A stretch of DNA of 44,738 nucleotides from a virus, in IMG/VR virus record IMGVR_UViG_3300035670_000406, positions 1 through 44,738 of that record. One strand, written 5' to 3'. The translations under genes and the position numbers were made by a program. Under the pieces are notes generated by a model. The model ran no database searches. It was given only the letters and a program-made list of their open reading frames with translations, and had not been told where the DNA came from. Below, piece by piece: positions 1 through 44,738 of the stretch; the first letter of the stretch is position 1, and every line of letters starts with the position of its first letter.

Positions 1-825
1 TAGTTCTTTCAAGAACTGGCACTGCTTACATTGATTCAGCAAACATTAAGCATGCTTTCATCGATAGTGCTGATATAGTTCTTTCAAGAACTGGCACTGC
101 TTACATTGATTCAGCAAACATTAAGCATGCTTTCATCGATAGTGCTGATATAGTTCTTTCAAGAACTGGCACTGCTTACATTGATTCAGCAAACATTAAG
201 CACGCATTTATTGACTCAGCAGATATTGAATTAGCTCGTATTGGCACTGCTTATATCGATTCAGCAAACATCAAGCACGCCTTCATTGACTCAGCTGATA
301 TAGTTCTTTCAAGAACGGCTACAGCTTATATTGATTCAGCTAACATCAAGCATGCATTCATTGACAGTGCTGACGTCACTCTAGCTCGTATTGGCACTGC
401 TTATATCGATTCAGCAAATATCAAGCATGCATTTATTGACAGTGCTGACGTCACTCTAGCTCGTATTGGCACTGCTTACATTGACAGTGCAACTATCGGT
501 CATGCCTTCATCGATTCAGCAGACGTTACCTTAGCTCGTATTGGCACTGCTTACATTGACTCTGCTAATATCAAGCACGCATTTATTGACAGTGCTGATG
601 TAGTTCTCTCTAGAACTGGCACAGCTTATATCGATAGTGCCAGTGTTAAACATGCGGTTATCGATAGCGCAGATATCACTCTAACTCGTATTGGCACTGC
701 TTACATTGACTCTTCTAACATCAAGCACGCATTTATTGATAGTAGTGATATTCAGTTTGCTAGAATTACTGGAGCGTTCATAGACAGTGCATATTTAAGA
801 TATGCAAGAATAGACAGTGCGGAAC
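1..825 (+). repeat. 25-residue (75-bp) tandem repeats in giant fibre gene
   Basis: About eleven head-to-tail 75-bp units, in frame with the gene, starting at 1, 76, 151, 226, 301, 376, 451, 526, 601, 676 and 751. Each encodes a variant of GTAYIDSANIKHAFIDSAD followed by I/V, a hydrophobic pair and SR or AR. Units 1-75 and 76-150 are identical in DNA, and the unit at 151 is identical for roughly its first two thirds. Units further downstream diverge progressively. The array continues beyond the left edge. Confidence 0.95.
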
Positions 826-3800
826 TTGGTGCAGTAATTGCAAGCGAGGTTAAGACATCACTCATTTCTTCCTCTGCTAATCAAATAGTTATCGATCCTC
901 TCACTGGAACCAACGAAGGTGATGTGGTTATCAGAGGTAACCTAATCGTTCAAGGACAAACTACCACTGTTAATTCTACAGAGGTAACAATAAATGATAA
1001 GAATCTAGTTCTTGCTGATTCGGCTGTAAATGCAAATGAAGCAGATGGCGCAGGGATCACTATTAACGGTGCAAATGCTAGAATCACCTATAATGCAGTA
1101 ACCGACAGATTTGAATTTAATAAAGGTATTTCGGCTGCTGTTGGAGTTTTCGGTAAAGTATACGCAGATACCGCTGACATCGATTACCTAACCGTCGATT
1201 CTGCGTACACGAGAGTAATCAGTGCAGATTCTGCATACTTTACAAATATCCAAGTTACAAATCTACAAGTTACCGGCGAGCTTTCAGGAAACGTAGGTGT
1301 AACAGGTAACATACCTAACGCCGTACTGATTTCTAACGACAGTGGAAAATTAACATCCGATTCTAACATCTTATTTAATGATAACCAGTTTGCTCTTTAT
1401 ATTAATAAAGCGATTATCGATAATGAGGGTAACCTATCTATCGCAGGTGATTTAAACGTAAGCGGTACTATTATCGGACAAAGCGGCATTCAGGTACAAG
1501 GTGAAATAGAAGCCGATAAGATTGTCTTGAAAGATAATAACATCGGTGAAGGATATATCTACTATGAAGGTGCTCAAGATTCTATCACAGGATCAATAGA
1601 TCTCTTCTTTGGTAATTATCAATCTCCAGGTTATGGATCGTTTAACGGTCTAAACGTTGGTAAAATAGTTGCTCAAGATTCAGGATACTATGCATTCAGC
1701 GTGGATCAAGTAACAGGTGTAGTAAAAGCCGGTGGATTAAGAATTGGTGATGAAAGAAGACCTTATGGTATCACTACACTTACCTACCCAGACCCTAAGC
1801 CTCTTTCATTCTATGGTTTAGAGGTTGACAATGATGCCTTTAGATCTACACTTCAATACAATGAATTCAAATCAGATATTACAAAATCTTATGCTTCAAC
1901 TGCTAGTTTTGTAGCAGATAGCGGTACAATCTTTAGATTAGTAGATATAAATGATAGTTCTCTGGTAGAATTCAGAAAAGATGGTACGATTAGTTTCTCA
2001 GGACAGCTCTTACAGAACGGCGTAGCCTTTAGTGCAGGTGGTGTTTTTGCAAAAGACGCAGATGGAGATATACACTATGTAGTAGATCCAGCATTAATAC
2101 AGCCTTCCCCTTCTAATCTTCTGGGTATAGGTGGTAGAGTAGGATTAAATACAAATAATCCAAAATATAATCTAGAAGCTCGTGGCGACTTCATGGTCGG
2201 CGGTCGTTACGATCCGGGTATTATACAGTATAATTTAATTCCTACTGGGCCTACCGGAACAACATACGTTGACGATAGTGATATCTCCAGAATGGCATTC
2301 TTTAGTTCAAAGGCTGCATTCAGAGCTGGATATTATACCGGATTTAAATGGGCTGATATTAACAATCTTGGTAGTTATTCAGTTTCATTTGGAAATAATA
2401 CTGTCGCATCTGGATTAGGATCCTTTGCAGCAGGTAAAGGGTCGGTAGCTGCTGGACCGTATACAATAGCAATAGGTGAAAGTAATAATACCGGGAACGA
2501 TCTAAATGATGGGGTCGTTCTTCTAGGTAGATTCAATATAGTTGATTCTGCGCTTTCCTCGAACGATGCAATTGGTATCGGATTAAATAATAAGATAACA
2601 GGAAACAGCACAACCGTTATCGGTGCCAATCAGACTATCGTTGGTAATTCTGCAATTTCCATTGGTACTGGAAATACTCTTACCGGTACGGTTTCTGCAG
2701 GGATTAGGACAAGTATCTTTGGACATAATAACAATGTCATAGGTGCGGGTACTTATGTTATCGGTGACGGAAACAATGTAATTCGATCCAGCACGTCGAT
2801 TATTCTTGGTATCAATAACAATATAATGGACGCTCAAAATGCGTACAATATTGGATATGATAACAGAATATGGGGCGACAACGCAGGTGCACTTGGATTC
2901 GGTGTAAGAATCGATTCTTCAGCTTCATTTAGCATCGGTATTGGTCTTGGTGGTGCTACAAAGGATCCTATAAAAGATCCTAGAATTCTTTCAATTCAGG
3001 GTGGAAACGTTTCTATTGGGGCAGAATCCGATTACTTCACTAACTACGACGGAAATCTGTTTGTTGCTGGAACTATTATGTATGCTGGAGATCTAGTTAG
3101 ACTAGATCCTGGCACTGGAAACCCTCTAAGTGGAAACGTATTCACTGATAATGGTACTTACGTAACATACAATCTTCCTAGAAATATAGCAATCAATAAA
3201 GGAAGCGCATACCAAAGCGTAGATCTATTCGGATCATTTATAGTAGAAGGTAACATTGGAAGTGAACCGGACTCGGGATGGTTCGATTCAACTTCAACTT
3301 ATACAAGTGTATTCTCCTATCTTCCAGCAGGCGGTATCCTTCGTGCTGGTGCTGGATTTGATCCTCTGTATCCTGTTGGTTACCACTCTATAGCACTCGG
3401 AAGAGAGAACGTCGCGGGTGGCATTTCTTCAGTTGCTATAGGTTCATTTAATACCGTTGCTAATAATGATAATATCTTTATCGGTAAATCGAACGTAGAA
3501 TACGGTCAGCCTAGTGGAACAAATAATTATATCTTTGGTGCCAGTAACTTCATAGAAAGTTCTCAATCTGGAAATAACAATTTCATCATTGGTGAGAACA
3601 ATTCACTAGCAAATAATACATTTAACAATATTCTTATCGGACGTAATATCGTTGCCGACAACGTATCTAATCAAATTATTCTTAGCACTACTCTTCCTGG
3701 CGATAGTTCGCTAGATGCAACGAAGGTAGCAATAGGTAAGAATTCAGCCGAATATGCTCTAGACGTTCGCGGATCAATTAGAATTGATAGCCCAGGTACA

Positions 3801-6800
3801 ATCTACTTTGGTACCAAAACAATTCAAGAATATCTTGGATTCGGCGTTGCAGAAGAAACAACTAGCCCTGCTGAACCAGTGGGTTCACCCGGTTCGATTG
3901 AATCAATTCTTCTGAATAGTACTACTAACCTTGTCAGAACGGTAGACAGCCACTATATGACTGATTCTTCGGGAGTGATTTTCTCAGGGATCAATTCATC
4001 AGATCTAGACAGTGTAAACGGGATTATATTCTATACTAATCCTGTTAACGATTTCGAATTTACACTTCACCTAGAATCTAATAATGGACCGTTAGTAACT
4101 AGTAATCCTGGCGGAATTATCGTAAATGATGGATTCCAAATAGGAGATTCTGGTACATATCAAAAAGTTATCCCACCTAGACCTGTAATTATTCCTCCTG
4201 ACCTAACTGTTTCAGGCGATCTATTTGTAGTTGGCGGTGGTACTAATTTCACAGTTGATTCAAAGGGGATTGAGCTCTTTGGTATTTCATTAGATAGTTA
4301 CATCACAGATTTAATCTTAGGAAATGTCCCTCAAGAAAGCAACGGGGATCCTACCCAATCAATTCTCGATCAAATTATAGATTATTTCGACTCTGCTTAT
4401 GTTCAAGCAAGAGCCACTTTAAACGAATTCTGGCAGACATCTCCCTCTGGTGATAATCTTTATTATCGCCCGAGCTCGAGCCCGAAGCCGGTTCTTATCG
4501 GCCTTACTCCAAACGAAGTAACTTCGAATGATCTAAATACGTATCAATTAAGCATTCTTGCTAACAGTACTAGCGGAGCGATCAATGTAAAGAGTGCTCC
4601 TGGCTTCCCGATCAATGCCGGTGCAGGTGCGAGCCCGATATCATTAGACGGTGTTGCTTGGCCGAATAAAAGTTATCTTTCTACGATCATTGACCCTGAT
4701 TACATCAATGCAAGAGTTCAGTTAGATTCTGCAAAGATCGCTCAGATTATCGATCCTACGTATATCACTAATATCATTGATTCGAGCTATATTCTTGCAA
4801 GAGCAAATGATAGTTCAGAGTGGCAAAGGGTTGGTAATACGCTCTTCTTTGGAACATATCCAAATGTAAGCAACGTTAATGTAGGTATTGGAACAGATAA
4901 TCCTCTAACTAAATTCCATGTTGCTGGTGATGTAAGGGTAGACAGTGATCTTTACGTAAGAGGGAAACTCCTTGTTAGCGGTACTGCTATAACCTTAGAT
5001 AGCACATTCACATTTGAATTAAATGATGTGGATTATACATTTACCGAGTTAGGAAGAGAAACCCTTTCTGGCGGTCAAATCCCGACTACACTCTCTGTCA
5101 ATACTGACTCTGCTATACCATTTATCTTTAGTAATCCGATTAATCCAAGATACATCTTAGCATATAAGGTAGACAGTCTAGGCGATTCTTCAACTCTGGT
5201 AGAGAATGTAGATTATTATCTAGGTAACATTTATACCGTAGAAGTTTTAGAAACGTCTATCGATTCAACAGACCAAGAAATCGTCGTAATCAACAGAGAA
5301 CCAACTTCCGGAAGATTCGTACTAACTGATTCTGATATTCTAGGAAACGTTCTTAACTATAATACTACATACTCCAATTTTGTTCTAATAGATTCAACTG
5401 GAGCATTCAAAAAGGATCTTACTGGAAGTAATATTACTCTAGTAAACGGAACAACATTATATGTTTATGATAGTTCCTACATCGACCTGAAAGATCGAGT
5501 TGTTATCTATGACAAATCGCCCAAGAAGACAAGCTCTGCAGATTTTGACGGTCCTGTTACTTTCAATGAAGTCGTTTCAACTAACTACTTTGAATTCCAG
5601 AATGGATTTACAGTAAGTTCAGGCGATATACAGATTAAGGGTAACGTCTACTACGATTCGACCTCTGTATTCTACTACGGTCCTGCAATTGTAGAAAGTG
5701 ATGGAAATGGCAATGTAACAGTTCACCGTCTATCGTTCGATTCTAATATCCAAAGAATCGTTGATTCAGATTACATCGGTGAAAGATTACAAAACGTTTG
5801 GAATGTTACAAATAGTGGCCAAACCATTTACTACGACGAAGGTGGATTGGTTATTATCGGATCTCCTTCTGATGCTCTTCCAAACGACTCGGCAACAAAG
5901 TTCCTTCTTGCTTCTGGAAATGCAATATTTAATCAAAGAGATTGGGACAGTAACTCAGGATATGTAACACCGAACGTTGTTCCGGATTACGGTCCCGGCG
6001 CGAGAATGATGTGGATTCCTCAGAGAGGAGCATTTAGAGCTGGTACAGCGGACGGAATTACTACAACTTGGGATGATACAGAAGTAGGTATTGCTTCTGT
6101 TGGTATCGGTGTAAATGCAAAAGCTCTAGAATACTCTGTAGCAATAGGATATAATGCTTCTGCTGGTGAATTAGGTGGAAGAAATAAAGCAGTATCTATT
6201 GGATACCAAGTCGATAACCCATCTAATGAAGGTATCGGTATCGGATATGGAATTAGTCATACTGCAACAAGAAGTAGAACAGTTTCTATCGGTAAAAATA
6301 TTACTAATATTACGAGAGATGATACTGTTGCTATTGGTAGAGATATTACAGCTTCAAGTGGTATTGTTATCGGTAGAAATTCTACTTCAGGTGCAAATGG
6401 AGATCCTGCATCTATCGGTATAAACACCTCTGCCGGAGGAAATTCAGCAGTTGCTATCGGTAAAGATCTTACTGCCAACTCGGCAGATGCCGTCTCGATT
6501 GGTAAAGATAACTCTGCCGGTTCTTACGCCGTTGCAATAGGTAAAAACGTAAAAGCAAACGGACAATCTTCTACCTCAATCGGTAATAATAACACAGCTA
6601 GTGGCGTAACCATAGGTGCTGGAAGCAGTTCAAGCACAGGCGGGGTTTCAGTAGGATCCGGAACATCTACTGGAGCGGGTGGTGTTACAGTCGGTGCATC
6701 CTCGACTTCTTCATACGGGGTTTCAGTAGGATCTAATAACACTTCTTATGCCGGTGCAGCTATCGGTGGTGGAAACAGCGTTTCGTACTCTACTTCTATT

Positions 6801-9800
6801 GGTAACAATAACGTTTCTTCTTGGTACTCCGTAGCTATCGGTTCCGGAAACAATACAGGATATGGAAGCTTTGGAATTGGTATCGGAAATACCAGTACTT
6901 ATTATGCGTTTAACGTAGGCCGTTATAATACTGGGAATAGTTATTCATCACTTAATATTGGTACCAATAACAATAATAACAGTTACAGCTCTATTAACGT
7001 TGGTATTAACAACAGTAATAACAATGGAAGGTTATACGGTAGAACATTATCAATCGGATATGACAACACCGGAAACCAAGGAACTATTATATTCGGTGCG
7101 GACAACAAGAATAATAATAGAACCACAATCTTCGGTAATTCGAATAATAATTCCAGTGACGGTTATGGTTATATTTACGGATCTGGTAATAGAATTACTA
7201 GAGGCGGATACATTTATGGATTGAATAACCTTACAACTGACGGCGGATTCGCTGTAGGTGCCAATTCTACTCACGTTAGAGGCGGTTATTCATTCGGTAC
7301 TCTAAACAACCATACAGACGGCGGTTATTCGTTCGGCCATAACAACGTTGTAAACGGAGCTACTGGAACAGCAATGTCCTTTGGCTATGGTAACAATGCT
7401 TCTGGTTCAGGTATTGCAGTTGGATATGGTAATACGGTCTCCTCATCAGGATTGGCTTTCGGAGCAAATAATACTTCTTCAGGACTTTCCTCGGTTGCAC
7501 TAGGTAACGGTATAACAGTTAGTGGATCAAATAGCGTTGGTATCGGGCTATCTTCTTCTATCTCTTCTACTGTAGCAGACAACAATATTCTTGCTATTCT
7601 AGGTGGAAGAGTTGCTATTGGCACAAATACGGTTGGATCTGCCAATCCTCTGGTTGGAAGTATTCTTGATATCAACGGCGCAATGGATGTTGTCGGTACT
7701 AACGGTGAATATTATAGAAGAGGTCAAAGACTATTCGATTATATTCGTTCGACTGTAGTAAACAAAGATTATATTATCGACAATGCTGATAGTGCTTGGA
7801 TTAAGCAGGTTGCGAACTTTAATTATCTCAGAGAGACTCTAGTACCTCAGTTCTTCTTCTCTCACGATAAATTAACTAACGACCTTTATTATACCGGTGG
7901 CGGAAACGTAGGTATTAAAACAAACAATCCTCTATATGATCTTCACGTAAATGGTGATATCAATTTTGACGGCCGCCTCTTCCTTAATGGTGATCTTGTC
8001 ATACCGAGTATAGATTCTATCGGTGACGTATACATCAGTCACGTTACCAATGAATATTACATCGGACCAGACAGTGCAGAAGAATATTTCGATTCTAACT
8101 ATATTCAAGCTCGTCAGGCTTATTTCGATTATGAAAACATCATTAACGAAGGTTACATTAACACCAGAATTGATCCGGATCTATTCTTAGATTCTGCGGA
8201 AGCAACTACCCTTATTAATAACGCATTAAATTCAACGGTTGCTTTCAAACTTGACACTCTGGGAAGAACTACATATAACCCAACCCTTTCAGAAGCACCA
8301 TTTGGACCAAGAGTTGCTATTGGTGCAGCACCAGATTTCACCCATGTACTTAAAATAGGCGGGCAGGTTACTATCGGAGACGGTCAGGGACTTGTTGGAA
8401 GTCTTAAGGTCTGGAACGGTAATATCAATATTGAAAACGGTAATCTTCTAATCAACGGCGCACCTATTGTCGGTATTTGGAAAGATGAAACATATGTAAC
8501 ATATAATCCCCCAGAAGGTGCTAAGTTTATCGGTATCGGTAAATCGACACCACTGTACGACCTTGACGTAAATGGAGCTATTAACGGAACCCAAATCTTC
8601 GTAGACGGTTTAAACCTTCTTGAAGATATCCTAGATTCAACATACATTCAAGATCGTCAAATCAGAGTCGATTCTGAATCCCTTATGGCATTTATTGATA
8701 CCGATTATGTAAGATTCAGAGCAGACTCTGCATACGTACAGCAGATCATTAACAGTGATTATATCCTAGGTATAGCAGACAGCTCTTACATCAAAACTGC
8801 TGCTGATAGTGACTACATCAAGAGTGCAGCTGATAGCGACTACATCAAGAGTGCTGCAAATCAGGATTGGATCCGTCTAAATGCTGATAGCGACTACATC
8901 AAGAGTGCAGCTGATAGCGACTACATCAAGAGTGCTGCAAATCAGGATTGGATCCGTCTAAATGCTGACAGTGATTATATTAAGACCGCAGCAAATCAGG
9001 ATTGGATCCGTCTAAATGCTGATAGCGACTACATCAAGAGTGCTGCTGATAGCGACTACATCAAGAGTGCAGCTGATAGCTCTTGGATCAAATCCATTGC
9101 GGATTCCGAATACGTACAGAGCCTCATTGATAGCTCATATATTGCAGGAATAACGGGTATTGGATCGAGAAATATTGATTTTGGTACTCATACCATATCG
9201 TTCTCAAATAGCTATCAAGATATCCTATCACTTCCAAACCCAGGTTCATATGAGGGTATGTTCGCCGTTGTTAGAGCGACCAACAGCCCATACGTTTCTG
9301 TTAATGGCGATTGGGAAAGATTGGCTATCGGCCAAAATGTAAAGACAACTGATAATGTTGTGTTCAATAGAGTTGAAACTACTGATGGATTAGTCGTAGG
9401 AGGAAACCTACAAGTTAACGGCGTTACGACTACCATCAATACACAAACTCTTGAAGTTACCGATAATATGATCTATATGAACGGTGCTGAATCTGAAGGC
9501 AGCCCAATTCAGTTCGTAGATATCGGATTTGCTGGTAATTATAATGAGGGTGGAACGTATGCACATGCAGGATTCTTCCGTGACGCAACAGATGGTATTT
9601 GGAAACTCTTCGATGGATATACTCCAGAACCAGATTCAAGCCCACAAATCAATACTGCACATGCGTCCTTTAACCTTGCAACAATTCAGGTGGGATCAAT
9701 TGTTACAGATACCATCTCTCGTAACTCAAATGTCCCGATAGGAATATATGGATCTGCTTCGTTAATTCCTGTTATAAAGATTGATTCCTCAGGATTTATC

Positions 9801-11213
9801 GATAGTATTGGAGAGATTTCTGTTGCTGGTGTCGATAGTGTATCGTATAACACTTCGAATGGCGAATTTACTATTTTCACAGCTGATGGTAATTCATTCT
9901 CTGATAATATTACTCTAGATCCATTCACAACTGATAATCTAGTCGAGGGTCTGAACCTTTACTTTACAACAGCTCGTGCAGATAGTGCATTCGATGTTCG
10001 TCTAGCAACTAAAACTACCGATGATCTTTTCGAAGGTCTAAACCTCTATTACACAGATTCAAGGGTTTCTTCTCTTATCGACTCTGCTTATATAATGGCA
10101 AGAGTAGAACCAAGAGGCGTAGATTCAGAAGCAGTTACAGCACTTATTGACTCGGCATATATCAATGCAAGAGTTTCTACGATCGATTCAGGTCAAGTCT
10201 TAGCAATTGTTGATTCCAACTATATCAAATCTATTGCTCTAGACTCATCTGCAGTTATTTCGCTCATTGACTCAGCGTATATCAATTCCAGAATTGGTAT
10301 TGTTGCAGAGGTATCCTTACTTGCTAACCAATTAAGATATCAAACATACTACTTTGCAGCAACTTCAGGACAAACAGTCGTTTCTGGTGTTGACCAAAAT
10401 GGAAACACTCTAGAATATAGCATTGGTACGGTTCAGGTCTTCCTCAACGGTATCAACCTACTAAACGGAGTAGATTATACCGCTACAAACGGATCATCTA
10501 TCACTCTAACAAATCCTGCAAAAGGTAATGAAGATATCTTCATTAGCACCTTAAAAATTACAGGTGAGGTAGGATTCGGATTCAGAGAGTATACCTTTAC
10601 TGCGGATTCAGGACAAAGTGAATTCTTCGGAGCAGATGACAACGGATCACAATTACAATATACAGTTGGCAATCTTATCGCTCACCTAAACGGTATTAAG
10701 CTTCTTTCAGGAGTAGATTATACTGCTACAGACGGTAATAAGATCGTTCTTACAGATCCGTTACTTCAAGATGATGAATTAACGATTACTACAGCATACG
10801 TTCAGAATTCTCAACTTGATAGTAATCTAAATGAGTATGGTGACATAACCGTTAGTGGACTAACTAACACAAGCGGTAGGTATACTAACCTAGTCAACGG
10901 AATTGAAGCAGATTCCTCTGGAACGGTTATCATAGATACTGTTGAGCATCAGTCTAAGTTTACTTCGATCGAATATCTGGTTCATATGGAAGATTCTTCA
11001 AACGGTCATTCTCAGATTTCGAAAGTATTGGTAACCTACAATAAGACAAATGTCTTCAGTACTGAATATGGTGTTGTTAACTCTTATCAAAATGACAGTG
11101 ATATGGGTACGCTTTCAGTGGATGTGTCTGGAACAGTTATTCGCTTAAGATTTGAAAAATCATCAGGAACGGGAAATGTTACAGTTAAACCTGTAAAAAC
11201 AATTATTCAATAA
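1..11213 (+). CDS. Giant repetitive tail fibre / adhesin-like virion protein (5' partial)
   Basis: Open from the left edge; the first full codon is at 3 and the stop is at 11211-11213, giving about 3,736 visible residues. The frame is open through 1-923, so the ATG at 924 is internal. Modules in order: 25-residue repeats (1-800); a fibre module with VQGQTTTVNS (about 888-1130); three blocks of YadA-head-like repeats (2371-2960, 3383-3690, 6085-7590), each preceded by an RAG-containing linker; several copies of a GIGTxxPxxxLxVxG motif (near 2131, 3726, 4882, 7610, 7908, 8309, 8530); nonapeptide DSxYI repeats (8721-9152); a second fibre module with VNGVTTTINT (about 9403-9690); TTDDLxEGLNLYYT repeats (about 9920-10130); two DSGQ-type beta domains (10345-10800); and a C-terminal beta-sandwich-like segment. 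These modules are typical of phage fibres and trimeric adhesins, so a surface-exposed, probably trimeric fibre is inferred. No enzymatic domain and no C-terminal S74 chaperone domain was recognised. The exact receptor or structural role is unknown. Confidence 0.85.
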   Translation, partial: VLSRTGTAYIDSANIKHAFIDSADIVLSRTGTAYIDSANIKHAFIDSADIVLSRTGTAYIDSANIKHAFIDSADIELARIGTAYIDSANIKHAFIDSADIVLSRTATAYIDSANIKHAFIDSADVTLARIGTAYIDSANIKHAFIDSADVTLARIGTAYIDSATIGHAFIDSADVTLARIGTAYIDSANIKHAFIDSADVVLSRTGTAYIDSASVKHAVIDSADITLTRIGTAYIDSSNIKHAFIDSSDIQFARITGAFIDSAYLRYARIDSAELGAVIASEVKTSLISSSANQIVIDPLTGTNEGDVVIRGNLIVQGQTTTVNSTEVTINDKNLVLADSAVNANEADGAGITINGANARITYNAVTDRFEFNKGISAAVGVFGKVYADTADIDYLTVDSAYTRVISADSAYFTNIQVTNLQVTGELSGNVGVTGNIPNAVLISNDSGKLTSDSNILFNDNQFALYINKAIIDNEGNLSIAGDLNVSGTIIGQSGIQVQGEIEADKIVLKDNNIGEGYIYYEGAQDSITGSIDLFFGNYQSPGYGSFNGLNVGKIVAQDSGYYAFSVDQVTGVVKAGGLRIGDERRPYGITTLTYPDPKPLSFYGLEVDNDAFRSTLQYNEFKSDITKSYASTASFVADSGTIFRLVDINDSSLVEFRKDGTISFSGQLLQNGVAFSAGGVFAKDADGDIHYVVDPALIQPSPSNLLGIGGRVGLNTNNPKYNLEARGDFMVGGRYDPGIIQYNLIPTGPTGTTYVDDSDISRMAFFSSKAAFRAGYYTGFKWADINNLGSYSVSFGNNTVASGLGSFAAGKGSVAAGPYTIAIGESNNTGNDLNDGVVLLGRFNIVDSALSSNDAIGIGLNNKITGNSTTVIGANQTIVGNSAISIGTGNTLTGTVSAGIRTSIFGHNNNVIGAGTYVIGDGNNVIRSSTSIILGINNNIMDAQNAYNIGYDNRIWGDNAGALGFGVRIDSSASFSIGIGLGGATKDPIKDPRILSIQGGNVSIGAESDYFTNYDGNLFVAGTIMYAGDLVRLDPGTGNPLSGNVFTDNGTYVTYNLPRNIAINKGSAYQSVDLFGSFIVEGNIGSEPDSGWFDSTSTYTSVFSYLPAGGILRAGAGFDPLYPVGYHSIALGRENVAGGISSVAIGSFNTVANNDNIFIGKSNVEYGQPSGTNNYIFGASNFIESSQSGNNNFIIGENNSLANNTFNNILIGRNIVADNVSNQIILSTTLPGDSSLDATKVAIGKNSAEYALDVRGSIRIDSPGTIYFGTKTIQEYLGFGVAEETTSPAEPVGSPGSIESILLNSTTNLVRTVDSHYMTDSSGVIFSGINSSDLDSVNGIIFYTNPVNDFEFTLHLESNNGPLVTSNPGGIIVNDGFQIGDSGTYQKVIPPRPVIIPPDLTVSGDLFVVGGGTNFTVDSKGIELFGISLDSYITDLILGNVPQESNGDPTQSILDQIIDYFDSAYVQARATLNEFWQTSPSGDNLYYRPSSSPKPVLIGLTPNEVTSNDLNTYQLSILANSTSGAINVKSAPGFPINAGAGASPISLDGVAWPNKSYLSTIIDPDYINARVQLDSAKIAQIIDPTYITNIIDSSYILARANDSSEWQRVGNTLFFGTYPNVSNVNVGIGTDNPLTKFHVAGDVRVDSDLYVRGKLLVSGTAITLDSTFTFELNDVDYTFTELGRETLSGGQIPTTLSVNTDSAIPFIFSNPINPRYILAYKVDSLGDSSTLVENVDYYLGNIYTVEVLETSIDSTDQEIVVINREPTSGRFVLTDSDILGNVLNYNTTYSNFVLIDSTGAFKKDLTGSNITLVNGTTLYVYDSSYIDLKDRVVIYDKSPKKTSSADFDGPVTFNEVVSTNYFEFQNGFTVSSGDIQIKGNVYYDSTSVFYYGPAIVESDGNGNVTVHRLSFDSNIQRIVDSDYIGERLQNVWNVTNSGQTIYYDEGGLVIIGSPSDALPNDSATKFLLASGNAIFNQRDWDSNSGYVTPNVVPDYGPGARMMWIPQRGAFRAGTADGITTTWDDTEVGIASVGIGVNAKALEYSVAIGYNASAGELGGRNKAVSIGYQVDNPSNEGIGIGYGISHTATRSRTVSIGKNITNITRDDTVAIGRDITASSGIVIGRNSTSGANGDPASIGINTSAGGNSAVAIGKDLTANSADAVSIGKDNSAGSYAVAIGKNVKANGQSSTSIGNNNTASGVTIGAGSSSSTGGVSVGSGTSTGAGGVTVGASSTSSYGVSVGSNNTSYAGAAIGGGNSVSYSTSIGNNNVSSWYSVAIGSGNNTGYGSFGIGIGNTSTYYAFNVGRYNTGNSYSSLNIGTNNNNNSYSSINVGINNSNNNGRLYGRTLSIGYDNTGNQGTIIFGADNKNNNRTTIFGNSNNNSSDGYGYIYGSGNRITRGGYIYGLNNLTTDGGFAVGANSTHVRGGYSFGTLNNHTDGGYSFGHNNVVNGATGTAMSFGYGNNASGSGIAVGYGNTVSSSGLAFGANNTSSGLSSVALGNGITVSGSNSVGIGLSSSISSTVADNNILAILGGRVAIGTNTVGSANPLVGSILDINGAMDVVGTNGEYYRRGQRLFDYIRSTVVNKDYIIDNADSAWIKQVANFNYLRETLVPQFFFSHDKLTNDLYYTGGGNVGIKTNNPLYDLHVNGDINFDGRLFLNGDLVIPSIDSIGDVYISHVTNEYYIGPDSAEEYFDSNYIQARQAYFDYENIINEGYINTRIDPDLFLDSAEATTLINNALNSTVAFKLDTLGRTTYNPTLSEAPFGPRVAIGAAPDFTHVLKIGGQVTIGDGQGLVGSLKVWNGNINIENGNLLINGAPIVGIWKDETYVTYNPPEGAKFIGIGKSTPLYDLDVNGAINGTQIFVDGLNLLEDILDSTYIQDRQIRVDSESLMAFIDTDYVRFRADSAYVQQIINSDYILGIADSSYIKTAADSDYIKSAADSDYIKSAANQDWIRLNADSDYIKSAADSDYIKSAANQDWIRLNADSDYIKTAANQDWIRLNADSDYIKSAADSDYIKSAADSSWIKSIADSEYVQSLIDSSYIAGITGIGSRNIDFGTHTISFSNSYQDILSLPNPGSYEGMFAVVRATNSPYVSVNGDWERLAIGQNVKTTDNVVFNRVETTDGLVVGGNLQVNGVTTTINTQTLEVTDNMIYMNGAESEGSPIQFVDIGFAGNYNEGGTYAHAGFFRDATDGIWKLFDGYTPEPDSSPQINTAHASFNLATIQVGSIVTDTISRNSNVPIGIYGSASLIPVIKIDSSGFIDSIGEISVAGVDSVSYNTSNGEFTIFTADGNSFSDNITLDPFTTDNLVEGLNLYFTTARADSAFDVRLATKTTDDLFEGLNLYYTDSRVSSLIDSAYIMARVEPRGVDSEAVTALIDSAYINARVSTIDSGQVLAIVDSNYIKSIALDSSAVISLIDSAYINSRIGIVAEVSLLANQLRYQTYYFAATSGQTVVSGVDQNGNTLEYSIGTVQVFLNGINLLNGVDYTATNGSSITLTNPAKGNEDIFISTLKITGEVGFGFREYTFTADSGQSEFFGADDNGSQLQYTVGNLIAHLNGIKLLSGVDYTATDGNKIVLTDPLLQDDELTITTAYVQNSQLDSNLNEYGDITVSGLTNTSGRYTNLVNGIEADSSGTVIIDTVEHQSKFTSIEYLVHMEDSSNGHSQISKVLVTYNKTNVFSTEYGVVNSYQNDSDMGTLSVDVSGTVIRLRFEKSSGTGNVTVKPVKTIIQ
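2371..2960 (+). repeat. YadA-head-like beta-roll repeats, block 1
   Basis: The translation shows roughly 14-residue units of the form SxxIGxxNxxxG, for example YSVSFGNNTVASG, GSFAAGKGSVAAG and YTIAIGESNNTG. This pattern matches the left-handed parallel beta-roll repeats of trimeric autotransporter heads. It follows the linker AFRAGYYTGFKW, an arrangement that recurs before blocks 2 and 3 in modified form. Fold is inferred from sequence pattern only. Confidence 0.75.
3383..3690 (+). repeat. YadA-head-like beta-roll repeats, block 2
   Basis: A shorter block with units such as HSIALGRENVAGG, SSVAIGSFNTVAN and NNFIIGENNSLANN. It is preceded by the RAGAGFDPLYPVG linker and followed by a KVAIGKNSAEYALDVRG segment, a form of the GIGTxxPxxxLxVxG fibre motif. 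The block-linker-motif order parallels blocks 1 and 3, suggesting duplication of a whole cassette. Confidence 0.7.
6085..7590 (+). repeat. YadA-head-like beta-roll repeats, block 3 (long)
   Basis: The longest block, about 500 residues. Units include YSVAIGYNASAG, DAVSIGKDNSAG, VSVGSNNTS, YGSFGIGIGNTS and LSSVALGNGITVSG. The middle is unusually rich in Asn, Ser, Tyr and Gly (for example IGTNNNNNSYSS). It is preceded by GAFRAGTADGITTTW and followed by a GGRVAIGTNT segment leading into ILDINGAM. A very long beta-roll rod is inferred. Confidence 0.75.
8721..9152 (+). repeat. Nonapeptide (27-bp) DSxYI repeats, 16 units
   Basis: Sixteen consecutive 9-residue units of the form A-D-S-x-Y-I-x-x-x (for example ADSDYIKSA, ADSSYIKTA, and the variant ANQDWIRLN). 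A higher-order 81-bp unit (two ADSDYIKSA plus one ANQDWIRLN) is repeated at 8805 and 8886 with only one difference noted. Single copies of the same motif occur throughout this gene and its neighbours (IDSAYINAR, IDSDYIQAR). Confidence 0.9.
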
Positions 11214-11232
11214 GCCACGGGGAAAGTGAACT

Positions 11233-14200
11233 ATGGCGACTAAAGATTTTAAAGTAAAAAACGGCCTGAGGGTCGGTGAAAATATTATAATAGATTCAGG
11301 TAACATTGTTATCGGTACAAAGGAAGTGATTTCCGTTACTGGTTCAATTACCGGTCAATATGAAGGATTCGATTCTGATTTTTCAATATCAATCTCGAAC
11401 ACCAGCACCGATTCTTTATCTGAGGGATTAAACAATCTTTATTACACCACAGCTCGTGCAGATAGCGCATTTGATGTCCGTCTAGCGACTAAAACTACTG
11501 ACGACTTAACTGAAGGCGCCAGTCTTTATTATACCCAAAGTAGATTCGATTCCGCTCTAGCATTAAAAACTACTGATGATTTAACTGAAGGCGCTAGCCT
11601 TTATTACACCACAGCTCGTGCAGATAGCGCATTTGATGTTCGTCTATCAACTAAAACAACCGATGACTTAACTGAAGGTGCTAATCTCTATTTTACCGAT
11701 AGTAGAGTTCAATCTTATCTTTCGAATAATAGTTATGCTACTATATCTAATATTGATTCTGCAATTGCGGCGCTTGTTGCAGCTGCGCCTGACCAATTAG
11801 ACACTCTTAATGAATTAGCTGCTGCTATTAATAATGATTCAGACTTTTCTGGAACCGTGATTTCTCTTATAGGAGAAAAATTAGCAAAAAGTGAATTTAC
11901 TACTTATTTTGATAGTAACTTTAATATTAAAACCACCGATGACTTAACTGAGGGATCTAATCTTTACTATACTCAAAGTAGATTTGATTCTGCTCTAGCA
12001 TTAAAAACTACTGATGATTTGGTTGAAGGTAATAATAATCTTTATTACACCACAGCTCGTGCAGATAGCGCATTTGATGTTCGTCTATCAACTAAAACAA
12101 CCGATGACTTAACTGAAGGTGCTAATCTTTACTACACCAAATTAAGAGTTGATAGTGATATCATTAATCTGATTGATTCTTCGTACATCCAGTCTAAGCA
12201 AATTACTTATGACTTTTTAGATTCTTCTGAGGTCATTTCTTTAATTGATTCTGATTATATTGAAGCAAGAAGACCCGCTGAATCTATTTTTCAAGTAACT
12301 AGTAGTGGAGCCTCAGCTTACGTTTTCAATGGAGATGGATTCCCCAGTGCATCAAATAATCCTTCATTATATCTTCAGAGAGGATCTACCTATAAATTTA
12401 AGGTAGATGCAACAGGTCATCCGTTCCAAATCCGCCTTTCTAATGGCGGGTCGGCTTATTCTGACGGAGTAATTAATAATTCTGCAGAGGTCGGAGACAT
12501 TCTATTCACAGTCCCGATGAATGCTCCAGACACATTATACTATCAGTGTACGGTTCATTCTAGTATGGGTGGTACAATATATGTTACTGAAGCAGCTTCT
12601 ATAAACACTGACGTTATATCAGAAGGCACTACTAATCTATATTATACTGATGCTAGAGTAACAGCCCTTGTAGACTCCGCGTACGTACAGGCGAGACAAG
12701 TTGATATCTATAGGGATTCAGCATTCGTTACAGGTATTGTCGATGCGACCTATATTAACTCTTTAGTTAATGCTACGGATTCTGCAGCCGTAATTAACAT
12801 CGTTACCGATACCATTGATTCTGCTTATATTAATGCTAGAGTGGTCATTCCCGAGGAAGGGATTGATTCGGCACAAACAATTTCTCTTATTACAGAAACT
12901 ATAGACTCTGCATATATTCAAGCCAGACAGTTGATTGGCGGCGGATCTGGTACAGTCGATTCTGCGCAAACTATCGCACTTATTACTGATACAATTGATT
13001 CTGACTATATCACTTCGAGGATTTCGGTTTCTGCTACTACGTTTGTGGTGGGAGAACATTATTTTAAAGATTTTAAATTCATAGCCGATTCTGGCCAAAC
13101 AATTTTCTCTGGTGCAGATGAAAACGGCAATACACTATCTTTTGATTCGGATGATTTTCAAATCTATATTAATGGTATACGTATAGCGGACATAGATTAT
13201 ACAGCAAATCCTCAAACGAATACTATTACCCTCACGACCCCGGCAGGACTCGAAGATGAGGTGATCATTACCTCGCTAAACATCAGAGCAGGAGAAGGCG
13301 GGGGTGGAGGTACTGTAGATTCTGCACAAACTATCGCTCTTATTACAGAAACCGTAGACTCTGCGTACATCAATGCTCGAGTCACTATACCACAAGCATA
13401 CGGTGACAGTGACGTTCAGTTACTTATCGATTCTGATTATATCGTTCAACGGGTTAATACCGCTTTTGCAGGAACAGGAAAAATCCACACTTATCTGTTT
13501 ACTGCAGATTCTGGACAACTTACCTTTAGCGGGGCGGATGATAATGGTAGAACCTTAGTTTACGGCGATGAAACGGTTGAGGTATATTTAAACGGGGTTC
13601 TTCTTGTACAAGGACTTGATTACACTGCGACTAATGGAACCTCGATAGATTTAACAGAAGCCGCAGATAGTTCAGATCAGATCTTGGTAAAAAATATTTC
13701 GACCCTTTTCAGTGCGATCAGTGGCTTCGTATATCCAAAGTTTGTTAATTATGTTTATTATTCAGATTCAGGTCAAACACAATTTTCAGGAGCAGACGAG
13801 AATGGTAACATTCTTTCTCTCGAAGCTTCGAATTATCAAGTTTTCATTAACGGTATAAGACTTTTAGATTCTGATATTTCTGTTAATCCGACTACTGATA
13901 CACTTACGATTGGCTTCCCATTATTAGAAGGCGACGAAGTAAGTATTAATACGATAGGGGGAATAGTTCAGGCGGTTGCGTATGAATCTATTGTAGATTC
14001 TGCGTATATCAACGCTCGAGTCACTATACCACAAGCATACGGTGACAATGATGTTCTATTATTAGTAGATTCTGCGTATATCAACGCTCGAGTCACTATA
14101 CCACAAGCATACGGTGACAATGATGTTCTATTATTAGTAGATTCTGAGTATATTCAAGCCAGACAATTAATCGGTGGAGCTATTGATTCTGCTCAAACTA

Positions 14201-15063
14201 TTGCACTTATTACTGATACAATTGACTCTGATTATATTTTAGATAGAGCTAAGCAATTAAATAATGGGATATCTACAATAGGATTTTATAGATATATCTC
14301 TTCCTCTGGCCAAACTGTATTTTCAGGAACTGATATAAATGGAAATCTATTACAATATGAGCCAGGTAATGTTCTAGTTTATTATAACGGGGCTCTTCTT
14401 GCAGAACAAACTGACTTTACTGCAAACAACGGATCTTCGATTAATCTCACTGTGGCAGCAGATTCTTCTGACGACGTTTTTGTTGTAAACTATGCTCAAA
14501 CATTCTATGGCGGAGGAGCAGCACCATCTCTCCTATTGGATCACTACTATTATGTTGCAGATTCTGGTCAGGTTACCTTTACCGGAGCTGATGAAACTGG
14601 GGCAGTTTTAAATTACAAACCTGGTAATATCTTGGTATTTTTAAACGGATTTATTCTCCGCGATTCAACAGATTATCAAGCTATTAACGGTACTAGTGTC
14701 GTTCTTACTGAAGCCGCACAGGATTTAGACGAATTAAGAATTACTAAGGTAGTCCAAAGCACTTTTGGGAATAATTTCTGGAGAGAAGCTTCCTCGAATT
14801 ACACAATTGCTTCTGGGCAAAAACTTATTGTAGATACTAGTACTTCTGCAGTTACTATAACCCTTCCTTCAATTGCAGGATTTGGGGATGAAATAAGGAT
14901 TATTGATGGGTCTGGTAATGCTGCAACGAATAATATTACCATAAATAGAAATGGACATAAGATACAAGGTAATGAAACCAATTTCATTATTGACGTAAAC
15001 GAGGCGGCTTTTGGATTGGTTTATTATAATGTGTCTAGAGGATGGATACTTACAGAAAAATAA
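11233..15063 (+). CDS. Mosaic tail fibre protein with cupredoxin-like domain
   Basis: 1,276 residues, beginning MATKDFKVKNGLRVGENI. Residues about 60-305 hold TTDDLTEGxxLYYTxAR repeats, interrupted at about 163-216 by a DQLDTLNELAAAI segment common in phage fibres. Residues 350-453 look like a cupredoxin fold: GHPF (His396) and QCTVHSSMGG (Cys439, His442, Met445). The motif IDSAYINAR recurs between domains. Five copies of a roughly 70-residue beta domain (DSGQTxFSGADxNG, then LNGxxL, then DYTA.NG) occupy about 13057-14760. The C-terminal 100 residues contain NNITINRNGHKIQG, a typical fibre ending. It follows the giant gene after 19 bases, with a GGGGAAAG ribosome site. A virion fibre or baseplate appendage is likely; copper binding is unproven. 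Confidence 0.85.
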   Translation: MATKDFKVKNGLRVGENIIIDSGNIVIGTKEVISVTGSITGQYEGFDSDFSISISNTSTDSLSEGLNNLYYTTARADSAFDVRLATKTTDDLTEGASLYYTQSRFDSALALKTTDDLTEGASLYYTTARADSAFDVRLSTKTTDDLTEGANLYFTDSRVQSYLSNNSYATISNIDSAIAALVAAAPDQLDTLNELAAAINNDSDFSGTVISLIGEKLAKSEFTTYFDSNFNIKTTDDLTEGSNLYYTQSRFDSALALKTTDDLVEGNNNLYYTTARADSAFDVRLSTKTTDDLTEGANLYYTKLRVDSDIINLIDSSYIQSKQITYDFLDSSEVISLIDSDYIEARRPAESIFQVTSSGASAYVFNGDGFPSASNNPSLYLQRGSTYKFKVDATGHPFQIRLSNGGSAYSDGVINNSAEVGDILFTVPMNAPDTLYYQCTVHSSMGGTIYVTEAASINTDVISEGTTNLYYTDARVTALVDSAYVQARQVDIYRDSAFVTGIVDATYINSLVNATDSAAVINIVTDTIDSAYINARVVIPEEGIDSAQTISLITETIDSAYIQARQLIGGGSGTVDSAQTIALITDTIDSDYITSRISVSATTFVVGEHYFKDFKFIADSGQTIFSGADENGNTLSFDSDDFQIYINGIRIADIDYTANPQTNTITLTTPAGLEDEVIITSLNIRAGEGGGGGTVDSAQTIALITETVDSAYINARVTIPQAYGDSDVQLLIDSDYIVQRVNTAFAGTGKIHTYLFTADSGQLTFSGADDNGRTLVYGDETVEVYLNGVLLVQGLDYTATNGTSIDLTEAADSSDQILVKNISTLFSAISGFVYPKFVNYVYYSDSGQTQFSGADENGNILSLEASNYQVFINGIRLLDSDISVNPTTDTLTIGFPLLEGDEVSINTIGGIVQAVAYESIVDSAYINARVTIPQAYGDNDVLLLVDSAYINARVTIPQAYGDNDVLLLVDSEYIQARQLIGGAIDSAQTIALITDTIDSDYILDRAKQLNNGISTIGFYRYISSSGQTVFSGTDINGNLLQYEPGNVLVYYNGALLAEQTDFTANNGSSINLTVAADSSDDVFVVNYAQTFYGGGAAPSLLLDHYYYVADSGQVTFTGADETGAVLNYKPGNILVFLNGFILRDSTDYQAINGTSVVLTEAAQDLDELRITKVVQSTFGNNFWREASSNYTIASGQKLIVDTSTSAVTITLPSIAGFGDEIRIIDGSGNAATNNITINRNGHKIQGNETNFIIDVNEAAFGLVYYNVSRGWILTEK
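11431..12150 (+). repeat. TTDDLTEG / LYYTTARADSAFDVRL repeats
   Basis: Repeats encoding KTTDDLTEGASLYYT followed by either TARADSAFDVRL or QSRFDSALAL alternate along the N-terminal part of the 11233 gene. Stretches of tens of bases are nearly identical in DNA near 11438, 11599 and 12042. A related copy occurs in the giant gene near 9959. The motif is common in phage tail fibres. Confidence 0.85.
13993..14146 (+). repeat. Exact 72-bp tandem duplication
   Basis: 13993-14064 and 14065-14136 are identical in DNA, and the first ten bases of a third copy follow at 14137. Each unit encodes 24 residues: VDSAYINARVTIPQAYGDND followed by VLLL. A diverged copy lies near 13355-13420. Confidence 0.95.
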
Positions 15064-15075
15064 TAGGTAGAAAAA

Positions 15076-15483
15076 TTGTCGAACTATTCAAATATTAAAT
15101 ATTCCGGAACTGCTGAATTTATAGATTCCGATTATATACAAGCCCGACAGATTGTAAGTGGAGGATTTACAGTCCCTTATACTTACGAGGGTCAATTGAA
15201 TGTGAATACCGGAATATATAGAAAGTATATCCATAATATATCGACATTAAATTCAGCGGATCTGTTTTTAACCACGGCACCTCTCGGTTCTGCTGTAGTT
15301 ATATCAATAAATAAAAACGACTCGGGGATTTCTACTATCTCATTAGATTCAGGACAAACCGTAAGTTTAAACAATATAATTGACATTTCATTTACTCAGG
15401 GGGATTATTTAACTGTTGATATAGACCAGGTCGGTTCTAGATACTCAGGGAAAGACCTAGTAATGAATCTATTGTTCAGTTAG
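15076..15483 (+). CDS. Small fibre-domain virion protein
   Basis: 135 residues from a TTG start at 15076, 12 bases after the previous stop; a weak TAGGTAG lies just upstream, and no ATG gives the full conserved region. The N-terminus holds IDSDYIQARQ, the same nonapeptide seen in the big fibres. The remainder resembles a small phage-fibre beta-sandwich: LGSAVVISINKNDSGISTI, then QGDYLTVDIDQVGSRYSGKD. The same ending, with GDYLTVDVTGIGNTLKGENL, closes the 27158 protein. It is likely a minor fibre or decoration protein. The TTG start is the less certain part. Confidence 0.75.
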   Translation: MSNYSNIKYSGTAEFIDSDYIQARQIVSGGFTVPYTYEGQLNVNTGIYRKYIHNISTLNSADLFLTTAPLGSAVVISINKNDSGISTISLDSGQTVSLNNIIDISFTQGDYLTVDIDQVGSRYSGKDLVMNLLFS

Positions 15484-15491
15484 GAGAAAAA

Positions 15492-16700
15492 ATGTACGCA
15501 AAATTAGTATTCAACACAAATACAACGGTGGCTGCAAAGATAAGGGATATTACCAGGATCATCCACGATTCTAACAGCGGAAATGCAAATCTGAGTAACT
15601 TAGAATCCATAAACGTTTCAGAATCGGAGTTAATCGCTGGGATAAATAGCGGGTGGCAAACTGTTGGGAAATCTCTTCCCGCTTCTGGTACTGCTTTTTC
15701 TTTGGATGATGCTTTCTATTATTTAGAGGGTTCGTGTGTAGATTCTTCAAAGAAAAAATATGTGTCAATACATGCTAATTCCTCTTTCACAACTTCAACG
15801 TTAATATTCTCCGGTTCCGGCGCCCCCACGAGCGGAGTTGTATTGTCGTGTGTAATAGATTATGGTACTGCTACGGAAATTTTTACAGAAGGATATAGCA
15901 GTACGAACGCCAATATCGTCCCGTATTATGGTTTAGGGTCTTCGTATAATTCAGAAATCGTTTACATTTTTGCTACTCCTAGAAGTTTGATATTAGTCGG
16001 TTCGGGCGGGGTCACTCAATCAAATCCGATGCTCCATGCACACTTAGAATTTATAGAAAATGCTTCTACTAAAAAATATTCTCTTTCTCCTATAGCTAAA
16101 ATAGTTTCTTTGCCCCAACAGGGCGCCACCGGCACGCCCGGTTTTTGGAGAGGCGGAAACATATATGGCGGTACTGGGGATATGGGATCACAGTTTTATT
16201 TCCCCAAATCTATTTTTAGTTACTATCCGAATCCTTCTGTACAGAGACTTTTAACGTTTTACGATCGAAACCAATCAGCTCAGACGGCTTACTATTATTC
16301 TACGGTCGATAATGGTACTACTACTGGTGTCGCCACCATGAACGGCGCTGAGGCGAGCTATTTCGGCGGAGGAGACTTTATCTCTTTTGGTAAATTCGAT
16401 CATTCTTTTTATAGCCCAAGATATGGGTTTGGAAATTCTTCTGCTTCAACTACTACATATTCGACTGAAGGAGAAGAGATAGATGAAAATGGAAATCTTA
16501 GAATCCCAATCATACCGCTGGTATGTGATATTACATTTACCGGATCAGGTTTAATAGATTTTTCATTGTGCAAAATTTATAAAACAGTCGGTACCTTAGG
16601 TATTAACGGAGATGAATTAATTCTAGGATCAGATTCTTATTATTATTTTACAGGGACCGGTACTAATACTTCTAGTGCTTTACTTATAAAGAAAGAGTAA
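15492..16700 (+). CDS. MYAKLVF-family virion structural protein, paralogue 1
   Basis: 402 residues. The AGGAG ribosome site overlaps the upstream stop codon, eight bases before the ATG. The protein is a paralogue of the next gene: both begin MYAKLVF, then KIRDI(T/S)R.IH(D/E)S, LSNLESI and NSGW, and share IYIFATPR.LI, a HLEFxE segment and an ENGR/N..IPL/YPL segment near the end. The C-terminus reads as a GDELILGSDSYYYF beta segment. No catalytic motif is visible. Proteins starting this way are recalled from other marine myophages as structural or hypothetical proteins; the function is unknown. Placement between fibre genes suggests a virion component. Confidence 0.75.
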   Translation: MYAKLVFNTNTTVAAKIRDITRIIHDSNSGNANLSNLESINVSESELIAGINSGWQTVGKSLPASGTAFSLDDAFYYLEGSCVDSSKKKYVSIHANSSFTTSTLIFSGSGAPTSGVVLSCVIDYGTATEIFTEGYSSTNANIVPYYGLGSSYNSEIVYIFATPRSLILVGSGGVTQSNPMLHAHLEFIENASTKKYSLSPIAKIVSLPQQGATGTPGFWRGGNIYGGTGDMGSQFYFPKSIFSYYPNPSVQRLLTFYDRNQSAQTAYYYSTVDNGTTTGVATMNGAEASYFGGGDFISFGKFDHSFYSPRYGFGNSSASTTTYSTEGEEIDENGNLRIPIIPLVCDITFTGSGLIDFSLCKIYKTVGTLGINGDELILGSDSYYYFTGTGTNTSSALLIKKE

Positions 16701-16704
16701 AAAA

Positions 16705-17850
16705 ATGTACGCAAAGTTAGTTTTTCCATCAACGGCTACTACTCTGCAAAAGATCAGAGATATATCCAGATTAATACACGAGTCTTCTTCTGGAAGTGCG
16801 TCTTTAAGTAACCTAGAATCTATAACCATTGGAGATTCAGAATTATATCCTGGAGTAAATAGTGGATGGTCTTTAGCCACTGGATCTATTCCAGCTCAAG
16901 GTACTGCATACACTACAGGGTCTAGTTCACCTGATCGAGAGTATATTTTTCAGTCAGCATGTGTTGATCCGACTAAAACTAAATATATTGCAATTACCAT
17001 GAATGCAAATACTTCAACTGGACTTCAAACGTCTTCTACATCTGGGGTTATAATTCAATCTATACTTGATTACGGAACTGGAACGACTATAAGATTGCTT
17101 GGAACCTCTAATGCTACTTATGATACAAATTTTGGTGTTGGATGGAACGGCGGACCGATATATATTTTTGCAACACCTAGAAAATTGATTATTGCGGGAA
17201 ACAACATAAACGGATTTTTTGTGCAAATGCATCTAGAATTCGAGGAGATCGGACAAACAAAGTATTATAATTTAACACCCCAGGCAAATATCTTCTTTTT
17301 CACTAGTGGTAATCCGGAAGGTACTACTAACTGGGGCCCATGGTATAATAATTCGGGAGCACATACAAACGCAAGCTCAGCTGTATATTTTATAAAATCT
17401 CTTTATTCTCGTGAGATAGGATCAGCGGTTAGACTTCTATTTTATAAAGGAAGAAGGACGGCCGTAAATCAACAGGATACCCAAGCGTATTCTGAAAATA
17501 ATACTACAACTGGGGCATCTTTTAGCACAGGCCTAAGTGATATAACAAACGGGGTTAGGTCTGCTGCACAATTCTTAATACCACCACTGTCCAAATACAG
17601 TTCGATCACATCAAATGGACAAAGGATTGGCCAGCAGTTAAGCGAAAATGGAAGAATTCTTTATCCTCTTTATCCACTCTATACCGCTTTTGATAGATGG
17701 AATACTGGTATTATATCGTTTAAACACTGTAACGTGTACGGATCTGTTTCTGACATTGGTAATGTAGGCGACAAAGTCCGAGTAGGTAACAGTGATTATA
17801 TAGTTTTCGCAGAGGCATCTAAATCTTCTACATTGGTAAAAATAGAATAA
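16705..17850 (+). CDS. MYAKLVF-family virion structural protein, paralogue 2
   Basis: 381 residues, starting four bases after the stop of paralogue 1, with only a weak GAG-type ribosome site. The N-terminal 55 residues align well with paralogue 1 (MYAKLVF, KIRDISRLIHESSSG, LSNLESITIG), as do IYIFATPRKLII and HLEFEE. The central parts have diverged strongly, with different loops and the insert NTSTGLQTSSTSG. The end, GDKVRVGNSDYIVF then STLVKIE, matches the C-terminal pattern of paralogue 1. It probably arose by tandem duplication followed by divergence. Function unknown. Confidence 0.75.
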   Translation: MYAKLVFPSTATTLQKIRDISRLIHESSSGSASLSNLESITIGDSELYPGVNSGWSLATGSIPAQGTAYTTGSSSPDREYIFQSACVDPTKTKYIAITMNANTSTGLQTSSTSGVIIQSILDYGTGTTIRLLGTSNATYDTNFGVGWNGGPIYIFATPRKLIIAGNNINGFFVQMHLEFEEIGQTKYYNLTPQANIFFFTSGNPEGTTNWGPWYNNSGAHTNASSAVYFIKSLYSREIGSAVRLLFYKGRRTAVNQQDTQAYSENNTTTGASFSTGLSDITNGVRSAAQFLIPPLSKYSSITSNGQRIGQQLSENGRILYPLYPLYTAFDRWNTGIISFKHCNVYGSVSDIGNVGDKVRVGNSDYIVFAEASKSSTLVKIE

Positions 17851-17853
17851 AAA

Positions 17854-18186
17854 ATGGCAGTTATAGTACTTGATCCTAATCAATATGTATTTTTCGATTC
17901 TTCGTACAGAAGTCTTTTCTTAAGCGAAGATTCTGGAGGTGATGTTCTTTATTATGATAGAAAGAACTTATTCGATTCGAGTGCATTTTACTTTGATTCT
18001 TCGTACAGAAGTCTTTTCTTAAGCGAAGATTCTGGAGGTGATGTTCTTTATTATGATAGAAAGAACTTATTCGATTCGAGTGCATTCTATTTTAATAATA
18101 ATTACGATCTATTCCTCAAGAATGATGAGAGTATTGTAAAAGTCGCACTGGGAGAACCAGCTATAAAAGAAAGGTGGGGACGATGA
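17854..18186 (+). CDS. Small DS-rich protein with internal 33-residue duplication
   Basis: 110 residues from an ATG three bases after the previous stop, without a clear ribosome site. The body is two nearly identical 33-residue repeats starting FDSSYRSLFLSEDSGG and ending with FDSSAFYF, followed by a degenerate FNNNYDLFLKNDES copy. The tail KVALGEPAIKERWGR is basic. It was not recognised as any family. The Asp-Ser content matches neighbouring fibre proteins, and its position suggests a small virion component or a fibre-derived remnant. The stop overlaps the next start (ATGA), indicating translational coupling. Confidence 0.65.
   Translation: MAVIVLDPNQYVFFDSSYRSLFLSEDSGGDVLYYDRKNLFDSSAFYFDSSYRSLFLSEDSGGDVLYYDRKNLFDSSAFYFNNNYDLFLKNDESIVKVALGEPAIKERWGR
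17896..18086 (+). repeat. Exact 92-bp direct repeat, 99-bp period
   Basis: 17896-17987 and 17995-18086 are identical base for base. The period of 99 bases keeps the reading frame and encodes the 33-residue duplication in the 110-residue protein. Confidence 0.95.
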
Positions 18187-18542
18187 CCGTCATTAATAAA
18201 AGTATCCTAGATATAAAAATAGACCCAGGATACAGAACGGATACTTATAGGATAGAAAAGAAAGACGTGATTACATCAGTCAGAATGAAAGTTGATGTTA
18301 ACGGAAACTCGCATTCCGTTTCCTCCAATTTTGTTATCAACCTAGACCTTTACGACTTTAGAGATTTTATCGAATTGAAAGATTTAGATTCAGAATCATT
18401 AATTGCAATTTGTGACAAAGCGATACATGAAAAATATAAACAAGATTATATGTACTTTGAAAATAATCTAATTCGAGAACTTAATTACATATCATCTCTT
18501 TATGAAGAAATAAGAAATTTTACGGGCGTTTCAAATGAGTAG
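18183..18542 (+). CDS. Unknown small protein, non-fibre composition
   Basis: 119 residues if translation starts at ATG 18183, which overlaps the previous stop as ATGA and has AAGG and GGGG stretches just upstream. A GTG at 18174 would add three residues and is less likely. The protein is charged and not repeat-rich: MTVINKSILDIKIDPGYRTD at the start, then a predicted helical second half (LDLYDFRDFIELKDLDSESL, then ENNLIRELNYISSLYEEIRN). It lacks the DSAYI motifs of its neighbours. No family recognised. An assembly factor or chaperone for the adjacent fibres is possible but speculative. Confidence 0.65.
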   Translation: MTVINKSILDIKIDPGYRTDTYRIEKKDVITSVRMKVDVNGNSHSVSSNFVINLDLYDFRDFIELKDLDSESLIAICDKAIHEKYKQDYMYFENNLIRELNYISSLYEEIRNFTGVSNE

Positions 18543-21102
18543 AACCCAAGACCTTATTAGACTTCTAGGAAATACCGCAAAAGATAATGCAGGGGCTACA
18601 TCTTTAACCCCGATTATCTCAAGTGCAGTTACGAATGTAGTCGATAATAATTTTATCTCAAATCTAATTCCTGTCGAAACAACCTCGTACGCCACAGCAA
18701 ATCAATTGCCAGCAAGTAACAATAGTATCGGGGACCAAGCATTCGTTTCGGAAACAAATCGTCTTTATATCTGGAACGGAAACGGTTGGTATAACATAGC
18801 ACTCATTAATACGAACCCTACTTTTAGTGTTTCTCCGCAATCAAATTATCTTTTGTCAGTGAATGATAGCGGTTATATACCATCACTGTCTGTAACTATT
18901 CTTGCTACAGATCCCGAAGGAATCCCGATTACATATAGCGCTTTGTTGAGCGATAGTGCAAGTAATTTTATTACTGTTACTCAAGATTCAGGAGTATTTA
19001 CTTTTATCCCTAAAAGTGTGGATTCTATCTCTGAATACGATAGTGATGGCGGGGTCTTTAGTGTTACATTTAGAGCAAGTGATGGTGTAAATTTAGCGCT
19101 AGCGTTAAGTGAATTTACAATTGAAATTAGTAACCTCATAGAGAATAGCAGATATACGACATTATTACTTAAAACCAATTCAGTAAATTCAGCTCAGAAC
19201 AATACATTTTTAGACAGCTCGACGAATAATTTTACTATTACACGATCTGGTAATGTTACTCAGGGAACGTTTAGTCCATATGGGAATCGCTGGTCGTTTC
19301 AATCAGCGGCCGCCGGACAATTAGCTACTAGTGCAAACTCAGCTTTAGATCTGGGTATTGGGGATTTTACATATGAGGCTTGGATTTATCCAACTTCGCA
19401 TCCCACCTGGGGCCAAATAGTAGGTCCAGCATATGGAACTACTGGAATAGCTTTTTATAATCAAGGGGGCAATCTAGTTGCTTACGGTCAAGGTAGTTTG
19501 TTGGCGTGGTCGGGTATCTTACAACTTAATACGTGGCAACACGTAGTACTTACAAGGGAAAATTTATCCCTTTATTTCTACCATAATGGTGTAAAATATG
19601 GATCCACAATAGCGAATACATATACTTTGTCAAATAACGTATTTTATATCGGGGGTAACAGTTCGAATAGCGAAAGATTTGATGGTCATATTTCTGATGT
19701 TAGGGTTATAAAAGGCACTGCAATCTATACCTCTAATTTTACGGTTCCTACTGAGCCTCTTTCGAATATATCAGGAACTTCGCTTCTTGTATGTCAAACT
19801 GGATGGTTAAAAGATAATTCTTCGAATAATATACCAATTACACCAGCAGGTACAATAAGAATTTCTAGGTTTTCTCCGTACGATCAATCTAGTTACAATC
19901 CTGTTGTTGACGGGGGAAGTGGTTATTTTGATGGCAGCGGGGACTACCTAGTCTCTCCAAGTAGTACACAATACGGTTTATCAACTGAAGACTTTACTAT
20001 AGAGTCATACTTCTATTTCACAGGGGTCAACGATTCAGTATATGAATATGATCCTATCATAGATTTTAGAACAGGCCCAACTGATACAAAACCTTCAATA
20101 TGGGTTAGACATGCGAATAGCGCCAGTGGGGCGGGATATATTAGATTTCTTATAGGAACATCTGTAATACTAGATTCTCAGATACGACCCGTTCCTTATA
20201 CGTGGTACCACGTTGCGGTTTCTAGAAACTCTGGAAATTGTAAACTTTTTGTAAACGGGATTGAAGTAGCATCCGCGACAAATACCACTGATTTAGGGCT
20301 TTCTAATGATATAGCTATTGGAACTGCAGGAGATGCCAGAGGTAATTCAAATTTTTCATTTAACGGTTATCTCTCAAACATTAGAGTAATCAAAGGTACT
20401 GGACTTTATACCTCTAACTTTACACCTCCTACTGATCCATTGACAGCAGTAGCAAACACAGGTCTACTGTTAAAATTTACCAACGCTGGCATTTATGATG
20501 AGTCAGGAAAATCCCTGTTAGAAACCGTTGGTGCTGCGACTGTTGGTACAAGTGTTTCTAAATACGGGGATGGCAGTATAGATCTTACAGGATCTTCAGC
20601 AGAATTAATTTTGGATGTACCTGATCCGGAATTAGTCAATTTTCGATCCGGAGATTTTACTGTAGAAGCATGGATTTATCCAACAAGAGTTAACGGTGAC
20701 GAAGATGGAATAGTCGCATTGTATGAATATCAAAGCGATAAACGCTCTTGGTATATTGCTCTTGACAATTCACAATTGGAAATTAGATGGTCCACTAGTG
20801 GGACATCAGCAACACAAACATTGAATAGTAGTGTAGGGACTTTTTCTGCAAACCAATGGTATCATGTTGCCATGGTACGTAGTGGTGGTACAGTAACCGG
20901 TTACGTTAATGGATCTTCAGTATTATCTGGTTCCATAACTGGTTCTCTATTTTTTGATACCGCTGGTACAGTAAGAGTCGGAAGGATTGGGACTGCAACA
21001 ACCTCTTATTTCCCCGGATACATAGAAGACTTAAGAATTACAAAAGGGCTTGCTCGTTATACCGCTAACTTTACCCCACCAACTGAACCTTTGTCTGGCT
21101 AA
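18535..21102 (+). CDS. Tail adhesin with three LamG-like domains
   Basis: 855 residues, overlapping the previous gene by eight bases. The N-terminus (MSRTQDLIRLLGNTAKDNAG) resembles the starts of the 27158 and 32794 proteins. Residues 51-93 hold the ETNRLYIWNGNGWYNIAL module; about 94-200 read as a cadherin/Ig-like domain (ATDPEGIPITYSA, then VTFRASDGVN). Three concanavalin-like (LamG) domains follow at about 207-408, 414-637 and 643-855, each with DFT(Y/I/V)E(A/S), a W(Q/Y)HV(V/A) segment, a NG segment and a final (VRVIKGTAIYTSNFT)-type ending. LamG domains commonly bind carbohydrate, so a receptor- or glycan-binding tail protein is inferred. Confidence 0.8.
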   Translation: MSRTQDLIRLLGNTAKDNAGATSLTPIISSAVTNVVDNNFISNLIPVETTSYATANQLPASNNSIGDQAFVSETNRLYIWNGNGWYNIALINTNPTFSVSPQSNYLLSVNDSGYIPSLSVTILATDPEGIPITYSALLSDSASNFITVTQDSGVFTFIPKSVDSISEYDSDGGVFSVTFRASDGVNLALALSEFTIEISNLIENSRYTTLLLKTNSVNSAQNNTFLDSSTNNFTITRSGNVTQGTFSPYGNRWSFQSAAAGQLATSANSALDLGIGDFTYEAWIYPTSHPTWGQIVGPAYGTTGIAFYNQGGNLVAYGQGSLLAWSGILQLNTWQHVVLTRENLSLYFYHNGVKYGSTIANTYTLSNNVFYIGGNSSNSERFDGHISDVRVIKGTAIYTSNFTVPTEPLSNISGTSLLVCQTGWLKDNSSNNIPITPAGTIRISRFSPYDQSSYNPVVDGGSGYFDGSGDYLVSPSSTQYGLSTEDFTIESYFYFTGVNDSVYEYDPIIDFRTGPTDTKPSIWVRHANSASGAGYIRFLIGTSVILDSQIRPVPYTWYHVAVSRNSGNCKLFVNGIEVASATNTTDLGLSNDIAIGTAGDARGNSNFSFNGYLSNIRVIKGTGLYTSNFTPPTDPLTAVANTGLLLKFTNAGIYDESGKSLLETVGAATVGTSVSKYGDGSIDLTGSSAELILDVPDPELVNFRSGDFTVEAWIYPTRVNGDEDGIVALYEYQSDKRSWYIALDNSQLEIRWSTSGTSATQTLNSSVGTFSANQWYHVAMVRSGGTVTGYVNGSSVLSGSITGSLFFDTAGTVRVGRIGTATTSYFPGYIEDLRITKGLARYTANFTPPTEPLSG

Positions 21103-21111
21103 TTATATCAA

Positions 21112-24100
21112 ATGGCATCTTATATTTACAATAATCCATCCCAGTTGCTCCCGGTTGGGCCTAATCTTACCGACAGAGCTTTCGTTATTTCAGAAAACAA
21201 AGCTTATACTTTTGTAGACTTAAGTAGTTTCCTTTCCTACAGTTACTCTTTCAACGGAGCCGGATCTTTAGTTGCAGATAGTTTAGGAGATCTTGACAGT
21301 AACAATTTCTCTTTAGAATTTTGGTCATACACTTTTTCAAATACTGGGAGAAGTTACTTTACATTTGATTCGAAAGAAAAAATTGTAAAAGTAACTGAAG
21401 TTGCTAGATCATTAGGATTTGATTCTCAAGGTAATATCCCTATTCTTTCCATAGCTCCTTATCCAAACTATTCTTCTCTTTATTTTGACGGGGTCGACAA
21501 TTGTATTACCTCGTCGAATATAACAAGTGTAGATATTTTACAGCCTTATACTTTTGAATTCTGGGGAAGAAATGTAGATAGAACAAATGACTTTGAGATA
21601 TTAACTTTAGGGGATGGTGCAGACACTATTGTATCGATCAGAAAGGATCGTATAGTTGTTAACGGTTCGCCTTTTACCTTAAATACTTCAATTCACGGAT
21701 ACGATAGCTGGGAACATCATGCAATTACGTATGATGGATATGACCACAGATATTTTAGAAACGGTACGGAGATACAAAAGACCGGAACATCTAAATATAA
21801 TATTTCCCTTGGTAGTTCGATTGCCTCCAGTTCATTCTCCTTGGTATCAGACGCTGCATTCCAAATTAAGACCGTTATACCTACTTCTCCTACAGATGGA
21901 ACGATATTCTCTGCCGGAACATCAACATTAGGTACAAAGTTAGCAATAGAAGGGGGAGGCAATATTCTATCCTTAACTTGCAAGGATTTAACAGCGTCTA
22001 CTTCGAGCATCCCAAAAGATAGTAACGATCATGTTATAAGTTGGGATTATCAAATCGATCCTAAAAGAATACGTCTTTTTATAGACGGTACACTTGTGTC
22101 ATCACAACAAGGTACAGGACAGTTTTCATCAGGCAATTGGGCGGACCAAGCATCTAAAGAATTCGACGAATTCCAAGTAAATATAAATGATATACAAAAG
22201 ATCCCATACTATCCTTATTACGGATCTGGCACAGTCACTTCGGTATTTTATAGAATGGAAAATAATAATTTATACATAAATCCTTCAGTAAATTATTTTT
22301 ACACCCCCCTTACGATTAACGGACCGAATTCTAGTGTTATAAATCCTAATGGAAATAAGTTATATTACTTTGAATATTATCCTAACAGCCCTAATTTCCC
22401 TACTTTTTCAGGATGGCCATTTATAATTTCAAGACAAGCCAGTCTTCTAGACAATAATCTATTTTATCACAGGTGGATTGGTAGCTATAATAGATCTTAT
22501 GAGAGGAATTCTAACGGTTTATCTGTCAATCAATTAAACTTTTATGATTACGCGCGATACGGATCATCTATTAATAGTGTGATTATTGATGAAACCGCCA
22601 AAAGAATATATAATTTCACAAATGGGGTTTACAGATCGGCTGACGATTTTAGTTCCTCTAACATGACAACACCAGACACTTTTGTTTTGGGGATAACTGA
22701 AGCTGAGTGGTGGCAGATAGGCTATAATGCATCAAATGAAACTAAATTTGTTTTTAACAGATCTGAGTGGATATTAGATCCGAATATTTTATATAAAAAT
22801 GTTGTAGGTAGTGGAACTTCATTCGGAGAATATGCTGGAACGACTAAACCTTCGTGGATCAATTCTTCAAATACCTCGAATTTGAGGTATTATCCACAAT
22901 CGTTAAAGACAACTAATCAAAAAGCATCAATCGGAGCAAAAGTTTCGTCTTTCGAATATGATGAGACCGGATTACAATATGCACAAAAGTACGTTTCTTT
23001 TACCGGCGGATCCGTAGTCACTCATACTGGAAGTACTAATATTACCTCTAGAATTGCATCATTAAATAATGGAGATGCTCTTGTTTTACCTGCTGGAACT
23101 TATACAGCTTCGGGTGTTCAAATAGATACCACACATAGTAGTATATTCGGGTTTAAAAATATATTAATTTGCGGGCAAACGAATAATCCAAATGACGTTA
23201 TTATTAATTATACACCTCTTGATTTAAGAGATATCCCTATTTTCGGAAACAATTCAAATGCGAATTCTCAATTAGCATATCTTACTTTTAATCGAGGATT
23301 TTATACAAGGCATACCTCCAACTATGAAACAAGTATATTTAGAAGTGGTGCCGGAAAGCTTTACCGAGCTGTATTAGATTTTAAGAATAAAAACGTTTCG
23401 TGGTTATATTCGCCGAATTATCCTGGGCTGACAATAAACAGATACGTTATTGAATGTAGTTTTAAAAACTATTCGAGTTGGCTTGGGTATTATAACGGTT
23501 ACATTCAGGGGCTACAACTCATTAAATGTAGGTTCTCAAAGGGATTTACGGATGAGAGCATATTAGCTTCATTTGGGCAACAGGATACGTTCTGTGTATT
23601 TGATTCCGATCAATCTAAAAACTTAGAATTTAAGGGTCACTTGTTTGACGTATCAGCGTCGAATGAAATCTTATACAATTCTAATTTCACAATACCATCT
23701 AAAAAAATGGTAGACAGTTCAACTAAGTTTCTTTTAGAGACTGAAAGAAGAGGTGATAATTTATTCTCCCTAAGAGATAATGGTAAAGTTATTGTAAATG
23801 ATGTAGAGGTAGATAGCATCTATAATCCAGTTGATACGTGGATTCATCATGCCATATCGTATGATAGTTTAGGTTTAAGGATTTATAAAGACGGGACGCT
23901 TAAAAGTACAATTAATACTACATTTGACGGGTTCTCTATAGATAAAAGTACTCTGAAAATAGGTCGAGACGATAGGGTGAACACTATTGCTGGAAATTAC
24001 GATAAAATATATTACACTGGTAATTTAAAAGATATTATTCTAAGTAAAGAAATCAAATACACCGGTTCAAATATTACTGTTCGTTCCTCAGATAAAATTG

Positions 24101-24828
24101 GGAAAGATTCTGACGAGATTATATTTACGGGTTCAAATGAATCCCCTCCTGGCGATTTAAACCTTCAATATGATGGCACTGCTATTTCACCCGGATTATT
24201 TAGTCCGTATACGGCTTCAACAAAGGGATGGAAACCCGATTTAGTCGTATCACCCGCATACACTGGCGCATCCATACAGAACATTTCGGGAATAGGTCAA
24301 CAATTCTTATTCAAATTCGATTCTACTACTTATTTCGATTCCTCTTTTTCAATTGATGTGTATTTAAAATTAATCAATAAAGACGATTTAGGAAATAACA
24401 TCGGATGGAACTATGAATTTATGTCTCCTGAAAACGTAATTAAGATTGCGAGAAAAGGAGATAGAGAATTCGTTATTAAAAGAAATCAGGACGTTTCTTT
24501 TACTGATTATAGCACATATCAGTCTATACTATTCCTTTCTTCGTATAGATTGGATTCTCCAGAGTATATGGGTATCTTTAATGTAGTCCCTGGTGTGAAT
24601 GATTACTCAGAAGCGGTTTATCCGGTTACAGTAACTCATAACCGTTTTGTATCAGCAATAGAAGCAAATTCTAATGTTATATCTTTAAGAATGTTTGAGA
24701 ATTTTGATTTAATAGATTCAACCTTTGATATGACAGGATTCTCTTATGATTCCACTTACGATTACGACAGATTAAACCCTGACCGACTAATTAGGATTTA
24801 TGATAGTGTGGGGGCACTTCCAATATGA
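21112..24828 (+). CDS. Large LamG / beta-helix tail protein
   Basis: 1,238 residues. There is no evident ribosome site, and the start is nine bases after the previous stop. Concanavalin-like pieces are visible at about 42-90 (NFSLEFWSYTFSN), 113-225 (PYTFEFWGRN, then WEHHAITYDGYDHRYFRNG) and 245-380 (IRLFIDGTLVSSQ). Residues about 635-815 look like a right-handed parallel beta-helix start (ASLNNGDALVLPAGTYTASG, then ILICGQTNNPNDVIIN). A further LamG-like domain lies at about 840-985 (WIHHAISYDSLGLRIYKDG). The C-terminal 200 residues are unassigned. Beta-helix plus LamG suggests glycan binding; no polysaccharide-lyase catalytic residues could be identified. The stop overlaps the next start (ATGA). 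Confidence 0.75.
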   Translation: MASYIYNNPSQLLPVGPNLTDRAFVISENKAYTFVDLSSFLSYSYSFNGAGSLVADSLGDLDSNNFSLEFWSYTFSNTGRSYFTFDSKEKIVKVTEVARSLGFDSQGNIPILSIAPYPNYSSLYFDGVDNCITSSNITSVDILQPYTFEFWGRNVDRTNDFEILTLGDGADTIVSIRKDRIVVNGSPFTLNTSIHGYDSWEHHAITYDGYDHRYFRNGTEIQKTGTSKYNISLGSSIASSSFSLVSDAAFQIKTVIPTSPTDGTIFSAGTSTLGTKLAIEGGGNILSLTCKDLTASTSSIPKDSNDHVISWDYQIDPKRIRLFIDGTLVSSQQGTGQFSSGNWADQASKEFDEFQVNINDIQKIPYYPYYGSGTVTSVFYRMENNNLYINPSVNYFYTPLTINGPNSSVINPNGNKLYYFEYYPNSPNFPTFSGWPFIISRQASLLDNNLFYHRWIGSYNRSYERNSNGLSVNQLNFYDYARYGSSINSVIIDETAKRIYNFTNGVYRSADDFSSSNMTTPDTFVLGITEAEWWQIGYNASNETKFVFNRSEWILDPNILYKNVVGSGTSFGEYAGTTKPSWINSSNTSNLRYYPQSLKTTNQKASIGAKVSSFEYDETGLQYAQKYVSFTGGSVVTHTGSTNITSRIASLNNGDALVLPAGTYTASGVQIDTTHSSIFGFKNILICGQTNNPNDVIINYTPLDLRDIPIFGNNSNANSQLAYLTFNRGFYTRHTSNYETSIFRSGAGKLYRAVLDFKNKNVSWLYSPNYPGLTINRYVIECSFKNYSSWLGYYNGYIQGLQLIKCRFSKGFTDESILASFGQQDTFCVFDSDQSKNLEFKGHLFDVSASNEILYNSNFTIPSKKMVDSSTKFLLETERRGDNLFSLRDNGKVIVNDVEVDSIYNPVDTWIHHAISYDSLGLRIYKDGTLKSTINTTFDGFSIDKSTLKIGRDDRVNTIAGNYDKIYYTGNLKDIILSKEIKYTGSNITVRSSDKIGKDSDEIIFTGSNESPPGDLNLQYDGTAISPGLFSPYTASTKGWKPDLVVSPAYTGASIQNISGIGQQFLFKFDSTTYFDSSFSIDVYLKLINKDDLGNNIGWNYEFMSPENVIKIARKGDREFVIKRNQDVSFTDYSTYQSILFLSSYRLDSPEYMGIFNVVPGVNDYSEAVYPVTVTHNRFVSAIEANSNVISLRMFENFDLIDSTFDMTGFSYDSTYDYDRLNPDRLIRIYDSVGALPI

Positions 24829-27107
24829 GTATAAAAGTGGATAACATCTTCTTAGAAAAAGGAAGCGCAATTGTCGGCAATAAGGTTTATGGATATAATG
24901 ATAGCGCCTGGAGAGTTGTAGGACTTTTAAATGACAATTTCACGTCTGTTGATGTATCGAAGGGGATTATAAACCTCTCTTTCGATTCAGACTTCGATGA
25001 AGTTACTGATGCAATTAACCCTATTATAGATTTTGTAAAAACTGACGAAAACGGTAATACGATTACTTGGGATGCATCTGTTCTTGCTAGAGCGTCTAAT
25101 AATATCCTAAACATTATCCCACCTCCTGCTACAGTTTCTTATACCCCTCCTTATACATTAGTCCCAAATACGGATTTTAAAACTGGGGTAAACAAAAGAA
25201 ATACGGTTGACGTAGTTTTTACGGGGCGGGTTTCAAATAGTATGCCTGATTTAGGATTCGATTCTGGTGATGTAATAGCTGAATTTGATAAAAAGATCGA
25301 GATTGTTTTAAGATATAATCCTATTTCTACGTATGTTATCGGAGCAAATCACCCTAAAGCATTGAACCTGATAAACATGGGTACGCCTGAGATTCAGTAT
25401 AAAGCATCTACATCTTTTACTCTTCCTTCAGATCTAAGTGGATTAGCTTTCGACAGTGACGGAAATAAAATGTTCGTTCTTTCGAATTCTGGTGATATTG
25501 TATACTCATATCCAATTAGTGGATATGATATAAGTACGGTCGTAAATACCCCAGCCCAGTTTACGATTTACGGTTATCAGGGTGATGATGTTACTGATAT
25601 AGATTTCAACAGTACAGGAACGAGAATGTACATTGTCGACAATACGTATAAATTCGTTCGTCAATTTAATCTTTCTGTTCCCTTTGACATAACTACATCA
25701 GAATTTATAGAGAATTATTACCAATCCTCTTCTTTATTTGATAAAACTTCTATTTCCGAAAATGGCGAGTATATGTACTCATTAGATAATTCAGGTAATT
25801 TGTATAAGTTTGATTTGAATAAAAATTATGAAATATACACCTCAGGGTATAACTATAAAACTGTTACCAATTTCCCTGCATATGAAACAACGAAAATATA
25901 CCCCGGGTATCCAAGTTATTATGAGCAATATATAGCTGGAGCACAGGTAGGTTGGTTTACGGTGTATTATGGTTGGAACACAATTTTTTATCATAGATCA
26001 TTTCCACAATGTTTTACTTTTTCGCAAGATGGTTCTCGACTTGTAATTGCTACAGGTCTTTCTATCTTTAATGGAAGAATTCAAACTTATCAACTTTCTA
26101 CCCCGTGGAATCCGACCACTCGTACTCTCGCATTTACTTCATTTCACGAATTTGGATATCCAACTACCGAAAGATTTTTACGTAACTATAAAGAAAACGG
26201 AATATCTCATATCCAATTTAATCCTGATGGTACAAAGTTCTTTGTACTAGACAGAGAAACGACTTCTCTCTATCAATATAATTTATCAACTCCATTTGTT
26301 ATTAATTCTATTGGAAGCAGCACATTAAAACCGGTGGATAAGCTTATCGCATCTGGTGGATATGATAAAGCTTATAAATTAACCCAGATTCCAGATCCTG
26401 CAAAAACAGATTCTTGGGTAGAAGTAAATCAAATTAATACATTTCAGTTCAGAGAAAACGGGGCGATATTATATGTTCATAATAATGTAAACGTTTACAA
26501 ATATGGCCTTTCTACCCCATATGATATTTCATCGGTATCGTATTTAGGGTCCTTCCCGATAGCGGAGCTGGGCAATAGCTCATCGTTAGTAATAAGATCT
26601 AATAATCTTTACATTGCTAAACCGAATATCATTTGGCAATATCAAATGGATAGTGACATACCTTCTGCATTTTTTAAATATAACGAAAAAAGTTTAGCAG
26701 TGCCAGATTCGACTCTCACTTCTATATACTTGAACGATTCCGATAATGAGATTTATGTCGGATCATCGAACAGAGTATATAAGTTTGATCTATCGGAAAA
26801 TAGCGAACTATCATCTGCTACTTTAGATTCTTCGGTATCAGTTGTAAATGGTATGAACGGATTTACGATATCAGAAACGAATGATAAGCTTTTTGTATGT
26901 TCTGGTACTAAAATTTATGAGTATGACATAAACGACAGTGATTGGTCTGCTACAACTTTTGCAAATCAAGAATATCAGTCAACCGGATCAATTACAAATA
27001 TACGAGGAATGAAATGGAATGAAGTCGGAGACGTTTTCTTGACTGTTGGTGATACTAGGGTTGAATCGTATAAGACTAAAAATCTTTTTAGAACGAAACC
27101 ATTATAA
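24825..27107 (+). CDS. Beta-propeller-like tail protein
   Basis: 760 residues, overlapping the previous gene by four bases. Residues 1-195 are an unassigned N-terminal domain. From about 199 onward, repeats of 40-60 residues follow the pattern of propeller blades: SGLAFDSDGNKMFVLSNSG then IVYSYPISGYDIST; DIDFNSTGTRMYIVDN then RQFNLSVPFDIT; FSQDGSRLVIATG then IQTYQLSTPWNPT; IQFNPDGTKFFVLDRE then LYQYNLSTPFVI; and VYKYGLSTPYDIS. At least six blades are discernible. Such repeats occur in exposed phage proteins and in bacterial surface proteins; protein or glycan binding is inferred, not shown. A T4-type late promoter box overlaps its stop. Confidence 0.75.
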   Translation: MSIKVDNIFLEKGSAIVGNKVYGYNDSAWRVVGLLNDNFTSVDVSKGIINLSFDSDFDEVTDAINPIIDFVKTDENGNTITWDASVLARASNNILNIIPPPATVSYTPPYTLVPNTDFKTGVNKRNTVDVVFTGRVSNSMPDLGFDSGDVIAEFDKKIEIVLRYNPISTYVIGANHPKALNLINMGTPEIQYKASTSFTLPSDLSGLAFDSDGNKMFVLSNSGDIVYSYPISGYDISTVVNTPAQFTIYGYQGDDVTDIDFNSTGTRMYIVDNTYKFVRQFNLSVPFDITTSEFIENYYQSSSLFDKTSISENGEYMYSLDNSGNLYKFDLNKNYEIYTSGYNYKTVTNFPAYETTKIYPGYPSYYEQYIAGAQVGWFTVYYGWNTIFYHRSFPQCFTFSQDGSRLVIATGLSIFNGRIQTYQLSTPWNPTTRTLAFTSFHEFGYPTTERFLRNYKENGISHIQFNPDGTKFFVLDRETTSLYQYNLSTPFVINSIGSSTLKPVDKLIASGGYDKAYKLTQIPDPAKTDSWVEVNQINTFQFRENGAILYVHNNVNVYKYGLSTPYDISSVSYLGSFPIAELGNSSSLVIRSNNLYIAKPNIIWQYQMDSDIPSAFFKYNEKSLAVPDSTLTSIYLNDSDNEIYVGSSNRVYKFDLSENSELSSATLDSSVSVVNGMNGFTISETNDKLFVCSGTKIYEYDINDSDWSATTFANQEYQSTGSITNIRGMKWNEVGDVFLTVGDTRVESYKTKNLFRTKPL

Positions 27108-27110
27108 ATA
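27103..27110 (+). promoter_or_regulatory. T4-type late promoter box (TATAAATA)
   Basis: Exact match to the T4 late -10 consensus TATAAATA, spanning the stop codon of the 24825 gene and 48 bases upstream of the 27158 start. The predicted transcription start would be a few bases downstream. Recognition by a gp55-like sigma factor is inferred from the T4 system. Confidence 0.65.
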
Positions 27111-27131
27111 ATTGATAGCAATCAATTTTTT
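27110..27131 (+). terminator. Weak terminator-like hairpin
   Basis: A 7-bp stem (AATTGAT with ATCAATT, loop AGCA) is followed by a T tract. The stem has only one G-C pair and overlaps the late promoter region, so it may be fortuitous. Confidence 0.25.
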
Positions 27132-27157
27132 AAATAATCCTTTACTAAGGTAAAAAG

Positions 27158-28840
27158 ATGACCATATCAAAAGCAAGACTACTCTCCCAAGCAATATCCA
27201 AAGGAGGATCTTTGGAAACAATTATTGCTTCCACGATTTCCACTTCTGACATAACAGAAGGTAATAAACTTTTCTATACAAAAAATAGAAACGATTCTGA
27301 CACAAACTCGCTTTTGCAAAATCTTTCTACGAATATTGTGCCTAGCCAAAATATCACATATGATTTAGGATCTCCTTCTAATAGATTTAGAGATCTTTAT
27401 ATTAGTACTGGAACAATTTATTTCGGGGATTCTGCAAATGATCCTGCTGCTAAAACATTTGAACCTTCTAAAATACTGGATTTTGATTTAGGTATAGAAC
27501 CAGAAACTATGACAATGGGGGTGGATGCTCCATTTGCAGGGCACGGTCAAGATTGGATATGGTCTTGGGATGTAGTATCTGCTCTGTCTTATGCTAGAAC
27601 AAAGATACGTAGTCAGACTCAGGCTAACGTTCCAATCTATAAAAAAGGAAATTACACAATATTCAATTTTGCGGCTCATGAACTCCATGGCCCGATGACA
27701 CAGACCCATAAAATCTATCTTAAATGGATAGAGGGTGCGGGGCTTCAAAATATTCCATCTTGGTCAGTTGAAACTCTTAATGTCGAGAATATTTCATTCT
27801 TAGATATGAACGGAGGTCAATCAACTGAAGTTCAGAGATTAGTAATCAACGTTCCTGAAAACCCAACAATTCCTTCTTCAAATGAGTTAACCCCACCGAC
27901 TGTAACATATAACGTTTCATTCGTTAATCCGGGATCGTATATGATCATGGGTCCTGCAATGGGATCGAATGCATCATTAGGACCAGTTCGTAGGGGAGGA
28001 ACTTATACCTTTAATCTAGACAGTTCGATATCCGGTCACCCATTTTATTTAACGACTGCAAGTGTAGATAGTTTCTCGAGTGGAAATTACATTGGAGAGT
28101 ATACTACTGGGGTGACCGGAAGTAGAAATCAATCAGGACAGCTCGTATGGCAGGTAGATAGTTCTGCCCCTGATACCCTTTATTATCAATGTGGTATTCA
28201 TGGTGCCATGAGGGGTGAAATTACTGTAAAAGATCTTAAACTCGATAGTAACGGGTCTGGTATACCTATTCTATATTTTCAGCACACTCAAGAGGGACAT
28301 AGAGTACCTGTAGAGTTAAGGGAGGTTCCTGCTGCTGTTTCTCAAATGTGTTTAACGTTTGATGGTAATAAATTCGTTCCTCAAGATTTAAATCAGTACG
28401 TACAAAAAACAAACATTTTTCAAGAAACTATTAAAACTCTTGCAGACGAAAAGATCGAAGAACAAAAAACCGCAGGAACTATTGCAACAGTAGAGACAAT
28501 TAAAGATACCACGGTGTATAACGTAAATCTGTCTCAACAGGGAGAATTAAAAATACACCAAGGTACTGCTAGATGGTATGCTCCATTTAACCTTTCAATG
28601 ATTGAGGTTTTACCTAGGCTTGGAACTGCTGCAGATGCTTCTGTTGCTATTACGGTTCAGGTGAACGATTCAGACCAATTTTCATTCATTATTCCACCAA
28701 ATTCTACATCTGTTCAATTTGCGGATTCTGATGAATTTAATATGATCGATGGAGACTATTTAACGGTGGATGTTACCGGAATTGGTAATACCTTAAAAGG
28801 TGAAAATTTGGTCCTTCAGTTTAAGTATAAAAAAGTATAA
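27158..28840 (+). CDS. Tail fibre protein with cupredoxin-like and His-rich domains
   Basis: 560 residues. A late promoter lies upstream, with AAGG seven bases before the ATG. The N-terminus MTISKARLLSQAISKGG resembles the start of the 32794 protein. Residues 62-90 hold the fibre motif NITYDLGSPSNRFRDLYIS. Residues about 117-200 form a distinct domain with AGHGQDWIW (His129) and AAHELHGPMTQTHKIYLKW (His174, His177, His184). Residues 247-360 are cupredoxin-like, with GHPF (His294) and QCGIHGAMRG (Cys345, His348, Met351). After a segment with HTQEGHRVPVEL comes a short coiled-coil-prone stretch, then a C-terminal beta-sandwich with GDYLTVDVTGIGNT, as in the 15076 protein. A related architecture is recalled from marine phage fibres. 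Metal binding is an inference. Confidence 0.8.
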   Translation: MTISKARLLSQAISKGGSLETIIASTISTSDITEGNKLFYTKNRNDSDTNSLLQNLSTNIVPSQNITYDLGSPSNRFRDLYISTGTIYFGDSANDPAAKTFEPSKILDFDLGIEPETMTMGVDAPFAGHGQDWIWSWDVVSALSYARTKIRSQTQANVPIYKKGNYTIFNFAAHELHGPMTQTHKIYLKWIEGAGLQNIPSWSVETLNVENISFLDMNGGQSTEVQRLVINVPENPTIPSSNELTPPTVTYNVSFVNPGSYMIMGPAMGSNASLGPVRRGGTYTFNLDSSISGHPFYLTTASVDSFSSGNYIGEYTTGVTGSRNQSGQLVWQVDSSAPDTLYYQCGIHGAMRGEITVKDLKLDSNGSGIPILYFQHTQEGHRVPVELREVPAAVSQMCLTFDGNKFVPQDLNQYVQKTNIFQETIKTLADEKIEEQKTAGTIATVETIKDTTVYNVNLSQQGELKIHQGTARWYAPFNLSMIEVLPRLGTAADASVAITVQVNDSDQFSFIIPPNSTSVQFADSDEFNMIDGDYLTVDVTGIGNTLKGENLVLQFKYKKV

Positions 28841-28843
28841 ATA
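28836..28843 (+). promoter_or_regulatory. T4-type late promoter box (TATAAATA)
   Basis: Exact TATAAATA spanning the stop codon of the 27158 gene, 28 bases before the ATG at 28872. Position and sequence repeat the arrangement at 27103. Confidence 0.65.
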
Positions 28844-28871
28844 CTATAAAAGATTCACGGAGAACAGAACA

Positions 28872-29141
28872 ATGGATTTCGTATTAAATAAATTAATGGT
28901 TGTCATCGATTCAGATGGTCAATCCACAAACACTATAGAAAGTACTAATTGTCGGGTAGAATTTGATCCACAAAGTAAAGAAGCCCATTTCTTTGAAGAA
29001 AGAAATGGGGAATATGCTTTAACTGTTGTTCAGCCGTGGGATTGTTTACCGGACGGGTCTAGAACAGATTTTACATCTGAAGAACAGTGCGTAACTTTTT
29101 ATAAGAAAGCAAATCAACACATCGAATTAGAGGGGAACTGA
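28872..29141 (+). CDS. Small unknown protein
   Basis: 89 residues from ATG 28872, chosen because GGAG lies about ten bases upstream and a late promoter box lies just before it. A start at 28800 would run back through the promoter and the upstream gene's 3' end. The sequence begins MDFVLNKLMVVIDSDGQSTN and contains two Cys, ECRVEF-like TNCRVEF and SEEQCVTFY, in a compact acidic protein. It has no repeats, signal peptide or membrane segment. No family recognised. It sits alone among fibre genes, two bases before the next start, so a virion or assembly role is only suggested by context. Confidence 0.65.
   Translation: MDFVLNKLMVVIDSDGQSTNTIESTNCRVEFDPQSKEAHFFEERNGEYALTVVQPWDCLPDGSRTDFTSEEQCVTFYKKANQHIELEGN
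28984..29009 (+). other. Perfect 11-bp hairpin inside small gene
   Basis: CCCATTTCTTT (28984-28994) pairs perfectly with AAAGAAATGGG (28999-29009) across a GAAG loop. It lies about 140 bases after the late promoter box, within the coding region, and has no following T tract. Confidence 0.6.
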
Positions 29142-29143
29142 AG

Positions 29144-30997
29144 ATGGCAAAGGTAAAAGAATTCGATGGGAACGCCAACGTACCTGCTGTGATAGAGGAT
29201 CCTCGTCCAGGTATTAATGCTCTTTATTTTTTTGGTAGAGAAGTAGATAAAAATACTTTAGCACCAAAATATGATTCGTATATTAATTTTTCTTATCAAG
29301 GCTCGACTGGTACTAGCGCCCAATATGGGGTATTCAACACGAACTCTTTTTCTAATAGTCCTGGTCCTAACTATTTCAGTCAAAGTTATAGGAACGGAAA
29401 TTTTCTTTGTCTTTCAAAAGGTACCGTCTCGGTTCCTGCTTACATAACTCGTCCTACTTCCTTTAGCAGATCCTCTGCATATTATCTAGATTTTGCATCT
29501 ACTGCTTGTTTAGACGACAGTATAAATTTTAGTACGAATTGTGTAGCACTTCGTAATAATAGTACTAATGCTGTGGATGGTGTTGCATTAATTAATAATG
29601 ACGCTCTTGCGAACATTGGTTATGGAAGAATATGGTCAAATATGTCGAGCACCGATCGTTTACACACAGTCAGACCTACCGGATTTTTCCAACCCTCTAA
29701 TTCCGCAAGAATGTGGGTTCTTCCTAAATTATTAAATGATGAATACGGACTGGTAGTTTTGGCAAGTGCAAATTCGTCTAACCAGGATTATCCAACTGAT
29801 AACTGGAAGGTAGTATATCAATATGGAGTTTCCTCGTTTTCATCTGTTGGTGAAAGCGCCACGCTTACAGGATCCTACTATAAGCACCAATTTATAGGAT
29901 ATTCTACGTTTAATGGAAACCCATTATTTATCGGGAACTATAATTCCTCCGCAACACCAAATTTCAATATAGTAAGATTTAATCATAACTCAACCTCAAC
30001 CCCATCGTTAACTCAGTTGCACGCTTTTACCGGAAACGGTACGATAGGCGGTACTAATGCGGGTGGCAGCTCAACCATTTCGGCTAGAACTCTGCTTGCT
30101 TCTCACTGGTACACTGATCCCAGGGTTGGAGCAGGTACTAGAAAAGTATTTTATCGTCCATTCTATGATTCTTATAACAACTATCACCCCACTGTTATTA
30201 CATGGGATCAGACGAATGATACTTTTGCAAGAGAAGATAACGTTACTATTACTGGGGATCTTTCAAGCGTACATTCGAATATTACAAACATTCCAGATAC
30301 TAATTCTGCAAATGGAGCTGACGGATTTACGATAAACGATACATTTGTTTCAGGTGGTACCCGATATATTACACTTATGCATTTCCAATTCCAAGATATT
30401 TTAGATGAGGGGTGTAGAACTTGGGTAACTTATTCAGTAGATCCGGCGGATCCAAAAGCTCTTACGTACCATTCTAAAACGATTATACCAGTTACTCCGA
30501 TGAACTACTATTGGTTAAATGATAGTAGAACACTATTAGCTGTATTAACTGGAGCATTAACTTACATATATTCATTTAATGGTAATACTGGATGGACTCT
30601 TGCCACTACAATTAGTGATAAAATAGTAGAGATTGGTAGAGATTCATTAGATAGAATTTGGTACGTTACCCAGAGTGATAAAGATGGAGGATCATTTTTC
30701 CCATCGATTCATCTTCTAACCCCGACGTTGCCTGTTACGGTTTCTATCGTTCCTGCATCTTCAGATTATACGTATGCTGGATCACCGATTAATACGACAC
30801 TTACATTAAACGCAATTAATGCTTCTGGATCTAGGATAGCAACAAATGTAAAAGTCGTTATTGAAGGTGCTTCGATGACGTTCTCTGATGGCACTACCAT
30901 TAAAACTATTTCAACGTCGAGTACGGCAGACACTACAGTAAACGTAATTATTACTGGTGCAGGTTATACAAACGTTACGGCAAGTATAGAAATATAA
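29144..30997 (+). CDS. Beta-rich tail protein with C-terminal Ig-like domain
   Basis: 617 residues, two bases after the previous stop, with GAGGGG upstream. It begins MAKVKEFDGNANVPAVIEDP. The middle has irregular beta repeats suggestive of a propeller or beta-sandwich (WVLPKLLNDEYGLVVLAS, then NWKVVYQYG; LLAVLTGALTYIYSFNGNTG; IGRDSLDRIWYVTQSD). The last 90 residues, from about 530, look like a bacterial Ig-like domain (VTVSIVPASSDYTYAGSPIN, then ITGAGYTNVTASIEI). No enzymatic motif seen. The position between fibre genes and the Ig-like domain support an exposed tail or baseplate protein. Exact role unknown. Confidence 0.75.
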   Translation: MAKVKEFDGNANVPAVIEDPRPGINALYFFGREVDKNTLAPKYDSYINFSYQGSTGTSAQYGVFNTNSFSNSPGPNYFSQSYRNGNFLCLSKGTVSVPAYITRPTSFSRSSAYYLDFASTACLDDSINFSTNCVALRNNSTNAVDGVALINNDALANIGYGRIWSNMSSTDRLHTVRPTGFFQPSNSARMWVLPKLLNDEYGLVVLASANSSNQDYPTDNWKVVYQYGVSSFSSVGESATLTGSYYKHQFIGYSTFNGNPLFIGNYNSSATPNFNIVRFNHNSTSTPSLTQLHAFTGNGTIGGTNAGGSSTISARTLLASHWYTDPRVGAGTRKVFYRPFYDSYNNYHPTVITWDQTNDTFAREDNVTITGDLSSVHSNITNIPDTNSANGADGFTINDTFVSGGTRYITLMHFQFQDILDEGCRTWVTYSVDPADPKALTYHSKTIIPVTPMNYYWLNDSRTLLAVLTGALTYIYSFNGNTGWTLATTISDKIVEIGRDSLDRIWYVTQSDKDGGSFFPSIHLLTPTLPVTVSIVPASSDYTYAGSPINTTLTLNAINASGSRIATNVKVVIEGASMTFSDGTTIKTISTSSTADTTVNVIITGAGYTNVTASIEI

Positions 30998-31023
30998 TTT
31001 GCCATCCTTAGAAAGTTGGCACA

Positions 31024-32763
31024 ATGGGATACGGAAGCTCAGTTAGTATAGACTTTTTTACAAAAAAGATCTCAATCGAAACGAGAAATCAAGAAAAGTC
31101 CGTAGCATCTTTTCCAGTTGATATCTTTTCAGGATCCCCAGCTTCTATTTCAGTAGAGGCTGGGGATTCTTCGTCTTTTCAGGAAACCGTTTTAAAAGAC
31201 ACAATTTCTACAATAAATTTTAGTACTACATTAAATAGATCGATTTATTCATCGTCACAACCCATCTCAGGAAAATTTTCCACTTACATAAACTTTTATT
31301 CTACAGATTCTAATCTTTGGAGTAATGAATCTTTTACTTCTTCTTCCCTTTCTGTAATTAAACTTTTTACTCAAGATTCTGATAAAGGTGCTACTATTAT
31401 TCAACCTATATCAAGTTTGGGCATAGGGGTAGCAATAGAAGGAGCTGGAGAAGAGGTTTATACCGTTCCCGGCACGTACACGTGGACGTGCCCGGCAGGG
31501 GTAACCTCAGTTTCAGTAGTTGCGGTTGGTGCGGGGGGTTCCGGTGGCTATCAATGGTCTTCTGGTGGTGGCGGTGGTGGTGGCCTCGGTTGGAAGAATA
31601 ATATCTCAGTAACTCCCGGAAATACCTATACTGTTGTGGTGGGGGATAAAGGAGCTGCGGTTGCTAATGCAACTAATACTGGAGGCAAAGGCGGATCGTC
31701 CTATTTTATTGACACGTCAACAGTTTGTGGATTCGGTGCCGGTCAAGGAGGTACTGGTTCATCAGGAACCACCAATGGTGCATACGGGGGAGGTTATTCT
31801 GGTGATGGTGGTGGAGTAGGTGGTAATGGAGCTATTGGGGGATCTTGGACCCATGGAGGCGGAGGTGCTGGTGGATATACCGGCAACGGGGGTTCTAGAT
31901 ATAATGATACAGCTGCTACTGGGGGTGGCGGCGGTGCCGGTCAATATTACTCCAGTACATATGGGGTTGGCGCCGGTGGTGGTGTCGGATTATATGGCGA
32001 GGGACCTAGTGGTATAACCTATGCAAATGGAACCGGATACGGCGGTAGAGGAGGCTCTGGCGGAGGGGACGGTATGGCAGGTGAAACCTCGAATTCATCA
32101 TCTACCAATATATGGGAAAGATCTTCACAATTCACAACAACAGGTAACAATCAAATCTTAGGCGGACAATTTGGTGGTGGCGGGGGTGGATCCGGTACTT
32201 CAAAGGGCGGCGGTTACGGTGGGACCGGCGCAGTTCGTATTATGTGGGGTTCGGGACTTTCTTTCCCTAATAATGCTAAAAATCCGTCATCTTACTTAGA
32301 TAGCGGAACTTTAGGTCAGTATTCAATAGTTTATGATTCTACAAATGTTTCTTCAGTCCTTTATGATAGTGATTATTATCAATATAGTACTTCCTCAACT
32401 TCGAAATTAATTCAAATAGATTATTCTTTGGATTCTTATTATTCATCGGAACCGAGTCTTTCCCCGAGTGTTTCTTATTCTTCGGTGGTTACTAACAATT
32501 CTTCTCTTATTGAAAATTTAAATCAGTTAGTAAATGTTACGTATATTAAAACGCAAAAAGACATCCCTTTCTTTTCAGGATCAAATAGTAATTCTAAGAG
32601 GGTTGAATTTAAGATTGAAAATAATCTAGATTTAATTTATACAGAAGAAAATGGATTCAGTAAAGTCGAAGGTATTAATGATAACAATGATCCTAGACCG
32701 ATTGTTATATCTCAGGGTACTGCTGAAGAAATTAGCACCGGACCAGTTCAATCTTGGTATTGA
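31024..32763 (+). CDS. Glycine-rich adhesin-like tail protein
   Basis: 579 residues; the start follows a 26-base gap without a strong ribosome site. Residues 1-140 are Ser-rich beta segments. Residues 144-409 form a glycine-rich domain opening with VYTVPGTYTWTCPAGVTSVS and containing many GGGG and GGxGG runs with aromatic and Asn residues between them. In T4-like phages, polyglycine-helix domains of this kind occur in gp38-type receptor-binding tips, and the opening motif is common in glycine-rich phage proteins. The C-terminal 170 residues are Asp-Ser/Tyr-rich (YDSDYYQYSTSS, IDYSLDSYYSSEP). Host recognition is the favoured inference. Local GC content is raised, mainly by the Gly codons. Confidence 0.75.
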   Translation: MGYGSSVSIDFFTKKISIETRNQEKSVASFPVDIFSGSPASISVEAGDSSSFQETVLKDTISTINFSTTLNRSIYSSSQPISGKFSTYINFYSTDSNLWSNESFTSSSLSVIKLFTQDSDKGATIIQPISSLGIGVAIEGAGEEVYTVPGTYTWTCPAGVTSVSVVAVGAGGSGGYQWSSGGGGGGGLGWKNNISVTPGNTYTVVVGDKGAAVANATNTGGKGGSSYFIDTSTVCGFGAGQGGTGSSGTTNGAYGGGYSGDGGGVGGNGAIGGSWTHGGGGAGGYTGNGGSRYNDTAATGGGGGAGQYYSSTYGVGAGGGVGLYGEGPSGITYANGTGYGGRGGSGGGDGMAGETSNSSSTNIWERSSQFTTTGNNQILGGQFGGGGGGSGTSKGGGYGGTGAVRIMWGSGLSFPNNAKNPSSYLDSGTLGQYSIVYDSTNVSSVLYDSDYYQYSTSSTSKLIQIDYSLDSYYSSEPSLSPSVSYSSVVTNNSSLIENLNQLVNVTYIKTQKDIPFFSGSNSNSKRVEFKIENNLDLIYTEENGFSKVEGINDNNDPRPIVISQGTAEEISTGPVQSWY

Positions 32764-32764
32764 T

Positions 32765-32772
32765 CATAAATA
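32765..32772 (+). promoter_or_regulatory. T4-type late promoter box (CATAAATA)
   Basis: One-base variant of TATAAATA, two bases after the stop of the 31024 gene and 21 bases before the ATG at 32794. The same CATAAATA form appears before gp18. Confidence 0.5.
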
Positions 32773-32793
32773 GTATAAAACGGATAAGGAAAG

Positions 32794-34680
32794 ATGACAT
32801 CAAAAGCCAGAAGTTTAGCAACAGCAATTAGAAGATCTCCAGTACTGTCGGCAATTATAGAAACCCCGACAAATACGGTAGCATTTGCTGAGGCTTTGAC
32901 AACCGCTACAGGGGGGGTCGTAGGAGCAGGGGGAGGCGGTTCAGAATCAGTTGCAACAGCGGCCGATTTACCTCTATCTGGAAACGAAGTAGGGGACTTT
33001 GCTTTCGTTCAAGAAACAAATAGACTATATATCTGGAACGGACAGGGATGGTATAATATTGCTCTTGTAAATACTTCTCCATCTTTTACACAATCAGGAA
33101 CCCCTTCAGCTAATTATATATTAGATTCCAATGGCGGATCTCCTTTGATTTTAACATTGCAAGCGACAGATCCAGAGGAAGTTGCGATACAATGGTCTTA
33201 TCTAGCATCAGATTCTTCAGATTATTTTGCAACGATCCAACAAACAGATAATACATTTACTATAACCTCTAAACCGAAAGCTACCATACAGGAGTATTAT
33301 CCTACTGGGGGGTCGTTTTCTATTACTTTTAGGGCTAGCGACGGTATTAATGTAGTTCCTTCTATAAGTACATTTAAAATTAATATATCAACTGGCAACG
33401 TATATTCTGTTAATAGTCAATTCCCTAAAACTTTCACCCAGAGTCCAACTCTGAACGGTATATTACAGAACGGGAGTTATAGCGGGGACATTGCTATTAA
33501 CTATGATGGTACAGCAATAGTAACGGGGTCTGGAAGCAGTAATCCTGTGCCCGGAAATAGTGTATATACCGGAGACGGAGGTTTATCATTTTTATACAAA
33601 AATTCAAATAATACTTGGGTGAGAACTGCTAACGGACAGCATGCTAATTATTATAGTAACGCCCAAAATGCAGTATACGGTAATGCAGGGGTTGCTATTT
33701 CTACAGATGGTAAAAGAGCATTAGCAACTACTGGGGCAAATATATCTAGTACAGGTCCAGGAACGTGGTACAGATATTACTACGATTATACTGTAGGAGC
33801 TACTGACGGAGCAGATACAGGAAGTGTTACTTTTACTAGTCATAGCTATAATCACACTCCGTCTCCTACGAATGTGACTGGGTTTTTGGGACTTATAACA
33901 TCTCCTCTGGTAAAAGAGATTGGTTCAAGATATTCTTATTGTATAGGAGTGGGCCCTTATGTAGGTTCTTCTTCAGCAAGTGGCACCGGTAATGTCTGGA
34001 CTGTCCAGTGTGACGAATTAGCTGTTGGGGATGGATTTAGTTTTCAAACTAGAACTATTAATTCAAATAATGTTGCGAACTATAATAGCGGTTTAGGGGG
34101 TGGGGCGATCAATCATCAGGGCGATAGATTTTTAATTTGTTCTAAGGGTGGGTTTGATTATTATGCTGGTACATATCCTAACCTTTTTAAAGTAGGTAGC
34201 ACTCTAAGTACTTTAGGGGGATATAGTGCATCCAGCATCTCTAATACCGGCGGGGGGTACAACTCATTATATAGAATGAGATTTGATGTAAATAAGAAGT
34301 TGTATATGAACGCAGGTCCCAAAATATTAATTTTCGATCTTTCTTCAGGACTGAGTTCGGATTTAAATTCTTATCAAGAAATTAATTTATCCCAACTTCT
34401 GTCAACATCTACGATAGACGGGACCTCTATATCTTGGAGTCTTTCATCTTTTACTAATTTTTCTGTTAGTTATAATGGGGATTATATATTAGCTCTGAAT
34501 TATACAAACGGGAGAATCTACGTTTTAAATATTTACGAGGGTCAATGGGTTTTTAACTGTGAATTAGCACCTCCCTCGGGGATGTTCGGAGCAGCATCTA
34601 TGTCTGCTGACGCGTCAACGATTGTCGGGAGAACATTGAGCGGACAAATTTACGTATATAACGCAGAAACGCCAGGATGA
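32794..34680 (+). CDS. Mosaic tail protein with Ig-like and propeller-like parts
   Basis: 628 residues, with AAGGAAAG just upstream of the ATG. The N-terminus MTSKARSLATAIRRSPVLSA resembles those of the 27158 and 18535 proteins and may be a shared attachment segment. A Gly/Ser linker (about 39-52) precedes a module nearly identical to that in the 18535 protein: EVGDFAFVQETNRLYIWNGQ, then GWYNIALVNTSPSF, followed by a cadherin/Ig-like domain to about 199 (ATDPEEVAIQWSYL, TFRASDGINVVPS). The remainder looks like propeller blades (IAINYDGTAIVTGSGS, VAISTDGKRALATTG, FSVSYNGDYILALNY, MSADASTIVGRTLSG). Carbohydrate or protein binding is inferred. Confidence 0.78.
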   Translation: MTSKARSLATAIRRSPVLSAIIETPTNTVAFAEALTTATGGVVGAGGGGSESVATAADLPLSGNEVGDFAFVQETNRLYIWNGQGWYNIALVNTSPSFTQSGTPSANYILDSNGGSPLILTLQATDPEEVAIQWSYLASDSSDYFATIQQTDNTFTITSKPKATIQEYYPTGGSFSITFRASDGINVVPSISTFKINISTGNVYSVNSQFPKTFTQSPTLNGILQNGSYSGDIAINYDGTAIVTGSGSSNPVPGNSVYTGDGGLSFLYKNSNNTWVRTANGQHANYYSNAQNAVYGNAGVAISTDGKRALATTGANISSTGPGTWYRYYYDYTVGATDGADTGSVTFTSHSYNHTPSPTNVTGFLGLITSPLVKEIGSRYSYCIGVGPYVGSSSASGTGNVWTVQCDELAVGDGFSFQTRTINSNNVANYNSGLGGGAINHQGDRFLICSKGGFDYYAGTYPNLFKVGSTLSTLGGYSASSISNTGGGYNSLYRMRFDVNKKLYMNAGPKILIFDLSSGLSSDLNSYQEINLSQLLSTSTIDGTSISWSLSSFTNFSVSYNGDYILALNYTNGRIYVLNIYEGQWVFNCELAPPSGMFGAASMSADASTIVGRTLSGQIYVYNAETPG

Positions 34681-34688
34681 GGATATAA

Positions 34689-35441
34689 ATGCCAGTCAAT
34701 TCAAGAGACGAATTAATAGAATATTGCTTAAGAAATCTCGGCGCGCCAGTGATTGAGATTAATGTGGATCCTGATCAGGTAGAAGACCGCATAGACGAAG
34801 CCCTTTCTTTCTATCAGGAATATCATTCAGATGCTACTTTGAAGACGTACTTTAAGTATAGAGTAACTGCTCAAGATATTTCGAATGGCTATATTCCTAT
34901 ACCAAGCAGTATCATATTCTTAGCAAGGTTATTCCCTATATCCGCTTCTTTCAACAATTCAATGAATTTCTTTGATGTAAAATATCAAATGATGTTAAAT
35001 GATATTGCAGATCTTCAGAATTTTGCGGGGGACCTTGCATACTATGATCAAATGCAGCAATATCTGTCATTAATTGACATGAAATTAGCTGGACACCCTC
35101 AAGTTTCTTTTTCAAGAAGGCAAGGAAGACTTTACATCTTCGGAGATTTTGAGGATAAAGATATTAAAGAAAACGATTATTTAATAGCAGAGGTATATCA
35201 AATAATCGACCCCGAAGAGCACGGATCTATTTACAATGATAAATTTGTGAAAAAATATTCCACTGCACTGATTAAAAGACAGTGGGGAACTAATCTAATG
35301 AAGTTTGAAGGGATGCAATTACCTGGCGGGGTTACTCTCAATGGTAGAATGATCTACGAAGACGCAATCGCTGATATAGAAAAGTTGGAGGAAGAAATCA
35401 GATTAAGCGGAGAGCTTCCTGTGGACTTCTTTGTAGGATAA
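34689..35441 (+). CDS. 13: Neck protein gp13 homologue
   Basis: 250 residues (T4 gp13 is about 309). In T4, gp13 joins the completed head to the tail through the portal and neck. The hallmark N-terminus is present: DELIEYCLRNLGAPVIEINV, then VEDRIDEALSFYQEYHSDAT. An interior region, DVKYQMMLNDIADLQNFAGD, and the C-terminal LPGGVTLNGRMIYEDAIADI are also family-like. An AGGA/GAGG site precedes the ATG, overlapping the previous stop. It opens the T4-order block gp13 to gp20, and gp14 follows after 20 bases. Identification is from family pattern and synteny. Confidence 0.92.
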   Translation: MPVNSRDELIEYCLRNLGAPVIEINVDPDQVEDRIDEALSFYQEYHSDATLKTYFKYRVTAQDISNGYIPIPSSIIFLARLFPISASFNNSMNFFDVKYQMMLNDIADLQNFAGDLAYYDQMQQYLSLIDMKLAGHPQVSFSRRQGRLYIFGDFEDKDIKENDYLIAEVYQIIDPEEHGSIYNDKFVKKYSTALIKRQWGTNLMKFEGMQLPGGVTLNGRMIYEDAIADIEKLEEEIRLSGELPVDFFVG

Positions 35442-35461
35442 TCCTTAAGGAATGATATTGA

Positions 35462-36403
35462 ATGACAACAAATCTATACTTTTCACAATCGGTCAGATCA
35501 GAGCAATCCCTTTATGAAGATATCATCATAGAGTCTCTGAAAATATACGGAAATGACGTATATTATCTCCCCCGTGAATTAGTAAACGAAGATACTATTT
35601 TTTCAGAAGATGTTCCTTCCAAATTCCCTTCCAGCTATAAAATTGAAATGTACATAGAGAATGTAGAAGGATTTGACGGAGAAGGCGATCTATTTACTAA
35701 ATTTGGAATCCAGATTAGGGATCAAGCTACCTTTGTCGTTTCTAGAAAAAGATGGAAACATGTAGTAGGCCATGTTAATAATTCCATTAATAGTGAAAGA
35801 CCCAGAGAAGGGGATCTAATATATCTCCCTCTCTCCAAATCTTTATTCCAGATTATGTTCGTTGAACATGAACAACCGTTTTATCAGTTGTCTAATATAG
35901 CAACTTTTAAGCTTAGATGTGAGCTATTTGAGTATAATGATGAAAAGATTAATACTGGAATCGAAGATATAGATCGTATAGAAAAATTAGGATATACTGT
36001 TACACTTCTTTTAGACAGTTACGGAGACAGTTCTGGTATACCAGATTTAGTTTCGGGTGATGAAGTTTATCAATTATTTGGTACGAATAAACTTATCGGT
36101 GAGGTTCTTAATTATAATATGGATACAAGGGAGGTCGTAGTAGCCCACATAGGAATGGATAATGGGGAATTTAAACAATTCACCATAGGCGGCGATCTCA
36201 TCAAAGATAGGACTTCGGTCCTTCTAGGACCAAACCAAATTGTATTTGATACTGTTAGAAAAATATTGGCAATTAGGGAAAGTCCTGGTGGTGATACATC
36301 ATATTCTCAGAATGATGATTTTGATACCGAAAAGAATTCACTTGTGTTAGATTTCCTAGATTTCTCTGAGAAAAATCCATTTGGTGATCCGGAGGACGTT
36401 TAA
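35462..36403 (+). CDS. 14: Neck protein gp14 homologue
   Basis: 313 residues (T4 gp14 is about 256). It acts with gp13 to form the neck that accepts the tail. The N-terminus TTNLYFSQSVRSEQSLYEDI, then IIESLKIYGNDVYYLPRELV, and the segment EDVPSKFPSSYKIEMYIENV are characteristic. Later come GDLIYLPLSKSLFQIMFVEH and QLSNIATFKLRCELFEYNDE. AAGGA lies eight bases upstream of the ATG. The stop overlaps the gp15 start by one base (TAATG). The C-terminal part, with DRTSVLLGPNQIVFDTVRKI, is longer than T4's. Confidence 0.92.
   Translation: MTTNLYFSQSVRSEQSLYEDIIIESLKIYGNDVYYLPRELVNEDTIFSEDVPSKFPSSYKIEMYIENVEGFDGEGDLFTKFGIQIRDQATFVVSRKRWKHVVGHVNNSINSERPREGDLIYLPLSKSLFQIMFVEHEQPFYQLSNIATFKLRCELFEYNDEKINTGIEDIDRIEKLGYTVTLLLDSYGDSSGIPDLVSGDEVYQLFGTNKLIGEVLNYNMDTREVVVAHIGMDNGEFKQFTIGGDLIKDRTSVLLGPNQIVFDTVRKILAIRESPGGDTSYSQNDDFDTEKNSLVLDFLDFSEKNPFGDPEDV
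36209..36222 (+). other. UUCG-tetraloop hairpin within gp14 gene
   Basis: AGGAC, TTCG, GTCCT: a 5-bp perfect stem closed by C(UUCG)G. Hairpins of this type are well known in T4 mRNAs. There is no T tract, and it lies inside coding sequence. Confidence 0.4.
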
Positions 36404-37185
36404 TGTTTCAATATTTTTATCATCAAAGACTCCGTAAATCAGTTGCTGTTTTCGGTACTATCTTTAACAATATTTACGTTGTCCGAAAAGATTCTGCTGG
36501 GAAAATTATTAGTCAGGTGAAAGTCCCTCTTTCATATGCACCGAGAATGAAATATCTAGATCGTATTAGAGAAAGCCCATCTCTAGTTGATGATATAAAG
36601 GTAGCACTCAAACTCCCTCGTATGTCATTTGAGATTACTTCTATTACATATAATTCTGAAAGAAAGTTGCCCAAATTAAATAACTATAATAAACCACTTC
36701 CAGACTCTGTGAATAACAGAAATAAATTCTTTACTCCTGCGCCATATACTTTAGGTTTCCAATTAAATATTTACTCTAAGACCCAAGATGATGCGTTACA
36801 AATAGTAGAGCAAATATTACCTTATTTTAATCCTCAGTATACATTAACAATTAAACCGTTTAGTGAAATTGCTCCTGACGTAAGAGAAGACGTACCAATT
36901 ACAATTCAGGGGGTTTCTTTTGCAGACGACTTTGAAGGTGCGGTAGAGGAACGAAGAACTATTATATACACTTTAGATTTCACAATGGAAACTAATTTTT
37001 ACGGACCGATAGACCCAGCCACGATAATTAGGAGAAGTCAAACTGATATTTATCAGGCGATTAATTTTAATGAAGAAACTGATCCACAGCTACAACAGAT
37101 AAATGTAACCCCGAACCCATTAAATGCGGATCCTGATAGTGACTTCGGGTTCAACACCCAGATAATAGAGGATTTTAGTGAATGA
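36403..37185 (+). CDS. 15: Tail terminator / sheath stabiliser gp15 homologue
   Basis: 260 residues (T4 gp15 is about 272). In T4 this hexameric protein caps the completed tail, stabilises the sheath end and makes the connection to the head. Diagnostic segments are MFQYFYHQRLRKSVAVFGTI, then FNNIYVVRKDS, and VPLSYAPRMKYLDRIRESPS, followed by RNKFFTPAPYTLGFQLNIYS and VEERRTIIYTLDFTMETNFY. A GGAGG ribosome site lies before the ATG. The gene overlaps gp14 by one base and gp16 by four (ATGA). Confidence 0.93.
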   Translation: MFQYFYHQRLRKSVAVFGTIFNNIYVVRKDSAGKIISQVKVPLSYAPRMKYLDRIRESPSLVDDIKVALKLPRMSFEITSITYNSERKLPKLNNYNKPLPDSVNNRNKFFTPAPYTLGFQLNIYSKTQDDALQIVEQILPYFNPQYTLTIKPFSEIAPDVREDVPITIQGVSFADDFEGAVEERRTIIYTLDFTMETNFYGPIDPATIIRRSQTDIYQAINFNEETDPQLQQINVTPNPLNADPDSDFGFNTQIIEDFSE

Positions 37186-37544
37186 GAGATTCTGATGGTA
37201 ATGTAGGGAATGATTTCGAATACTCTAGAAGAACATATTACGATCTTATAGAAAAAGGTCAAGATGCTCTCGAAGAAATGATTACGATAGCAAAAGCTTT
37301 AGAACATCCTAGAGCTTTTGAAGTTGTTGCAGGTATGATTAAAAATATCTCTGATGTAAACGACCGTTTAATGGACCTTCATAAGAAAAGAAAAGAATAC
37401 CTTAAAAAAGACGAAGAGCCGAAATCTACAACAAACAATAATGTTTTTATCGGATCTACTACCGATCTTCAAAGAATGCTTCAGGATATGAATCGTAAAC
37501 AAAATGATATTATTGATATCACTGCGAACATAGAGGATAGATGA
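37182..37544 (+). CDS. 16: Small terminase subunit gp16 homologue
   Basis: 120 residues, shorter than T4 gp16 (about 164). The small subunit recognises DNA and regulates the gp17 packaging motor. The sequence contains YSRRTYYDLIEKGQDALEEM, a helical central region (AKALEHPRAFEVVAGMIKNI, then DVNDRLMDLHKKRKEYLKK) consistent with the coiled-coil oligomerisation core, and NNNVFIGSTTDLQRMLQD near the C-terminus. Assignment relies on this pattern and its position directly between gp15 and gp17, with ATGA overlaps at both ends. Shortness is in line with marine T4-like phages, from memory. Confidence 0.88.
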   Translation: MRDSDGNVGNDFEYSRRTYYDLIEKGQDALEEMITIAKALEHPRAFEVVAGMIKNISDVNDRLMDLHKKRKEYLKKDEEPKSTTNNNVFIGSTTDLQRMLQDMNRKQNDIIDITANIEDR

Positions 37545-39133
37545 TGAAAAGCGAAAATTATCTAGGTAACCCCAATATTAAAAGAGATGGGGTTATACAA
37601 GAGTGGACGCAATATGAGGTTCTGGAGTATTCGAAATGTATGAAGGATCCAGCTTATTTTGCTCGTCATTACTGTAAGATTATTTCTTTAGATAAAGGAT
37701 TGGTTCATTTCGATCTATATCCGTATCAAGAAAGAATGTTCAATCAATTTAATGCTGAAAGATTCAATATTGTTTTAGCGTGCCGCCAATCTGGTAAATC
37801 AATCTCTTCAGTAGCATATCTTCTGTGGTATTCTATATTCCATCCTGAAAAGATTATTGCTATTCTCGCAAACAAGGGCGCGATCGCGAGGGAGATGCTC
37901 GGGCGCGTAACTCTTATGTTAGAGAATTTACCATTCTTTCTTCAGCCAGGATGTAAAGCATTAAACAAAGGTTCTATAGAGTTCAGTAACAACTCTAGAA
38001 TTATTGCTGCTGCTACTTCTGGTAGTTCAATTCGTGGTTTATCCGTTAGTTTACTTTATATGGATGAGTTTGCATTCGTTGAAAGGGCTGCGGAATTTTA
38101 TACTTCTACGTACCCTGTTATTTCTTCCGGAAAGGGAACAAAGGTTATCATTACCTCCACTGCAAATGGGGTAGGAAACATGTTTCACAAGATTTGGGAA
38201 GGAGCTGTTCAAGGTATTAATGAGTTTAAACCTTTTAGGGTTGACTGGTGGGACGTACCAGGGAGAGACGAGAAATGGAAACGAGAAACCATTTCGAATA
38301 CGTCTGAAATACAATTCGAACAAGAGTTTGGTAACTCTTTCCTTGGTTCAGGTGATACTCTTATATCTGCCGAGTATCTCTTAAAATTAAGAAGTATGAC
38401 GCCTAAATCTATTACTTTTGACGAAGTAAAAATATACGAAGAGCCGAAAGAAAATCATCAATACGTGATGACAGTTGATGTAGCGAAAGGAAGAGGGCAG
38501 GACTACTCTACGTTTAACGTGATCGATATTAGCGCTAATCCATTTAAACAGGTTGCTGTATATCGCAATAACCTTATCTCTCCTATCCTCTTCCCAAATA
38601 TTATTTATAAGTATGCTAATTCTTACAATAAGGCAAATGTTGTTATAGAATCGAACGATGCGGGACAAGTTGTCTGTAATGGATTATATCACGATTTGGA
38701 ATATGAAAATATGTTTGTAGAATCTACGATAAAAGCAAACGCTTTGGGATTAACCATGACGAGAAAAGTAAAAAGGATTGGTTGTTCGTCTTTTAAAGAC
38801 CTTATAGAAAATAATAAAATAGACGTAGTAGATGCAGATACAATATTAGAAATTTCTACCTTTGCAGCCAGAGGTCAGTCATACGAGGCATCACAAGGAA
38901 ATCATGATGACCTAGTAATGAACTTTATTCTTTTCTCTTACTTTATTGGGACTTCTTTTTTCGGAGAACTTACTGATATTAACATTAAACAAATGATGTT
39001 CGAACAAAGGATGAAGGAGATTGAAGATGACGTTCTTCCATTTGGATTTATGGATGATGGTCTGGAAGAACCTATGAAAGCTCCTAGACCGGGTTATGGG
39101 GAATGGGCTATAGAAACCGTCGAAAGTTTCTAA
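37541..39133 (+). CDS. 17: Large terminase (packaging ATPase-nuclease) gp17 homologue
   Basis: 530 residues (T4 gp17 about 610). ATP-driven translocation and headful cutting of DNA at the portal. Walker A is CRQSGKS (81-87, Lys86); Walker B with catalytic Glu is LLYMDEFAF (171-179, Asp175, Glu176); the coupling motif is TSTANG (205-210). The RNase H-like nuclease domain shows TVDVAKGRGQDYS (Asp313), VVIESNDAG (Glu370) and NHDDLVMNF (Asp456/Asp457), the expected acidic triad. GAGG lies six bases upstream of the tandem ATG ATG start, and the gene overlaps gp16 by four bases. A short GC-rich patch at 37875-37907 is unlike the rest of the gene. Confidence 0.96.
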   Translation: MMKSENYLGNPNIKRDGVIQEWTQYEVLEYSKCMKDPAYFARHYCKIISLDKGLVHFDLYPYQERMFNQFNAERFNIVLACRQSGKSISSVAYLLWYSIFHPEKIIAILANKGAIAREMLGRVTLMLENLPFFLQPGCKALNKGSIEFSNNSRIIAAATSGSSIRGLSVSLLYMDEFAFVERAAEFYTSTYPVISSGKGTKVIITSTANGVGNMFHKIWEGAVQGINEFKPFRVDWWDVPGRDEKWKRETISNTSEIQFEQEFGNSFLGSGDTLISAEYLLKLRSMTPKSITFDEVKIYEEPKENHQYVMTVDVAKGRGQDYSTFNVIDISANPFKQVAVYRNNLISPILFPNIIYKYANSYNKANVVIESNDAGQVVCNGLYHDLEYENMFVESTIKANALGLTMTRKVKRIGCSSFKDLIENNKIDVVDADTILEISTFAARGQSYEASQGNHDDLVMNFILFSYFIGTSFFGELTDINIKQMMFEQRMKEIEDDVLPFGFMDDGLEEPMKAPRPGYGEWAIETVESF

Positions 39134-39145
39134 GGATCTTTTTTT

Positions 39146-39153
39146 CATAAATA
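39146..39153 (+). promoter_or_regulatory. T4-type late promoter box (CATAAATA)
   Basis: CATAAATA lies 12 bases after the gp17 stop and about 68 bases before the gp18 ATG, in the longest intergenic gap of the window (88 bases). It is well placed to drive the highly expressed sheath and tube genes. Confidence 0.6.
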
Positions 39154-39221
39154 TATCTGAGTGAATATCCGTATTATGGAAAAAACCTTATAATTCACCT
39201 AGATTGGAAAAGGAAAGAGAC

Positions 39222-41210
39222 ATGGCTTTATACACAGCATCAGAGTCTCCGGCAATTATTGTAAGAGAAGTTGATCTCACCAATGGGGTACCCAACGTGC
39301 CAACATCAACTGGGGTAATAGTTGGTGATTTTCGTTGGGGACCAGTAGAACTGCCGGTGCTTGTAAATAACGAAGCTACATTAGCTAACACTTTTGGAAA
39401 CCCAGATCCTGATAGATCTGTAGATTTCCATTCAGCATCTTACTATCTAAGATATTCAGATGATCTTTATGTAGTAAGAGCAATTAGAGACGTAACACCC
39501 GGCGCTGCAGCCGATGTTTTAGTTAACCTAGATATTAACGGTCAAGTAGGATCGATTACGGTATCTCCAAACGGAGGATATGTTACCGCTCCTAGCGCAA
39601 CAATTAGTGATCCGGACAGCGGTACTGCTCCAGCACTAACAGTTACGTTTGATGCTAATACCAATAGCATTACTGCTATTACAGCAGCGGCTGGTTCTTA
39701 TCTATATAACACAACACCAACTATTACCATAACTGGTGATAGAGGCGCAGCTGCTAACGCTTTTGATAATGGTGGAAGCCCTACCATATATCCTGTCATT
39801 AAAAATGAAGATAACTTCGAAAACCAAAAGGCTTCATTAGCCACTAACGGTCACAGAATTATTGCAAAATGGCCAGGAGAACTTGGAAACAGCCTAACTG
39901 TTTCTATGTGCCCGGCAAATGATAGCGATTATAGTTCTTGGGCTTACAAAACATACTTCGACGGCGCTCCTGGAACTTCTACCTATGCAGATAGAAAAGG
40001 TGCTTCCAATGACGAAGTTCACGTTATCGTTATTGACACAAAGGGAGAATTTACTGGAGCACAAAACACAGTTCTAGAAACATTCAAATTCCTTTCTGTT
40101 GCATCTGACGCGAAAAAGACTGACGGAGGAAGCAATTATGTTGTGGAAGTCGTAAACAGGGTTTCAAAGTATATTTGGCTGGCTTCTTTACCAGCTGCAC
40201 TCGGTACTAATAGAAGCACTGTAGCGACAAGTGGTAAGAATTACTACTCAGGAGCAACTGGAACTTATACAGCTTCACTTGTAAACGGATCAAATTCTTT
40301 CGCTCTGAGTGTCGCAAACTATCGTGATGGATACGACTTGCTCAACGATCCTAATACCTATCTTGTAGATTTCCTTATTGCTCCAGGAATTTCTAATGCA
40401 ACTTCTCATAAGGAAGTAATTAACCATATGGTTTCTATTGCAGAGCTAATTAGAAAAGATTGCGTAGTTGTAGCATCTCCGAATAGATCAGCAGTGGTTG
40501 ACGATCCTACAGAAGCAAGAGTGAATATTCTAACCGATCTTTCATCTGGTATTACAAGAAGCTCATATCTTGTAATGGATGCAAACTATCTGAAAGTGTA
40601 TGACAAATATAACGATCAGTACATTTACATTCCAGCAGCTTCTTCTACAGCTGGTTTAATGGCTTCAACTGATAATAACTTTGCTCCTTGGTTCTCTCCA
40701 GCAGGAACAAGAAGAGGAAGATATTTCGGAGTAACTCAACTTGCTTATAACCCAAACAAGCAGGATAGAGACGAGCTATATAAGGCCGGGTTTAATCCGA
40801 TTGCAAATATCCCAGGAGAAGGTATACTTCTATACGGAGATAAGACCCATCTATCTAGACCTTCTGCATTCGATAGAATTAATGTTCGCAGGCTATTCCT
40901 TGTTCTAGAAAGAGCAATTGCAAGAGCTGCACAAAATATTCTATTCGAATTCAACGATGAATTTACAAGAGCAGAATTTGTAAATATCGTTGAACCCGTG
41001 CTACGAAACGTCCAAGGTAGAAGAGGAATTACAGACTTTAAACTAGTTTGTGACGAAACCAATAATACACCAGAGATTATTGACACAAATCAGTTTATTG
41101 CTACTCTCTTCATTAAGCCTGCCAGATCCATTAACTATATCACACTCAACTTCGTTGCCGTAAGAACTGGTGTATCTTTCGAAGAAGTTGTTGGTGATAA
41201 CAGAATATAA
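39222..41210 (+). CDS. 18: Tail sheath protein gp18 homologue
   Basis: 662 residues from ATG 39222 (T4 gp18 is about 659). This start is supported by AAGGAAAGAGA just upstream and by the family N-terminus MALYTASESPAIIVREVDLT; a TTG at 39204 would only add six residues. Contractile sheath subunit that polymerises around the gp19 tube. Family features include GVIVGDFRWGPVELPVLVNN, SASYYLRYSDDLYVVRAI and, near the C-terminus, NVRRLFLVLERAIARAAQNI, FNDEFTRAEFVNIVEPVLRN and VAVRTGVSFEEVVGDNRI. Residues about 104-175 are an inserted beta-repeat segment (GSITVSPNGGYVTAPSATIS). gp19 follows after 12 bases. Confidence 0.95.
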   Translation: MALYTASESPAIIVREVDLTNGVPNVPTSTGVIVGDFRWGPVELPVLVNNEATLANTFGNPDPDRSVDFHSASYYLRYSDDLYVVRAIRDVTPGAAADVLVNLDINGQVGSITVSPNGGYVTAPSATISDPDSGTAPALTVTFDANTNSITAITAAAGSYLYNTTPTITITGDRGAAANAFDNGGSPTIYPVIKNEDNFENQKASLATNGHRIIAKWPGELGNSLTVSMCPANDSDYSSWAYKTYFDGAPGTSTYADRKGASNDEVHVIVIDTKGEFTGAQNTVLETFKFLSVASDAKKTDGGSNYVVEVVNRVSKYIWLASLPAALGTNRSTVATSGKNYYSGATGTYTASLVNGSNSFALSVANYRDGYDLLNDPNTYLVDFLIAPGISNATSHKEVINHMVSIAELIRKDCVVVASPNRSAVVDDPTEARVNILTDLSSGITRSSYLVMDANYLKVYDKYNDQYIYIPAASSTAGLMASTDNNFAPWFSPAGTRRGRYFGVTQLAYNPNKQDRDELYKAGFNPIANIPGEGILLYGDKTHLSRPSAFDRINVRRLFLVLERAIARAAQNILFEFNDEFTRAEFVNIVEPVLRNVQGRRGITDFKLVCDETNNTPEIIDTNQFIATLFIKPARSINYITLNFVAVRTGVSFEEVVGDNRI

Positions 41211-41222
41211 TAGGAGATACAA

Positions 41223-41765
41223 ATGGCTATTCTAGGCGTTAATGATTTTAAATCAAAACTTAGAGGCGGCGGCGCACGCCCTAATCTATTCCAAGTAATT
41301 CTTGGGTTTCCAGCTTACGTGGATGGCGATACTGAATTGGCATCCTTTATGTGCAGAGCTGCTGCTCTTCCGGCATCTGTAATGACACCGATTCCGGTGT
41401 TTTTCAGAGGTAGACAGCTACAAGTTGCGGGTGATAGAGCATTCGAACCTTGGTCAGTAACCATCATCAACGACACTGATTTTAAACTCCGTAGAGCGAT
41501 GGAACAGTGGATGAATGGTATTAATGCTCACCAAGCAAACACTGGATTTACAGATCCTCTTGACTATCAAAGAGATCTAAGAGTTCAGCAACTTGATAAA
41601 GATGGTTCTATTTTGTATGAATACGCTTTCAGAGGCGCATTCCCAACCGCAGTAAGCCCAATAGAACTTTCTTACGAGAATGTAAACACGATTGAAGAAT
41701 TTACTGTAGAATTCCAAATACAATATTGGGAAAGTTTCCATCCTCAGGGTAAAGTTACTAGCTAA
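41223..41765 (+). CDS. 19: Tail tube protein gp19 homologue
   Basis: 180 residues (T4 gp19 is about 163). Hexameric rings of this protein form the inner tail tube through which DNA passes. Recognisable parts: GVNDFKSKLRGGGARPNLFQ at the start, FMCRAAALPASVMTPIPVFF, then RGRQLQVAGDRAFEPWSVTI and VSPIELSYENVNTIEEFTVE near the end, followed by FQIQYWE. ATAGGAG precedes the ATG. It is probably cotranscribed with gp18. The stop is followed by a strong hairpin and a late-promoter-like box before gp20. Confidence 0.95.
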   Translation: MAILGVNDFKSKLRGGGARPNLFQVILGFPAYVDGDTELASFMCRAAALPASVMTPIPVFFRGRQLQVAGDRAFEPWSVTIINDTDFKLRRAMEQWMNGINAHQANTGFTDPLDYQRDLRVQQLDKDGSILYEYAFRGAFPTAVSPIELSYENVNTIEEFTVEFQIQYWESFHPQGKVTS

Positions 41766-41772
41766 TTTTGAG

Positions 41773-41780
41773 AATAAATA
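41773..41780 (+). promoter_or_regulatory. Late promoter-like box (AATAAATA)
   Basis: AATAAATA lies eight bases after the gp19 stop and 52 bases upstream of the gp20 ATG. It matches TATAAATA at seven of eight positions. Its right half overlaps the left arm of the 41777-41817 hairpin. Confidence 0.45.
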
Positions 41781-41817
41781 TAAGCAGGGATAGAACAATA
41801 CTGTCCCTGCTTATATT
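41777..41817 (+). other. 17-bp hairpin between gp19 and gp20
   Basis: AATATAAGCAGGGATAG (41777-41793) pairs with CTGTCCCTGCTTATATT (41801-41817) with a single U-G wobble and a 7-base loop. No T tract follows on either strand, so it is not a canonical intrinsic terminator. It could act as an mRNA 3' stabiliser, processing site or factor-aided terminator. Confidence 0.75.
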
Positions 41818-41832
41818 GAGAAAAGGATAATT

Positions 41833-43350
41833 ATGGCCGACAATTCACTAAAGCTTTTCGGATTCGAAATAAAGAGGGTTTCTCCAAAGAAGGAGATTAA
41901 CCTTAAATCTGTTGTTCCTGCTACTGATGACGATGGATCCGGATACGTAACAGCATCTGGAAGTCATTACGGTCAGTATATTGATATTGACGGTAATAAT
42001 GCAAAAGATAATCATCAATTAATAGCAAAATATCGTGGTATTGCTGCTCACCCGGAGGTAGATACCGCGATTGAAGATATTGTAAACGAAGTAATTATTT
42101 CAGATGACGATAAAAGTCCAATTGAAATTAATTTAGACGAAGTTGAAGTATCAGATAAAATTAAAAAGCAGGTCAAAGAAGAATTCGACAATATTCTCTC
42201 TATGCTTAATTTTAATGAAAATGGTCACGATCTATTTAAAAGGTGGTATGTGGATGGTAGGGTCTGCCATCATTTAGTTGTTGATGATACGAACGAAAAA
42301 ATGGGAATAAAGGATATTCGTTTTATTGATTCTATAAAGATTAGAAAAGTAAAAGAGATTAAGAAAAAGAAAGATCCTCTTACGAATGCAGAAGTTATTG
42401 AAAAGGTTGATGAATATTTCATTTATCAAGATACCCCCGGTCAACAAAAAGATGCGGTAAAATTTACTACGGATTCTATTAGTTATATTACTTCAGGATT
42501 ATTAGATGAATCCAGAAAAAGGGTTACATCTCATTTACATAAAGCAATTAAACCGGTCAATCAACTTCGAATGATGGAAGACTCGCTGGTCATTTATAGA
42601 TTAGCTCGAGCCCCAGAAAGAAGAATTTTTTATATAGACGTTGGAAACCTTCCAAAAGGTAAAGCCGAAGAATATATGAAAAACATAATGACTAAGTATA
42701 GAAATAAATTAGTTTATGATGCTGCGAGCGGAGAATTGAGGGATGACCGTAAGCATATGTCGATGCTCGAGGATTTCTGGCTTCCTAGAAGGGAAGGCGG
42801 TAGAGGTACAGAGGTATCTTCGCTGCCAGGAGGAGATAACTTAGGTCAGATTGATGATATTATCTATTTCCAAAAAAGGGTTTATAGAGCTTTAAACGTT
42901 CCTGTTAATAGGCTTGAACAAGAGGCTCAGTTTTCCCTTGGAAGATCTAATGAAATTACCAGAGATGAAATTAAGTTTCAAAAATTTATTTCAAGACTTC
43001 GTAAAAGATTCTCTTTCCTTTTTCTTTCTATTCTCAAAAAACAGTTGCTTTTAAAAAAGATTATTACTGAAGCCGACTGGGAAGATTGGAAGAATGATAT
43101 TAGAATAGATTATGTAAGAGATAATCATTATTCAGAGTTAAAAGATAACGAAATATTGAAAGAAAGAATACAAACCCTCGATATGATTAATCAATACGTC
43201 GGGGAATATTTTACTAAAAATTGGGTCCTAAAAAATGTCTTGAAGATGACAGAGGACGACATAAAAGAGTTGGAAAAGGACGTAGAAGTTGAGAAAGATA
43301 AAGAGCCCCCTGGAGAGGAACAGCCTCCTTCTAACTCAGTCCCAGATTAA
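41833..43350 (+). CDS. 20: Portal vertex protein gp20 homologue
   Basis: 505 residues (T4 gp20 about 524). Dodecameric portal at the head vertex, partner of the gp17 motor and the gp13/gp14 neck. Diagnostic segments: LIAKYRGIAAHPEVDTAIED, then IVNEVIISDDD; LFKRWYVDGRVCHHLVVDD; LVIYRLARAPERRIFYIDVG, then NLPKGKAEEYM; DFWLPRREGGRGTEVSSLPG, then NLGQIDDIIYFQKRVYRAL; and NVPVNRLEQEAQFSLGRSNE, followed by ITRDEIKFQKFI. The acidic C-terminal tail ends EPPGEEQPPSNSVPD. An AAAAGGATAA ribosome site precedes the ATG. A separate late-promoter-like box lies 52 bases upstream. Confidence 0.96.
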   Translation: MADNSLKLFGFEIKRVSPKKEINLKSVVPATDDDGSGYVTASGSHYGQYIDIDGNNAKDNHQLIAKYRGIAAHPEVDTAIEDIVNEVIISDDDKSPIEINLDEVEVSDKIKKQVKEEFDNILSMLNFNENGHDLFKRWYVDGRVCHHLVVDDTNEKMGIKDIRFIDSIKIRKVKEIKKKKDPLTNAEVIEKVDEYFIYQDTPGQQKDAVKFTTDSISYITSGLLDESRKRVTSHLHKAIKPVNQLRMMEDSLVIYRLARAPERRIFYIDVGNLPKGKAEEYMKNIMTKYRNKLVYDAASGELRDDRKHMSMLEDFWLPRREGGRGTEVSSLPGGDNLGQIDDIIYFQKRVYRALNVPVNRLEQEAQFSLGRSNEITRDEIKFQKFISRLRKRFSFLFLSILKKQLLLKKIITEADWEDWKNDIRIDYVRDNHYSELKDNEILKERIQTLDMINQYVGEYFTKNWVLKNVLKMTEDDIKELEKDVEVEKDKEPPGEEQPPSNSVPD

Positions 43351-43367
43351 TATTAAGAGATTAACGA

Positions 43368-44738
43368 ATGTATGATATCATTCGATATGAGACAGATAAT
43401 GGAACCAGCGGATTCTTTACAAGCGTTCCTACTGGTCCTGCTGATACTCTTATCTCAGATCCCTATCCTAGGTCTGTTACTCGAAATATTGAAATCCCAT
43501 ATGATACAAAATGGATTATATTTTCAGTAGAACTTGAAAACGCCGGTGATCTTTTCAGCATTGGAACCACGGGTTTTAGAACGTGGAGTATTCATTCTGT
43601 AGCAGGTTTAGATTTAAATACTCTTAGAAATATAAATGATACCAGTCTTTTGGGTGATCCGTCATTAAGAGTCGGGGACGAAGCTTATAATTTAAACTAT
43701 GTTAATGGCGGGCCAGGGGCAGGAGGTACATCACCGGGGGGTTTAAATCATGGCATAAAGATAGATATTGACCAAAATACAATAGATAATGTAAATAGAG
43801 AAATAGCTTTTTGTATTAATACTTATAGAACAAGACGCGAACAATTCTCTGGTTCTATTAAAACATTAGAATCAGAAATCTGTGGGGTTTTTCAATTAGT
43901 TCTAAACCCTCCTGGACCAGATCCTGAAGAAGATTCTGATTTAGACTTTACCTTACCTCAAGAAGATGCTATAGATCTATCATATGCTAAGATAGATTCA
44001 GCTGATATAGATTATCTTCGAAGCAAATCCATTAATGTTAACAGCGGCGAATCTTGTTCAACCGAAACCGATATAAATGAAAATGGTATTCGGTTAATAA
44101 ACAACTGTGACGATGCTGAGACATTAATAACAAATAATAGTATACGAATTAATTGTGGGGATTCTTCGAATTACTCATTGTTAACCTGTGAGACACTTAT
44201 ATTTAATGATTCAGCTAATGATGAACTTTCTGCTCTAAATTCTAAAGGTCTATTGACATATCCATACTTTTATGGAAACGATGGAATAGAATATATTCCA
44301 GATAGCGCATCGATTAAATTTGATCCGTCTATTCCCGCTTGGGTTTTTGATCCTCCTCTTCCATCTTCGGGGAGTGGCAGTGGAGGATCCGGAAGCGACG
44401 GAGGTACTGATTCTTTACCAGTAGGGGAACCCGGTCAATTATTATCTTATCAACCTCCTAGAGAACCGAATCCATTTTTCGAAGGGGATGAACTAATCCC
44501 TAATGGCACTCATTTTATGGATTATGCCTTAAAGGCAGGTAAATTCGTTTGGGGCGAAGATGAAGTAGAGGAAGCAAAGGCTACCCCGCCACTGTCACAA
44601 TTCCAAGATTTAGATTCAGGATCTAAGATAGATTATTTCAGTGGGTTTGTAGGATTCTCGGATTATGCTATTCGAGAATTTGATACAGATCCTGAGATCG
44701 GAACACAACCGTTTAATGATTCTGACAGTAAAGTTTGG
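43368..44738 (+). CDS. Unknown virion-type protein after the portal gene (3' partial)
   Basis: Reading frame open from ATG 43368 to the right edge (457 codons), 17 bases after the gp20 stop, with a weak AAGAGA upstream. It starts MYDIIRYETDNGTSGFFTSV. Residues about 127-180 include NVNREIAFCINTYRTRREQF, which is helix-prone, then a Pro/acidic linker (NPPGPDPEEDSDLDF). KIDSADIDYLRSKSINVN (about 208-225) carries the same DSAxI motif as the tail fibre genes. Four Cys follow in NSGESC, NNCDD, INCGD and LTCET, spaced 12 to 17 residues apart. A Gly/Ser linker (SSGSGSGGSGSDGG) lies at about 333-346. It has no resemblance to T4 gp67, gp68 or gp21, which follow the portal in T4. Probable structural protein of unknown role. 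Confidence 0.75.
   Translation, partial: MYDIIRYETDNGTSGFFTSVPTGPADTLISDPYPRSVTRNIEIPYDTKWIIFSVELENAGDLFSIGTTGFRTWSIHSVAGLDLNTLRNINDTSLLGDPSLRVGDEAYNLNYVNGGPGAGGTSPGGLNHGIKIDIDQNTIDNVNREIAFCINTYRTRREQFSGSIKTLESEICGVFQLVLNPPGPDPEEDSDLDFTLPQEDAIDLSYAKIDSADIDYLRSKSINVNSGESCSTETDINENGIRLINNCDDAETLITNNSIRINCGDSSNYSLLTCETLIFNDSANDELSALNSKGLLTYPYFYGNDGIEYIPDSASIKFDPSIPAWVFDPPLPSSGSGSGGSGSDGGTDSLPVGEPGQLLSYQPPREPNPFFEGDELIPNGTHFMDYALKAGKFVWGEDEVEEAKATPPLSQFQDLDSGSKIDYFSGFVGFSDYAIREFDTDPEIGTQPFNDSDSKVW

Follow-up and report, generated by a model that had tools for sequence, protein, structure and literature searches.

The 67-nt gap between the tail tube gene gp19 and the portal gene gp20 of this virus (gp19 stop at 41765, gp20 ATG at 41833) holds a late-promoter box that runs into the arm of a long inverted repeat, and raises the question of what the hairpin does and which of the adjoining messages it serves. 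The window, the whole 44,738-nt stretch analysed here, is an IMG/VR virus record whose nearest relatives, at both the DNA and the protein level, belong to the marine T4-like phages. Far more copies of sheath and tube are needed than of the portal ring, and yet the genes are neighbours. The features of the locus are collected in Table 1. Past the portal gene, the window has a long open frame (43370-44738) that appears to leave the window end; the same place in Phage C48C1 is occupied only by a 122-aa hypothetical protein.

Table 1. Features in and around the gp19-gp20 gap of the window
Feature	Position	Strand	Basis or remark
Terminase large subunit	37541-39133		PHROGs
Late box CATAAATA ahead of gp18, from which gp18-gp19 is likely transcribed	39146-39153	+	
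gp18, tail sheath gene, first in the unit reading into the hairpin	39222-41210	+	PHROG 23, E 3.6e-117
gp19, tail tube gene	41223-41765	+	PHROG 45, E 1.2e-63
T4-type late-promoter box AATAAATA, putative gp20 (portal) promoter	41773-41780	+	fits NATAAATA of S-PM2-type phages
Left arm of 17-bp stem, AATATAAGCAGGGATAG	41777-41793	+	first 4 nt common to box
Predicted +1 of portal transcript (+/- 1-2 nt)	41786	+	rule of PMC1524935
Loop AACAATA, 7 nt	41794-41800	+	
Right arm of stem, CTGTCCCTGCTTATATT	41801-41817	+	
Shine-Dalgarno-like AAAGGA of gp20 (approximate), outside stem	41822-41827	+	sequence; unpaired in main stem
gp20, portal gene	41833-43350	+	PHROG 213, E 1.5e-194

The hairpin in the window is far stronger than expected by chance. 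The 17 pairs of the stem are 16 Watson-Crick pairs and one U-G, so the pairing described in the first-pass annotation is confirmed, with coordinates exact to the base, as is its remark that a T tract is missing: the sequence directly 3' of the stem, GAGAAAAG, has no T in 8 nt. The stretch from the stem end to the gp20 ATG is GAGAAAAGGATAATT. Folding of 41760-41830 gives -26.1 kcal/mol, compared with -8.4 +/- 2.5 for dinucleotide shuffles (z -7.0; 0/200), and a separate fold of the gap alone gives z -8.1. The hairpin itself has -24.4 kcal/mol, with an AT-rich outer part and a GC-rich core. The 44.7-kb window holds only two stems of this class. The second, at 31131-31170, is an 18-pair inverted repeat (AGGATCCCCAGC.../...GCTGGGGATTCT) of about -30 kcal/mol, the strongest hairpin of the window; it sits within ORF 31024-32763 (PHROG 4474, unknown function) and would read GSPASISVEAGDS. 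An Rfam search of the window gave no match at gathering score, and a sigma-70 promoter scan returned counts at chance level and was uninformative.

Related loci show that the fold is kept while its sequence is not. Two IMG/VR scans yielded 156 loci with both gp19 and gp20, which contain 62 distinct gaps, the window included; gap counts given here are of distinct sequences, not of independent events. Records with a tube gene number 2,383 in all. When the gaps are aligned by gene, almost no stem sequence is common between lineages, yet nearly all of them fold a hairpin in the same place in the gap, mostly of -14 to -26 kcal/mol. The hairpin has z<-2 in 59/62 gaps and z<-3 in 42/62 (median z -3.6), the exceptions to z<-2 being lineages L148 (z -1.2), L075 and L068. 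Whole loci were also scanned in 50-nt windows, of which some 800-1900 per locus lie outside the gap in most cases; nothing folds better than the gap in 23 of 53 loci, and in the majority of the rest the gap ranks with the top few. Loops are UUCG in 12 of the 62 gaps and GAAA in 7. Cultured phages Mosig, S-RIM2, S-RIM12 and ACG-2014e have no strong hairpin in this gap, and in L068 and L075 it is weak or absent, so the element is useful rather than essential and dispensable in some lineages. (Vibrio phage Va1 and Campylobacter phage CP81 were left out, as they have no portal gene annotated directly after the tube gene.) Such absences speak for a functionless chance hairpin in an AT-rich gap; the low z values and the stem kept through sequence replacement argue the other way, and this explanation, already disfavoured by the conservation found, has a negligible probability. 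In this abundant group of marine viruses the RNA structure persists although its sequence is almost entirely replaced.

RNAalifold on all 62 gaps jointly returned a consensus energy of 0.0, because the stems cannot be aligned between lineages. A missing consensus is as expected if stems get replaced rather than merely drift, and covariation was therefore examined inside sub-lineages only. Sub-lineage A2 (11 gaps) has 97.9% of cells paired, against 57-67% with the 3' arm slid, and shows G-C/A-U swaps at two pairs; its five two-sided cells compare with 1.6 +/- 1.0 after shuffling, and none of 500 shuffles reaches the cells or the score. Sub-lineage A3 (6 gaps) is 100% paired, against 42-71% in the slid controls, and has an A-U/G-U/G-C series at two pairs that is not beyond a letter shuffle (60/500). 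The stem of the window has another register than those of its nearest relatives; column-wise covariation with the window included failed for this reason, and the A2 and A3 changes concern pairs other than the window's own. Many relatives are also close, and the pair changes in the two sub-lineages are supportive but modest. The first-pass annotation had proposed compensatory changes among relatives as the check on the stem; this came out in part, with the hairpin widely present and two-sided changes at two pairs each in A2 and A3, those of A3 staying within the shuffle.

The promoter box is more widely kept than any stem sequence. In the window it matches the 8-bp NATAAATA / TATAAATA late-promoter pattern and lies about 52 nt upstream of the portal ATG, that is, 5' of a late (virion) gene. 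The NATAAATA late promoter has been reported for marine T4-like phages (PMC2984593), and the T4 late-promoter box occupies -13 to -6 (PMC1524935), which places +1 of the portal transcript near 41786, inside the left arm. The box was previously said to overlap this arm, and it does. It is predicted to be used as the portal promoter. Of the 62 gaps compared, 53 contain NNTAAATA and 8 more a TATANNTA variant, bringing the total to 61/62; in the remaining gap (L080) neither pattern matched. The forms of TATANNTA seen are TATAAGTA, TATAGATA and TATATATA, which are possibly variant late-promoter boxes; one or other of them replaces NATAAATA in the gaps of L033, L036, L044 and L161 (Phage C48C1). Among cultured T4-like phages the box is present in the gp19-gp20 gap of 18/19, Phage C48C1 having TATAAGTA instead. 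Elsewhere in the window, 7 T follow right after the terminase stop, directly 5' of the CATAAATA box (39122-39160), without a strong hairpin.

The position of the box relative to the hairpin is not conserved, which is the key new point of this analysis. In the clade of the window the box either sits immediately ahead of the stem or overlaps the stem base, and in KP27 and RB16 the box is followed by an intact stem. The box is in the hairpin loop in L035, L054, L064, Melnitz-1 and Acj61, and the loop of Bellamy contains most of it. It overlaps the right-arm end in ACG-2014d. In HTVC008M it forms part of the right arm, most of the hairpin lying 5' of it, and four phages (RB32, ACG-2014f, S-N03 and Aeh1) have the entire hairpin 5' of the box and separate from it. 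In all layouts found, whether the stem follows the box, covers it, encloses it or precedes it, the stem comes after the gp19 stop, and so only gp18-gp19 read-through mRNA always holds the hairpin whole. Short gaps alone may account for the overlap of box and stem, and in the window it is probably a by-product of packing both signals into 67 nt. Another proposal, that the repeated meeting of box and hairpin is itself selected, would have an upstream polymerase that folds the hairpin and a gp55/gp45 initiation complex on the same DNA interfere with each other, making the junction an insulator that sets portal dosage. It is very unlikely; if true, the junction would switch between sheath-tube read-through and portal initiation.

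How much of the hairpin the portal transcript itself would carry was estimated for the 61 boxed gaps, with +1 placed six nt 3' of the box. The transcript would keep 70% or more of the hairpin energy in 41 gaps, between 50 and 70% in 6, and under half in 14; in 20 gaps the stem begins at or after the predicted +1. The window falls in the last energy class, keeping 45%: in a transcript from 41786, eight of the 17 pairs would remain and form a hairpin of -10.9 kcal/mol at the very 5' end. The first-pass annotation held that such a transcript would lose most of the left arm, which is right by base count but leaves this shortened stem out of account. Its further claim, that only read-through RNA could fold and the portal transcript would escape, did not survive the comparison: with most of the energy kept in 41/61 gaps, escape is not the shared design.

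These numbers would allow a role in the portal leader, where a 5'-proximal stem would guard against 5'-end-dependent decay or tune portal translation. The 41 gaps that retain the hairpin, the 20 in which the stem starts at or after +1, the intact stems of KP27 and RB16 and the 8-bp stem that would remain in the window are all consistent with it. It does not fit the phages with the hairpin wholly 5' of the box (RB32, ACG-2014f, S-N03, Aeh1) or largely so (HTVC008M), nor those with the box within the loop (Melnitz-1, Acj61, L054, L035, L064), since the portal transcript there cannot carry the hairpin whole; the main stem also leaves the Shine-Dalgarno uncovered. A leader hairpin is an unlikely explanation. 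As the stem would also fall in the portal leader in most of the clade, a 5' role keeps some probability.

The loss of energy in the window, from -24.4 to -10.9 kcal/mol, also recalls the promoter-timed switch of T4 gene e, in which a fold in read-through RNA would shut portal translation and RNA from the late promoter, without the left arm, would be translated. The geometry is the same as in the T4 e leaders (PMC3014915), but what defines such a switch is lacking: the main stem stops at 41817, 15 nt 5' of the AUG, and the Shine-Dalgarno is free, so sequestration of the gene e type was rejected. Truncating geometry is found in a minority of gaps (14/61), and because the upstream genes are themselves late, there is no early read-through obviously in need of silencing. 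A switch of this kind is very unlikely.

The end of the stem bears on termination. The stem-loop of an intrinsic terminator is present, with its strong fold and GC-rich core, and the U tract is not; a canonical terminator in the window gap was rejected on this account. The T run after the stem is at most 3 in 57/62 gaps, so that with the T-less 8 nt of the window intrinsic termination is unlikely here, and a stabilising or processing end is more likely. A strong hairpin 3' of an ORF without a U tract is what a 3'-end stabilising hairpin would look like. A terminator scan of the window gave no match at the gp19-gp20 hairpin; terminator callers that require a U tract miss such hairpins. A weak terminator or attenuator without a perfect U tract could still allow partial termination and so set the ratio of sheath and tube to portal. 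The T-tailed hairpins in the gp19-gp20 gap of ACG-2014f (T7) and S-N03 (T6), the T-rich tails of L069, L081 and L082 and the putative terminator annotated in this gap of KP27 point in that direction. The T-less 8 nt of the window and the short T runs in 57/62 gaps argue against it, as does a related phage, L143, that has a T8-tailed UUCG hairpin about 5 kb downstream, so that canonical terminators are available to this phage group. Weak termination is improbable.

The L143 element (9145-9230) lies about 5.1 kb downstream of the gp20 start, probably after gp23 by its position. It consists of two hairpins, the second of them the UUCG hairpin with T8, which is directly followed by TATAAATA in the canonical terminator-then-promoter form. 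In the window, at 27103-27133, the end of ORF 24825-27107 carries TATAAATA, with ATTGAT-AGCA-ATCAAT and a T run directly behind it; here a late box leads straight into a terminator-like hairpin.

The reading preferred here, to which we give a probability of roughly 60%, is that selection maintains the hairpin as an RNA element closing the gp18-gp19 late transcript at its 3' end, where it protects the sheath-tube mRNA. On the sequence evidence, a role at this 3' end is the only one that would fit all layouts. Polymerase starting from the gp18 late promoter would transcribe the entire inverted repeat, and the folded stem would set the 3' end of the transcript, mainly by blocking 3'-5' exonucleases after termination or cleavage downstream; in lineages that keep a U-rich tail, partial termination may occur at the stem. 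The abundant sheath and tube message would be kept stable and read-through into the portal limited, and the portal would restart from its own late promoter. A conserved hairpin together with a promoter at this junction is a concrete candidate for the means by which T4-like phages separate sheath and tube dosage from portal dosage.

A literature search on cyanophage late-promoter hairpins found nothing specific, and the known systems compared are bacterial or from T4 and T4-like phages. Hairpins of the bacterial REP-like or processed 3'-end type are, like that of the window, GC-rich, without a U tract, just after an ORF and within a transcription unit (PMC13289151). In E. coli, which may not be the host of this phage, GC hairpins without a U tract are typical of REP-stabilised or Rho-processed 3' ends, and in a cyanobacterium ends without a U tract exist, fewer than half of them structured (PMC13289151). 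The REP-like hairpins have no sequence in common with that of the window.

T4-like phages have Rho-independent terminators downstream of gene 23, where they are conserved, and between genes 35 and 36 (PMC1524935). These share with the window a GC-rich stem-loop after a late structural gene, and differ in the U tract, which is missing from the window and most relatives.

Inhibitory leader hairpins are found in T4 genes e, soc, 49 and I-TevI (PMC3014915). Among these, gene e provides the nearest known design with a late promoter in the 5' strand of a stem. There the late promoter is documented to lie in the DNA from which the 5' side of the inhibitory stem is transcribed, so that late-promoter transcripts have a truncated stem (PMC3014915), and this is the established form of the idea in the first-pass annotation. 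The window resembles gene e in that the box overlaps the arm from 41777 and the predicted +1 at 41786 is inside it. It differs in that the Shine-Dalgarno and AUG are outside the main stem and the upstream genes are late, not early; truncation of the stem is also not conserved in relatives.

The late-gene junctions of RB32, a T4-type phage, are closest in their overall make-up. A hairpin is combined with TATAAATA at 8/9, 18/19, 19/20 and 23/24, and in the region covered (L182, 72000-112000) all late-gene gaps of more than 60 nt with a late box, which are these four, hold an adjoining hairpin; at wac/13 there is a hairpin and no box, and at 14/15 a box with no strong hairpin beside it. CUUCGG intercistronic hairpins are a well-known feature of T4. 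UUCG-type loops are found both at T4-type late-gene junctions and among the relatives of the window. RB32 and the window have in common a strong hairpin and a late box between virion genes of the same direction, gp19-gp20 included. The RB32 hairpin stands apart from the box, on its 5' side; that of the window shares part of its left arm with the box and has no T tract after it. The junction in the window is a compact, overlapping version, without a U tract, of a junction already familiar from T4.
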